Origin: Warburgia ugandensis
Taxonomy: Eukaryota; Streptophyta; Magnoliopsida; Canellales; Canellaceae
Assembly (NCBI GenBank): GCA_035236585.1
Contig: CP141139.1
Span: forward strand, 35,845,217-35,909,216
Length of the DNA stretch: 64,000 nucleotides
Direction: 5' to 3'
Shown here: piece by piece, positions 1-64,000 of the stretch
How positions within the stretch are numbered: the first letter of the stretch is position 1
How the letters are laid out: each line of letters begins with the position of its first letter
The notes under the pieces: generated by a model
What the model was told of the DNA's origin: nothing
The model's database searches: none
What the model saw: only the letters and a program-made list of their open reading frames with translations
Translations under genes and position numbers: made by a program

Positions 1-1540
1 TTTTTGAACTCTAGATTTAGATAATCTGGCCTATCTTGTTTAGCCTTTGTTATTTAGGCTACCTGCAAAAATTTGTGCCTATTAGATGTTTCCAGCTACA
101 TATTGTTTTAATTTAAAACTCCAAGGGTCATTACTAGCAAACTCAAAATGGTATAGTTGAAACCATTCTATTATCATGACATTTCAATATGTTATTTCAA
201 AAAGTATCACTCATATTGAATTTTTATAGATAACATCTCTATCATTGAATTTTTTTTAATAGATAACAACTCTATTGTATTTTTCATCCACCATCTTGTT
301 CTCATATCCTTTTCTTTAGTTATATGTTCTACAAATTGTGATGGAATGTGAAGCAATTTTTTAGCAAAAGAAGATGCTTCTACCATCAATTAAGGATTTT
401 AAATGTTAAGATACCCTTTTTGAACATTTATAGAGTTTTGCAATAAAGCATGGATATATAGTAACAGTGAAAATATAGAAATTGTGTAATGTCATCCATG
501 GTTGTGATAGAGAAGGGAGACTTAGAAAGAAGCTTGCCCTTTTTGAAAATAAAGGAAAACATGCTCTCATTTCATAGGTTGTTCTTTTGAAATTGAAGGC
601 AGAAGGATGCCAAATGGTATGTGGAAGCTCAAGTTAATTTTTTTTTAGCACAATCATGAAGCTCCATATGACATTTTTGGTCATTCATATGCTTGTTGCC
701 TTTTAGGAAAAGAGATAATAAAAGTCAAGGAAATGAATGTTAGCATACAACCATGACATATTCTACTCCTGTTAGACATGACAATCTAGATCTTTTGACA
801 ACATCAATGGATATTTACAAAGTTTGGGCAAATATTGGAAAAGACATCCTAGTAGATTGTACCCCTATCCAAGTTTCATTCAATGAATTGGATTGTCATA
901 GTTTCCACTACATTTTGAAGTGTGATTAAAATGGTTAGATGACTCATCTTTCTTTTTTTTGTTAGTATGAGTCAATAATAATGAGCAAGAGCTATTCAAA
1001 TGTTTTTGTCATGGATTTTACTTATAAAACCAATAAATACGGGATGCTATTACTTGATATTATTGGGGTAACAAGCTTTATCACCTCTTTCTATTCATTC
1101 GCAACTTTTTTATGAAATGAAGAACCAGTATTATCATAAATTGGGTCTAGAAAAATTAAATGAAGGCTATACAAGTGATATTTCCTAGAGTTGTTAACAT
1201 TTTGCATTCATGACATATTGAGAAAATTATTTAGCCAGCTTTAAAAAGTACTTTGAAGATGGAAAGGAATGAGATGAATTTATTTCTATTTGCACTTCTT
1301 TGATGGAAACTACTAAGAAGATGGCATTCTCAAAAGCTTGAGAAAAAATTGAAGCTAGAGGTTTAGCTATGGTAAAAAGGTACTTGCTCTCAAGTATGTC
1401 AATAGTACTAGCCTGCTTCTTAAAGAATACTTTGTGAAGGCATGGACAAAAAGTCATCTTCATTTTGGGAATTAGTTTTATTCAAGGAGAGAAGGTGCAC
1501 GTTTACAACTTAAAGCATATTTACAAGTTTCAACCATTGA
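1..1540 (+). mobile_element. MULE (Mutator-like) transposase region, degenerate, copy 1
   Basis: Broken-up transposase coding sequence of the MURA/FAR1-related type that catalyses cut-and-paste transposition. At 999-1079 the sequence reads NVFVMDFTYKTNKYGMLLLD, the segment around the first catalytic Asp of plant MULE transposases (family pattern VMDxTYKTNxxxMPLL). At 1422-1475 it reads KEYFVKAWTKSHLHFGN followed by a stop, matching the family's AWTxxxxHFGN block. The frame is interrupted many times, so no product is expected. The homology reaches the first base of the window, so the element starts outside. It is matched in inverted orientation by 6300-8690. It diverges from that copy at about 1520, where a tandem repeat begins. 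Confidence 0.75.
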
Positions 1541-1554
1541 TGGGCTGTTAAAAC

Positions 1555-1965
1555 TATAAAAGAAAGCAAGATGGCTTCTTAGGTGCACTAGTGTGTGTTT
1601 GTCTAGTTGGGCTGTTGAAGATATTTAAGAAAGCATCATAGTTGTCTTAGGTGGATTGGTGTGCGTGTTTGTATGTAGTAGGCTATCAAAGGTACAAAAG
1701 AAAGCAAGATGGTTGTCTTAGGTGGATTGGTGTATGCTTGGTTGTGTGAGTCGGGTTGTAGATATAGAAGAAAGCAAGATGATTGTCTTAGGTGGTCTGG
1801 TATATGTGTGTTTGTGTGACTTGGGCCAGCTATTGAAGGTGTAAAAGAAAGCAAGATCATTGTCTTAGGTGGACTCATTTTTGTGTTTGTATGCAATTGG
1901 GTTATTGAAGGTATAAAAGAAGGTAAGATGGATTTCTCGAATGGACAGTTGTGTGTGGTTCTACA
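1555..1965. repeat. Tandem repeat, about 70-77 bp unit, five to six copies
   Basis: The phrase TTGTCTTAGGTGG recurs at about 1643, 1713, 1783 and 1860, with a weaker earlier copy near 1572. Each unit also carries GTATAAAAGAAAGCAAGAT and a GTGTGTTTGT run. Units are diverged, so the array is not new. It sits where homology with the inverted MULE copy stops. Confidence 0.75.
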
Positions 1966-2284
1966 CTGTTTTTGATGAGAACACCTACAAACAAATAAGT
2001 TCAGGATACCATTTGAATTAACATGCTGAGAACACCATAAACGGCTATCAAGAAACAAGCACTTATCATCAGTCTACTAATAAGTCATGTCTACTAACAA
2101 TCTAAGTCCATATTCAATTGACTCTAGTCCATGAACAATGTTCATCTGACTCCTTTTCATTATAAATCATCAAAAATTAAAAACTATGATACTCACAAAA
2201 TACTCCTCATTCAAACTGATATTCATCTATACGTGAACTCTTTCACATTCTTATAACAAGAACTAAAAGAAGATGCTGCTCCTC

Positions 2285-5200
2285 TATAATTACCCAGGTT
2301 TTTATAGCGCTTTTTAAATGCAAAAAGACAATTATGATGCGAGATCGATTTCTATCAAAAGCATTTTGATATCAAATGCCAATGGAAAAATATTATTGTT
2401 GTAAGACTCATTCTAAAAAACCCCGAGTGTTTTTTTTATAAAAAGAATTAACGGTGAAATGAGTACTACATTTCTATCAAAAAACATGTAGAGTTTTCTC
2501 TATTTTTCAGGCATTAGACATTTAACGCATGTCATTGAGAGGTACCTGATAAACAAACATTTAATACTTTTAAGAAATAAAATAAGACTTACTATGGTCT
2601 GCCCCAAGACTTGCCAATCATAGTCTAAGTCATGAAATTACATAGTTTCAAATTTATTACATTTCATTCCCACACACCTTACTATAATTTCTACGAATAA
2701 AATCAAATATATTACCTTTTCCTTATCCTAATGAAACCCCCAAACTCACTATTGCTTCTGCTTATCCTGTCTGCAATGATCTATAATAAAAATAGTAGGT
2801 TGAGTATTCCACATACTCAGTAGGAAATCTAACACTACCAAAACCAAAAACATGGCATAGAGCATACATGCGAGTTTAAGAACATGTTTTTCATGTGATA
2901 GGAAAACACACAACAACGTTATCTAAGCTGTCTCATGCAATGCATCAACAACACTCAATTACATATTTACACTTTACATGTAGCTAAATTCAATAAAGGA
3001 ATTCGTTGACTAACTTCGCAACATACTAACTTCAAAATGCTTAAAGTAGTAGTCGATCAAATCTCTTGTCAATCATTCTCATTCCTTCTGCAGATATTAT
3101 ACAGATAGGAAACTTGGCCATATATTAGTTATCTTGGTCACGAGTACTTGTCTAAAGACCACAATCTCACTCCTATGTGGGGTTACAAAATAGAAATTGT
3201 ATGGACTACTATGCTCATGACCAGATCACTGGACCGTGTCTCTTTGATATTTAGAGAATAGCTACTGCAGCCTCCATGGCGACTACAGATACGTCTCGAA
3301 TGGGTGCTGTGACCACCTCCAATGGTTGTTCCTACCAGAGCAATCAAGAAAAATGATGCCACTTTGGGCATAGATACCTCCTACCTTTGGTGGTTAGAGG
3401 TCGGGAAGCCAACCCATTCAACCTCTTAGCATAGTAACCATTAGGCCTATTAGCCCAACAAATACTAGAGTTATACAAAGATTGCAACGCAAGCATCATA
3501 CCACTTGCAATATTCTGTGTATTCCAATTCATGCCCATTTAGGAAATCCATATCAAATCATGGAAATAAATGCATAAATGAAGTTGTCCATTTCAATTAC
3601 AAAATAATAATTGAAAATATAAGGTATCAATAATAAAACTTTCAATTTTTGCAATATGAGTCATGGAGCCAAGTTTTCAAGCTAGTTACAATAACACCTT
3701 ATGCTCAATTGTTTTTAAAGTACAAAGAAACACAAGTTCATCATAAAGCCACGCATGCTAACATTATATACACAAAAATTCACACATAAATACATTTTAA
3801 ACTAAAAAATAATACCAATGAGGGTTTCAACTTGAAATTCATTTGAAAACTTAGTAGTGTTAGATCATCTACCTCTTGTGAACATTGTCCTTTTTTCCAA
3901 GCCTTCGCAGTCGTTCTCAACCACCAAATTAACTGCACTTCACTCTACTCGATGCCTAATTCCAAGGTTTTTAGAATTAGTCATCATTTCTATACAATTC
4001 ACACAGACATAACTTAAGATCTCATTCATCTCATAGTTGTAATGGTCTAAGTCAACTCAGGATCATGAAATCCTTAGATTTTAGATCCCTAGTTAATCCT
4101 AAGCTAGAAGTTTGAATCATTTATCAATGACTTACTTTCCTATTTTGTTTAATCCTACCAATCTGCATAGTTATAAGTTGTTACCTATGCAAATCAGTAC
4201 TTACCACATTCAACCTATGATTTTGTTATTGTCAAGGTTGAATCATCTAACAATTCATCACCTAACTTAATCCAGTTTGTCATTTGTCTGATTACTTCTA
4301 GATTTAAGAATCTCTTCTATTTTTCACATACCAGTCCAACCTAATGTGGTTAATCATGAATCAATCATAGAGAACAGTATCAGATCATTTTCTAATTTGC
4401 TGTTCAACCTCTCCAATAGAAATCTAAGGTCTAGAGTGGTCTGATTTTGATTTTTCTTTATCCATTAGGGTTTTTAATAATGAAATTTGAGTTTGATTTC
4501 CTAGTTAGTTGTTTGGGTTAAATTTCCATAAAATTAGATAATTAAATTAGAATTTTATAGTGGATCCTATGGCTGACATCAAATGAAAATGGGCGGATCT
4601 ATCTATTTCATATGATCCTATAGTTTGAATCCATGAAGTTTGGGTTGTTTCTAAATTACACGTGTGTGACCTACGTTATAATAAATCTTAGTTCATTCAA
4701 AATCATAGAATTAACAAGTTTATGATTTAACAATGGAATTCTGTTACAATCCGATGGTTTAATCTTCACCATTTGATCTTAGATGGTTTATTTAAGGTCT
4801 AATAGTTGGAATTCTTTTACAATCAATGGTTAGATATTCACCGTTTGATCCTAGATGGTTGATATAAGGCCATGTTCATCTCTTTCCACTAAACATGGAC
4901 GAGATTGACGGCTGGATCTCCTCTGTAGATCGATCCAAGGCTTTGATCATCCCTATCTGATCTCATATGGGTGATCTCAGCTAGCGTTAGTCTCTGTCCA
5001 CGATCATGGACGAGACTAATAGCAATTTCCCTACAGATCGAAGTTGCAGGGGTTATATCACCACTATCTGGCTCTGATCAGACTATCATAATCGCAGACA
5101 GGGGAATCAACGGCCTTGGCAGTCTCTATCTGCTAAGCAGGAATAAGATTTGAGACATGGATCCCCTTTTGGGGTTGATTCCACTCTCAAATCAGCACCG

Positions 5201-5673
5201 TTGATCTGTTCGGGGTCAGATTTATCCTGTCCAAGCTCTAGATGGATGATCGGAGCTCCAATGGGTCTGTCAGAGTTTTTAGGGGTCATGGCCTTTTGAT
5301 TAGGGATGTGATTTTTTGTTTGATCCGTCCATTAGGGTTGGATGGTGTACCCTACTATTCCAGAAACCTTAGATCTACTAGTATCTGCACAAATCAAGGT
5401 AAAACAAGGTTAGGGTTGTAGAAAACTTACCTCTGTGGTGTCCACCATGTCGGATTGTTGCCGGAGAAGATGGTTTTTATGTTTTTCGGCTATACTCCCC
5501 ACGCACGTAGCCACCCCCTTCAATGCTGGAACCAAAGGGGTTTTACTCCCCAACTCCTGAGGAGAAGATTGGATGGTTGGGTTTCCGATCGGGGTCACCA
5601 TTGTTGTCGACGAACTTTGTTTCACTGGTGACATGGGTTTTTTCTCCACTAGTGAAAAACCCAAATTTTTCGA

Positions 5674-5771
<98 letters not shown>

Positions 5772-6237
5772 ATTCTCGTCAAGTAGGGCTTGGGAAAAAG
5801 ATCTATTTCCCATCCCACCTAGGTTGAGGGGGAGGGTGCCGTTATCAAATTTAGCCCCTCCCTTTAATTACTTTAATCAATTTTTTTTTATTATATATTA
5901 CAAAGCAAGTGATGATGATGTTTTCACCATCATCACACCACCATGGATCCAGTCAATGGTCCTGATGGCTACTGATGGTGTTTTCTAATGAATTTACAAA
6001 AATACCCTTATGAGAAAAATCACTGTTTATTTGTCCGAACTCAGATTTCAGTGAAATTATTACCATTGGAATCATTTTTCCAAGTACAATTCAATTATAG
6101 AGATCTTAATACTCAATTTGATATTTATCGAAGCTTTTACTTCTAAAACTCAAAATTTCAAATTCTTGCATTTCCATTCCATTCAAAATTTCAAAAAAAA
6201 ATTACAATAAGAAAGCCTAAAAATTTAGGTCGTTACA
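2285..6237 (-). mobile_element. Solo LTR, family B copy 1 (long-LTR retrotransposon)
   Basis: A 3.95-kb block with TGTAACGACC at its minus-strand start and no internal coding domain. It is flanked by perfect 5-bp direct repeats TCCTC at 2280-2284 and 6238-6242, so it is a clean insertion. It shares order and sequence with 19737-25200, including the pair of blocks near 2802-2818 and 20128-20144 and the segment near 6010-6110 versus 24980-25080. It interrupts ground sequence between the two MULE copies. Long LTRs with TGTAAC...GTTACA ends are common in Ty3/gypsy elements of Del/Tekay type; that assignment is inference because no pol domain is attached. It is a fossil. Confidence 0.85.
5680..5768. 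repeat. (CT)n microsatellite inside family B LTR
   Basis: About 90 bp of near-perfect CT repeat, GA on the element's own strand. It lies about 250-330 bp upstream of the splice-donor-like site at 5430/5431 in element orientation, so it is probably promoter or leader sequence. The long Leu-Ser and Arg-Glu open frames over it are translation artefacts. Confidence 0.95.
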
Positions 6238-6299
6238 TCCTCCCTCTATCTTTCTATCTCCAATAGCTTCAATTGTATGATTATCTTCTAAAATAGATT

Positions 6300-8690
6300 G
6301 ATGAAGTACCGTTTCCAAAGCATAAGGCTTCAATCATCATAGAAAGAGATAAGAATAACATCTTATGAGTGTTCAAGATGTTGGATCACCATGAAGCTTC
6401 CCAATAAAAAGAGCCTTTCACAAGAGCTACTTGTTCCATCCATTGGTATTGACAAACTTGTCATATCGAGAATGCTTTCACAATTAATGGAGGTTAGCAA
6501 AGGAAAATGAAAGTTTGATGTGGTTCTTGTTACCTTTTTTAGACATGTACCTCTACCATGACTTATGTCTTTGCATGTGCTACACTTCGTAGCCTTTTCA
6601 ACAATCTCAAATGTGGAAGGATCTTGAGTTGTGTTGCTCTTGCCAAATTCTTTGTTCTTGGTGGACATCCTTTGACGAGTTGAATAGTGGGCTCATGAAT
6701 CACAAGACTTAGAGCACATGTAACCAGAGCAAGGTTACTGCGTGCAAGTTTCTGTTGAAAAGTTGGCAAATTTTAATACTTGCCTTCAAAGTAAGCAAGT
6801 ATGATTTCCATAGAATTTTCTTCATGTAAAACCCTAATATCAACACTTCTGAAAGTCTGACCACGTATTTGCCACTGTAAGTGGATATCACTTAAGTGCA
6901 ACACCTTCTCATTCATTCTACACCTTATCCTATGTGTACAAGGAAGAACCATTGTTGTTGTGAATTGATTCAAGCATGCAGAAGAGAGTGTCCTTCTTGC
7001 CAATTAATATTGTTTGAAAGCTCTTTTAACGCAAAACATGATACCTGACAAAGAAGTTCATGAAAAAAAAGAAAGAAATGAAACATATGGGGAATATTAA
7101 TATTTTCATATGAAATCTTGGTTTTAACTTATTGAAGTTGATACAAGACATGTTTTTTTCTTCACCAAATGAAGATCATTTCTTTGAAACTTGTAAATAT
7201 GCTTTTAAGTTGTGAATATGCACCTTCTACCCTTGAAGAAATCTGATTCCCAAAATAAAAATGATTTTCTGTCTATACCTTCACAAAGTCTTCAATAAGA
7301 GGAAGCCTAGTACACCATATATATTAAGAGCAAGCACATTCTCACATAGTTAGCTTCAAAATTTTCCCAAGCTTTTGGAAATGATATCTCTATGGGAGCT
7401 TCTATTAAAGGAGTCCAAGTAGAAATAAATACATCTCATTCCTTTCTATCTTCAAAGTACTTTGTACAATTGGCTAAAAGATTCTTCTCAATATACCATG
7501 AATACAAAATGTTAGTAACTCCAAGAAAGATCACTTATATAGCCTTAATCAGCACAAACTCTCCATCAAATAAACTACCTCCAAATCACCTCTCAGTGTA
7601 TCATTAAATTTTTTTAGAGCTTATTTATAATTTTCCACTTATTCATTTTGTAGAAAAGTGAAAGAGTTGTTAAAGCTTGTTAGCCCATTAATATCAAGTA
7701 CAATCATGACAGAAAAATTTGTGTAGCTCTTGCTTGTTACTATTTATTGAGGCTGACAAAAGAAAAGATGAGTTAATTGGCTGCTTTTATCACACTTGAA
7801 ACTATCATAGAAACCATCACAAACAAATTTATTGAATAAAGCTTGAATAGTTGTCCTACCTGCTAGATGTCTGGTCGAATATTTGCCTTCACTTTATAAA
7901 AATCCCTTAATGTTATCAAAAGATCTGGATTGCCATTTCTAAGAGCAATAATCATAAGTCGTGGTTGTATATTAGCATTATCCATTTCCTTGACTTTTAG
8001 CAACTATTCTTCTAAAAGGAAATGAGATTCTGGACCAGAGATTTCCTTTGAAGCTTCATGATTGTGGTCACTATTGTTTAACTTAGCTTCCATATACCAT
8101 TTGGCATCCTTTTGCCTTTAATTTCAAATGGATAGGCTATAAAGCGGGAGCATGTTTCCTTTCATTTTTAGAAATGGCAAACTTATTTTTAAATCTCCCT
8201 CCTTAATCACAACCAAGGATGACATTAAAGTCCCTTTTTGATGTCTTAATCATTACTATGTATCCATATGTGTATAGCAAAACTCTATACATGCTTAAGA
8301 AGGGCTTCTCAACATTTAAAATCCTTAATTGGTGGCGGAAGCATCTTCTTTTGCTAAAAACTTTCTTCACTTTCCATAATATGTAGAAAATATAACTGCA
8401 TATAAGGATATGAGAATAAGATTTTGGATGATAGTAAGATAGAGATTTCATCTATGAAAAATTCATTATGAGTAATACTCTCTAAAATAACACCTTGAAA
8501 TATCATGATTATCATTGAATGGTTTCAGCTATTCTATATTGAGTTTGTAAATCTTGAGCCTTGAATTTTTAATGAGAAAATAGGTAGTAAGACACATCTA
8601 ATGGGCACAAATCAAGCAACTTAAATAATGTATGCTGAACAAGATTAATGAGCTAGATTATCCAAAGCTGGAGTCTAGTTAGAGGCCAAA
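6300..8690 (-). mobile_element. MULE transposase region, degenerate, copy 2 (inverted)
   Basis: Reverse-strand relative of 1-1540; read on the minus strand it runs from about 8690 leftward. It goes further 3' than copy 1 and includes FEIVEKATKCSTCKDISHGR at about 6540-6610, which fits the C-terminal zinc knuckle of plant MULE transposases (CxxCxxxGHxxxxC) with the knuckle partly lost. A HNHEASK segment near 8050 fits the N-terminal part of the family. Many stops and frameshifts interrupt it. No terminal inverted repeats or 9-bp duplication could be recognised by eye. Confidence 0.72.
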
Positions 8691-9868
8691 ATCAGTCCAA
8701 AAAGTCAATACATGTAACATTTTCTTAAATCCAAATAATATGGATTCATGATGTTCACATAATTCAATGCCATGGAGCCCAAAATGCAAGCTGCCAAAGG
8801 ATTAAGATAAGCTGGAGTTAGAGACAAAAAGTTCCACTTCTTAAATCAAATAAGAAAATTACGACAATAAAATTAACTCAGAACTAATAGAACAAGAAAA
8901 CCCAAAACTCAAATAACAAATAACAAATAATAACAAGAATATGTTGATGAGTGGTACAAGGTAGAGAAATTCTTCTCCTATACTTTCTCATACTCTATTA
9001 TGCTCCATTCTAGACCTAGAAGTTATAAGTTATTGCTTGGAGAAGAGGACCCAAAGGTAGGAGAGGTTCCAATTTCAAATTTTGCTTTTCACTTTTTTAC
9101 ATTATTTTTATTTCTTTTGCTTGATTTTATGATTTTTAGTTGATATAATTGGACAAAAGGAAAGTAGAGGTAGAAGCCACTAAAGGATAGATGGATTCTT
9201 GTAGAAATAGAACCCGGTCATGCCAAATCTACTTTTGGATGTGTGGTATTAGCATGGATGGGAACCTCATGCCCCCAAACTTCCATAGTTTTTTATTGTT
9301 AAAGGTAAATGTAATAAATTTTACCATTAAAAAAATTATAAGAAATTTCATCGAACCCCTAGAGTAGTCTAGATAAATTAAAGTTTATTACAATCATATT
9401 TATTATTTTAGCTTTTCTTCATTCACAAATGATATGAAGATCTATTTTACAATGACAACAATCTTTCTTGCAATTATTTTAGGAAAATATATGTTTTTGA
9501 ACTAATATTGAGGATAATTCTTTGCAACTATTTTAAAAATTTTATGCTATTCCCATGAATATTTAGGATAACCATAAGAGTTCATTCGTTCTTTCATTCT
9601 TTTTCGTTGGCAATTTGTATCGGACTTTATATCACAAATGAGACAAACCATTAAACTCAGCTTTCTCTTCTGCTTTTTGCAATCCTTTGGGGTTATTGTT
9701 TCTCAGAATGTTATGCTTACACCATCAAACTCAACTTGACCTACATTGCATTTTTAATGGAATGGCAGAAACTTGCACTCAAGCACACCTTTTTTAGGAG
9801 TCTCAAACTTGTGACTGTCATAATTAAAACTCACTCTTAAGCCATTGCGCTTCACTTACACATCCAAC
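8691..9868. other. AT-rich intergenic sequence, nothing recognised
   Basis: No open frame of note on either strand, no repeat structure and no motif I can assign. It runs up to the 5-bp duplication CCAAC (9864-9868) of the next solo LTR and continues, after that LTR, at 12755. Confidence 0.6.
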
Positions 9869-12754
9869 TGTAATATCCTTAATTTTTAGGATAAAATAGG
9901 AAATTTGTAAATAAATAAAAATAAAAATTTATGGGTGGAAATTTTTCTTAAAAACATAAGAATTAAAAAGTGCTCGTCGATACAAGTCCAACGCCACCAA
10001 GAACCCGAAAAACAGAGCTCAAACGAGGGAGTTATGAGCCATCAAAGTTGTAAGGGCATTTTGGTCTTTTGACAGAGACGTGTTACACAGGGGTCTAAAT
10101 TGATAACGGCACCCCTGTCTTCCACACGTCTCTACCAGTCCAGCGAAATTGCCAGAGAGACGTGGAAAGAGACGTGTGGGGAAGAGTTTGTCTTCCCCTA
10201 GGACTCTAAACCCTATATCTATGCTTCCCTAGGAGCCAAAACGCTCCACTTTGAGCGTTTCTCCGAGTTTTCACTCAGAACCCTAGCCCTGCAAAGCTTT
10301 GATTTTTTTGGTGAGTGGAACCCCGGCAAGACGAGCAACCCCGGCCAAGCGCAAGGTAAGCCTCAATACTCCGTTTTTCTGTATTTATTAAATAGAAAAA
10401 TAATTAGGAAAGCATTTTAAAAATTAGGAAAAAAATCAGATTTTTTGGGAACTTTGTGCACGCTATTGTTGGAGCGTGATTTCTCATATCAAACCTCGTC
10501 CATTTGGAAATCGCACCATCCAACTAGTGCATAAGAGACCCAAGAGCAAACCCTTTAAATTTGGGAGTGGTCCAACAGTGGATTTCTCCAGAAAACCCAA
10601 AAATCAGTACCTAGGGATGTTTTTAGGAACTTGGGAAAAACCGTTTAAAAAACATAGTTTTTGGAGAAATCAATGCAAAAGGATGATAGAAATGGAAACT
10701 AGACAAAATTTGGAACAAAATGGCTCAAAAACCAAGTGATTTGGACACTTGTAGGGTCACCGGAGATGACCGGAAGCCGGTCATTTTCACAGGCACCGGT
10801 TTCCGCGTCGCTGGTGTAAACCGAGCTGCCCGTGTAACCCATTGTAAACTGGGTGCCAGTGTAACCTGGTGTAAACTGGGGCCGCCAGTGTAACCCAGTG
10901 TACACTGGGCGCTAGTGTAAACCGGTGTAAAGCAGGGCCGCTGGTGTAAACCAGTGCACTCGTTAAACACCCTATAAATTAATAAATATTAATTTATAAA
11001 GTATTTTCACTTAAAATTGATTTTTGGGAGCTAGAGGAGTCCAAATCACGATCCGAAAGATGCGTTGTAACCGTATTGACGACGCGGACTTAGTTTTAAC
11101 TTAAAAACTTATAAATGACCACTTCTTATTTAGAAAAATTTTAAAATAGTGATGTGACATGTACAGGTGCACTTGAATATACTAGTTAAAGGGAGTTATT
11201 AGCAAGCTAGTGGTCTCACACTGAGGTAGGTGATGACAACTAATGTTTTGCCTTGATTTTTAAACCATGTTTAAACATAGCATCATATGTGATCCTGTTT
11301 TAAATTACAATTATTATTTACCGTTGATTTCATGCGACATTGAGTACATGATGGTTATTCCAAATTGAAATCTTTTACTGGATAAACTTATTTCAAATGC
11401 TTTTACAAGCATGATGTTAATTAGTTATGCTTAATTAGAGACTTATTTCTTATTATATATATAGAAAATGCATGGATTTACATGGAAATGAGAATAGAGG
11501 CTTATTAGCTGGTCCTTTTATAGGCTAACCCCAAGATGAGGAACATGTCTTGGGGATTGCAAGCTATAAGTGCTCTTGAGTTTTAGCATATACATATGAT
11601 TTTCGTGTTTTATATTTGATGACGGGTGCTCTCGCCCCGTGGGCGTCATGTTAGGAGGGATAGGGCCGGCCACCCACCTTCCGAGATTATGATGTGATGA
11701 TTTTGTGATATGATAGACACCTGCCCATAGATGGCATTCGGTAGGGGTTTGGTAACATGGATAGTCCACACTACTGGTCTGAGCCTTTCCATGGGGACAG
11801 ACACTAAGTCTCCCGTTATGGTGTTAATGGAGAGCAGCGGTGGTTTATACCCATGAAGGGTTGCCACTGCAGCATGATGGCCCATATTCTTATTATGTGT
11901 GCATGTATGATGAGCATGGTTATGGATGGTATGCCTGGGTGTGACGACACTCAGAGGTTGACTACGAGTACTCCTGATCAGGGATGTTAGTGCGATGTGG
12001 TGGGACCCATTACCTTAGGGTGCCCTTATTCTTGTTGTATGCTCAATTATATTGATTCATATCATGTTTTAACTCCGTGAATTGCATGTTTTAGCATATG
12101 GAATAAATTGGCATTTATTTGAACATGGCATTATGATATCACTATTTTCATAAATGTTAGACTTTTCATCAGCGTTGTTCATTATTTCTTTCATTTATTA
12201 CATTAATTGTCTATGTACCTACACAAGCGATAGCTTGCTGAGGCATTGCTTTGTTTTGCAATGCCTTAGATCTCGAGCGCGACACCAGGAAAGGAAAAGC
12301 TATTGATAAACCTTGAGAGCTGCTGAAGACTAGTTTTTCCTATAGTTTTAGACAGTGATGTGAGTAATTAGAGAGGATTATCATTTGAATTTTATTATGG
12401 ACTGCATACTTTATATTTGGATGTGATTTAGATGTTTGGACATATGTTGGACATTTATATGGGATGTTATGATGGATAGACCCTGGGCCATATTATTATT
12501 GTGTTTTGGACATTTATTTGATTTAAAATAAAGGCGCTGATTTATTTGACGTTGATTTATACGCGGATTGTTTTATTTATGTTTAATTTACATATATGCC
12601 ATTTTGAGAAAGGAAAACTAACACCCGGAGTTTTTTAAGATAGGTTTTAGTAAAATGTTAAATAAAGCTTTTCTCATGGGATCCCAAATGCTCTTAATTA
12701 AAATGTCATTATTATAAATAAATAAAAAATGTCTTAAAAATCTGGGGTGTTACA
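9869..12754 (+). mobile_element. Solo LTR, family A copy 1
   Basis: A 2,886-bp block beginning TGTAATATCC and ending GGGGTGTTACA, so it has TG...CA ends with short inverted termini. The 5-bp direct repeats CCAAC at 9864-9868 and 12755-12759 are perfect. It is collinear with 16703-19524 and more distantly with 44622-47559. Landmarks in order are a TATA-like ctatatct near 10213, a donor-like AAG|GTAAGC at 10355/10356, a variable GC-rich cassette at 10750-10975, and a hairpin at 12241-12266. There is no internal region, so this is the product of LTR-LTR recombination. It is a non-coding fossil. Confidence 0.92.
10814..10968. repeat. Short tandem array of palindromic 27-29 bp units
   Basis: GTGTAA-headed units start at 10814, 10832, 10859, 10888, 10915 and 10944. 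Most contain an imperfect palindrome of the form CCCAGTGTACACTGGG (clearest at 10892-10907). The array fills the GC-rich cassette of the first family A LTR; the sister LTR at 16703-19524 has only a trace of it (about 17697-17735). Confidence 0.85.
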
Positions 12755-12880
12755 CCAACGTACACTCCATTTGAGATCAAGAAACTGGTACATCGTCATT
12801 AGTATTTCTTACAAACCTTCATCCAAGTGGTTTACTCCACCTGCTTGCAACATAGATGGCTCGAGTCTTGGAAACCCGGG

Positions 12881-15600
12881 TGTTGATGTTTAATATACTT
12901 TATTAATGAATATTCCTTCATCACACCAGGATCCTCCACGAAAATCATCAAGAATAAAGATTAGATGCGGATGCGTACTTGAATTCATGAGTTCGGAGGT
13001 GATCCTTGAGCTTTGCGTTTCTTGATCTTCCAAACTGATAAGTATGATCTTTCTGGAGAATGGAGTTCCCTCTTTTCTGATGATGGGATGTTAGAAAAGA
13101 ATCATACGTATAATTTGGGGACCATAACCATTTATAATTGTATCTCCTTTCCTTATTTCTTATTTTGTCCCATCATAAAATAGAAATTAGAGATTAGGTA
13201 TCTACATATAAGAAAACCATACCTTTTGAGATGACTATGACCCATTTTACCTTAACTTTATTAGATCACTTTAATATAGGCCAAAACCATATGATAGGAT
13301 ATAATATACAATACACACACACACATGTCTAATATCTAACAATCTCCCACTTGGACTATATATTACTTTATAATTGTATATCAAAGTATAACCTTAAGAG
13401 CTCAAAAATTTTGCTATCACAAAAAAATATCTCTGAACAATCTCGTCCATTAATTATGCTAATATAGGATCAAGGCAATCTTCGTTACATATATTGCAAC
13501 TAAATCCATCCATGATCATGTATAGTAACATAACCAAACGACATAGATCAAGTATGGATGTGTTGTATGAAAATTACATGTAATGTGATCTAAGCATGCT
13601 TATTTCCAACGAGTCTATCTTTAATCCTTATGAGATTATATTAAAACCAAATCAGAGTGAAAAAATGGAACTGAATTCTTTATTTCTGCAGAAAATATCC
13701 ATAAGCACAAGATGTGTCTAAAGCAGAAAAGCATATAAATACAAACTCCCACTAATCCAACATATCATCAAATGATACAACACCCATAATAGTAGTATGC
13801 CCGTGAAAAACCTTGGGTGGTAGCCCCTTCGTAAGCGGATCCACAATCATGGAGTTTGTACCAATATGTTTTATAGACACTTGACTACTCTGAACTCTTT
13901 CCTTAACAACTAGGAACTTGATGTTTATATGCTTTGACTTCATCGAGCTCCTGTTGCTGTTGCAATATAAAACTATTGACTTATTATCACAAAATATCTT
14001 AAGTGGCCTTTTAATTCCATCCACAATTCGCAGCCCCATGAAAAAATTCCACAGCCATATCCCATGATTGGATGCCTCATAACATGCTATAACCTCAATT
14101 GCCATGGTAGAAGATGCAATGAGCATCTACTTAGCACTCTTATAGGAGATAGCTCCTCCACCAAGTAGATAGATATAGCCTGATGTGGATCTACGACTGT
14201 CTTGGCATCCAGTAAAGTCAAAATCTGAATATCTAATGATCTTTAACTTATCTGACCTCCTGTATGTAAGCATGTAATGTCTTGTTCTCTAAAGATACCG
14301 CATGACCCATTTGCTTGCTTTCCAATGATCCATTCCTGGATTGCTCAAATATTTGCCTAACATCCCAACAATGTATGCAATATCCAGACGTGTACAAACC
14401 TGAGCATACATTAGACTCCCCACTATTGAAGCATAGGGAATCTTCTGCATTTCCTTAGTTTCAAAATCATTCTTAGGGCATTGATCGAGACTGAACTTGT
14501 CTCCCTTAGCAAGAAGGGTGTCTCTTGGTTTGCAATCTTGCATGCTAAATCTCTAAGTACCTTTTCAATATAGCTCCTTTGTGATAATCCAAGAATACCT
14601 CGACAGCGATCCCGATATATCTAGATTTCTAATACAAAAGATGCATCCCCAAGATCTTTCATCTCAAATTTCTTTGATAGAAATCTCTTGGTTTTGTGCA
14701 ACAAGCCTATATCGTTGCTAGCAAGTAATATGTCATCGACATGTAAAACTAAGAATATGTGTTTACTCCCACTGAACTTGTGGTAGACACAATCATCAAC
14801 CGCATTCATCTCAAAACCAAATGAGATAATAACTTGATGGAATTTGTAATACCATTGACGGAAACTTGCTTAAGCCTATAGATGGATTTCCTTAATTTGC
14901 AACCCATATTCTTTGTATCTCCTGACACAAAGTTTTCTGGCTACAACATATAAATTGTCTCATCAATGTCACCATTGAGAAACATAGTTTTTATATCCAT
15001 CTGATGTAACTTAAGGTCAAAATGTGCCACTAATGCCATTATTGTCCTGAAAGAGTCATTCGATGAAACTGGAGAGAAAGTCTCATTATAATCAATGCCT
15101 TCCTTTTGAGTGAAGCCCTTTGCAACAAGACGCACCTTATATCTCTCCACATCACCCTTTGAATCCCTCATGGTTTTAAATATCCATTTGCAACCAATGG
15201 GCTTCACACCTTTAGGTAATGGGATGAGTTCACAAATGTCATTCTTTCATGAACTTAATCTCTTCATTCATGGCATCAATCTACTTTTGAGAATTAGTAC
15301 TTTTCATGGCTTGATGAAAGTTGATCAGATCATCTTCCACCAATCCAATGTCATCCCCATGTTCTTGGAGAAATATGATATAATAATCAGAAACTGCACT
15401 TCTCCTTTCTCTAATGGATCTCCTTAATGGCATCTATTCTTGAGGTTGTTGAGTTTGTTCTCCAGGAATAACCTATAGACCTTGATTAGGGAGATTTTCA
15501 ACATTGTCTTGTGGTTTTGGTATTACTTCTTGAACAACATTAGGAATAGAAGCCTAATCATTATCAATAACAATCATAGGAAGAGAATAGGATGGTAATA
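12881..15600 (-). mobile_element. Ty1/copia retrotransposon, 3' part, broken
   Basis: Minus-strand Copia fossil. In element order it has the end of the integrase-RT linker and RT (about 15570-14940, with WIFKTMRDSKG and HQMDIKTMFLNGDI), the RT VDD box (LHVDDILLAS near 14725-14755), RNase H (14126-13752, including KHINIKFLVV and DPLTKGLPPKVF), a polypurine tract with AGTGGGAGAT just upstream of the LTR, then a 3' LTR of about 461 bp (13341 back to 12881, TGTTAG...CAACA). The 5' LTR, gag, protease and integrase are absent. Several coding breaks make it non-functional. It meets a family B LTR fragment at about 15600. Confidence 0.85.
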
Positions 15601-16702
15601 TTACTTTTAATTATCAATCCAATCCTATTGTCACACTTCGTCAAATTACATAAAAGTTATATCATCAGTTTCTTATTTGCACATTTGATTATGATCTGAT
15701 GGTCAATAATCATCAAAGCATCCTATAGTCCATGAATTTTCATTTCTGACATCTAATTCGATACATAACTTTTAAATTCATACTTTTATCAAAATTTAAC
15801 AATCAAATTTAGATTTATTCACCATGAACAGTACTCATCCTTTCTTATTTTTATGTTTATCCAATTTCCACAATTTATATCATATTTAAGCAAATTCAAG
15901 GTTGAGAAATTCATCTATGACATCTCATAATTGATCAGACATCAAAGAGTTTCTGTTTGAATAGTGACAAATCGGATGGCCTAGATCATCTGATCTGTTT
16001 AAGTTCAAATTCATACAATTCGAGTCATCCTATCAATTTTTTAAGAATGGGGATCTCACTGGTAGCATCTGACCATCGATCAGATGTTGTCAATCACTGT
16101 TTACACAGTAACAGATCAGACGGTCTAGATTGTTCGATCTATTTTCTAGCACAAATCACCATTTCAGTCCAATTTGCATAGAAAAACGTGTATGTTTGGC
16201 TATTTTTAAGCATGATTTATAATTTGAATGGTTGGATCAATGTGGGTTGGGTTGCAGGAGTTGGATCACCCTTGTCTGAGTTTCGATCGGATGATCAGAG
16301 CCTTGAATGGGTTGATCAACGCTCTTGACTATCTATATTTGTTAAATACAAACAAGATCAATGGTTTTGATCTTGTTTTGGTGTGAATTGGTCAAGCCCT
16401 AACTGATAAACTTAATTTTCCCATTCTTCAGACAAATCGAACAAGGAAAACGAAGAAATCGTGGGAAAACTAACCTCTGTGGGTTGCTCACAATGTCTGA
16501 TCATCGTCGAAGGAGATGCTATTTGATGTTTTTCCGGCAATTGTTTCACACAGGTATTGGTCCTGCTGTGATCCAGTTCCATTCCTCCTCCGATGGCAAT
16601 GGAACCAGAGGGGTTTTACTCCTCTCGTTGTGGGGAGTCGATTAAGCGGTCTGATTTGAGATTAGAGCTGCCATTGTTGCTGGTGAGCTATGTCTCTTCT
16701 AT
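15600..16702 (-). mobile_element. Family B LTR fragment, left piece
   Basis: Similar in order to 4700-5650 of the first family B LTR: the donor-like CAGAG|GTTAG near 16474 (minus), the ACCAGAGGGGTTTTACTCC segment near 16610, and the CTGCCATTGTTG segment near 16670. It is cut at 16702 by the second family A solo LTR and seems to resume at 19530. The left edge against the Copia remnant is approximate. Confidence 0.6.
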
Positions 16703-19524
16703 TGTAATATCCTTAATTTTTAAGATAAAATAGGAAATTATTAAATAAATTAAAATAAAAATTTATGGATGAAATTTTTTCCTGAAAACATAATAATTAG
16801 AAAGTGCTCGTCGATACGAATCCAACGCCACCAAGAACGCAAAAAACGGAGCTCAAACGAGGGAGTTATGAGCCGTCAAAGTTGTAAGGGCAAATTGGTC
16901 TTTTGACAGAAACGTGTTACACAGGGATCCAAATTGATAACGGCACCCCTGTCTACACACGTCTCTACCAGTCCGGCGAAATCGCCGGAGAGACGTGGGA
17001 AGAGACGTGTGGGGAAGAGTTTCTCTTCCCCAAGACTCTAAAACCCTATATCTATGCTCCTCTAGGAGCCAAAACGCTTCACTTTAAGCGTTTTCCCTGA
17101 ATGCTACGCAAAACCCTAGCCCTGCAAAACTTGAATTTTCCGGTGAGTGGAGCCCCGGCAACACGAGCAACCCCGACCAGGCACAAGGTAAGCCTCAAAT
17201 CCGTGTTTTTTCTGTATTTATTAATTAGAAAATTAATTAGGAAAGTATTTAAAAATTAGGAAAAAAATCGGATTTTTGGGGGCTTTGTGCACGCTACTGT
17301 TGGAGCGTGATTTCACGGATCAAACCTTGTCCGTTTAAAAATCGCACCGTCCAACTAGTGAACACGAGACCCAAGAGCATACCCTTTAAATTTGGGAGTG
17401 ATCCAACGGTGGAATTCTCCAGAAATCACGCAAAACGGAGCTCTGTAGCTCTGCCGGAGGCGACCGGAATCCGATCATCTTCTCCGGCGTCGTCAACGGC
17501 GTCGGTGCCCTGGCGCTGACGCCAGGACGCACTCGGAGACGCACCGAGGACGACGTCATACGACGTCGTCGTCGCACGCGTGCGGGACAGCCTCGGTTGG
17601 TTGTCGCGGTGGGACCAGGATGCGGCGCGTCTTGGCGACCGTGACGCACGGCGCGCGTTCCATTCGGCGTCTGCGTCTTCGTGCGCCAGTGTACGTCGGT
17701 GTAAACCGGCGGAAAAGGGTGCCGCCGGTTTAAACCACCTTATGGTGGTCCGACAGGCCCCATTTGAGGGTAGTTTTCACTAAAACTTGATTTTTGGGAG
17801 TTAGAGAGGTCCAAATCACCATCCGGAAGAGGCGTTGTGACCGTATTGACGACGCGGACCTAGTTTTAACTTAAAAACTTAGAAATGAAAACTTTTTCTT
17901 TAGAAAAATTTTAAAATAGTGATGTGACATGTACAGGTGCACGTGAATATACCAGTTAAAGGGAGTTATTAGCAAGCTAGTGGTCTCACACTGAGGTAGG
18001 TGACGACAACTAATATTTTGCCTTGATATTTGAACCATTTTTAAACATAGCATCATGTGTGATTGTGTTTTAAAATGCAATTTTTATTTACCGTGGATTT
18101 CATGCGACATTAAGGCATGTGATGGTTATTCCAAATTGAAATCTTTTACTGAATAAACTTATTTAAAATGCTTTTACAAGTATGATGTTAATTAGTTATG
18201 CTTAATTAGAGTTTTATTTCTTATTGTATATATAGAAAATACATAGATTGACATGGAAATGAGAATAGAGGCTTATTAGCTGGTCCTTTTATAGGCTAAC
18301 CCCAGGATGAGGGGCATGTCTTGGGGATTGCAAGCTATAAGTGCTCTTGAGTTTTAGCATATACATATGATTTTCGTGTTTTATATTTGATGACGGGTGC
18401 TCTCGCCCGGTGGGCGTCATGCTAGGAGGGATAGGGCCGGCCACCCACCTTTCGAGATTATGATGTGATGAGTTTGTGATATGATAGACACCTGCCCATA
18501 GATGGCATTCGGTAGGGGTTTGGTAACATGGATAGTCCACACTACCACTCCGAGCCTTTCCATGGGGACAGTACACTAAGTCTCCGTTATGGTGTCGACA
18601 GGAGCGGCGGTGGTTGATACCCATGGAGGGTTGCCACCGGCAAAGATGATGGCCCATATTCTTATTATGTGTGCATGTATGATGAGCACGGTTATGGATG
18701 ATATGCTCCGGGTGTGATGACACTCGTAGGTTGACTACGTGTACTCCCGATCGTGGGGATGTTAGTGCGATGTGGTGGGACCCATTACATTAGGGTGCCC
18801 TTATTCTGATGTATGCTCCATTTTATTGATTCATGTCATGTTTTAACTCCGTGAATTTCATGTTTTAGCATATGGAATAAATTGGCATTTATTGAACATG
18901 GCATTATGATATCACTATCTTCATAAATGTTAGATTTTTCATCAGTATTGTTCATTATTTCTTGCATTTATTACATTAATTGTCTATGTACCTACACAAG
19001 CGATAGCTTGCTGAGGCATTGCTTTGTTTTGCAATGCCTTAGATCTCGAGGGGATAACAGGAAAGGCAAGGCTGTTGAGAAGCCGTGAGAGCTGCTGAAG
19101 ACCATTTTTCTATAGTATTAGACAGTGATTTGAGTCATTAAACAGGATTATCATTTGGATTTTTATTATGGACTGCATATTTTATATTGGGATGTGATTT
19201 AGATCTTTGGACATATGTTGGACATTTATATGGGATGTTATGATGGATAGACCCTGGGCCATATTATTATTGTCTTTTGGACGTTTATTTGATTTAAAAT
19301 AAAGGCGCCTATTTATTTGACGTTGATTTATATGCGGATTATTTATTTATGTTTACATTACATGTACGTCATTTTGAGAAAGGAAAACTAACTCCCGGAG
19401 TTTTAAAGATAGGTTTAGTAAAATTTTGAATAAAATCTTTTCTTATGGGATCCCAAATGCTCTTAATTAAAATGCCATTAAAAAAATAAAATAAAAAAAT
19501 GTCTTGAAAATCCGGGGTGTTACA
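16703..19524 (+). mobile_element. Solo LTR, family A copy 2
   Basis: A 2,822-bp block, TGTAATATCC...GGGGTGTTACA, with perfect 5-bp duplications TCTAT at 16698-16702 and 19525-19529. It is collinear with 9869-12754 almost throughout; the main difference is the GC-rich cassette at about 17440-17760, which here is CpG-rich and GACGTC-like rather than the palindromic array. The donor-like AAG|GTAAGC is at 17187/17188 and the hairpin at 19014-19039. It inserted into a family B LTR fragment. Confidence 0.92.
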
Positions 19525-19529
19525 TCTAT

Positions 19530-19736
19530 AAACCTAAAACCCCAGATCCGTTCTCCTCCTGTGTGAGCTGGGTTTTCAGGAGAGTGGAGCTTCTTCCCCC
19601 ACTCTATTTCTTTCCCTTCTACTTCTCTCCTTCTTTCTTCTCCATTGGTTCACTCTCCCTCCGGCGTGATCTAGGTTTTCCAGGTGCTCCAAGTTTTCTT
19701 CCCTCACTTTATTTCTTTCCTTTCTCCTTCTCCTCT
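19530..19736 (-). mobile_element. Family B LTR fragment, right piece (probable)
   Basis: A pyrimidine-rich 200-bp stretch that continues the fragment interrupted at 16702. It contains GTTTTCAGGAGAGTGGAGC and similar leader-like sequence. It abuts the next family B LTR at 19737 without a recognisable target duplication. Confidence 0.4.
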
Positions 19737-22484
19737 TGTGACGACCTAGGTTTTTGCATGCATTTTTAAATGCAAAACTAATTCCTAAGGTAGGATCGAT
19801 CCCGATTTTAAAACACTAAAAGAAAACAATGCAATGCAGTGGGAAAATCTTTTATTTTAAATTCATTTTGAAAACCTCGAGTGTCATTTGCTTTGGAGAT
19901 GAATAAAGTAGTTTTGAAAATTACGATAATCATAAGTGTCTTCCCAGGTTTCTCCAGTCACAGCTCACAGCCCAATTGTAATAAGTACAGATACATGTCC
20001 AAAAGGTAGAGAGTTTACTTACATTCATACTTGTCCCTTCTTTATTTACTTGATCATAGTACTAACATTTTCTGATGCTTCTTCTACTCCTGTGTGGAGC
20101 TAATCTGTAAAAATAATATATTTGGGTGAGTATTCCTCATACTCAGTAGGTGATCTGATACTACTATTTTGAAAACTACGGCAGACAACATGCATGATTC
20201 AAGGAGCTTTTCATGTAAAATATTAGTGATTCTTTTTTGTGTAAACATGCATGTTTATGCATAAAATGTAAGCTCATTGATGCAAATTCAACCATGGAAT
20301 CTTTTACCGAAATCTATTATTCAACGATATAAATTTGACTAAAATCATAAAGTAGAAATTAATAGATTCATGTAAGAAGATCTCGGCAAATATATCAAAC
20401 CAACGAGTCAAATATAATAATCATGAAACTCTTAAAATAGTCATCATTCAAAGCAGATGCTAGCATCACTATAAGTATCATGCACATGGTCTTTCGGTGA
20501 ACACACCAAGCTGACTAGTCATGAGTACTCGTATACAACCATCTCAATTCTATATGCACATTGATAACACTGAAATCATAAGGTCACTATGCTCACGATC
20601 AGTACGCAGCTGGAATCGTGTGGCTCTGGCATCTGGAGACCAACCCACCATAGCCTCCACGACGACTATGGTTGTCCTCGAAAAGGATACTGTGAACACG
20701 TCCAGTGGTCGTCCCTATTTACCATATCAATTGAGGAAGGGACAAGCCTTTTTGGTAGCGATACCATCCACCTTTTTGGTGGTAGAGGCCGGGAGGCCAA
20801 CCCCGTACATAATAACCTCTCAACATAGTGCCCACTAGGCTCAATAGCCCAAAAAGATATATAGATAAATCCAAAAGCATACTAAATATGATAATAGATT
20901 CAAGTGCTTCAAGGCCATAAAATCATGAAGACAAGTCTGCATACTCATATAAGAACATCATATCTCAAAAGCATACAAAATCACTTAGAGTTTGGGATGC
21001 ATTTAAAAACGTAGTAGTATTAGACTACCTACCCTGATGTCTCATGGATCACGTTCATTATTCAACCTTGACCCATCTTCGTGAAACCCTGTATATTGTT
21101 TGATAACAAGGATTCAAGTATCATTTTCCATCCATTTCTAGATGCAAATTAGATTTATAATTTATGGCTAGATAAGCCTTTTAAGTTATAGGTCATTGCT
21201 CAAATGCATTTTCAGGCTAGATCTCTCTTATAAATCTAATGTTTAATGGTTAGGTTGCCTTTAATAATTTCATGTCATCAAGATAGTGTAATTGAATGGT
21301 CAGATCTCATAGATCGCCTGTCCTAATGCTCAGAACAGGTCTGTACTTGATTTGAACCGCCAGATCTATCATTCAAGGGCTGATATATGTACTTTGGGGT
21401 TAATCTTGAGCTATTAATCCCCTAACACCTCTAATGGATCAAGTCATGAGATCTGATCATCTTTGACATGGTAGATCTATGAGATGTCTATAGTTTTGGG
21501 CTATAGTTATATAAAATAGTCTTCTGATCCTAATTTTCATAGTCTCATTAGGTCTGCGTCATCGATACGAATGCAATAGTTTTTTTAGATCGTCAATCGG
21601 AGTTATATAGCCTCCTTAATTGGGTTTTTAGTGTCACAAATCAATCGGACGGACCAGAATCATCCATTTAGGGCCGCGCGTCATGGTTCCCGGGACGTCT
21701 GTGTGACCTGGTCAAACCAGGACCACCACGTGGCATGAGCACCCGAGCAACGCTGCAGCGTGTCCTGGACGGCGTCGTGCAAAAGCGTCTTCGGCATAGG
21801 CATAATGCGTCTTAGCTCTTAGGACGCTTGCATGTCTTGGTCGAACCAGGACCTGCGCCCACATGCGGTGCACACTCGAAGGCCATCCTAGGGGTGCGTT
21901 CTGGGAGCGCTTTACACGCTACGTCTGGTTCGCACGAGCTGAATCTGAACCTAGGTTTTCCCCGGTGATTTCCAGCTGGGAAATACCAGATCTGGCATGC
22001 ATCTAGGCCAGAAGAGAGGAGAAAAGCAGGGGGAGAGAGAGGAAGAGAGAAGGGCCTTACCTGGGCAGCCAGAGATGGTGCCCCTTTTTTCGGTGGGTGT
22101 GATTCCCTTTATGCCTGTCGTGAAAACCCTTTTCGTCGAGAAATGCAGAAATAGAGTGAAGCTGTAGGGAAGAAGAAGAAAGAGAAGAGGAAGAGAAAGG
22201 AGAATGGCTGGCCCGAAGGAAAGGCTTGGGCTAGTGCCAGAAATCACAGGGAAAACTGGGGGAGGGGATTTCTGATTTGCCGGAACCCTAAGCTTGAAAC
22301 CCCAGAAGAGGAGGGAAAGGTGATGATCGATGGGAAAGGGGAAAGGGGCTTTTATAGCCGTTGAAGGCGGTGCTGCCCAATGGCAGTGCCGCCATTTTTT
22401 TGACGCCGCCTTGCAGAGAATGTGCTGCTAGGTTGGTGGTTGGAGGTAGGGGACGACCAGGGGGTGTTGTTATCAAAACGACCC

Positions 22485-23610
22485 TGTTGATTGTTTAATC
22501 GCAAGTGCACGGGCTATTGTAGTGTAGCTTATGCAAGTACAGGTCGATCCTACGAGGACTTTATTTAAAATGATGGAGTTTTAAATAAAATTCAACTAAA
22601 AGAGTAAAAACAAAGAATATACTAGAAATAAACTAAAATCTAGATTTATTCAATTGTTCAAATGTTCACAATTATTTATTCCAAGGAAAACAGAAAATAA
22701 AACTAAAAGGCGTCCTGGATAAGCTTGTCCTTGGATTGCACTGTCCCTAGATAGTCAAAATGTGAATAAAACAAAACCAGAATAGCACAGGGACACAGAT
22801 GGAATTAAAGTGAGGACACAGTTGGTATTAAATAGGGGACATGGATGGAATTTCAGATAAAGGACACATTGGGAATTTCTGAGATCTGCCAGGGGCAGAC
22901 TCGTAATTTTCTTAGGTTTCTGGTTTTTAACAAAAAACCAGGAAAACGATGAAAACCGGAAGAGGAGTAGGAAGAAGGAAGAAGGAGGGAGGAAAAGAGG
23001 AAGGAGAAGAAGAAGAAGAAGAAGAGAAGAACGCGGGTGAGAAAACCCTTCTGGGTTTTCTTCCCCAGTTCGTGCGGTGAAGGAGAAGGAGAGTAAAAAG
23101 GTAGGGAGAAAATGGGAGAAAACCCAACTCCCAAGATCGTCCGACGAAGGAGATGGAAGAGAAACTGGCCGGAGGATGAGATGGGAGAAAAGATTGAGGA
23201 AAACCCAATCTGGGTTTTTCTTCACTGGGTCATCCGTTGCTGGGATCTCTGGGCAGTCCAGTGCAATCAAAGGGGAAGGACTGATGCTTCGGGTTCTAGG
23301 CTAGACGATCGGTGCTGGTGTTACCAAACCACTAACCAGTAGTGAAACAAAGATTGGTGTGATGGATCAAAAGAGGCAAACTGAGGGAGGGAGATATGAG
23401 GCAGATAGAGGAATGGGTGAATAGATATGGGGATCTGGGTTGATGGGTGTAACGCTCTGTGCGGTGGATGAAATGGAAGATGGGTGGTGAATTTGGGAAC
23501 TAGAGGTGTCTGGTTCACAATGGAAAAGTGGAGAGAGATCGAGATGGATGGGGAGTGGAAAGAAGGATCGAACAGGTAAGGGAGTTTTGCCAGTTTGTGT
23601 CAGGTTGAGA

Positions 23611-23684
<74 letters not shown>

Positions 23685-24068
23685 GAGAGAGAGAGAGACA
23701 GAGAGAGAGAGAGAAACAAGTGGGAGAGGAGAAATGGTGGGAGAGAAGAGAGAGGGCCAACCCCCCTTCCCAAGAGGAAAAATGTCTTTTTGGAGAGAGA
23801 TGGGAAGGGGTATAAAAAGGAGAATGAGAGAGAGACGTGAAAGAGAGAGATTGAAGAGAGATGGGAGAGATAAGAGAGGAGTGAGAGAAGGAAGAGGAGA
23901 TAGAATGATAGAGATAGGTGGGGTCCACTAATATCCTGATCTTGCTAGAACTCTGCAAATCTTCAAAGTCTTCAGTCTCTTTCTGTGAAACTTCATTTGA
24001 TCTCCATCTAATATCCTTGATTCGATCTGGAGCGTCCATGCCTGAGTCGATTAATCTGCAATGCACAA
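22485..24068 (-). mobile_element. LTR-like insertion inside family B LTR copy 2
   Basis: A 1,584-bp block bounded by perfect 5-bp repeats GACCC at 22480-22484 and 24069-24073. Its left edge, read on the minus strand, ends GTGCACTTGCGATTAAAC followed by AATCAACA, a 3' end typical of Athila/Tat-type Ty3/gypsy LTRs; the other terminus is degraded. It contains a long (GA)n tract. A similar end is seen on 47788-49587. Calling it a solo LTR is inference from ends, size and duplication. Confidence 0.68.
23605..23715. repeat. (GA)n microsatellite
   Basis: About 110 bp of GA repeat with a few GACA and GTGA interruptions, inside the LTR-like insertion. Open frames over it are artefacts. Confidence 0.95.
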
Positions 24069-24780
24069 GACCCAATTAGAATCATCTGAACCATTCATTA
24101 GCTTTAATAGTCATCTAACCACTAAAATTTATAATTCAACGGTTGGATGACCAATTAAAGCTAAAATAAAATATTTGATGTAAGATCTTAAAATTAATGG
24201 TCTAGATGTTCTAATCAAATACTAAATTAGGGGTATTTTCACCAAAATTGAACACTTAACAGACCCCCTGCGTTTTCAGCCCTTTTTTATTTTAAGTTCA
24301 AGTTACACAAATGCCCTTCATCTTCAAATGCCCATAACTTGGTCATACTAGCTCTGTTTTCAATGTTCTTTGAGGTGTTGGATTCCATTTTGAGTGTAAA
24401 ATCTAACAATACTAATTTTTCTCACAAATTCCTTTGTTTCATATTTTAATTAAAATTAAACATCTAACCATCTATTAATATCATTAAACATTTATTAATT
24501 TTCAAAATAAACAAATTATAACTAATCAACAAATGGAAACCATCATGAATGATGGTGGTTGTAAAAGTAATATAATAGTATTGACAAATTTGAGTCATTA
24601 CACCTCCCCAGTGTTGGGTTTCCCCTTCTTCCCTTCTTCATTCTTGTCGGGTTCGGTTTGCAGATAGACCTTAGGTCTGTCATTTTTATTTTTTTTTCCG
24701 TTGGTCTGAGAATATACCTAGCATCTATTTTCTTTTTAGGGGAGGGGGGGGGGGGTGACAACATCAATCTTGGAATCTCC

Positions 24781-24818
24781 ATTGTTTACTTTATTATATA
24801 TATATATATATATATATG
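24781..24818. repeat. (TA)n microsatellite
   Basis: Short TA run after a G-run near 24740-24755, both inside the family B LTR. Confidence 0.9.
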
Positions 24819-25200
24819 AAACCTTTAATAATGGTGTTTCTCTTCATCATTACACCCAGCATAATCTTAGTCAAAGTGTATGATTGCCACTAATGGCATT
24901 TTCCAACATCTCTTTACAATTGGACCCGGATTTCTATAAGTGGGCCCACTGGTAAAATTACAAGAATACCCTATTAGAGAAAAATCACCACTTATTCGTC
25001 CAAACTCTGATTTCAGCAAAATTAGTGTCTTTGGAATCATTTTTTCAAGTACAATCCAAATATGAAGGTATTAGGGTCCAATTTGATGACTTTCAAAAGA
25101 TGAATTCTGTGGGACCTAAATATGAAGATTTTCCCATTTATGTTTATCAAAATTAATTAAGAATCCTTTAACAAGGAATTTAAAAATTAGGATCGTTACA

Positions 25201-28090
25201 CTTAGCGAGATAAACTCTAAAAAGCTAGAGACTAGAGAGTTGTAGGGGAAGAGAGGATTTGGTGCAATGAATGGACTAGGGGGTCACCCCCTATGTAGGA
25301 CTATTAGTTCATGTACCTTATATAGAAATACCACTCTATATTTCTTGTAAAAAAGGTGATGTGGGACTAATAGTCCCTTTAACTTAAACAAATCCAACAA
25401 TCCTTCACTTGTTTTTTAAGTTAAAATAATTAAAAATAGCATTCCCCCACTTGTTTTAAGTTACAATAAACTCAATCAACAAGTAATCCCCTACTTGACT
25501 TTGAATTAGATAGAGTAAAACAAAACAAAAGAATCTTCTTTGGGAGAAGACAAATAGCTTGAGCAGGAAGACTTAAGGATTCATCTCTCACTAAGTTATG
25601 ATGGATTATTGGTGAAATAAATGCATGTTGGGATGTCTCTACAACAATAAGCCTAACCTTCTGTGTAGCTCCCACACATATTTCAATTTAGCAAAAAACA
25701 ATCTAAATGGTTATGCTTGAACTTGAGTGTAAAAAAAAGGTGATAAGAATTAAGCATAACTAAACAACATATATAGTAAAGATAGCAATAGAAGATTAGG
25801 CATTCAACGCAATTTGTGCATCAAAGAAAGTGAATAGAACTTGAACTTCCTCATAGTATATATAAATTTAGAAGTATAGGGGCAACTAGTGTAATGAGTC
25901 TTGGACTACTGTCTTGAAGAATGAAATGTAACTTGCACTTCTCTTAGAGTAAAGTGTAGTTAAACTAGCCGCTTTTACTAATGACTAGGCATTAATCTCA
26001 TAATTTTCCAAGTGCTCTAGAGGCTAACCTAAGTCTCATAAGAGGAGACCAACCCCTTAACTAGAATAGGTGTGTTTATCAATGTTGTGCCTATATACAC
26101 CACAATCCAAAATTGGTCGATCTATGGACTCATTAAGATATAAGTCATCCTTAATACTATATATCATGCTACACATATGGGTGGGATGAAATCTTATTCA
26201 TAAAATCATAACATATTAGTAGATCTCAATATCTTGTTTATCCCTTAGAACCTGGTTAATGACCCTAAGTATGATTGACACATACTAGTCAATTATATGT
26301 CTTTAAGCTTATTCCCCTTTATGTCTCATCCATCGACCCTCTTCATAAGCCTTTGGAAAGAGTTAGATAAACTATGCTTGGATTTCATATATTGAGTCAA
26401 AATGACTACTTGTTTAATTAGTTCTCTTACACTATCATGTTTCAAACAAAATTACCGAGGCTTACTGTTGTAGCTCCTTGTATGCCTTGGTAATAGTAGC
26501 ATTGTTGTAACAGTAAATATTAATAGCAAACATTAGTTTTAACTCAGGGTAAAAATTCAAGCAAAGACCAATTTTAAATTTTTTGGGTCTAAGTTCTAGA
26601 TTGTATCACTCCAACCTTTTAGAACAACTAGTTCTATTCCATAGTGCAAACCATAATACAGGGTCTTCTTGAAATGTTACATCACTTACCTTAATGCTTT
26701 CCAATGTGCTTCACTAGGATTACTTGTATACTAGATTAATTTACTAACTTCAAAGGTGATATTCGATCGAGTACATGTCATTGCATCGAGTACATGTCAT
26801 TGCATACATGAAGCTGACAAGTACACTAAAGCACTTCAATTGATCATTTGGATTTTCATCATTTTGTGATAACTTGACATTAGAATCAAATGGAGTATCC
26901 ACAGGTTTGCAGTCAAACAGATCAAATCGATGGAGTACTTTCTCAAAAATAACTAAAATGTGTCATAACTAGTCTAGTCTCCTTTCTAATGATCTTGATC
27001 TCCAGAATTACATCAGCTTCACTGAGATCATTCATATTAAAACTTGATGATAGAAATTGCTTTGTCTTAATAATACTTTGCAGATTCGCACCAAATATCA
27101 ACATGCCATCCACACAAAGGTAGATGATAATTCCTCGATCACCAGCAAACTTACTATATACACAAATATCACCAATGCTAGCTATGTAACTATTAGAGAT
27201 AAAAACTTTTTGGAAATTCTTTTTCCACTGTTTAAGTGCTTATTTGGGTTGTACAAAGTCTTAAGTAATTTACATAATTTGTGCTCTTGTTCTGCCATAT
27301 CATAACCTTCAGATTGTTGCATGTAAATTTTTTCATCCAAATCTCTATTAAGATAAGCTATTTTAACATCCATTTGATGTATCAATGGGTTGTATATAAC
27401 AACAATAGCAATAAACAATATGATAATAGAAATTCTAGCAATTGGAGCATAAGTATCAAAATAAGCAACTCTTTTATGTGGAAATCCCTTAGCCACTACT
27501 CTAGTTTTGTACTTATCAAGTGTATCATCAGCCCTCATCTTTTTCTGCAAGACCCATTTACAACTAATTGCTTTGCATCTTGATGGCAAATCATTTAACA
27601 CCCACGTGTTGTTAATATGGATTCAATGCATTTCATCATATGTGGCTTCCAAATCATTTAACACCCATGTGTTGTTAGTATGAATGGAATGCATTTCATT
27701 ATCTGTGTCTTCTTTCTAAAACACTGCATCATGTCTAGTCATTGCTTTAGTAAACGTGGTGAGATCATCTCCAATCATATAGATTTCAAACTCGAAACTA
27801 GAGTTCTTTTCTTTTCTTGCTCTTTTACTTATTCAAATTTGAATAACATAAATTTGTGAAGAATTCAACCTCTTAGTGAATGAGGGAATGTCTTCTGCTT
27901 CACTTCAACCATATTCTAGAGGAGCCTTGTATTAGATGAAGAAAATACTTTTGATTTATTTTGACCAATTTTAAAAGAAAATGAACTCTTGACAAAGTTG
28001 ATATTGACTGCTTATACAATAGCATGAGGATGAGGAGTTTTCAAACTTAGTAATCAATTGGCTTTGCTAACCATAAAGTGACCAACAAAT
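25201..28090 (-). mobile_element. Ty1/copia remnant, family C copy 1
   Basis: Minus-strand Copia fossil. The RT region at 27601-27182 carries CKWVLQKKMRADDTLDKY, VVAKGF, and HQMDVKIAYLNRDLDEKIYM, all typical of Copia RT. RNase H and linker remains run down to about 26350. Near 25400-25425 a polypurine-like tract precedes an LTR beginning TGTTGGATTTG (minus) at 25399. That LTR is cut at 25200 where the family B LTR starts. 5' parts upstream of about 28090 are missing. It is heavily decayed and shares sequence with 52046-55030. Confidence 0.8.
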
Positions 28091-28746
28091 ACGTAGTTTA
28101 AAAGTGGCCCATGAATATCACTTACCTCCATAATTTGTACTTATTTTATATTTTAAGCAAATTATCTATAGTAAAATTGACTTTAGGAGTCTTTCTTATC
28201 GTACTTGGGGAATGCTAAACTGTTCAAGCAGCACATTTGTTGGAACCTGGAGGAATTCTTTTATTGAGATGCTTAAAAACTACGCCTTTGAGAATACCAG
28301 CTAAATAGAGGCCCTGCCTTTGGATGATCTAATCCCTTTGTCTTGTTCAGCTGGCCTATTTAGGTTACTTTAGAAGATTCATGCACAACATGCTTCTCTA
28401 CTAGGCTACGAGTCCTTTTCCTTGAAAATTTTAATATCTAGAGAAGAGAAGCCGAACATGATGAATGGGTCAGATCATTCAAATGTGAGGCCTGAATAGG
28501 TGACATAAACAACATGAATCTCTTTCCTTGTTCTTAAAACATTTTCTTTGCTGTTGAGATTACGTTCACATGATCTGACTCGTTTATCTCATTACTCTAG
28601 CTGTAGATGTCTAATAGGTTAAGAAGCATATGAATTGGAAGACTCCAGCATTTAGACAGTTGTACGTGACAAAGGATGCTTTAGAAACTTTGATAAGCAA
28701 TGGTCTAAGTTCTCATCTAAGCCAGCAGATAAATTGTGCAATTATG

Positions 28747-28858
28747 CTATTGAATCGGAAGACTCTAATGTTTAGGTCGATGAACCAAGCAATTGGTTAT
28801 ATCTATTGAATCGGAAGACTCTAATGTTTAGGTCGATGAACCAAGCAATTGGTTATAT
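28747..28858. repeat. Perfect 56-bp tandem duplication
   Basis: 28747-28802 and 28803-28858 are identical 56-mers beginning CTATTGAATCGGAAGACTC. A diverged relative (ATTGGAAGACTCCAGCATTT) lies just upstream near 28635, so there may be an older third copy. Confidence 0.95.
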
Positions 28859-28920
28859 TATAATGACACATGATTGCATAGGCTATTGTAATTTTTAAAC
28901 TCTATTTAAAATACTAACTT

Positions 28921-28931
28921 AGAGAGAGAGA

Positions 28932-28999
<68 letters not shown>
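28921..28999. repeat. (GA)n microsatellite
   Basis: About 79 bp of AG repeat with one GGG interruption. Confidence 0.97.
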
Positions 29000-29002
<3 letters not shown>

Positions 29003-30224
29003 TTTTACCTATATTAGACGTCCACAGCTACTGTCACAAGATGAACGAGACAGATCATGCTTGAACAGGCCTCATATTGTAGTCGGTTTAGCAATCCTCA
29101 ACTTAATAGCCAAAGTTACACGGGCACAGCCCACAATTTCAATGACCAAACAGCTCATAAAAGATCTTCTCAATTTGATAATCCTCGCCACTAGTGTTCA
29201 GAGTTCAAATTGGGATTAAAGTGGCAGCAAAATTTTCAACCAAACAAATGATTAAGATCTCTAACAAAGAGAAGATTTTGGCTATCGCTCATCTAGTTGT
29301 GGCCCACAATATGCAGGGTTCTAACTACCTTAGCACCCAATAGCCATCAATCTACTGTAAGCCCAGCCACCATATTTCCCTTGGAATTGTATAACACATT
29401 ACATCATACAAAGTAACACTTTAATGTTTTTATTGTCCTTTTTCTGTTAGCTTCACCCACCTCTATTATAATCATAAATATCTGGTCCGGAATACAGCAG
29501 CAGTTTTGGTTGAAGTTGAAAGTGTCCGACTGATGATCTTCTCCTAGTTCTAGAAATTTCTGGGGCGGCCTAGACTTTTAATAGGTTGAGGAGGTAGCAG
29601 CATATTCTTCAAACTTGCTGTTCCTTGTAATAATGGAATAGTTTATGGACTTGCTGATAGCAAGAGTTTTATTGTTTATATTTGATCCGTGCATTTTATT
29701 TTGGTAGGAAATTGTTTATCTCTTGGGCGTATGCTTATCCTCCACTAATGACCGTGACCACGGTCATTTCATGGCTAATAGACCAGCATCGTTTGTCATG
29801 ACATCGGTGTCTCGTAGTACCATTTCCTTCATTCTTTGCTCCATCGCCTTGTCCATTTTCAGGATGGTGTAAGCTGGGATTGAAGTTGAACTAACAGCTA
29901 TTATCTCATGGCCAGTTTGTGTAATTATATATATTTTATATTAACAATTTTACCTCATATATACAAATTAAAACATTTCTACTAAAACGAAAGGAGCATT
30001 AAATCCATCCCAATATTAGAAAATTTTTAATTTTCAAAATGCCCTTGCATTTATACTTTCAGAAAATTTATACAAAGATATTCTTTCCCTAATATTTTAA
30101 TCAGCCTAACCTTAATATCAAATGAGGTCATAAATTTTGACCTTAGCCCTGACCCTAACACCAAATTTTCTGACCAAAACCAACTACATATTTATGGGTT
30201 AATTAGGGTCAATTCTCCATCTGT

Positions 30225-30386
30225 GCTAATTTCTAAACGTGCAAAAAGGGCACAGATGGAGAAGGGGCGGACCACAAGGGTCAATAGTACGCATCCTTGC
30301 CTTGCATTTTGCAAGTAGCTGTTTCCATGTCTTGAACCCCTAACCTCAAGGTCATACAACGACAACTCTACCGTACATTTTTTTTT
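30225..30386 (-). mobile_element. SINE, Au-SINE-like, tRNA-derived (copy 1)
   Basis: On the minus strand it reads ACGGTAGAGTTGTCGTTGTA, a box A-like start, then TGACCTTGAGGTTAGGGGTTCAAGAC (box B GGTTCAAGA), GGAAACAGCTACTTGCAAAA and GGTCCGCCCCTTCTCC. This order matches the Au SINE consensus (GCGCAACGGTAAAGTTGTTGCCATGTGACC...GGTTCGAGTC...CTTGCAAAA...CCCTTCCCC). A run of T at 30379-30391 is at its tRNA-like end. Confidence 0.85.
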
Positions 30387-31240
30387 TTTTGTGTACATGT
30401 TTAGGGTCTTCTTCTAACATCTAAACATGCACAAAAAAGAAAAAAAGAGAGAGGCAAAATTGGTCAAATAATTAAGATAGCATGAAGTACTTGAATGGCA
30501 CATTGAAAATGAGTCTCAACTTTCATAGAAGGCTTCCGGGAATAGTCTCACTTTGCACAAGACAGAGATATGGTTAAGCTCTACAAAAACTGCAACTTTT
30601 GGGTAAGGAACAGGAAGGGAACAGAAACCCTCTAGCAGCATCTACAGTTTGTCCTAAACCCAATTTGTAACATCGACACGATTCGATTTGCCAGACGATC
30701 CAAATCTACGTCCGTCTTCACAATGTGTGATCAATATCTTATGGTTTCCGTGATAGTTTAGGACACCAGAACTGGACCGAGACTTTTGTGGTCACCATGT
30801 CAAATTGACTAGCCGGCCTGGTGGAGGTTTATTTAATTAAAAGCAGAAATTGCAAAATGAAAAAGCTGGCTTTCTTGACTGCACTGGTCAATTCAGCTTT
30901 GATTCAATTCATTCAGTGAAGCCTACAGGATGAATCAACCCAAATCTTCTCACATGGTAAAACTACTTAATTAAGGATTTGGTCAATGAGTCTTGAGCTG
31001 ACCAATAGTTTTCTTTTTCTTTCTTTTTACCAAGGCTCCAATAACCTATAGTAATGTTGTTAATGGCCTTTTAATAGTTCATGAATGTTTGAACAAGTAA
31101 CATTAAGATTTTACCGTGGAAGAATGTGGTTATGGATACGTCATTCATTATTTTTTTAATACTTTTAGTCAATATTTCGTTGGGTTAGAAATCAAAACTG
31201 TCACTTCTATTTAATTTTTCATAGGCTCAAAACAAATGAA

Positions 31241-31408
31241 GGGAAGTCTCCGCGCAGCGGTAAAAGTTGTCATCGTGTGACCTTGAGGTCACGCCTTCTA
31301 GGTGTGAAAAACAGCCTCTTGCAAAATGCAAAGTAAGGCTACATACTTTAGGCTCTTGTTGTCTATCCCTTCCCTAAACCTCGCAAAGGTGAGACCTTCG
31401 TGCACTAA
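31241..31408 (+). mobile_element. SINE, Au-SINE-like (copy 2)
   Basis: Plus-strand copy with CGCAGCGGTAAAAGTTGTCA, GTGTGACCTTGAGGTCACG, AACAGCCTCTTGCAAAATGC, AAGGCTACATACTTTAGGC, CTATCCCTTCCCTAAACC and a terminal GAGACCTTCGTGCACTAA. This is the best-preserved copy in the window and covers the full consensus order. It would have been transcribed by RNA polymerase III from its internal boxes and mobilised by a LINE. Confidence 0.92.
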
Positions 31409-31409
31409 A

Positions 31410-33300
31410 TGATTATGATTGTCGAAATGCAATGATTTCTCGTTGAAAAACATAATTTTAATACACGGCATTACTCCTTAAAGCAGTCATTATGGTTAAC
31501 GACCTGAAGTGAGATTTTTTTAGCCTGATCTGATTGAAGAAATGATTAAGGTGTGACAGGAACGTGAATGAGTCCCCTTCGCTTTCAGTAATAAAATTAG
31601 GCAACTACAAATTCCGTGTTCAACCCTCCATTGCCTAACCCTGGACACTTCATTGATGTGTATCATCCTAGACCATCTGTGGTGCTGTCTATAAAACAAA
31701 TTTGAAAGCAAAGTCTGTTGTCTCAGTCTCTCGGAGTCCCCGATTAAACTCTTCTCTAATGAATTCTTATCGGCAAACTACATCAACAATGGCAAAGTAT
31801 CAGAACCGATCTTCGCTGCAAATCTCCAATATTTACGTGATAGAGTTGCAGTGAAGATTCAGCACGCCAAATGTTTGAAAATATTTCTAATGGAGAATTC
31901 TGTAACTGGTAGTCCCACTAAAAGTCACGTGGACTCCATAAACCCAAACATTGAATCCATCTCTCTTCCAGTGGAGGCATGGTGTCGACACATTGTTTAG
32001 TTCATGAGATGAACAATAAAAGGGGTTAAGATCCTTAAACATAAACAAAGCTGTTTGCCTTTGTATATTTATGGGGGCCAATTTCATCGCATTCAATTGA
32101 TCATGAGCATCTTCAGAATGCTAGATCTAGATTCCAGATCTTAACCTTTTCTTTTCTCGCACAGTGTGCTGTTTAACTAGTAAAACACTTGTTTTACACT
32201 TAATGAATAGCATCTGTGTACTTAGTCTTCTTTAATTTATATATAATTACAGATGTGCTGCCAACAATGTCTGGAACAATTGGCTGTAAAGAGCTCCCTG
32301 TTTCGCTGGGATACACTTGGCCAATTGTGAGTAAACACAAATTTTCTTTGGCCGGAAATTAGATTTAAGAGCATGAGCGAGTGAAAGTGTGCGAGTGATT
32401 TACTCTCCAATTCTTTATTTGCTTCAAATACTAATAATAAGAATAATAGGATGATGATATATACACCCCCCTTTTTTTTTACGTGGGACACCCTACTTTG
32501 TAGAAAGAGATAGAGACAAAGAAAGAGAAAGGGCGGGCCCAGATTGAGAAAGAGGCGCATATATCGTCACCCTAAGACTGTAATAATGATGATGATGATG
32601 ATGTGCTAACGGAATATCCAGGCAAGCTGCCTGTATGTTTCCTTTCTCTCAGCCCACGCTCAAAAGTGTGGAAGAAGTACACCGCCCCACCCCCCCCATA
32701 TAAGATTAGGAAACCATAAAAAATAAATGTAGTTGGATGATCCTAACCACTTGTTTTTAGGCCTTTGAAAGTTTTCCAAAAGCTTATCATTATAATTTCA
32801 GCTAAGAGAAATATAGCCTAAAACCATCTAATGGGCACGTACTTCTATGGTTTTGAGCATGGACTCCTACCACGACTCCATGACTGTGAGTAAGACGCTA
32901 AACTGACCACATTATTATTATATATAAGTAGAACGCTAGGCTGACCGCATCATAAGCTGTGTCTAAGACTCCGCAAAGACAACCTAGTCTTTGGATGAAC
33001 TGACCCATTCATCTAATTTCGCCTTGATTTGAGCGTCTAGTAGTTCAGAAGGCAAGTGGATTGAATGATTGTAACATCTGAAAAAAATGTGCTTTTGAGC
33101 ACATGAAACAGTCCATCACAAACTCTCTATAAACAACTGTCAAAATTCAATTCCAGAGACATGGTTTTTAGAATGCTAGAATAATTCATTCATAGTATTT
33201 CTATTTTATGAGATATAAACAGCCCTAAAAAATCAAACAACAGGTCAGATTACATGGGGCCTTTCATGCAAAAGCTGGTGTGTTCCTAGGTGACATACCT
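31410..33300. other. Spacer in gene island, nothing recognised
   Basis: AT-rich unique-looking sequence with a T-run at 32468-32479, a short (GAT)n at 32583-32603 and a C-run at 32685-32697. I found no exon pair, transposon domain or tRNA. Confidence 0.5.
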
Positions 33301-33319
33301 TGTAATGTGGTCCGTTTGT

Positions 33320-33485
33320 GCACAGAGCTCCTGTGTATGCAGGATTCGACGAGGGATGGACCACAGGAGTCAATAGTAGACAACTTTACCTTATATTTTG
33401 CAAGAGGTTATTTTTACGCCTTAAAACTCATGACTTCAAAGTCACACAATGACAACTCTACCATTATGCTAAAGCTTCCCTTTAG
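33320..33485 (-). mobile_element. SINE, Au-SINE-like (copy 3)
   Basis: Minus-strand copy with GGTAGAGTTGTCATTGTGTG, ACTTTGAAGTCATGAGTTTT, CCTCTTGCAAAATATAAGG, TTGACTCCTGTGGTCCATCC and CCTGCATACACAGGAGC. It is diverged but keeps the consensus order. Confidence 0.82.
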
Positions 33486-34319
33486 TAAGTATTATGACAC
33501 TCTAATTAAAGGACTTTGTAGGTAATGGAACGCCCATATTTTGCCTTCCACGAATATGGGCTTGCATAAGTTCAAGTGAGGCCTATGTCTTCAGTTATTC
33601 GACCCATTTATACCAGTTCAATGAGGCCTACTGCTTTACCGATCCGAGCTATTTTCCTCGTGAGGCATGATAATGTGCCCACACACGTTCAAGTGGCAAT
33701 GGAGGAAGCGTCCAGGTTTCGGGTCTTAAATGGAGAGTTGAAGATTAGAAGCAATTTCTATACATTCATCGATAAAGCCTCCAGAGAACCGAAAGATTTA
33801 GAATCATCTAGTATATCAACGGTCTTGATAATTGAACCTCCATTTCTGTGTACTCGAGTCTTGCTCGGGAAAGAAATAAATTGATGCCTCTGAGGCGACC
33901 CACTTTGCAACTAAGGTTCGTAAACCTTACGAACAAAAGGGGTGCCCTTATCAAAATACATAATTAAGGTATGAAAAAAAATCCGTGGTTTATAACGTTG
34001 TGATCGACCAATTGTCTTTTCTTCCTGCCAAGTGTCCGGACAGAAACCATGAAACTCTCACCATACTAGGATTCCATTGCTGGGCATGGACCCACTTAGT
34101 AGATTTCTGGGCCCTTCCCTTCTTTACCGACGGGACAATCGCGAGCATTTGTTATTAAGATTGAAAAAATAATGAAAACCACTGCTCAAAATCGTTCAAT
34201 TGGCATGACGGACGGCTTTGATCATTTGAACGGGAACGCCCACGAATGAATTCTGTGAGGCTGTGAATATTGCTTGCTATTTATATTTTTCAAACAAATC
34301 AACTTTTATTTGGAGAAGG

Positions 34320-34445
34320 GGAGTCTTAGTGTAATGGTAGAGTTGTTGTCGTGTGATCTTAAGATCATGGGTTTTAAGCGTAGAAATATCTTTTTGTCAA
34401 ATGTAAGGTAAGGCTAATCTTCGTGCATCTAGGCTGCCCTGTACC
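34320..34445 (+). mobile_element. SINE, Au-SINE-like (copy 4)
   Basis: GGGAGTCTTAGTGTAATGGT, GAGTTGTTGTCGTGTGATCT, AAGATCATGGGTTTTAAGCG, TCAAATGTAAGGTAAGGC and CCCTGTACCCTGAACCCTG follow the Au-SINE order with moderate divergence. Confidence 0.82.
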
Positions 34446-34704
34446 CTGAACCCTGTCAAGTTTGATTCGGACGCTTACTTTTTAGTAAAATTTACAAAAA
34501 AGGAAAGGAAAAGTTCCTTAAACCCCGACAAGAAAAGCCCAACGATGTGTCATCAGGGCCCACTTAGCGCGTACAAACCAAACCAATAAAATTGCTCGGT
34601 AGAAATTCGTTTTGTTGGTCACCGATGATATAGGGCCTGAAAACGAGTTGTGGAAAACGGACGCTTCCGTGAGAGTTCACCGGAGAGAATTATTTTCAAA
34701 GTTT

Positions 34705-34840
34705 AAGAAAGAGGTCTGCTCTAGAGGTTACGATTTTTAGAAGTGAAAATAACTTTTTGCAAAATATAAAATATGGCTGTATATTATGAGTTCTTTGTGG
34801 CCTATTTGTTCTTCGATACATGTAGGAGCTTCGTATGAGC
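34705..34840 (+). mobile_element. SINE, Au-SINE-like (copy 5, decayed)
   Basis: AGGTTACGATTTTTAGAAGTG, AAAATAACTTTTTGCAAAAT, ATGGCTGTATATTATGAG and TAGGAGCTTCGTATGAGC match the middle and 3' part of the Au-SINE consensus. The tRNA-like head is largely lost. Confidence 0.65.
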
Positions 34841-35469
34841 TATGCATAAAATTTTCGAGCACAAGGAAGGATTTTTCAGGGAAAAGGTTAGGGTGCAGCT
34901 CAAGAGGATTCTAACTCATTGAGCTCATGGAATTGTGGAGAGGGATTTGGATTGAGAACTGGTTGTCACCTAATGAGAGTTGACATGTCTACCGGCGGCC
35001 AAAACTTGTGGGAGGAAATAATAAAGTAATAGATTTTAGGCCAATGTCAAATAAGCTAAACCTTGACAGCTGGATTTTAGCTGCATCAATTGACGAAGGT
35101 CAAAAGTTGAGTTTATCTACCAATATCTCAAAACTAGAGTTTAATGGCTACGTCACAAAAAATTTGAAGTTTTTTATAATGATTTTTCCTTCGAAGATAT
35201 GAAAAAAATTTGTTTTGTGATGTAGTTTTTTAGACAAAAGGTTCAATAATTTATATGGTCGCCGCCCCTATTGAAAAGTGATATTTGACTTGGCTTTGGC
35301 TTTAACAGTTCGTAGGATTTAGGTGTGATCTCATCATAACTTGTATTATTTAAAAAGTAGTGAAAGATTAATGCAGTTTAGATTGACAAAATAACCTTTA
35401 ATCAAGCGCGATACAGACTGCTTGTAAGTTGAAGCGGTTTAAGGCCAAGTCAAATGTAAAGAGCAATTC

Positions 35470-35632
35470 TGATGCACGAACCTTCTGTCTATGTAGGATT
35501 TCGAAAAAAAACGAATCACAAGAGCTTATAATATGTAGTTTTGCTTTTTATTTTTGTAAAAGGCTGTTTTTATATCTTGAACCGAAGTTCACGCACGCAA
35601 TAACAACTTTTACCGTCGAAGGCTCCTTGGCC
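35470..35632 (-). mobile_element. SINE, Au-SINE-like (copy 6)
   Basis: On the minus strand: GACGGTAAAAGTTGTTATTG, GTGAACTTCGGTTCAAGAT (box B), AAAACAGCCTTTTACAAAAA and CTCTTGTGATTCGTTTTTTT. It ends about 300 bp upstream of the HIPP gene start codon, so it forms part of that gene's upstream region. Confidence 0.8.
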
Positions 35633-35815
35633 ACGCCAAATATCATTTCTCAAAATTTCTTGCCACTGGACAGTAAGTGACGTTGACTGAGAGAGTATTG
35701 CTAAATGAAGACGAACATGACTTACTTTTCCACCATTTAAATTTCATTCCTGCCTCCCTAACTCTCCCCATAATTCTTCATTTCTCGGTTTTTCCTTCTA
35801 GCGTTCATTCTCCTA

Positions 35816-35817
<2 letters not shown>

Positions 35818-35877
<60 letters not shown>
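35818..35877 (+). promoter_or_regulatory. Pyrimidine (CT)n tract in the HIPP39-like promoter or 5' UTR
   Basis: A CT repeat of about 52 bp ends about 60 bp upstream of the start codon. Plant core promoters often carry such Y-patches around the transcription start. No clear TATA box was seen at the expected spacing, so the exact start is unknown. Confidence 0.5.
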
Positions 35878-35878
<1 letters not shown>

Positions 35879-35935
35879 TGATTTATATTGCTTTTGTTCT
35901 GTTCAGAAGATCCGAGAGCAGAGAAAACGGTGTAA

Positions 35936-36950
35936 ATGAAGGTGAGATTTCTTCATCCTTCTCTTTTCTCTCTACGAATCTTATCCTGTCTCTGATGGAA
36001 ATTAGATGGATGGTTTTGATGTGTTTCTGTCGGTTCTGTTCTTGTTGTGGGGTTTTTGAGAATATGAATCTTGTGGGTCTCTGTTTAAACTTTCTATTTC
36101 TCAGGGTATGTTCTGAATTCTTCATGGCTGCTACTTTTGTTTGCGGTTTCTTGTTTCTCCTTCTCTTTTTGGGGCCTTGGAGGCATCATGATTCTGTTTC
36201 CTCTTTTTCCTTTTCCTTTTCCTTTGCTCTGTGGTTTTGGATGCATGACTTTGATCCAGAATCCCAAACAGGTTTGATTTATTTGGATTCATCTTCCCTT
36301 TCTGGGTTTCTGTTTATGGTTTCGTTAGATGGGAGATTAGTTCTGTTTATTCTCTTAACTCCATAATTTAAAAGCCTGATTCTTGTTGGGTTGCTTTTTC
36401 CTTTTGATGTAATGATCATTTGATGTTTGTTTCTGATTGGGTTTTTGCTGTCCACGTTCACTGCAGAAGGTGATTTTGAAGTTGGATTTACATGATGACA
36501 AAGCCAAGCAGAAGGCTTTGAAGGCCGTATCCAGCCTTTCAGGTATTTCTCTCAGAGAACTATTCCTTACCGGAAAATCTAGATAGAGATTGCTAAATTA
36601 CTCGCTGTTGCTTTCATCTCTCTAATTCTGTAGGGATCGATTCCATCGCCATGGATATGAAAGAGAAGAAATTGACTGTGACTGGAGACGTGGATCCTGT
36701 CGATGTGGTGAGTAAATTGAGGAAACTCTGGCATACAGAGATCGTCTCTGTGGGGCCAGCAAAAGAGCCTGAAAAGAAGAAGGAAGAGCCCAAGAAAGAA
36801 GAATCCAAGAAGGAAGAAGAGAAGAAGAAAGATCCGAATGAACATATAGCAGAACTTGTAAAGGCTTACAAGGCCTATAATCCCCATATGACTACACATT
36901 ACTATGTCCAGAGTGTAGAAGAGAATCCAAATGCTTGTGTTATATGTTAA
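35936..36950 (+). CDS. HIPP39: Heavy metal-associated isoprenylated plant protein (HIPP39-like), three exons
   Basis: Exons 35936-35941, 36467-36542 and 36634-36950, joined at GT-AG introns, encode 132 residues ending in TAA. Exon 1 supplies only Met-Lys. Residues 2-70 form a heavy-metal-associated (HMA, ferredoxin-like) fold: [19 protein letters not shown], then [20 protein letters not shown]. The metal-binding MxCxxC loop is replaced by LDLHDDKAK, so direct copper-type binding is doubtful. Residues about 75-95 are a Lys/Glu/Pro-rich linker. The C-terminal four residues CVIC form a CaaX box, predicted to be farnesylated and to attach the protein to membranes or the nucleus. Length and layout fit HIPP39-type proteins, which have been linked to metal homeostasis and stress signalling. 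All introns, frame and termini look intact. It is the only complete gene in the window. The gene number is from remembered similarity; the family is certain. Confidence 0.93.
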
Positions 36951-37117
36951 ACAAATTTAGAAAAGAAGAAGAAGAATCTATCTGTCATAGTATTGAGCTT
37001 TCACGACTATCCGATTTATTTGGACGGACCGAGTCGTTCGCAAGAACAGAGAAGCTACCATGTACAGTCTAGGCTGGATTGAAATTATGTTTCTGTTCTA
37101 GGGAAATGCATAGAGAG

Positions 37118-37123
37118 AATAAA
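37118..37123 (+). terminator. Polyadenylation signal AATAAA for the HIPP39-like gene
   Basis: Canonical AATAAA about 170 bp after the stop codon, a normal plant 3' UTR length. Cleavage would be expected within the next 10-35 bp. Confidence 0.65.
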
Positions 37124-37149
37124 TCTCTTTACTGGGAAAAATCCTTTTT

Positions 37150-39080
37150 GTAACCATTATTTGATTATGATATATGAGTATTAGGAAAAGGAATTGAAAC
37201 TAAAATCTGCAAGAAGAGCTCCTCTAATGCTTCATTCATTGGGGAAACTGTCATGGAAAATCATTAAACTGGCAATAGGTGAGTTGGGTTCACCGACTGT
37301 GGGTACTTAGTCACATGTATCCATTGGCTTTTGGTAGGAATGGTTGATTATACCTAGCTAGTGAACTTCATCTTGATATCTTGGTTTGTGGGCTCCTGCA
37401 TGAACCACTGTTTAGTGCTCCTCTATTCCATGTTTTTCCTTGCCGTTTCTTCTATTCTCTGTTAGTGGAGACTAGGAAGCTTTTGGAAAGATTATTGAAG
37501 TGATATGGCTTTTGTTGTGGAAAACATGGTGCAAGTTGGCAAGATTCTCTATGTGACAGAGTCTAAAACAGGCAGTCATTTCATTCATGGACACTGAGAA
37601 GCAGGCCCCAACCTACCTCCGTAAAATCCAAGGCCTAATTGATTTGTTTTTGCAGGATCTTGGTGCAGTTGGACTTCTGTGTTTGTGGCAATTGCATCAT
37701 GCAGCCACCAAATCCAAATTTGGGTGGAAGGGCAGATTTAAGATGACTTTGCAGACAATGGATGTGCCAAAAGAATATTCATTTTAGATTAAAATCGTGG
37801 TCTCCACCTACTTAGTGCAAGAAGTAGATTGATAGTGTTTGGTCTAAGCCTGTAAGGTGTCGGTTGACTTGACTAGCTATTGTACCAGCCCCGTAATTAG
37901 GCGTAGGAGTGCTTTCTGACCGGCATGGCATCCAGCATAGTTGCAAGGTGGCCTTGTACCCTAACCAGAGGTTGCTGGTTTAAGTAAGCCCAACTTTCAC
38001 AAGGAAAAATATTTTTTGGTGCTTGAGATGAGATGATCTGACATAATATGAACCATATCACTGCTAGTGGTGCTTGACCTGAGATGAGATGAAATAGTAT
38101 CTCCTCATCTCACTGTTCGTGGTGCCTGAGATGAACTAAGATGAAAATCGTCTCATCTTAACTCACAGTTAACTTAAAGTTACAGACATCTCACTTAAAG
38201 TCATGTCAAATTTAGCCATCTTAAGTAAGTCAAGTCATCTTACGCTAGATCTCATATCATCTCATCTCAAGTCAGCTGTCGTGGAAAGAACCACTAACAG
38301 CAATAGAAGGTATATTTGGAGAATGTTAACTTTTACTACTTTGTTTGGTAAAAAGGCGAGCAGATTGTGCCCACTAATCTTTATTTAGCTAATCATTGCT
38401 GTTAGATCGTATGATGGGTCTCCCTTTGGTTGATCGTGCTGTTCGTCGTATTCCTGCAACTGTTCATATGTGAGGAGGGCAAAAATAGGCTGCGGACCAT
38501 TGCTTTTAGAAAGTTTCTAACCTTTTGCATACTATGATCACAAGTATTCTTTTCAGCAGATAAAATAATCCAATCCGCACGTCTTGAGTTCCATGAAATC
38601 CAAAGTTAGAGAAATGTCAGCTACTGTTGATGACCAGCATCCTAGTTTTGCACATATGGCTAGAGTAGAAAGAAAGGCCATTTTTGGGCAATTCAATAAA
38701 CATTCATCTGCAGTACCATTATTACAAATAGCCATACTTCAAATCTGATGAACGAGACAATCATAAGCCACTCCTTGTCAGTATTTTTTTATGCATTATT
38801 TTCTCTAATTAAAGTTTTGAAATAATCCAACCTACCCCAATAGAGAATATTTGCAATGTGACCTATCTAGAATGCCAAATGGTGTTTACCTGGTCACGGA
38901 GAATATAAGCCCCACATGTTTTTGCAACCGGCTGCGCAGACCCTTGAACGGCCAGATGGCCAACTTATAAAATATTATACAAGAAAGGCCGCATATCTTG
39001 AGATTTTATGATTGTCCACTAGACATGTATTTGGTCTACTGAAGAATCAGCATAGCTCCTACCAGATGGATGGTCTCCAG
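37150..39080. other. Downstream flank of the HIPP39-like gene
   Basis: No further gene recognised. A 66-codon frame at 37587-37787 has no similarity I know. A MITE-like element lies at 38022-38271; the rest is unassigned. Confidence 0.45.
38022..38271. mobile_element. MITE-like element with GATGAGATGA inverted ends
   Basis: The left end CTTGAGATGAGATGATCTGA is the reverse complement, with one or two mismatches, of the right end at 38252-38271. The 250-bp interior holds further direct and inverted GAGATGAGATG/CATCTCATCT motifs. Similar GATGAGATGA-ended small elements are common in plant genomes. No target duplication was clear, so the superfamily is unassigned. Confidence 0.55.
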
Positions 39081-39084
39081 TAAA

Positions 39085-39096
39085 CTATAAATGGGA

Positions 39097-39141
<45 letters not shown>

Positions 39142-39499
39142 GAGTATTTACACGTGCCCCATCTAGTTATATTACATAAGTATAAAAAAGGGGTCCCGGT
39201 GCATGAAGCCCTTGCCAATGTAGAGTCCAGGGAAGGGGCAAACTGCAAAGGTCTACAATATGCATCCTTATCTTGCATTTTTCCAAGAGGTTATTTTCGC
39301 GCTATAAATGGAACTCTCTCTCTCTCTCTAATATTTACACATGCCCCATCTAGTTATATTACAGAAGTATAAAATAGGTGTCCTAGTGCATGAAGCCCTC
39401 GCCTATGTGGAGTCTGAGGAAGGGGCAGGCCACAAGGGTCTATAATATGCAACCTTATCTTGCATTTTTTCAAGAGGCTACTTTCATGCCTATAAATGG

Positions 39500-39556
<57 letters not shown>

Positions 39557-39785
39557 GTATTTACACGTGCCCCATCTAGTTATATTACAGAAGTGTAAAA
39601 TAGGTGTCCTATTGCATAAAGCTCTTGCCTATGTAGAGTCCAGGGAAGGGGCAAACCACAAAGGTCTATGATAAGCAGCCTTATCTTGTATTTTTGCAAG
39701 AGACAGTTTTCACTCCTTGAACTAGTAATCTCAAGGTCACACGACAACAACTTTACTGTTGCGCCGACATTTCCTCGTAGTAGAG
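39085..39785 (-). repeat. SINE 3' part plus CT repeat, tandemly triplicated
   Basis: Units begin at CTATAAATGGGACTCT: 39085, 39302 and 39490. Each has a CT microsatellite of different length, then ATTTACACGTGCCCCATCTA, GTGCATGAAGCCC, GGAAGGGGCAAACCACAAGG and TTATCTTGCATTTTTGCAAG, the last parts being minus-strand Au-SINE sequence. Only the final unit continues into the SINE head (39715-39780, with CTTGAACTAGTAATCTCAAGG). So one insertion was followed by local duplication. Confidence 0.85.
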
Positions 39786-41562
39786 AAGTATCTTTGACAT
39801 ATATGTTAGAAGAGAGTATCCAATCAGAAAAGGGTCTCCTTCCATGTTGGAGGACGTTGGATACTTGTATTTTTAACAGTTGTCACCGCATGAGTCATAT
39901 GGCACTATGGCTAAGGATTGAAAGATGATGCAATTCCAACAGTATGAAGGTTAGCGGATAAGTATGCCTAACTTCATTGTTACATGGCACGATTAGTGCC
40001 TCAATTTGTTTAGTTGCACATAGAGTTGTTCGCATTCGCCATATGTGTGTTGGCAGCACACTGGACCTTTACTTTTATAAGTGGATTCAATTTAACAAAT
40101 GTTGGTTTTTGGAGCCAAGCCAAAAATAGTTGACTGTCCTTATACTGGACGGATCATGATCTTAGAGGAAGAGTGACCGACGCTTTGTGTCTTCATCTTA
40201 GCATGACGAGGGTGCCATGGATTATTATTACCCTTTTATTTATTCTAACAAAGGCATACTTGACTAAGGTGCAAACGTTAAACAAACTGCCCCCAACATA
40301 TAGGGACCCATTTGTAAGGTATTTAGTTTCTTATGGTAAATGTTTCCACAAGAAAAGGTTGAAAGAAAAATTCACAAGCTACAACTGTGCTTATTCTTCT
40401 TTTCCAAGAAAACAAATCTTTATAAAAATTTTGTATGCAATGTTTTAGAGAAAATAATTGTTTTTTACCACTCTTGTAAAGGCTCAGGCACATAGACATG
40501 CACAAGAGAGAGACAGTAGTTATTTAGTGAAAAATTAGTACAGAGAAAATAGGAAGAGGAGACTGTTTCCTTTAGTTTTCAAACCACTTTAGGAGGGACG
40601 ATTTTTTTTTTTTCTCTTTTTAAGTAAAGCAAAGAAACACGCACCCATGCATAGTCTTGAGCCGCAGTCATATAGGTGAGAGACTACTCCTTGCACACTG
40701 CACTATGACCAAAGCAAAATATTAAATGTCATGCTATCCAATTTTGAAATTTATGTTGAAATGTCCTCAACAAGCAGGAGAAAGTACCACCTCAAATCTA
40801 CAGCCATGTGTAACTGAGATGAACACCTTGTAGTTTTTGGCTAACTGTCTTAGACAACTTTCTTTTCTTTCTTTTTTTCCTTTCTTTGAGGACTTTTTGT
40901 CATTTTTATAAAAGGAAATAATGTCGTTAGTGTCATAGTCATAAAATTCTCTAAATAATTGGATTTTTTTTTTGAAAAAGCCCTGACTTTTTGCCAAATG
41001 AACCATAAGTTTTTACATTCTTCAAATTCAAAAAAAATTTCAATAAATTAACATAATTTTACCTAATAAAACTCAAATTTCAAATTCTCAAGTAATGATT
41101 ATAAATCTAGTTAAAAGTTCATATAGAAAGCTTAAACTCATATATGAAACACAAAATTTTCCTTTCTTATTTTTTATTTTTTCATGAAAATTTGCCTAGT
41201 TTTACAAATATTTAGCTTACTAAGTTATTCACAAATCCAATCTTTATGCTTATGGTTAGTGCAAAGAAATGGAATTCAAACAAGTGCTTAAAATTGGCAT
41301 CTTAAACCAATTGGAGTTGTCACCTTAAAGAGGGAGGACTTTCAACTATCTTATATTTTATCACACTGTAGTAACAACTCTCAAAGTAGGAGGAAGAATT
41401 CTCTTTGGTACAAAGAATTACCCTAAGACCTTCAAACTGCTTGTGGGAAGGAAATTTAGAGATGGCAAGGAGATTGTATTAGGCATTGGTAAGGCTTGTG
41501 GTCTAAGGGAACAAGTCCCATCAATTTATGAACATGTAGTACTTGCTAGTGGAAGTTTCCTA
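39785..41562. other. AT-rich spacer with SINE-like and inverted-repeat pieces
   Basis: Contains one minus-strand copy of the second SINE-like family (40650-40715) and the left arm of a diverged inverted repeat (40910-41265, partner 51495-51850). No gene recognised. Confidence 0.5.
40650..40718 (-). mobile_element. Second SINE-like family, copy 1
   Basis: Read on the minus strand: TCATAGTGCAGTGTGCAAGGAGT, CTCTCACCTATATGAC, GGCTCAAGACTATGCATGG. The TAGTGCAGTG and GGCTCAAGACT parts fit pol III boxes A and B about 40-45 bp apart. It is related to the copies at 49957, 50527 and 50750. Confidence 0.55.
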
Positions 41563-44204
41563 TATAACAACCCTCAATTTTGAGTTCCTTTTCATACATT
41601 TTTATTACATTTTAATTAGAATTAAATAATATCAAAATTAAATTTCATAAAAGTGACTCCCTTGAAAACTCAAAATTTAACTTGAAACTATTAAATTGGG
41701 AATGTATGCGTCGAGACAATTCAAATAACACAAAGAACACTAAAATCGGAGTTCTAATGGAGAAGTTATGATAATTTGAATATGAGAATATTTTAGTAAA
41801 AAATAGATATTTACTTAAAGGGAGGGGTCGTTTTGATAATAGCATCCCCCTCCTTTAAGACAGGTGACAGTTGAAGTCGATTGTTACCTGACGTCGACGT
41901 CGATAGAAACAAAAACGATGAGAGAGAAAGAGGGAGAGAAGGAAAAGGAAGAAGGGGAAATAGAAGAGAGGAAAGGGAGGAAGGAGAGAGCGCAAAAGAG
42001 GATGGCTACTGGAAAATAGCAATTGATGTCGGCTAGGAGAGAAAAGTAGAGGGAGATGGAGTGTGGGGGAGATGTGGGTTGTCGGAGAAAATGGCAGCTC
42101 ATCGTGGAGAAATAACTAAGACCCACCATCCATCTCATCGATCTAGCTACATCTTGCAAAAAAAGTCAATGGCTAAACCTCGCCCAAGACAGCGAACTCA
42201 TTGAAGAAAATGATGTCTTAGATCAATTATTTGAACTATTCATCTTCATCAGTAATAAGAGGAGAACAAAGTCCCAAGCCACCTTGATTTGACGACATCT
42301 TGCCAAAAAATTTAAAGAGAGAATGTGATACAAGTAGGTAACTTACCAAAAAATTGAGGGATAGACTGAACTATCTTAACCATTAATCATGTTCCTCTAG
42401 ACATTCTGAACAAGAACCATCTTTTTGTTCATTGATCGAAGAAGATTCAACCATCAATCATGATCAAAACCTCGATCAGACATCAAATCATCTAATTTGT
42501 GACCGATTTGACCATCCATCATGATCTGAACTGTTGCTGTGATTCACTTGATGCATAGATCAAGATACGTATCAGTGATCTTCGATTTTGAGCGCAGTTG
42601 AGGAATTTGGCTATCTTGATCAACGATTGAGATCAAGTGAGGATACATGTATGAAATTGTATCCAATTCGATGATCTACACCATTCAAATGATTCTTTAA
42701 GATTAATTGATTAGATTACTAACATATTCTTTGATTTAGGTTAATCAGGTGAAAGATTGAGGTCAGATTGGTACGAATAGCCTAGATCATATACCTTTGA
42801 GACGATTAATCGATGATCCATAAACACGGATAGCCAAATATCATTTAGATTTACCTACACCAGGTAAGATTCTCATCCTAACCATTTAATTTCATGGATT
42901 TAGCTATATTAGCTAAAATTGATTATGATTTTCATTTAAGTGTGCCTGATTAGTTGAGTGAGTGATGAATTACCTAGAATTAACCTAATATGAGTATGAT
43001 AATTCAAGATTAAATTATAAATTGGAGTAAGAAATGAATTTGATAGTTATTGTAGACCTAGTTTGGCTTCATATAGATTATTAACCACTCGGGGGCCCTA
43101 GCTTGAGATCTCATGACTGTGAACTATTAGATCGTGTTGAAACACAGTGGTCGAGAATTGAAAATATAATTTTTGTTTTATAACTAAGAATCCAAATCAG
43201 ATGAATAACTTGGATTCTAAATTAGACCTAAATGTGATGGGTATCTAGGTAATGGGCCTAAGGTGGACTGAATTCTAGTGTTGAGTCTGATTATGACTTG
43301 AGAGGTACAAATAAGTGGTTCTTCGTTTAAAATAGGTGATGACATTTAATATTTACATATTTTCTACAAAAATCATGGATTATAAGCATACAAATTCTAT
43401 ATTTATCAATGATTATGATGCATACTTATTGTTATGTCATAACCTCATTGAAATTATTGACCAGCATGTGTACCTTTCATATATGTATGATCACCTTGAG
43501 ATTGATTTTTCCATAGATGTATGATTTTTATTGTATATTGAGACAATCGAATGATTTGCTTTACCGCTGATATTTAATTGTGGACCTGCTAAGGAGGCTT
43601 GGTGGCTAGTCCTAAAGAGACTAACCTTGTGATAAGAGTAGTGCCCTGAGATGGTGAGCCACTGATGCTCATGTGTTTTGTGCATAAGATATTTTCTCTT
43701 CATTTCTTGATTTTGAGATATTAAGCTATTTTCATGAATTTTTGGATTTTTGAGAGGTATTTATACCTGGTAGACACTATACTAGGAGGGACGTAAGGTT
43801 GACGAATCGCCCTCTGACTTTGTGATATGCTAGATACTCACCCCATAAATGGGCAAACCTTATAGGGAGTGGTATCGTGGGTAGTCCACACTACGTGTTT
43901 GACCCTCCATTAGAGGAGGACATTTAGTCTCCCATTCTAGTGTTAATGGGAAGCGGCAATTGGTAGACCAAAGAGTTGGTTATCACTATAGCATAGCAAT
44001 CCATATGGTTTGTTTTATGCTTTCATATTGCATTATGAGCACACCAAGATACACATATCCTATCTACCCATGGCGTGATGACGCTTGGAGGAGTAGTATA
44101 ACTACTCCTGGCCAGAGATTTAAGTGTATGAGATACTCGTGAGACCTATGTGTGAGGTTGACCTTGTTGATGACGTGCATAACTTTTAATGATCTACATT
44201 GGTG

Positions 44205-44465
44205 CTATTCATTTGAGATATTCTTCGACGCTTCAATGCTCTACATTGATATTATTCATTTAAGATATTCTTCATCACTGATGTTATTCATTTGAGATAT
44301 TCTTTGTTACAATGTTATTCATTTGAGATATTGTTCAAGCTTTTGACGCTCTACATTGATGCTATTCATTTAAGATATTCTTTGAGCTTTTAACGCTCTG
44401 CATTGATATTATTCATTTGAGATATTCTTTGAGCTTTTGATGCTTTGCATTGATGTAGTTTTAGC
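44205..44465. repeat. Tandem repeat of 47-bp and shortened 31-bp units
   Basis: ATTCATTTGAGATATTCTT recurs from 44208, 44254, 44286, 44317, 44364 and 44411. The 47-bp units include GCTCTACATTGATGCT; two units lack it and are 31-32 bp. The array lies inside the outer LTR just before the nested one. Confidence 0.85.
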
Positions 44466-44621
44466 ATATTTATGAGCCTTGGAAGCTTAGTTGATCTGAC
44501 ACATTTTTAGACATACAAATAGCATGAATTGCACTGATTGAGATACATATTTTTAGAAATGTGTAGATGGTATGGTTTCATTGCACTGTTTCTAGCAATT
44601 TTATGAGTTTTGATGTCTTGG

Positions 44622-47559
44622 TGTAATAGCCCAAAATTTTTAAATTTGAAAAAATACGTAATTTTGAAAGAAAAAAAGGGTAAAAGGGTAAATACAAGTG
44701 GGGCCCACTTACAGGGTGCGGGACCCACGAATGAGGCTATAAAAGCCGGCCATGTCTTTTCATGTGGCCAAACCTCCCCTCTCAGTTCCTATGTCACCAA
44801 CGATAGATCACCGGCGATTGCTACTTTTCCGGCAAGAGCGCCTTTTTCCACTTGCTGGAGCGTGCGCAACATATTTCGGCTATAATCGACTAGCCTGATT
44901 TGAGGTAAGCCTCATCCCCTTACCCACGTTCTCCATTCCAATATGGAGCATAGTTTTTATGAGTTTTTAACGCAAAAAACGACGTGAAAAGTCATTTTTT
45001 CAGCAACTACGAATTTTACTATTTTTGCAAAACTAACCCAATGAAACGGTGTTAGATGGATGATCTGAACTATTCATCTTGTGCACGGTAATATGAAGAA
45101 CAAAACCATGAGTTTTCATGATGATTGAACAGTTAGGGATGACGAAAAACTCAGAAAATAGTAACGGGAATTTTTTTAGAAAAGTGATAAAAATCATGTA
45201 AAAACACTGGATAGCAATAAAAGTTGTTGAAAAGATGCTTAAAAACAAGATTTACGTGAAAAGTTGAGTGAAACGGTGCAAAAATTGTACCATTTGGACA
45301 CCTGAACGTCGCCAATGGCAACCGGAGTTCGGCTGTCGTTTCTGGTGATGGTGGCCAGCCAATCGTTGTCCCTGGGTGACGGCACCTGGCAGCGGCAGCT
45401 CAATGGGCATTGGCCGCACGCAGGGCACATCGGGTGGCGAATGCACGCACTGATGTGCACAAACACATACATGACACGTAACCCACATCGGCATGTGCCG
45501 ATACGCAATGCGGGTGCAACACATGGCGCAACCAATGCGCGCGACACTGGGCTACACGTAGGCAACGCACGTGCCCAGTGCATGCGAATGCACATGCACG
45601 TAAGCGAAAGACACAAGCATGCAATGCAATGCTGTGCAGTGTGGTGGCGCGGCTTTTTCTGGATTTTTTGGGTTTTCTGACCTGTTAATTTACAAAAACT
45701 TGATTTTTAGGAACTACAGAGGTCCAAATTGCAATTCGAAAGGGGCATTACGATCGTATCAATGGCATGGACCTAGAGTTGATGTGAAAATCTAGATATG
45801 AGCACTTTTTAAATAGTTCAACTACTAAATACTATTAGATTACCTACATCAGGCTAACCAATATATGATCAGGCCTTAGACCTTGATGGTATACATCTAA
45901 TATGAGATGTTCTACGGGATTAGGGGGATAGATCTTATTGAATTGCTAAGTGATAAATGAATTATGATGTAACAGGTACGTCAGATCACGCGACATGACA
46001 TTGCCCACGTGCCTAATTAGAACACTGCAATTATCGAGGTAGGTGATTTCATTCAAATTACTTCGTGATTTCAGTAATCATGACTTGTTCTCTAAAGTTT
46101 TTGAGGCATGTGTTTTATGTCTTCTCATGTTCACATAAATAGGTCCCTACTTTCTTGTTGTAGCATGACATTCCATTTTTGCGAATAACCATGTTCACAT
46201 ATGATGTACTATTTTTATCAGAGGCTTTGATCGTACTTATTGAGATTATTTATAGAGTCTTTACATGATTTACATCTTGTTGATGATTTATGACTAGTGC
46301 TTCTGCCTGGTGGGTACTATACTAGGAGGGTTGTAGAGTTGGACACTCGCCCTCAGACTTTGTGGTGATGATGATGATGATGATGATGATGATTAGACAC
46401 CACCGTTGAGTAGTACATGGCCAAGTACGTAGGTGGTGGTATCATGGGTAGTCCTGCCTACGGATTTGTTCTTCCCATGGGGATGGAGAAAATATCCCAT
46501 TTGAGTGTCGACAGGAGCGGCAGTGGTTCAAATCTTGATGGGGTTGCCACTACAACATAGTAGCCCATACAATTATTTTGCATGCTCATATGGATTTATA
46601 TGTTAGGGTCAACCGGGGCAAGCCGGGCTTAGGCCATGAGGGATTCTGGGGGCTGATGCGGGTTGCACGGGAGGGACCCAGAGTTGGTATGATTACGCAT
46701 TATCAGTGATTTAATGTCTTGGGACACTTTTGGTATTGTTTTGATACAATGTCTTATTTATCATGATTTGTATGCATATTATTCTGTGAACATAGACTTG
46801 TATTATTTTGATAGACGCACATCTGTATTTTTATCATGCCTTGCATGCCATCCTGATTTGAATTAATACCTATTTTGTGAAGGTTTATAATTATGAGCAT
46901 TTGATTATTTGACGTGTCTTATATATGTTTATTTCATGAGAATCACCATGTGAATTTTATTAAGCTTTAATTGAGAGTAATCACCTACACAAGCATAGCT
47001 TGTTGAGGCATTGCTTTGTTTTGCAATGCCTCATATTTGGAGCATGATAGCTGGAAAGAGAAGCGAGTGGAGTAGCATTGATTTGGCTGAGGACCTGAGG
47101 ACTATCCCCCTTTCGTATTTGGAGACAGATTAGTGTATATATCATAGACTTGTATTAAACCTTTGGAATTTTACTTGGATATATATATATATATATTTGG
47201 ATAGATTGGACCAATACTATGGTGTAATGAATGTTTAATTATAGATGTAGTTGTTGTAGTGATCATGGATGGAACCTGGTGGCTTTTCGGCTTGATTTAT
47301 TTTTGTTTTTACTCAGCTTATGTATTTATCGTGGTTTTAAATATAGCATGCTCAGGATATTCAAATTTGATTTTATTTATTATTGCAGTGTAGAATGTGG
47401 TTGGCCCTGAGGTTTTCACTTCCTATTAAATCTTTTAAAACTGTGCAAAAATTTATAGATTTTGAGTTTTCACTTTTAGGGATCCCATCTATTTTTAAAA
47501 AATTTATTATTATTATTATTATTTTGAGAAAAAGGTTTATAAAAACCCGGGGTGTCACA
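44622..47559 (+). mobile_element. Solo LTR, family A copy 3 (nested)
   Basis: A 2,938-bp block, TGTAATAGCCC...GGGGTGTCACA, with perfect 5-bp duplications CTTGG at 44617-44621 and 47560-47564. Landmarks are a strong TATAAAAG at 44738-44745, donor-like GAG|GTAAGC at 44904/44905, a GC-rich cassette 45300-45670, a (GAT)n run near 46369-46393 and a hairpin at 47006-47031. It is a diverged cousin of the LTRs at 9869 and 16703. It sits in the outer LTR 41563-49844. Confidence 0.92.
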
Positions 47560-47787
47560 CTTGGCTATTACATGTTGGTTTTGTTGGTTTTGCATGCTAT
47601 TTATGCTCTACTTTGTCACCATTTGTTCTCATTATCGATATCATATTAGAGTTGTTTTCTACGGAAAAGTTATTATTGTAGGTCTTGAGATTTGATCATT
47701 TAAACTATTCATTATATGTTAAATATCTTGTGAATTTATTGTTATTCTCGTCACCTACACAGGCATAGCTTCCTAAGGCAATACGAT

Positions 47788-49587
47788 TGATAAGTATCTA
47801 ATTTTGCATAAAAATTACCCAATTAATAGTCTATGTCTTATAAATTATAGGTGTTATTCTAGAATTTTTTTAGAATGCATAACACATGCATTTTTGAATT
47901 TATGATCTAAAAGTTTGATATTTTGAAGGTTTAGAACCTAATTCAGAGTAAGTATGTGATTTATCATAAATTTCTAGATATTAATAAGTGTTTTTTATCT
48001 TTTGTAAGTGTTAAAAGAACAATTCAAAGGCCAAGGTCGCTTTAGAGAAGAAATCAAGCCATGTAAACCACCTCAACCACATAAGCCATATTAGGAGAAA
48101 TCAAACCAAATAAGCCATGAAGTAAAAAAAGCAAGCCACTAAGCTAGAAGCTATCAAAGGAATCCATGGAAGCCATTTAAGCTAAGTCAATATAGGTCCA
48201 CATGTTTTGGTAGCTTTCTAAGCAATTTTCCATTTGAAGAAAACATGTTTTTAAGAGAAAAAATAGGAAGAAAGGTTGACTTGTCAACAAGGGTGGGTGG
48301 CATGCACATGTGGACCAATTAGAGAAAAGACCACATTCCTTAGACTTTCGTTTTCTCTCTCTTTCTAATTCCCTTCCACCCACCTTCCTAATTTTCCACT
48401 TTTCTTTCACACTTTCCTAGGGTCCTACTTCCAATTCCCTTATTCTATCTTATCTCTTTCTCATTCTTATCTCTCTTTTCTATCTTCCTAGGATAGAATC
48501 TTATCAAATCATATTACTTGGGAAGGAGGAGATCACCTATAAATAGAACACCATCTTCATCATCTCCTCAAGAAAGAAGTTTGTGCCTCCCTCCTCGGAG
48601 GATAGTTCTCCACGCCTATTTCTACCTCCACCATGCCTCACTCTAAGCTTCTCAATGCATCTTCCTTTGAGGTTTTGCACACCATCTTCAATATCTTTTC
48701 ATGCCTTCTTCCTTTTGGGTTTCAACACATCTTCAACGCAAGTTTACCTTTAGATTTTCATGCTTCTTCGCTTCTTCCTTTACACATTTTGTTACACCTT
48801 TCCTTTGGTTTTTACCTTATTATTTTTCATCTAATGTTGAGCTTTAGATCATTGCATCCTAAGGTCATCAATCTCTTGTAGTGATAGCTAAGAGATGGTG
48901 TCCTTTTGATCAAGTTTGTTGTTATTTGTTCTTCTTTTAGCTCTTAGGATTTTGGTTCTCCATCTTGCTTTCATTCTCTAATGCAATTCTCCCCCTTGGT
49001 TCACACGCATGGCCCTTGTTGGATAGTATTCAACTTGAGATTGAAATTAAGAATTAATATTTAGTTGTTTATGTTTCATGCGCATGATGCTTGTAACTCT
49101 TTACATTCAAAGAATGAGATTTGATTCTATGCCCACTCTTCCTTCCATGTTCCCAATGCATTTTCTCTTTAATGCTTGTTTTGATTTGGTTTGATTGAAT
49201 GTTCAGTTTAGTCATTCTTTGATTACGTTTAAGCTATATTTAATTTCATTATTCATGCTTAAGTTTAGTTACATCCTTAAGTTAGGTCTTAGTTTAAGAA
49301 GTTTCTAAATTCTAGTTTTGATTTCATGTTTCTAGTTTTGATCTTGAATACATGCTAGTTTTAGATAGTTTCCATAGAGTTAAGTTAATTTCATGCATAT
49401 TTAAATTTCCAAGTTGTTTTAATTCCTTGGTTAGGTCTCATTCCATCTCTTTTGTCTAGGATAATAAATCTAAGCAAGATCCAATTACATAAAAAAAAGA
49501 ATTGTGAGATTTCTCATGGGATTGATCTCGCAACATATAATTACTACATTGATTGGTGCATTTGTGAGTATATTTAAAGCTACACCA
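47788..49587 (+). mobile_element. 1.8-kb solo LTR-like element nested in outer LTR
   Basis: Bounded by TGATAAGTATCT and GCTACACCA, with near-matching flanks ACGAT (47783-47787) and ACAAT (49588-49592). It lies exactly in the loop of the hairpin conserved in family A LTRs. A TATA box CTATAAATAG at about 48538 is followed by a transcribed-looking CT-rich leader. The 3' end carries GGGATTGATCTCGCAAC and GGTGCATTTGTGAG, resembling Athila/Tat LTR ends and the insertion at 22485-24068. No coding part. Confidence 0.7.
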
Positions 49588-49954
49588 ACAATGTTTTGCG
49601 ATGCTTTAGATACAGAGAGAGGCATCAGGTAAGGCAAGCAGACTGAAAACCAGTGAGGGTGTTGGCGGCCTTCATTGTTAAATCCATGGTTTTATGGGTC
49701 ATATGACTCCCGGATTTTTGAAATGAGTATTTTTCATTTGAAATATTTATTTTTACTAGATTTTAAAAATAAAATTTTTAATCAAGGATCCCAACTTTTG
49801 AAAAATATTGTATTTATATGACATGTAAAACTTGGAGTGTCACATCATACCATTCTCAAATTGGTTGTCCCCATATGATTATCATAAGGCAATTTTCGAA
49901 ATGTTCCATACCTAAAAATCTTTAGAAGGTTGTTTTAGAAAATTTGTTTCAACA

Positions 49955-50050
49955 CCAAAGGCTTCTAGTGCAGTAGTGCAAGGAGTCTCTCACCTAGGTA
50001 ACCAGGGTTCAAAACTATGCATGGTTGTCTCTCTAACTCTATCAAATTAG
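49955..50050 (+). mobile_element. Second SINE-like family, copy 2
   Basis: GCTTCTAGTGCAGTAGTGCA, AGGAGTCTCTCACCTAGG, GGGTTCAAAACTATGCATGG (box B GGTTCAAAACT), then GTTGTCTCTCTAACTCT. Boxes A and B are about 45 bp apart. Confidence 0.6.
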
Positions 50051-50524
50051 ATTAAATAATTAATGAGCTTTCTTTTACATAAACCTCAAAGTGCTCAGTC
50101 CAAAGATGGAAAAAGACAAGTGGATGCATTAGTATGGCCATTGGAATAACCTAATGGGTGAAGTGCCTACTCTAATTTCATAATATTCACCTACACATTA
50201 TTCTTTGATTATCCACTATTCAAACAATCTCAACTCACATGTACCTTGACTTTACCAAGTTTTCTATTATCTTCATTTCAACAAAATAATTTCCCACTCT
50301 TTTGTAAACATCTTAATTCATGGAAACCAATCTTGTCTTAGTAGAACCCCTATATATAGATCCCTTATGGATCTCTCCACAAAAATTTCAACGACATCAA
50401 ATGAAGGATAATACAATTTACACTATGAACACAATTTACATAGAAACATAATACAAATGAGAGACATTTGTTCTTTGATCAAGGCTATTTGTCTATATTT
50501 GATAATAATAAAAAAAGGCACTAC

Positions 50525-50640
50525 ACTAAAGCACAATGGTGTAAGGAGTATCTCCCCTAGGGTGCTTAGGATTTGAGGCTATGCATGAGCATATGTGTCA
50601 AACTTTGAAAAAGAACAAAGAGAGAAAGAAAAGAAAAGGC
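50525..50640 (+). mobile_element. Second SINE-like family, copy 3
   Basis: AAGCACAATGGTGTAAGGAG, TATCTCCCCTAGGGTGC, AGGATTTGAGGCTATGCATG and an A/G-rich tail. More diverged than its neighbours. Confidence 0.5.
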
Positions 50641-50749
50641 ACAAGAGGCATTACCATCTGATGTAGACACTTGAATTATTTGAGGTTAAAAACCCAAAAA
50701 TGATATTGGTGGAGGATCTAGCACAAATGAGTGTTTGATCTTGACCACA

Positions 50750-50865
50750 CCAAAGCCTCCTAGTGCTATGGTTCAAGGATAGGTCTCTCACTCAAATGAC
50801 CAAGATTAGAGATTGTGCATGGATGTGTCTCTAACTCTCAAAAAATAAAATAAAATAAAATTTAT
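50750..50865 (+). mobile_element. Second SINE-like family, copy 4
   Basis: AAGCCTCCTAGTGCTATGGT, CAAGGATAGGTCTCTCACTC, AGAGATTGTGCATGGATG and GTCTCTAACTCTC, then an A-rich tail AAAAAATAAAATAAAATAAA. The A-rich tail supports retroposition. Confidence 0.6.
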
Positions 50866-51874
50866 CACAACCAAATTGAACCAATTATGGATGTCTTATG
50901 CCATTTTTTTTTTGCTGCATAGTGCTTTAGGTTTAGTGATGTCTATGAGATTTTTTCTTGAGAATTTAGAAGATTTTTTATGGGTTGTTAGATGATGCTT
51001 GAAACACTAGAGCTAAGAATGCTAATGTGGGCTACTTTTTTAGCACCAAATAGTTACTACATATGCATCTGATGTTGATTGGCCATGTACCGCAAGTCTC
51101 CACTAAGGAATGGTGCAATAAAGAAATAAGTAAATGTATAACCAACTATGCTAGATTAAGAAACCTTTAATGGGTAATTGGATCACCCTGATATGGTTAT
51201 GCCAATGAATTCACCACCATTCAATAAAAAAATTACATTAAATTAAATTAAAAGGATACCACAACTTTATCTACTCGTCCTCTCATCATTAGAAAAAATA
51301 GGTTTAGTTAGTATCCAAAAGAAATCTATAGTGATTTCTTCCTCAAGAATTATATGTATCATTTAAGAAAAATTTCCTCAAACTTCCCCAATCTAGTGGG
51401 ATTTCAGTAGCTCAAGGTCCTTTTGAGTGGCTGGTATGAATTGAAAACTATAGATCATGATGAATTATAAAGAAAGGTACATAGAAGAATGCACTTAGAT
51501 ACAAAAGTCATAGTCACAAAATTAGAATTTGGGAATAAATTAGTAAGGCAAATATTTGAAAAGTTCAACAAACATTCATTAAAAGTATGGGGAAATTGTG
51601 TTTTTCATTGATTTATTTAAGATTTTTAAATGAGTTTTAACTAAAATTACAAATAATTTTTGAGAATTTGGCAAATGATTTGTGAATTTTGAGTTTATTG
51701 GTGTTCATTTCTTGAAATTTTCTTTAAATTGAAAAATATAAAAACTTTTGAATCATTCAAGAAATTGTCAACATAAAAAAAGTGAGACTTCTTTAAAAAA
51801 AATTCAATCATTTAGAGAAGTTTGTGACTATGACAAAAAATTACAGCATATCTCTCAAAATCCATGGCTTCAAC

Positions 51875-52037
51875 TGTAATACATATAAATATTGTTGGCC
51901 TACTTTCTATCAATATAGGCTTTTAAGTTGAATGGTAAAACAACATGGTATTAGAGTTTTATTTACCAAACCATATGCAAGAGCCCAAAATAGGCCTTTT
52001 CAATGAGGGTGTGTTAGATACATAAATATTGTTAGCC
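51875..52037 (+). mobile_element. TRIM-like miniature LTR element, truncated
   Basis: A 71-bp terminal repeat (51875-51945, TGTAATACAT...AAAACAACA) is followed directly by TGGTATTAGAG, a close match to the initiator-Met tRNA primer binding site TGGTATCAGAG. After only about 55 bp and a purine tract (GAGGGTG) the terminal repeat starts again at 52012 (TGTTAGATACATAAATATTG) and breaks off near 52037, at the edge of a Copia remnant. This is the layout of terminal-repeat retrotransposons in miniature. It has no coding room. Confidence 0.75.
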
Positions 52038-52045
52038 ATTTTCGA

Positions 52046-55030
52046 GGCATTTGGAGAGAGGGTCAAATAAATTGTGTCATGATTTCATATGTTGAGTCAA
52101 AATGACTCCAAGTTTAATCAATTCTCTTACGCTATCATTTTTTAGATGAAATTAGTCACATTTACCATTATAGCGTTCACTATATGCCTTAGTAATGGCA
52201 TCATTGTTGTCATATCAAATAGTAATAGTAGGAACTAGGTTTAGCCACGTAGGTACGTCTACCAAGAGGTTTCTTAGCCATTCTACTTTCTCTCCATTAG
52301 AAGCCAAAGCAATAAACTCATATTTCATTATGGAATGAGTAGTACATGTCTGTTTCTTTAACTTCCATGCAATTGCACCACCATGCAAAGCAAAAATCTA
52401 AGTAGAGATCGATTTCAAACTATTAGGGACCACGTTCTTGGTTGCATTACTATAACCTTTCAAAACATTTACTTCTTTGCCATTGTGCAAATCATAATGT
52501 AGAGTCTTCTTGAGATACTACATCACTCACACTACTGCTTTCTAATGTGCTTTGCTAGAATTACCTATATACTAGCTTAATTTACCAACTACAAAGGCAA
52601 TATTTGGTCATGTACATGTCACTACATACTTCAAGCTGCCAATTACACTCGATCTCTTCAATTAATCAATTAAGTTTCCATCATTTTTTAATAACTTGAC
52701 ATTAGAGTCACACTGAGCATTCATAGGTTTGCAGTAAAACTAATCAAATCGGCAAAGTACTTTCTCAATGTAACTGGACTATGTAATAACTAGTACAACC
52801 TTCTTTTTGATGATCTTGATCTTTAGAATTACATCAGCTTTACCAAGATCATTCATATCAACATTTGATGATAGAAACTACTTTGTGTTAACAATACTTT
52901 GTTGGTCTATGCCAAATATGTGAATGTTATCCACACAGAGGTAGATGATAATTCCTCTATTACCAGAAAACTTACTATATACACAAATATCACAATTACT
53001 AGGTATGTAACTGTTAGAGATGAGAACCTTTTAATATTCTCATGCCACTGTTAAGAGCTTATTTACGTTATACAAAGTCTTAAGCAATCTGCATAATTTG
53101 TGCTCTTGTCCTACCATAACATAACCTCTATATTATTGCATGAAAATTTCTTCATCCTAATCTCCATTCAGTAAAGGCTATTTTAACATCTATCTAAACT
53201 ATTAGCAAGTTGTGTATAACAGTAAAAGCAATAAACAATTTAATAATAGAAACTCAAGCAATTGTAGCATGTGTCAAAATAATCAACACATTCTTTTTGT
53301 TGAAATCTCTTAGCCACAATTCTAGTTTTATACTTGTCAAATATACGATCATCCCTCATCTTTTTCTACAAGACCCATTTGCAATCAATTGCTTTGCACC
53401 CTGGTGGCAAATCATCTAACACCCATATTTTGTTATTATAAATAGAATGCATTTCATTATATGTGGCTTCTTTTCAAAACACTGCATGATGTCTAGTCAT
53501 TGCTTTAGTGACTATGACAAGATCAGTTTCAATCATATAGATTTCAAACTTAAAACCAAAGTCTTTTTCTTTTCTTCATCTTGTACTTCTTCCAATTTCA
53601 ATAACATCAATATGTGCAAAATTCAACCTCTTAGAGGATTAAGGAATGTCTTTTCCTTCATTTTGACTAAATTCTAAAGGAGTCCTTATATTGGATGAAG
53701 GAAATACTTCTTATTCATTTTGACCAGTTTTGAAAGGAAATGAACACTTGACAAAACTAACATTAATACCTTCTACAATAGCACGCAGATGTGGAGTTTT
53801 CAAATTCATCAATTTGTAGGCTTTGCTCACCATAAAGTAACCAATAAACCATAGTCAATTCTTTGATATCCAACTTTGTAATCTTTGTATCCTGGTACTA
53901 TAAAATAAGCAAGACAACTCCAAACTTTCAAGTACTTAAGATTAGGTTTTTTGCCTTTCGACAACTCATAAGGAGTAGTTTCAAATTTGCTATATGAAAC
54001 TTTGTCCAAAATGTGGCAAGGAAAGGGTAGAGCTTCACCCCAAAAGCTTGTGGACAATTCAAAACTAGTAAGCAAGGAATTTCCCAATGTCAAAAAGTGT
54101 TCTATTCTTCCTTTCAGCTACACTATTCTGTTGAGGTGTGTATGGAGAATATAATTCTTGAACAAATGCGACTTCTTCATAGAACAATGAAATTTTATTG
54201 AATATATATTCTCTACCTTGATTAGAGCTCAAAGTCTTAATCTTGACACTGTGAATGTTCTCAACTTCAACCTTGTGAGCTTTAAATTACTCAAATACTT
54301 CATTTCTATTGTGAAGAAGGAAAACATAAGCATATCTTAAGTAATCATCAATAAAGGTTATGAAATACCTTTTCCCATCTTGTGTTTGTGTATTCATCAT
54401 CTCATAGATGTCACTATGAATCAACTCAAGTATAGAGGATTGTCATTCAACTTACTTCAATACTTTGTTTATGATTTACCACTTACTATAGATTTCATAT
54501 ATGTTTGTGGTGAAGCTTTCACTTTTAAAAATAAGTTGAAGTTCATCATTCTTTTGATGGATTGCAAATTCACATGTTGAAGTCTACCATGCCACATATT
54601 AAGAGAATCACTTACAATATGAGCAAAATTAGGAATTTTATTAGTAATGTTCAACTTAAACATGCCACTTGTTGAGTATCCCTTCCCCACAATAATTCCA
54701 TTTTTGAAAAATAATAATCTTATCATTTTCAATCACCATTTTGAGACATGCTTGTTCAAAGCATCTTTAGAGATTAGGCTCCTATTGATGTATGGAACAT
54801 GAAACACATTCTTAGAGTTAATACCTTGCAAGAAGTGAATTTAATGTCAATGTTACCTTGGCCAACTATTTTAGCCACAAAGAAATTTTGTCATTACCTC
54901 AAAATCAACTCTCACTATCCTACAAGTCTTGAATAGACTCCAATTACTAATCACATGCTAAATTGCTCCAATGTTAAGCCACTAGTCCTTATAATTAGAA
55001 ACAACATTCACTTTAGTTTCATGCCTAGGA
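52046..55030 (-). mobile_element. Ty1/copia remnant, family C copy 2
   Basis: Minus-strand Copia fossil. In element order from the right: protease-side sequence (about 55030-54770), the GAG-pre-integrase zinc region (54732-54469, with LNMWHGRLQHVNLQSIKRM), integrase core end (54093-53827, with TPYELSKGKKPNLKYLKVW), and RT to RNase H remains (about 53470-52046). It is collinear with 26350-28090. Many coding breaks are present. A LINE fragment adjoins it at 55030; sequence fitting its gag side is at 63571-64000, beyond an 8.5-kb block. Confidence 0.82.
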
Positions 55031-56132
55031 GGTCTACCATGGAAGCTATTTTCTTACTAAGACAATTGGCAGAGAAATATAGGGAGAGGAGGAAAAACTT
55101 TACATGGTCTTTATTGACTTAGAGAAAGCTTGTGATAGAGTCCTTAAGGAGTTAATATTGAGAGTGTTGGGCGAGAAAGAGGTTTTACGGGGGTACATAG
55201 ACATAATTAAATATATGTATGAGGGAACGGTAATAAATGTTAAGATCCCTAGTGGCGAGACTGATGATTTTTCTGTCACATTGGTTATGGATGAGTTAAC
55301 AGAATATTTACATGAGAATTCCCTGGTGCATGCTATTTGCAGATGATATAGTCTTACTTGATAAGACAATGGAGGGTGTAAACATAAAGCTAAAGTTATA
55401 GAGAGAAGCATTAGAATCTAAAGGATTTAAAATTAGCCTATCTAAGACAGAATATATGGAATGCAATTTTAGCAAGGAGAGGAGTAGGAGTGGAACACCA
55501 GTTAAGATTGATAACCAAGAACTCCTTGTAAAAGACCACCTTCAGTACTTAGGATCAATGATTCATGAGTGGAGAGATTGAGAGATTGAGAGGGAGGTTA
55601 CCCAGCGAATCTAAGCAGGTTGGAACAATGGAGATGTACATCTGGAGTTTTGTATGATCGGCGGGTGCCACGCAAACTAAAAGAAAATTTCTATAGGATG
55701 GCGATAAAGCCAGCCATGCTCTATGGATTATAGTGTTGTGCAATTAAGAAACATCATGCTCATAGGATGAGAGTCTCAGAAATGAGGATGTTGAGATGGA
55801 TGAGTGGTAAGACAAGACAGGATAGAATAGAATAGAATTAGAAATGAAAATATTAGAAGAAATTTAGGGGTAGCACCAATAGGTAACAAGATGAGGAAGA
55901 TTAGACTTAGATGGTTTGGACATGCTCAAAGGAGACCAACAACAGCACTGGTTAGGAGTGACGCAATACAAGTAAAAGGTTCTAAAAAGACAAAGGGAAT
56001 GCCCAAAAGAATGTAGATAGAAGTGGTGAGGAAAGATTTAAAAACTTTGGGACTAAATGAAGCAATGGTACTTAATAGAGAGGACTGGAGGAATAAGATT
56101 CATGTGGCCGACCCCTAATTGGGATAAGGTCT

Positions 56133-56178
<46 letters not shown>

Positions 56179-56183
56179 ATATT
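55027..56183 (+). mobile_element. RTE-type LINE, 3' portion (copy 1)
   Basis: A 5'-truncated LINE. The reverse transcriptase segment starts with EAIFLLRQLAEKYRERRKN and continues MVFIDLEKACDRV after a frame change; the catalytic box WCMLFADDIVLLDKT is at 55325-55369. Between DDFSVTL and VMDELT the usual GLHQGSALSPYLFA block is missing, a small in-frame deletion of the RT core. The C-terminal part includes MLYGL and EMRMLRWMSGKTR. The 3' end reads CCCTAATTGGGATAAGGTCTTGA then (TGA)n at 56133-56180, typical of plant RTE elements. Several stops and frameshifts are present. Confidence 0.92.
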
Positions 56184-58291
56184 TTCTAATGTGTCATATA
56201 GGATTTTTATACGAGGTTTTTAATAATCTAATATGATACTAAGTATGACCTGTATCCATAAACTAACTCAATCTTTCACCCATTCTCATTTTGAAGCCTT
56301 TTTGTTGTTTCTTCCAGTTCCTTGTCTGCAAGTTCTTGGTTATCTGCTCTATTTGATATTTCTCCTTCAATGCATTCTATTAAAAAAGATGGATCATAGT
56401 GCTTGAGCAGATTTAGTGAATAGCATGTTGAGCTATTAAAACTTGTCCAGTGATCTTTATTTGCCGCATGTCTGCCCAGTTTAATCCCAAAGCTTATATT
56501 CTAGAATCTGGTCAGTCACAATTAAGCTGGAAGAGATTGGCGGAAGGAGAAGGTGAAAACTATATTGCATTCACAGGGCCCGTACCAGACTTGAATGCAT
56601 GGTCAGCCGCTGTCCCTGGCCAATTAAGCTCAAATGTTGGGCAATGGAGACCTTATGAACTCGCACGAGAGATTGTTGCTTCTGATTAGATAGTGTCTAA
56701 TCAAGCTTTCTACTCTAGGTAATTATATACTCCTTAAAAGTGGGATTTCAGTGACAAATTTTTAGCAAAGTCATTTTCACAGACAATTCTAAATCTTCAG
56801 GGATGAAACTTGTGATGTCCATGGATGCGAAATAGCCCCACTGAATGGAGGCATGTGGCCACAGAATTTAATTGAGGCAAGTTTACCCAACTCCTTTTGA
56901 TTCTTGTTGATTTTCCTTAGTTATCTTCCTAACTGAACTTTGTCATTTTAGAAAGTTGTCAGTAGGTGTGCTAGCTCCACCATCTTGCAAGTGCAAAGCT
57001 AGCAAGTAGGCAGGTGTCAAGAAGGTTGATCATTGTCCATTAGGGCATACCATTGAAGAAGCTTTCATTGTTCATCTTTTGTAATTTCGGGAGTGTTAGT
57101 TCTGCAGTGATCCCCAGAGGGCCCTCTCAAATGTAAACTTAATTAGTGTCTTGGATGAAAAGTTCATTTTTTTTTTTTTTATCATAACCGTTGGTGGCAC
57201 GAGCCCCGCAATTTGTGTTTAAAAGGAACTTCTACCCAAGGAACCTTGTTCCTAATTTTACAATTCTTTTTTACATCCCCATTTTAGGCCCAACTAATGG
57301 ACAGTCCAGTGAGTCGTCACAGTTCACTTCTCTTCTGCGACAGCTTTGCATCTTCATCGCTTCTTTTTGGCAACTAGCTTATCCAGTGGGTGGCTATGGT
57401 AAGAAGCTGGTTGTACTTGTGATGGTTCTCCAAGATCTAATATTACCATTTAGGTCTACGTTGCCACAATATTGTTCTATGAAATTTTTTTGTGATATCT
57501 AAGATTTGATATTTGATATTTTTTTAGTAAAAAACAATGCATCAACCAATTAGAATGCAATAATGATGATCCTTCACTTGCTAGAAAGAAGCCTTTACTT
57601 GCCACATTGATATAAATCTTTTGATCTAAAATAAGCCTGTCATCTGAAATGATCACAACCATTGATCTATTAAGCACACACTTCTTCCATAAAAATCAGT
57701 GGAACCAAAGCCATGTGTGGAGGCCTCCTGATCGCTCATAGGATCAACCTATTCAGAGTTTTATGAGGTTTTATATACTGAAGTATTTATAGGATCCATA
57801 CTTTTGGTAATCCCAACCGTTCATCACACACCACAGTTGCTTAGTGATTAGAAGATAAAAGGTTCGATCATCCAAATCTAGTCCCCTCATATACTTTTAG
57901 CGGCCAAAGTTGAACTTGAACCTTTTACCATATAAAATGACCATTGATCAAAGAGTTTGTAGATATGATCCTCCACTTAATTTTCTTTGTTTATTGATCT
58001 CCCCACCTTCACTACTATTTTATGTGAATTTTGAAGTCAGAGATTAGAGTTAGAAGACAAAATCAAGGGGCTAGATCATAGTTAGACCAGTAGATGGAGA
58101 TCATGAGGAGGATGGAGATGGGTTACGTGCATGCATTGACTAGAGCTTGTAGGGATGCATGCACATTGAATGAATGTCATGGTTTGAAAGATACCTACTT
58201 CTTCTCTCTAAAAAACATGGTTTGAAGTTGTATTTTTCTCTTTCTAAAAACAATTAAAATGTATACTATAAAGAGTGGTTGGCATATTTCT
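56184..58291. other. Spacer with gene fragment; otherwise unassigned
   Basis: Holds the two-exon gene fragment at 56480-56880 and, just after, 3' UTR-like sequence. A 103-codon frame at 57191-57502 (containing LRQLCIFIASFWQL) has no similarity I recognise and may be chance or a further exon. The rest is AT-rich. Confidence 0.4.
56480..56880 (+). pseudogene. Two-exon fragment of an unrecognised host gene
   Basis: A likely exon runs 56480-56718: acceptor TCTGCCCAG before TTTAATCCCAAAG and donor AG|GTAATT at 56718/56719. It encodes KAYILESGQSQLSWKRLAEG, then TGPVPDLNAWSAAVPGQL and WRPYELAREIVASD, with one in-frame TAG at 56687-56689 before the donor. A second exon, 56801-56880, follows acceptor TCTTCAG in matching phase and encodes RDETCDVHGCEIAPLNGG then MWPQNLIEA. 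Phase, splice sites and composition look like a real plant gene, but both ends and the rest of the gene are missing, and the in-frame stop would truncate any product. I do not recognise the family and assign no function. Confidence 0.5.
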
Positions 58292-59234
58292 TGTCACAAC
58301 CCCATATCCCCAGGGCCGCGATTAGGCTTGATCAAGCCTAACGATTGGGCGAGCTAGGCCTACGTGGCCTTGCTTCTTTTTTTTTCATAATTTATATCAC
58401 AGCAGAAGTGTTGAGAGAGCTAGGTGCTCTTGTCCTGTGCAAGTCACAGTTTACTAGTGAAATATTTTTCTCCTTTAACAATAGGTCCTACCGAAATTTC
58501 GGCGAAGTCTCCCTGTTTTTCGGACATTATGCATTTAACGCATGCTATGCGGTTCACCTGATAGACAATAGAGCAATCGTAATTTACTGAAGGGAGACTC
58601 AGTCTTCGTACTATCTATCATAGTGAGACATACATGATACATACGGAATCAGTGTCAAAATGAGACATAACTCGTTCTGACATTAGCACATATATACATG
58701 TATTTATATACAACTCAAAATTTAATAGCTTCAAGCAAGCTTTGTTCAACTCACTCAACGACCTTTCTCTTCTCTCGCCCGACTAGTACTGCCAAAATAA
58801 CAAGGTGAGCCGCGAAGCCCGGTAAGGGAAAAGAACTAAACCCATGCATATCCGGTCATTCTCATTGCCACGCTTAAAAAACACATTCACTATAACATGA
58901 GCATGCATTTTCCATTTTAACTAGTCATATATAACATAGTTAGCATGTGCTATCAAGTAAGGCTTATGCTTATTACAGCGAGTACAGTTTTTCCCCAAAT
59001 TCTAATATGACGCAACAGTCATCGCATGCAAACAAGCACACCCCATAAGGATTTCCTATTCGTGTCCAGCCACGGGACATTCAATAGATGAGTGACTAAG
59101 TCATGGACCTCATTCTAAAGTTGCATGCAAACCATAAGTGTTACATCAAACAAAGCTGCATACTCATTAATGATTTTCTCAGTAATATTAAACGTGCCTA
59201 GCATCACACCAGGATTCAATAGTCATCTCCCTCA

Positions 59235-59780
59235 AGGATTACCATCTTGGGCGGCCCACTATGTGTATCATCATCAAGGCAGCGAGACCCTCGATTTACC
59301 ATCTTGGGTAGCGCCAAAGTCGGGTTCCCTCGTGTTTACCATCTTGGGTGGCTCCACCTTAGTCGAAATCAACCAGGCAGCCCTTTCCCTCAGGGTTTAC
59401 CATCTTGGGTAACTCAATATGCCAGCTCATCCCTCAGGGTTTACCATCTTGGGCGGCTCGACCGTGATCCTAAAAGACCGAGGCAGCCCTTTCCCTCGGG
59501 AATTACCATCTTGGGAGGCTCAATACACGGACCATCCCTCGGGGTTTACCATCTTGGGCGGCTCCACCATGATTCCAAAGAACCGAGGCAGCCCTTTCCC
59601 TCGGGGTTTACGTCTTGGGAGGTTTCTCCAATACCGAGACGGTCCAATCCTCGGGATTTACCGTCTTGGGCGGCTTCACCTTAGTTGCAAGCAACCAGGT
59701 AGCCCTTTCCCTCAGGAATTACCATCTTGGAAAGCGTCATCATAGCTTACCGGGTGGCCCTCAGGGCTTACTATCTTGGG
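59235..59780. repeat. Higher-order tandem array, about 105-bp composite unit
   Basis: TTTACCATCTTGGG-like motifs begin at 59241, 59298, 59338, 59399, 59443, 59505, 59548, 59610, 59660, 59721 and 59770. Spacings alternate near 61 and 44 bp, so the array is about five copies of a two-part 105-bp unit. The longer half carries GAGGCAGCCCTTTCCCTC. It lies on the 3' side of the captured gene fragments in element orientation. Confidence 0.88.
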
Positions 59781-59984
59781 CTTGACCATTTTATAACAGT
59801 TGCATCATCACAACGGTTAAGCATAGCAAATCATACTATAACATGACCTTTTTAACAAGAAATTACAATTTCTATCATCCACTAAACCAAGGTGGCAATA
59901 TATACATTTTACACATGCATAAAGTTAGTTTCAAGAGAACACAACAACAAGAATTTAAAGAATGCAAGGGTTCAGGGTCCTTAC

Positions 59985-60255
59985 CTGTGTTTGCAGTGCG
60001 ATTCACATTCCAATAACCAATGTTGCAATGTTTCCCGGTGGCTTCCATGTACCACCGCAAGCCCACAAAAGTGCTCCCCGAGATAGACACCGTGGCCGTA
60101 TGGGCATTCCCTTGATAAACTCATACACCTTTTCCACCATTCTAGCTTCCCCAACGAGTCCACAATACATGCATAATGCTCACACCCTTGCTCAATTCCA
60201 TACTTCCTTTTCATCTCTTCAAAAATTCTCAATCCCTCCTCTACTTTCCCAACTT
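59985..60255 (-). pseudogene. PPR-protein gene fragment (E-motif region), captured in LTR
   Basis: On the minus strand the sequence encodes RIFEEMKRKYGIEQGCEHYA then CIVDSLGK, and in a shifted frame VEKVYEFIKGMPIRP and GALLWACGGTW. This is the last repeat and E motif of plant PLS-class pentatricopeptide repeat proteins (consensus YGIxPxxEHYACIVDLLGRAG...EFIKxMPIxP...WGALLGAC), which bind organelle RNA and help its editing. Only about 85 codons are present, with a frame change inside. It starts about 45 bp after the ELF3 fragment and ends at the donor-like site of the host LTR, so both pieces could lie in one leader exon. No function is expected on its own. Confidence 0.82.
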
Positions 60256-60277
60256 ATTAGACGCTGATAGTACACAC

Positions 60278-61360
60278 ATTGACAATTGCTCTCCTTGCTT
60301 TCAAGAAGTGCTTCTGACCTATTACACCCACAATGTCATCAGGAGATATATCCAACCCTGATATGGAGTCTACCATTTAGGTTTCAGAGACATCATTATT
60401 TCTGTCAACATCGCCCAACTGCAATGACCTATGCATCCTTTGTCTTCGGTTTCCTTGTCATAGTTGTTAACCTGTTCGGACTTCTATGACTATTACCAAG
60501 TGATGCTCCGGTATATGATTCACTCCTCACCCTTGAAATACCATCCTTTTCAACAACCCGTTGCTGCCCAAACCTCTTGATAAACCGGCACCACATACAC
60601 CATCTTACGGAAGCAACCTAGTACCAGTTCTTGATGTGACGCATATTTCCATTGCAAGAATGTTCAACTTCTTGTAGTGAGGTATGTAGAACTGATCCTG
60701 ATTTAAATATGTCTTTGCAAATGTTGAAGCCTCTATAATCTTTTCTCCGGTGATGGGTGAGAGTCGGAGTGACGAGAATTTTCCGTGGAGTCTTTAATCG
60801 CCATTTGGAGGTTCCTTTGGTCTTTGTTCACTCTGGTTTCTTCCGTATTGCCTAGATTTTAGATGTGGTGTTGGTTCTTTTCGGAGGCTTATCACGGATA
60901 TTCTGCTGGATTGAAGAATTGCAAGTGGTTGCCACACTTTTAAACGGAGTGTTCACTGCGGCGGCTATTAAGTGACCTTGGTATGCGGTATAGAAGGGAG
61001 CACTGTCTTTCTCTATCTGGATTCTGATCCTTACAAGAATAAGGCACAGTCTGGATGATCAAAGGTAGGAACCATAAAATCCTCATCATCTCCACATTTC
61101 TTCGAGCTCGGATTCTTCCAATTTAGGAAAGTCGACTAGACGATCTTTGAAGGGACCAAATTACTATTGTGAGGAGGAAGAAGCATGGCCAGATTAGAAG
61201 AACTAAACCTCGAGAAGGAATACTAAGGCTGTTCATAGAGAGCCATCTTGTTCCTTGGTGGGGCCCTTGGCCCACCTTTCTCACATCACTCACATGAAGC
61301 CTTGGAAACAAAGGCCCCATTACCTTCTCCTCATCTCTTCCCCCTTTCATCATCAACAAA
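60278..61360 (-). pseudogene. ELF3: EARLY FLOWERING 3 (ELF3) gene fragment, captured in LTR
   Basis: Read on the minus strand from 61359: KGGRDEEKVMGPLFPRLHV, then GGPRAPPRNKMALYEQ (about 61290-61245), the conserved N-terminus of ELF3. Downstream follow CGDDEDFMVPTF (about 61090-61055), RVRSESYTGASLGNSHRSPN (about 60550-60490), GDVDRNNDVSETSMVDSI and [18 protein letters not shown], ending KARRAIVN at 60278. ELF3 is a scaffold of the evening complex (ELF3-ELF4-LUX) that represses clock and growth genes. About the first half of the protein is represented; the C-terminal half is missing. The frame is broken several times, so it is non-functional. No intron-like gap was noticed between N-terminal and middle parts, which would fit capture through a spliced RNA, but this needs comparison with the parent gene. 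Confidence 0.9.
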
Positions 61361-61849
61361 AACTACTAAGAATAACCGATCCTTTCAGAGACCCACTTCC
61401 CCAAACCGATCATCTGGCTCGAATCACCAGAAAATCCCATAATTCCAACCTCGTGCAGCAAATCCACATGCCAAAGAACCAAACCCACAAAAGATGATCA
61501 ATTTGAAATCGACCCACATGAAATTTTTTTGTCGGCAAGAGTAGGGGATTTTCTCACATCCAACACCTAGAACAAAACCCACTAGGCAGAAGCAACGTTT
61601 TTCGCCGGATTCTCCCTCTTCTTCTCGTGTTCCTTGTCATCACGGAGGCAGTGAGAGGGAGGTTTTACTCCCGAGCAGGGGACCAAGGAGGGAGGAAGAG
61701 GGCGAGAGATTTCTCCGACTATGTTCATGGCTGCTGGGTTTGGAACATGGGGAGAAGATGATCAGCCAGGCAAGAAACCTCCTGCTGATTCCTAAGGGTA
61801 GGGGAGAAGGAGAAACGAAGGGTGTGGGGAGGAAAGCCATCCCGGTGAT

Positions 61850-61958
<109 letters not shown>

Positions 61959-62500
61959 CTGAGATCCGTGGGGTCGAAGAGGCCGAGTCCGCGTGGCGAG
62001 TCTGACTCCCGCGTCGACTACGCTTCCACTGTGACATTGTGTAGAAGAGTTAGTCGGGGGTGCCATTATCAATTTGGACCCCTATTATTTGTAAATTTCT
62101 TTCGGATCTTTGAGTCCCGGGTCTCCGTTTTACGCGTTCTTAGTGTCATTGGAAAGCTCCTATCGAGCACAATCCAATAATCAAACTTTCATTGCTAGAT
62201 TTTAATATTTTTAGTTTACTTTATAATTACTTGAATTTCTATAAAATTTCCACTTTCAAATATGTTTGCTCACATTTTGCTATGAATCCAAATGAAATTT
62301 CAATTCATCTAATCCTTACGAGATATACAATTTAACAACCTCTAAGGATTCAAAATTTATCCAAAACTATCTTCAATTTACAACTAGATTCATGCGGGCC
62401 CACGTGCTCAATCCTGCCTTGGTTGTCTTGTTTCATAGAATTTGAGAAGATTAATGTGTTAATTCTTGTTTTAACCTGATTGTAGGACACAGGTGTGACA

Positions 62501-62910
62501 TTCTGATAACAAAAAACATATCAACTATGATAATGTTAAATAAACTTGATATCTCACATATGCCCAAGACAATGTAGTTACATAAACTTGATATCTCACA
62601 ATATATCATTGTTAAATAAGCTGCACATTTGAGATATGATATGATTTTTTTTAAATGCCTAAGAAACGCAGTTAAATAGACCCCCTTAAAACCCAACTAA
62701 CAAGTGGTTCAAAAGTGAGACCCACTTTATTGTCATGTTAGCCTAAATGAAAGGTGTCGATATCAAATCAAACATCGAATCGAAAAACTTTAACAAGAGA
62801 AGCTCCTTTATTATAAAAATAGTTTCCAATGTTTTTTTCCTACAAAATACTAATCCAAACCAATTTCTTCCATTCTCAATCATAAAATAGAGAAACGCAT
62901 CAATTTCTCA
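62501..62910. other. Short AT-rich spacer
   Basis: Between the LTR end and the second LINE fragment. A local repeat AAACTTGATATCTCAC occurs at 62533 and 62584. Nothing else recognised. Confidence 0.5.
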
Positions 62911-63571
62911 AGTTGTCAGTATATGTCGAGAGTGGAACACCAGTCAAGATTGATAACCAAGAAGTCCCTGTAAAAGACCACTTTCGGTACTTAGGATCAA
63001 TGATTCATGAGAGTAGACAGATTGAGAGGGAGGTTACCCAGCAAATCCAAGCGGGTTGGAACAAATGGAGATATGCATCTAGAGTTTTGTATGATCGACA
63101 AGTGCCACTCAAACTAAAAGAAAAATTCTATAGGATGCCTGTAAGGCTGGCCATGCTCTATGGATTAGAGTATTGGGCAGTTAAGCAACATCATACTCAT
63201 AAGATGAGCATTGCAGAAATGAGGATGTTGAGATGGATGAGTGGTAAGACAAGAAAGGATAGAATTAAAAATGAAAATATTAGAGAAAATTTAGGGGTAG
63301 CACCAATAGGTAATAAGATGAGGGAGATTAGACTTAGATGGTTTGGACATGTCCAAAGGAGATAAAAAAATGGCACCGATTAGAAGGAGTGAGGCAATGC
63401 AAGTAGAAGGTTCTAAAAGGGCAAGGGGAAGGACACAAAGAACATGGATAGAAGTAGTGAGAAAAGATTTTAAAACTTTGGGACTAAATTAAGTCATGGC
63501 ACTTAATAGAGAGGAATTGAGGAATAAGATTCATGTGGTAGACCCCTAATTGGGATAAGGTCTTGATAATG
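62911..63571 (+). mobile_element. RTE-type LINE, 3' end (copy 2)
   Basis: A 5'-truncated copy with a 150-codon open frame (62913-63365) covering the region C-terminal to the RT core: GTPVKIDNQEVPVKDHFRYL, GSMIHESRQIEREV, LKLKEKFYRMPVRLAMLYGL, MRMLRWMSGKTRKDR and LRWFGHVQRR. After a stop the sequence continues to CCCTAATTGGGATAAGGTCTTGA at 63543-63566, the same 3' end as copy 1, but with almost no TGA repeat. It lacks the FADD catalytic region altogether. It is less decayed than copy 1. Confidence 0.92.
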
Positions 63572-64000
63572 ATTCACTTTAGAAACATGGCAAGTGAATG
63601 GCTTGGACTTATCTTCCTTCTAAGATTATTTGTCATTAGGAGATTTTTGAAACTTGCGTACCTGGCATTATACCCTTTCTTTCCACAAAAACAGCCAAAG
63701 AAATTTGTTCTTTTACTTTTATTAGCTTGGTTTCTAGATAGATTCACATAGTTTCCATTCTTCTTCAAGGGGATTCCCTTTGGATCATAATTTTGACTCT
63801 TGAACTTCTTTTAAGGAAAATATCCATTTTTCTCTTCCATAACATGAGCCTTAGCAACTAGCTCTTTTAAAGTAAGCTTGCTTTGCATGTTTTCTTCTTC
63901 AATGCATAAACAATAGAGTAGTTTATTGTAATCCATTTTTTTCAGTTTTATGAAGGAGTCTCACACAAACATCTTTTCATATAGATGGAATTTTTGCAAT
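63571..64000 (-). mobile_element. Copia gag-side remnant with zinc-knuckle trace
   Basis: Minus-strand sequence with FFGCFCGKKGYNAR near 63690, a decayed CCHC zinc knuckle of Copia gag, and basic gag-like residues upstream (right). It is in the same orientation as 52046-55030 and represents the part that would lie just upstream of that fragment's protease side. It runs off the window. Broken. Confidence 0.65.

Follow-up and report, generated by a model that had tools for sequence, protein, structure and literature searches.

Introduction

By analogy with published accounts, the closest known case to the locus described here is the 5' transduction of hominid SVA elements. In SVA_F1 (MAST2) and pt_SVA_D6 (STK40), a host first exon was spliced to an acceptor of the element, replaced its 5' part and then multiplied with it, and exons of eight other genes were gained by further 5' transductions in many members of the STK40 group, according to the available text of the source (PMC6139936). 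As far as that account goes, SVA is like the family studied here, under the interpretation proposed below, in that it gains a host first exon via an internal acceptor, with replacement of the 5' part. SVA, however, is a non-LTR element of apes, whereas here the exons lie inside an LTR, transfer to the 3' LTR is needed, and the host is a plant.

A survey of maize, in the portion available, counts 425 elements derived from at least 189 captures, and states that fragments of two or more standard nuclear genes were not found together in any single LTR retrotransposon (PMC2774510). Titles cited by a review point to several cellular genes within a single plant LTR element (excerpts of PMC13317346). 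Bs1 and the maize elements, as partially described, resemble the family of Warburgia ugandensis in that spliced parts of host genes lie in an LTR element, but the Warburgia pieces sit in the LTR itself, at one reused site. We take the titles on multi-gene plant elements to be about Bs1. New sequence enters during reverse transcription in BARE-2 and Veju as well, but it comes from another element or is of unknown origin rather than from spliced host exons (excerpts of PMC13317346). The retroduplicated NLR genes of pepper are likewise intron-less host genes in mostly non-autonomous LTR elements, but they lie inside the elements, and no reused acceptor is described in the available part of the paper (PMC5664825). 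The same review, in its accessible part, states that no 5'-transductions have been reported for plants (PMC13317346). The partly accessible open-licence literature yielded no description of this LTR family or of exon trapping by plant LTRs.

Here we analyse a stretch of 64,000 nucleotides from W. ugandensis (the window; contig CP141139.1, C14:35845217-35909216 in our numbering), together with searches of its genome (1.12 Gb, 14 contigs).

A solo LTR in the window and its relatives

The minus strand of the window contains a solo LTR of 4209 bp (58292..62500) that begins with TGTCACACC and ends with GGTTGTGACA. It has the termini TGT...ACA and is bordered by a 4-bp target-site duplication, TTCT, read at the LTR edges (first copy 62501..62504, second copy 58288..58291), so that it combines the TG...CA ends and the duplication of a solo LTR. 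LTR positions (p) start at the 5' end, so that p = 62501 - window coordinate. A preliminary description of this DNA had assigned the ends at 58292 and 62500 to one element, and this assignment holds: both ends recur, with at most four bases off, in all eight further full-LTR ELF3-type loci fetched (L011-L018), and the primer-binding site and target duplications of other copies agree with it. Duplications of 5 bp were read by eye at nine insertions (L011/12, L013/14, L015-L019, L021 and L022), against 4 bp in the window copy.

Directly after the LTR end, L012 and L020 read ACT-TGGTATCAGAGC, presumably a primer-binding site of the tRNA-iMet type, and L013 reads ACT-TGGTATCGTAGC, which we regard as a variant of TGGTATCAGAGC. 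The purine tract GGAGGGAAGTGT precedes the 3' LTR in L011 and L014, and thus both a primer-binding site and a purine tract are present. Because the primer-binding site follows the LTR in L012 and L020 (its variant in L013), the LTR sense is the minus strand. A plus-strand reading had been prompted by the palindromic ends and by AACAAG/GTGAGCC near 58800 (a slash marks a splice-like boundary or join), which resembles the donor of the other LTR family in the window; it was rejected, since alignment to that family and the position of the primer-binding site both point to the minus strand. The internal part (~3.8 kb) consists of decayed remnants (protease and RNase H, with the Pfam names RVP_2 at 1.5e-14 and RT_RNaseH_2 at 5e-10), and the elements look non-autonomous and of the Ty3 type. 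Their LTR ends are similar to those that we presume for the Tekay/Del chromovirus lineage. Divergence between paired LTRs (K2P) is 0.057 for L013/L014 and 0.034 for L011/L012.

A first-look search using the initial 550 bp of the LTR gave 1147 candidate places, the best 40 of which were scored. All counts from genome searches given below are lower bounds, since at most the best 40-47 candidates were scored (out of 95 for the ELF3 block and 1147 for the start of the LTR). Copies were chosen for fetching by class rather than randomly, 12 loci containing LTR parts and then seven more.

The LTR's own 5' part (positions 1-891; 61610..62500, minus strand) is common to the hydrolase-type and UBP-type copies described below up to position ~903. 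A GA/CT microsatellite lies in the leader at 61852..61955, and tandem repeats with a period of ~105 occupy 59228..59781 on the minus strand. The leader ends at a donor-like ACACAG/GTAAGG (59984..59985, minus strand, the exon side ending at 59985), which the preliminary description had also recognized at the end of the captured fragment. Among the 13 LTRs examined, eight share an identical site (the window copy, L015-L017 and L019-L022); the site is altered in L011, L013, L014 and L018, and a pattern search in L012 gave no match. When a tree was made from the cargo-free LTR part of 12 of the 13 LTRs (L012 being dropped because the start pattern was missing), one of nine inner branches was well supported; it joins the LACS and UBP types, and the eight ELF3-type rows do not stand together.

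The window holds three more LTR units, all on the plus strand (9869-12754, 16703-19524 and 44622-47559), two of one family and one related. They have 5-bp target duplications (CCAAC, TCTAT and CTTGG, respectively), and each has an AG/GTAAGCC donor-like site 280-490 bp past its start. Positions 62242-62006 of the window show distant similarity to this other LTR family. Two related repeats, 85% alike, lie at 55488-56142 and 62930-63573; their reading frame resembles what we take to be the terminal part of a LINE reverse transcriptase of the RTE type. Pieces similar to these repeats also occur in L022, inside an LTR, and, judged by common hits, near the ELF3 and LACS genes (L009, L040 and L041). 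Elsewhere in the genome, six ELF3-carrying LTRs stand in a row at steps of ~8.0 kb (G000:C4:52884466-52927013), which suggests a chain of LTRs and internal parts grown by unequal recombination.

ELF3 and PPR sequences in the leader

The preliminary description read the first half of ELF3, ending at KARRAIVN, on the minus strand, followed after about 45 bp by a PPR E-motif fragment, and saw in them the capture of two genes in one orientation in the leader of an LTR. The ELF3 assignment was borne out, and the captured part proved larger, comprising exon 1 with its 5' UTR and exon 2. Exon 1 (5' UTR and coding start; LTR positions 892-1367; 61134..61609) matches L009 5343-4850 at 92.8%, and exon 2 (LTR positions 1368-2222; 60279..61133) matches L009 4151-3292 at 92.1%, both on the minus strand. 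An Arabidopsis ELF3 query gave three minus-strand matches, 60445-60278 (aa 284-339, E 2.9e-12), 61350-61210 (aa 1-47) and, in a shifted frame with stops, 61282-61058, so that the ELF3 N terminus and the KARRAIVN end of the first half are both present in the block. Intron 1 (L009 4152-4849) is missing between the two exons, in answer to the earlier suggestion that its absence be checked. The exon 1/2 join reads TCAG/GACTTTCC, as expected from splicing, in 9 of the 13 copies viewed; the pattern is absent from L013, L014 and L018, where it was searched for. The window copy lacks two bases (AG) at this join and its ELF3 frames are broken. The ELF3 part in the window is a fragment, and any regulatory effect of it is putative. 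A PDB search with the ELF3 N terminus gave no match.

The whole ELF3-PPR block occurs at 92-100% identity at no fewer than 15 genomic places (best 40 of 95 candidates scored), six of them in the C4 row mentioned above, and therefore it is no chance match. An ELF3 gene with matches to exons 1 to 4 is located on C7 (L009, L041), and a paralog on C8. K2P distances of nine cargo copies range between 0.024 and 0.085 for the C7 gene and between 0.138 and 0.203 for the C8 gene, with 0.139 between the two genes; therefore the source is the C7 gene. The parent gene in L009 (C7:68986000-68995000) reads VKGGRDEE against MKGGRDEE in the window capture, and its expected start codon looks changed in this assembly. 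The available parts of the ELF3 literature give exon or intron counts or numbers, and no intron positions transferable to this genome.

The PPR-derived leader sequence lies at 60022..60278 on the minus strand. The reading of the fragment as PPR, of the E type, agrees with a phmmer match of 60253-59981 to a synthetic PPR-DYW chain (1.6e-8), the Pfam PPR match to the window fragment being below the cut-off (18.2 bits vs 25). The spacer of ~45 bp did not survive comparison with other copies: the sequence just past the ELF3 end is already PPR-side in L021, L022 and L034, which lack ELF3. From these copies, the PPR part is the older capture, and ELF3 would have replaced sequence that formerly preceded it. 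Thus the two-gene capture stands with respect to its single orientation and its place in the LTR leader, but it would be a product of layers, other cargoes being found in the slot, and not of one double capture. Of the parents sought, ELF3 was found on C7 as stated, and a search of the genome for the PPR parent gene found none.

The PPR part also varies in length among copies. A stretch of 100 bp (L021 4959-5058) is gone from the window copy at 60022/60023, between short repeats (ACATTG), and a PPR stretch found in L022 is absent from L034, between two GTGTAC repeats; both losses are perhaps deletions by slippage during copying. L029 (C12:15007500-15009700) has an insertion of ~600 bp in its PPR part, between TTTTTTTAG and GCCTCTTCTGC, bordered by TTTTTTAG at both sides.

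Other gene pieces in the same slot

Copies that matched the PPR part alone revealed other contents in the same LTR slot: an alpha/beta-hydrolase exon (L019, L020), a piece of a long-chain acyl-CoA synthetase (LACS) made of three spliced exons (L021), a ubiquitin-protease (UBP) piece with a long PPR (L022, L034), a P450 (L024, L028), and a PPR N terminus directly after LTR position 789 (L025, L026, L027 and L029). Pfam matches were AMP-binding (2.7e-19), p450 (7.4e-9) and PPR_2 (2.3e-8), with UCH (3.3e-4) and Abhydrolase_1 (2.1e-3) below their curated cut-offs; the first 60 PPR residues and one LACS piece gave no Pfam match. The finer names LACS, UBP23-like and CYP71-like are our assumption. 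Scored places number at least 13 for the intact UBP type, at least 4 for LACS, at least 3 for the hydrolase and at least 6 for the complete P450. Besides ELF3 on C7, parents were identified for the hydrolase (C11, 99.3%), LACS (C1, three exons, 97-100%) and the P450 (C12, 95%). The UBP parent gene was searched for in the genome and not found. Two candidates for it were rejected, C7:78005225 being another element fragment with UBP and PPR, and C11:23963500 consisting of rearranged pieces. L035 (C7:46104000-46105500) has a different leader of ~895 bp, which stands in place of the whole interval between the UBP start and the donor; its end, ...CTAGCAG/GTAAGGACC, is at the LTR donor.

All six contents (ELF3, PPR, UBP, P450, hydrolase and LACS) lie in the LTR sense direction. 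Comparison of the copies indicates that the slot was used repeatedly and that each older capture can lose its 5' part to a later one. These features bear on capture at the DNA level, in which a Pack-MULE, a Helitron or a repair-filler insertion would have brought the ELF3 and PPR pieces. DNA-level gene captures are common in plants. For maize, counts are given in the available part of PMC2774510. However, such a route is at odds with the removed introns and the sense orientation of the contents, and the captured piece substitutes for LTR sequence rather than being inserted. No flanking TIR with a duplication stood out in 59700-62300, nor do the repeats listed for this interval (28 nt or shorter, imperfect) include a boundary pair of a separate insertion around the block; the presence of such boundaries is what the preliminary description had named as speaking against its reading. 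Membership of the Pack-MULEs, and within the scope of this repeat list also of the Helitrons, was rejected, because the listed repeats contain no such boundary pair and the joins are splice-like. A LINE processed pseudogene, with poly(A) and its own duplication, was rejected as well, because the ELF3 exon end runs straight into PPR-side sequence in 13 of 13 copies viewed. Capture at the DNA level is the account to which we give the least credence.

Joins between captured sequences and the LTR

Parents are identified for four captures, and in three of these (ELF3, hydrolase and LACS) the 3' join lies at the end of a parent exon that is followed by a GT donor. The parent ELF3 reads GTCAA/GTTAGT and the capture GTCAA/TGTGTGTAC; the hydrolase parent reads TTGGGTCAG/GTAATT and the capture TTGGGTCAG/TGTGTGTAC; and the LACS parent reads CTAAATGAG/GTTTTT and the capture CTAAATGAG/CATGTGTAC. 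The ELF3 join in the window (60278..60279, minus strand) is ...GTCAA/TGTGTGTACTATC, where the recipient-type copy L034 has GATTGCAG/TGTGTGTACTATC, and ...CAA/TGTGTGTACTATC is found in 13 of 13 copies viewed; its placement could shift by one base, since the frame indicates that exon 3 also starts with T. LACS introns 1 and 2 are removed, as is ELF3 intron 1.

On the LTR side, all three joins are at the base after one TTGATGATTGCAG in copies without those genes. Capture-free copies read GTTTGATGATTGCAG/ followed by TGTGTGTACTATC in L034, TGTGTGTACAAAAC in L022 and CATGTGTACAGAAC in L036, and the captures resume after the CAG. An acceptor AG is therefore present at the join without any capture, as GTTTGATGATTGCAG/ in L022, L034 and L036, although only 53% of the bases in -20..-4 are pyrimidines. 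L034 is the recipient-type copy for ELF3 and the hydrolase and L036 that for LACS, with L022 as a longer relative; L034, fetched for its unfamiliar slot content, matched the allele needed by the joins. Both marks of SVA-type capture, a parent exon end with a donor (three of four captures with a parent) and an acceptor AG in capture-free copies, are thus found here. A rough chance product for three exon-end joins at one site is 1e-8, with the exon numbers and lengths of the hydrolase and LACS partly assumed. An L034-like copy seems to be the origin of both the ELF3 and the hydrolase type, so that use of the site is not wholly independent of descent, and a single lineage may have made both catches at one site.

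The 5' joins lie at differing places in host 5' sequence, with short microhomology: GAGAGAGAG for LACS (9 nt), GCAA for the hydrolase (4 nt) and GGC for ELF3 (3 nt). Relative to the ATG, the captures start ~260 nt upstream in ELF3 and ~57 nt upstream in the hydrolase; in LACS the start lies in an exon before the one that gives the first coding match. For the P450, the 5' join is ~31 nt after a TATATAAA of the parent, a position that would be expected of an mRNA 5' end. Its 3' join is inside a parent exon, at a 9-nt GCAACAAGT shared with the UBP part; no splice site is involved, and this capture looks like simple template switching.

All captures might have arisen in such a way, by two template switches between the RNA of the element and a host mRNA that was spliced normally and co-packaged, with microhomology at both sides and without splicing to the LTR. 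This would account for the absent introns and for the microhomology at the 5' joins and at the 3' side of the P450, and the route is known for plant elements, as far as the accessible part of the review describes it (PMC13317346). However, three captures stop at a parent exon end and meet the base after one recipient CAG, and an ordinary mRNA offers no reason to stop there, the chance product given above having partly assumed inputs. We therefore consider this account unlikely. Free first-step splicing products, that is, 5' exons ending at the donor, could also have served as templates onto which reverse transcriptase jumped end to end. Such templates explain the exact exon ends, but give no reason why three captures should meet the LTR just after the same CAG, and their use seems very unlikely to us.

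A proposed model of exon trapping

We think it probable that the block derives from the spliced 5' part of a host mRNA and entered the LTR of a Ty3-type LTR retrotransposon by exon trapping. Exon trapping is the simplest account because it covers the sense orientation, the host 5' ends, the intron loss, the exon ends, the single LTR site and the overwriting; the P450 is a misfit, since its 3' join is a 9-nt microhomology. From the joins we infer a chimeric RNA, in which a host exon-end donor would have been spliced to the acceptor TTGATGATTGCAG/ inside an LTR of the family. That LTR could have stood inside a host intron or downstream of the gene, or splicing could have occurred in trans. Parts of the LTR family were searched for (E 1e-5, five LTR/internal subjects, LINE-like hits aside) in ELF3 intron 2 (L009, L041) and in the hydrolase intron read to the next coding match (L030, L039), and none was found; the scan of LACS intron 3 had no delimited end, the next exon not being identified. 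Given the 99% identity of the hydrolase capture to its parent, its source insertion may still be segregating.

The chimeric RNA would retain the primer-binding site and the remainder of the element, and reverse transcription would start there, pass through the LTR part after the acceptor and continue into the host exons toward the host 5' end. We further infer a strand transfer, in which the new strand would move to U3 of the 3' LTR via short microhomology. Both daughter LTRs would then consist of U3, host 5' UTR and exons, the remainder of the leader and the rest of the LTR. As the comparison of copies suggests, the daughters would multiply and later captures would overwrite the 5' part (PPR, UBP, P450, hydrolase, ELF3 and LACS), the window presenting a single ELF3-type solo LTR.

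In this family, serial exon capture seems to have left a natural record. We tentatively suggest, as an idea we hold at somewhat below even chances, that the LTR is a standing trap, in which one leader acceptor would catch the first exons of any gene read into it and the element cycle would write the catch, from near the host cap site, into both LTRs. The leader would thereby be swapped repeatedly while U3 and the rest are kept, perhaps outpacing silencing by small RNAs, and a catch could also disable the trap, as with ELF3, whose exon ends in CAA so that the AG at the join is lost.

Implications

This LTR family offers a likely case of exon-trapping 5' transduction, with parents, recipient-type alleles and daughters all present within one genome. 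In the setting of an LTR element, a capture must also pass strand transfer, and the family makes the acquisition of host exons by LTR elements testable base by base. Through it, parts of a clock gene, ELF3, are spread genome-wide in sense orientation inside LTR leaders.
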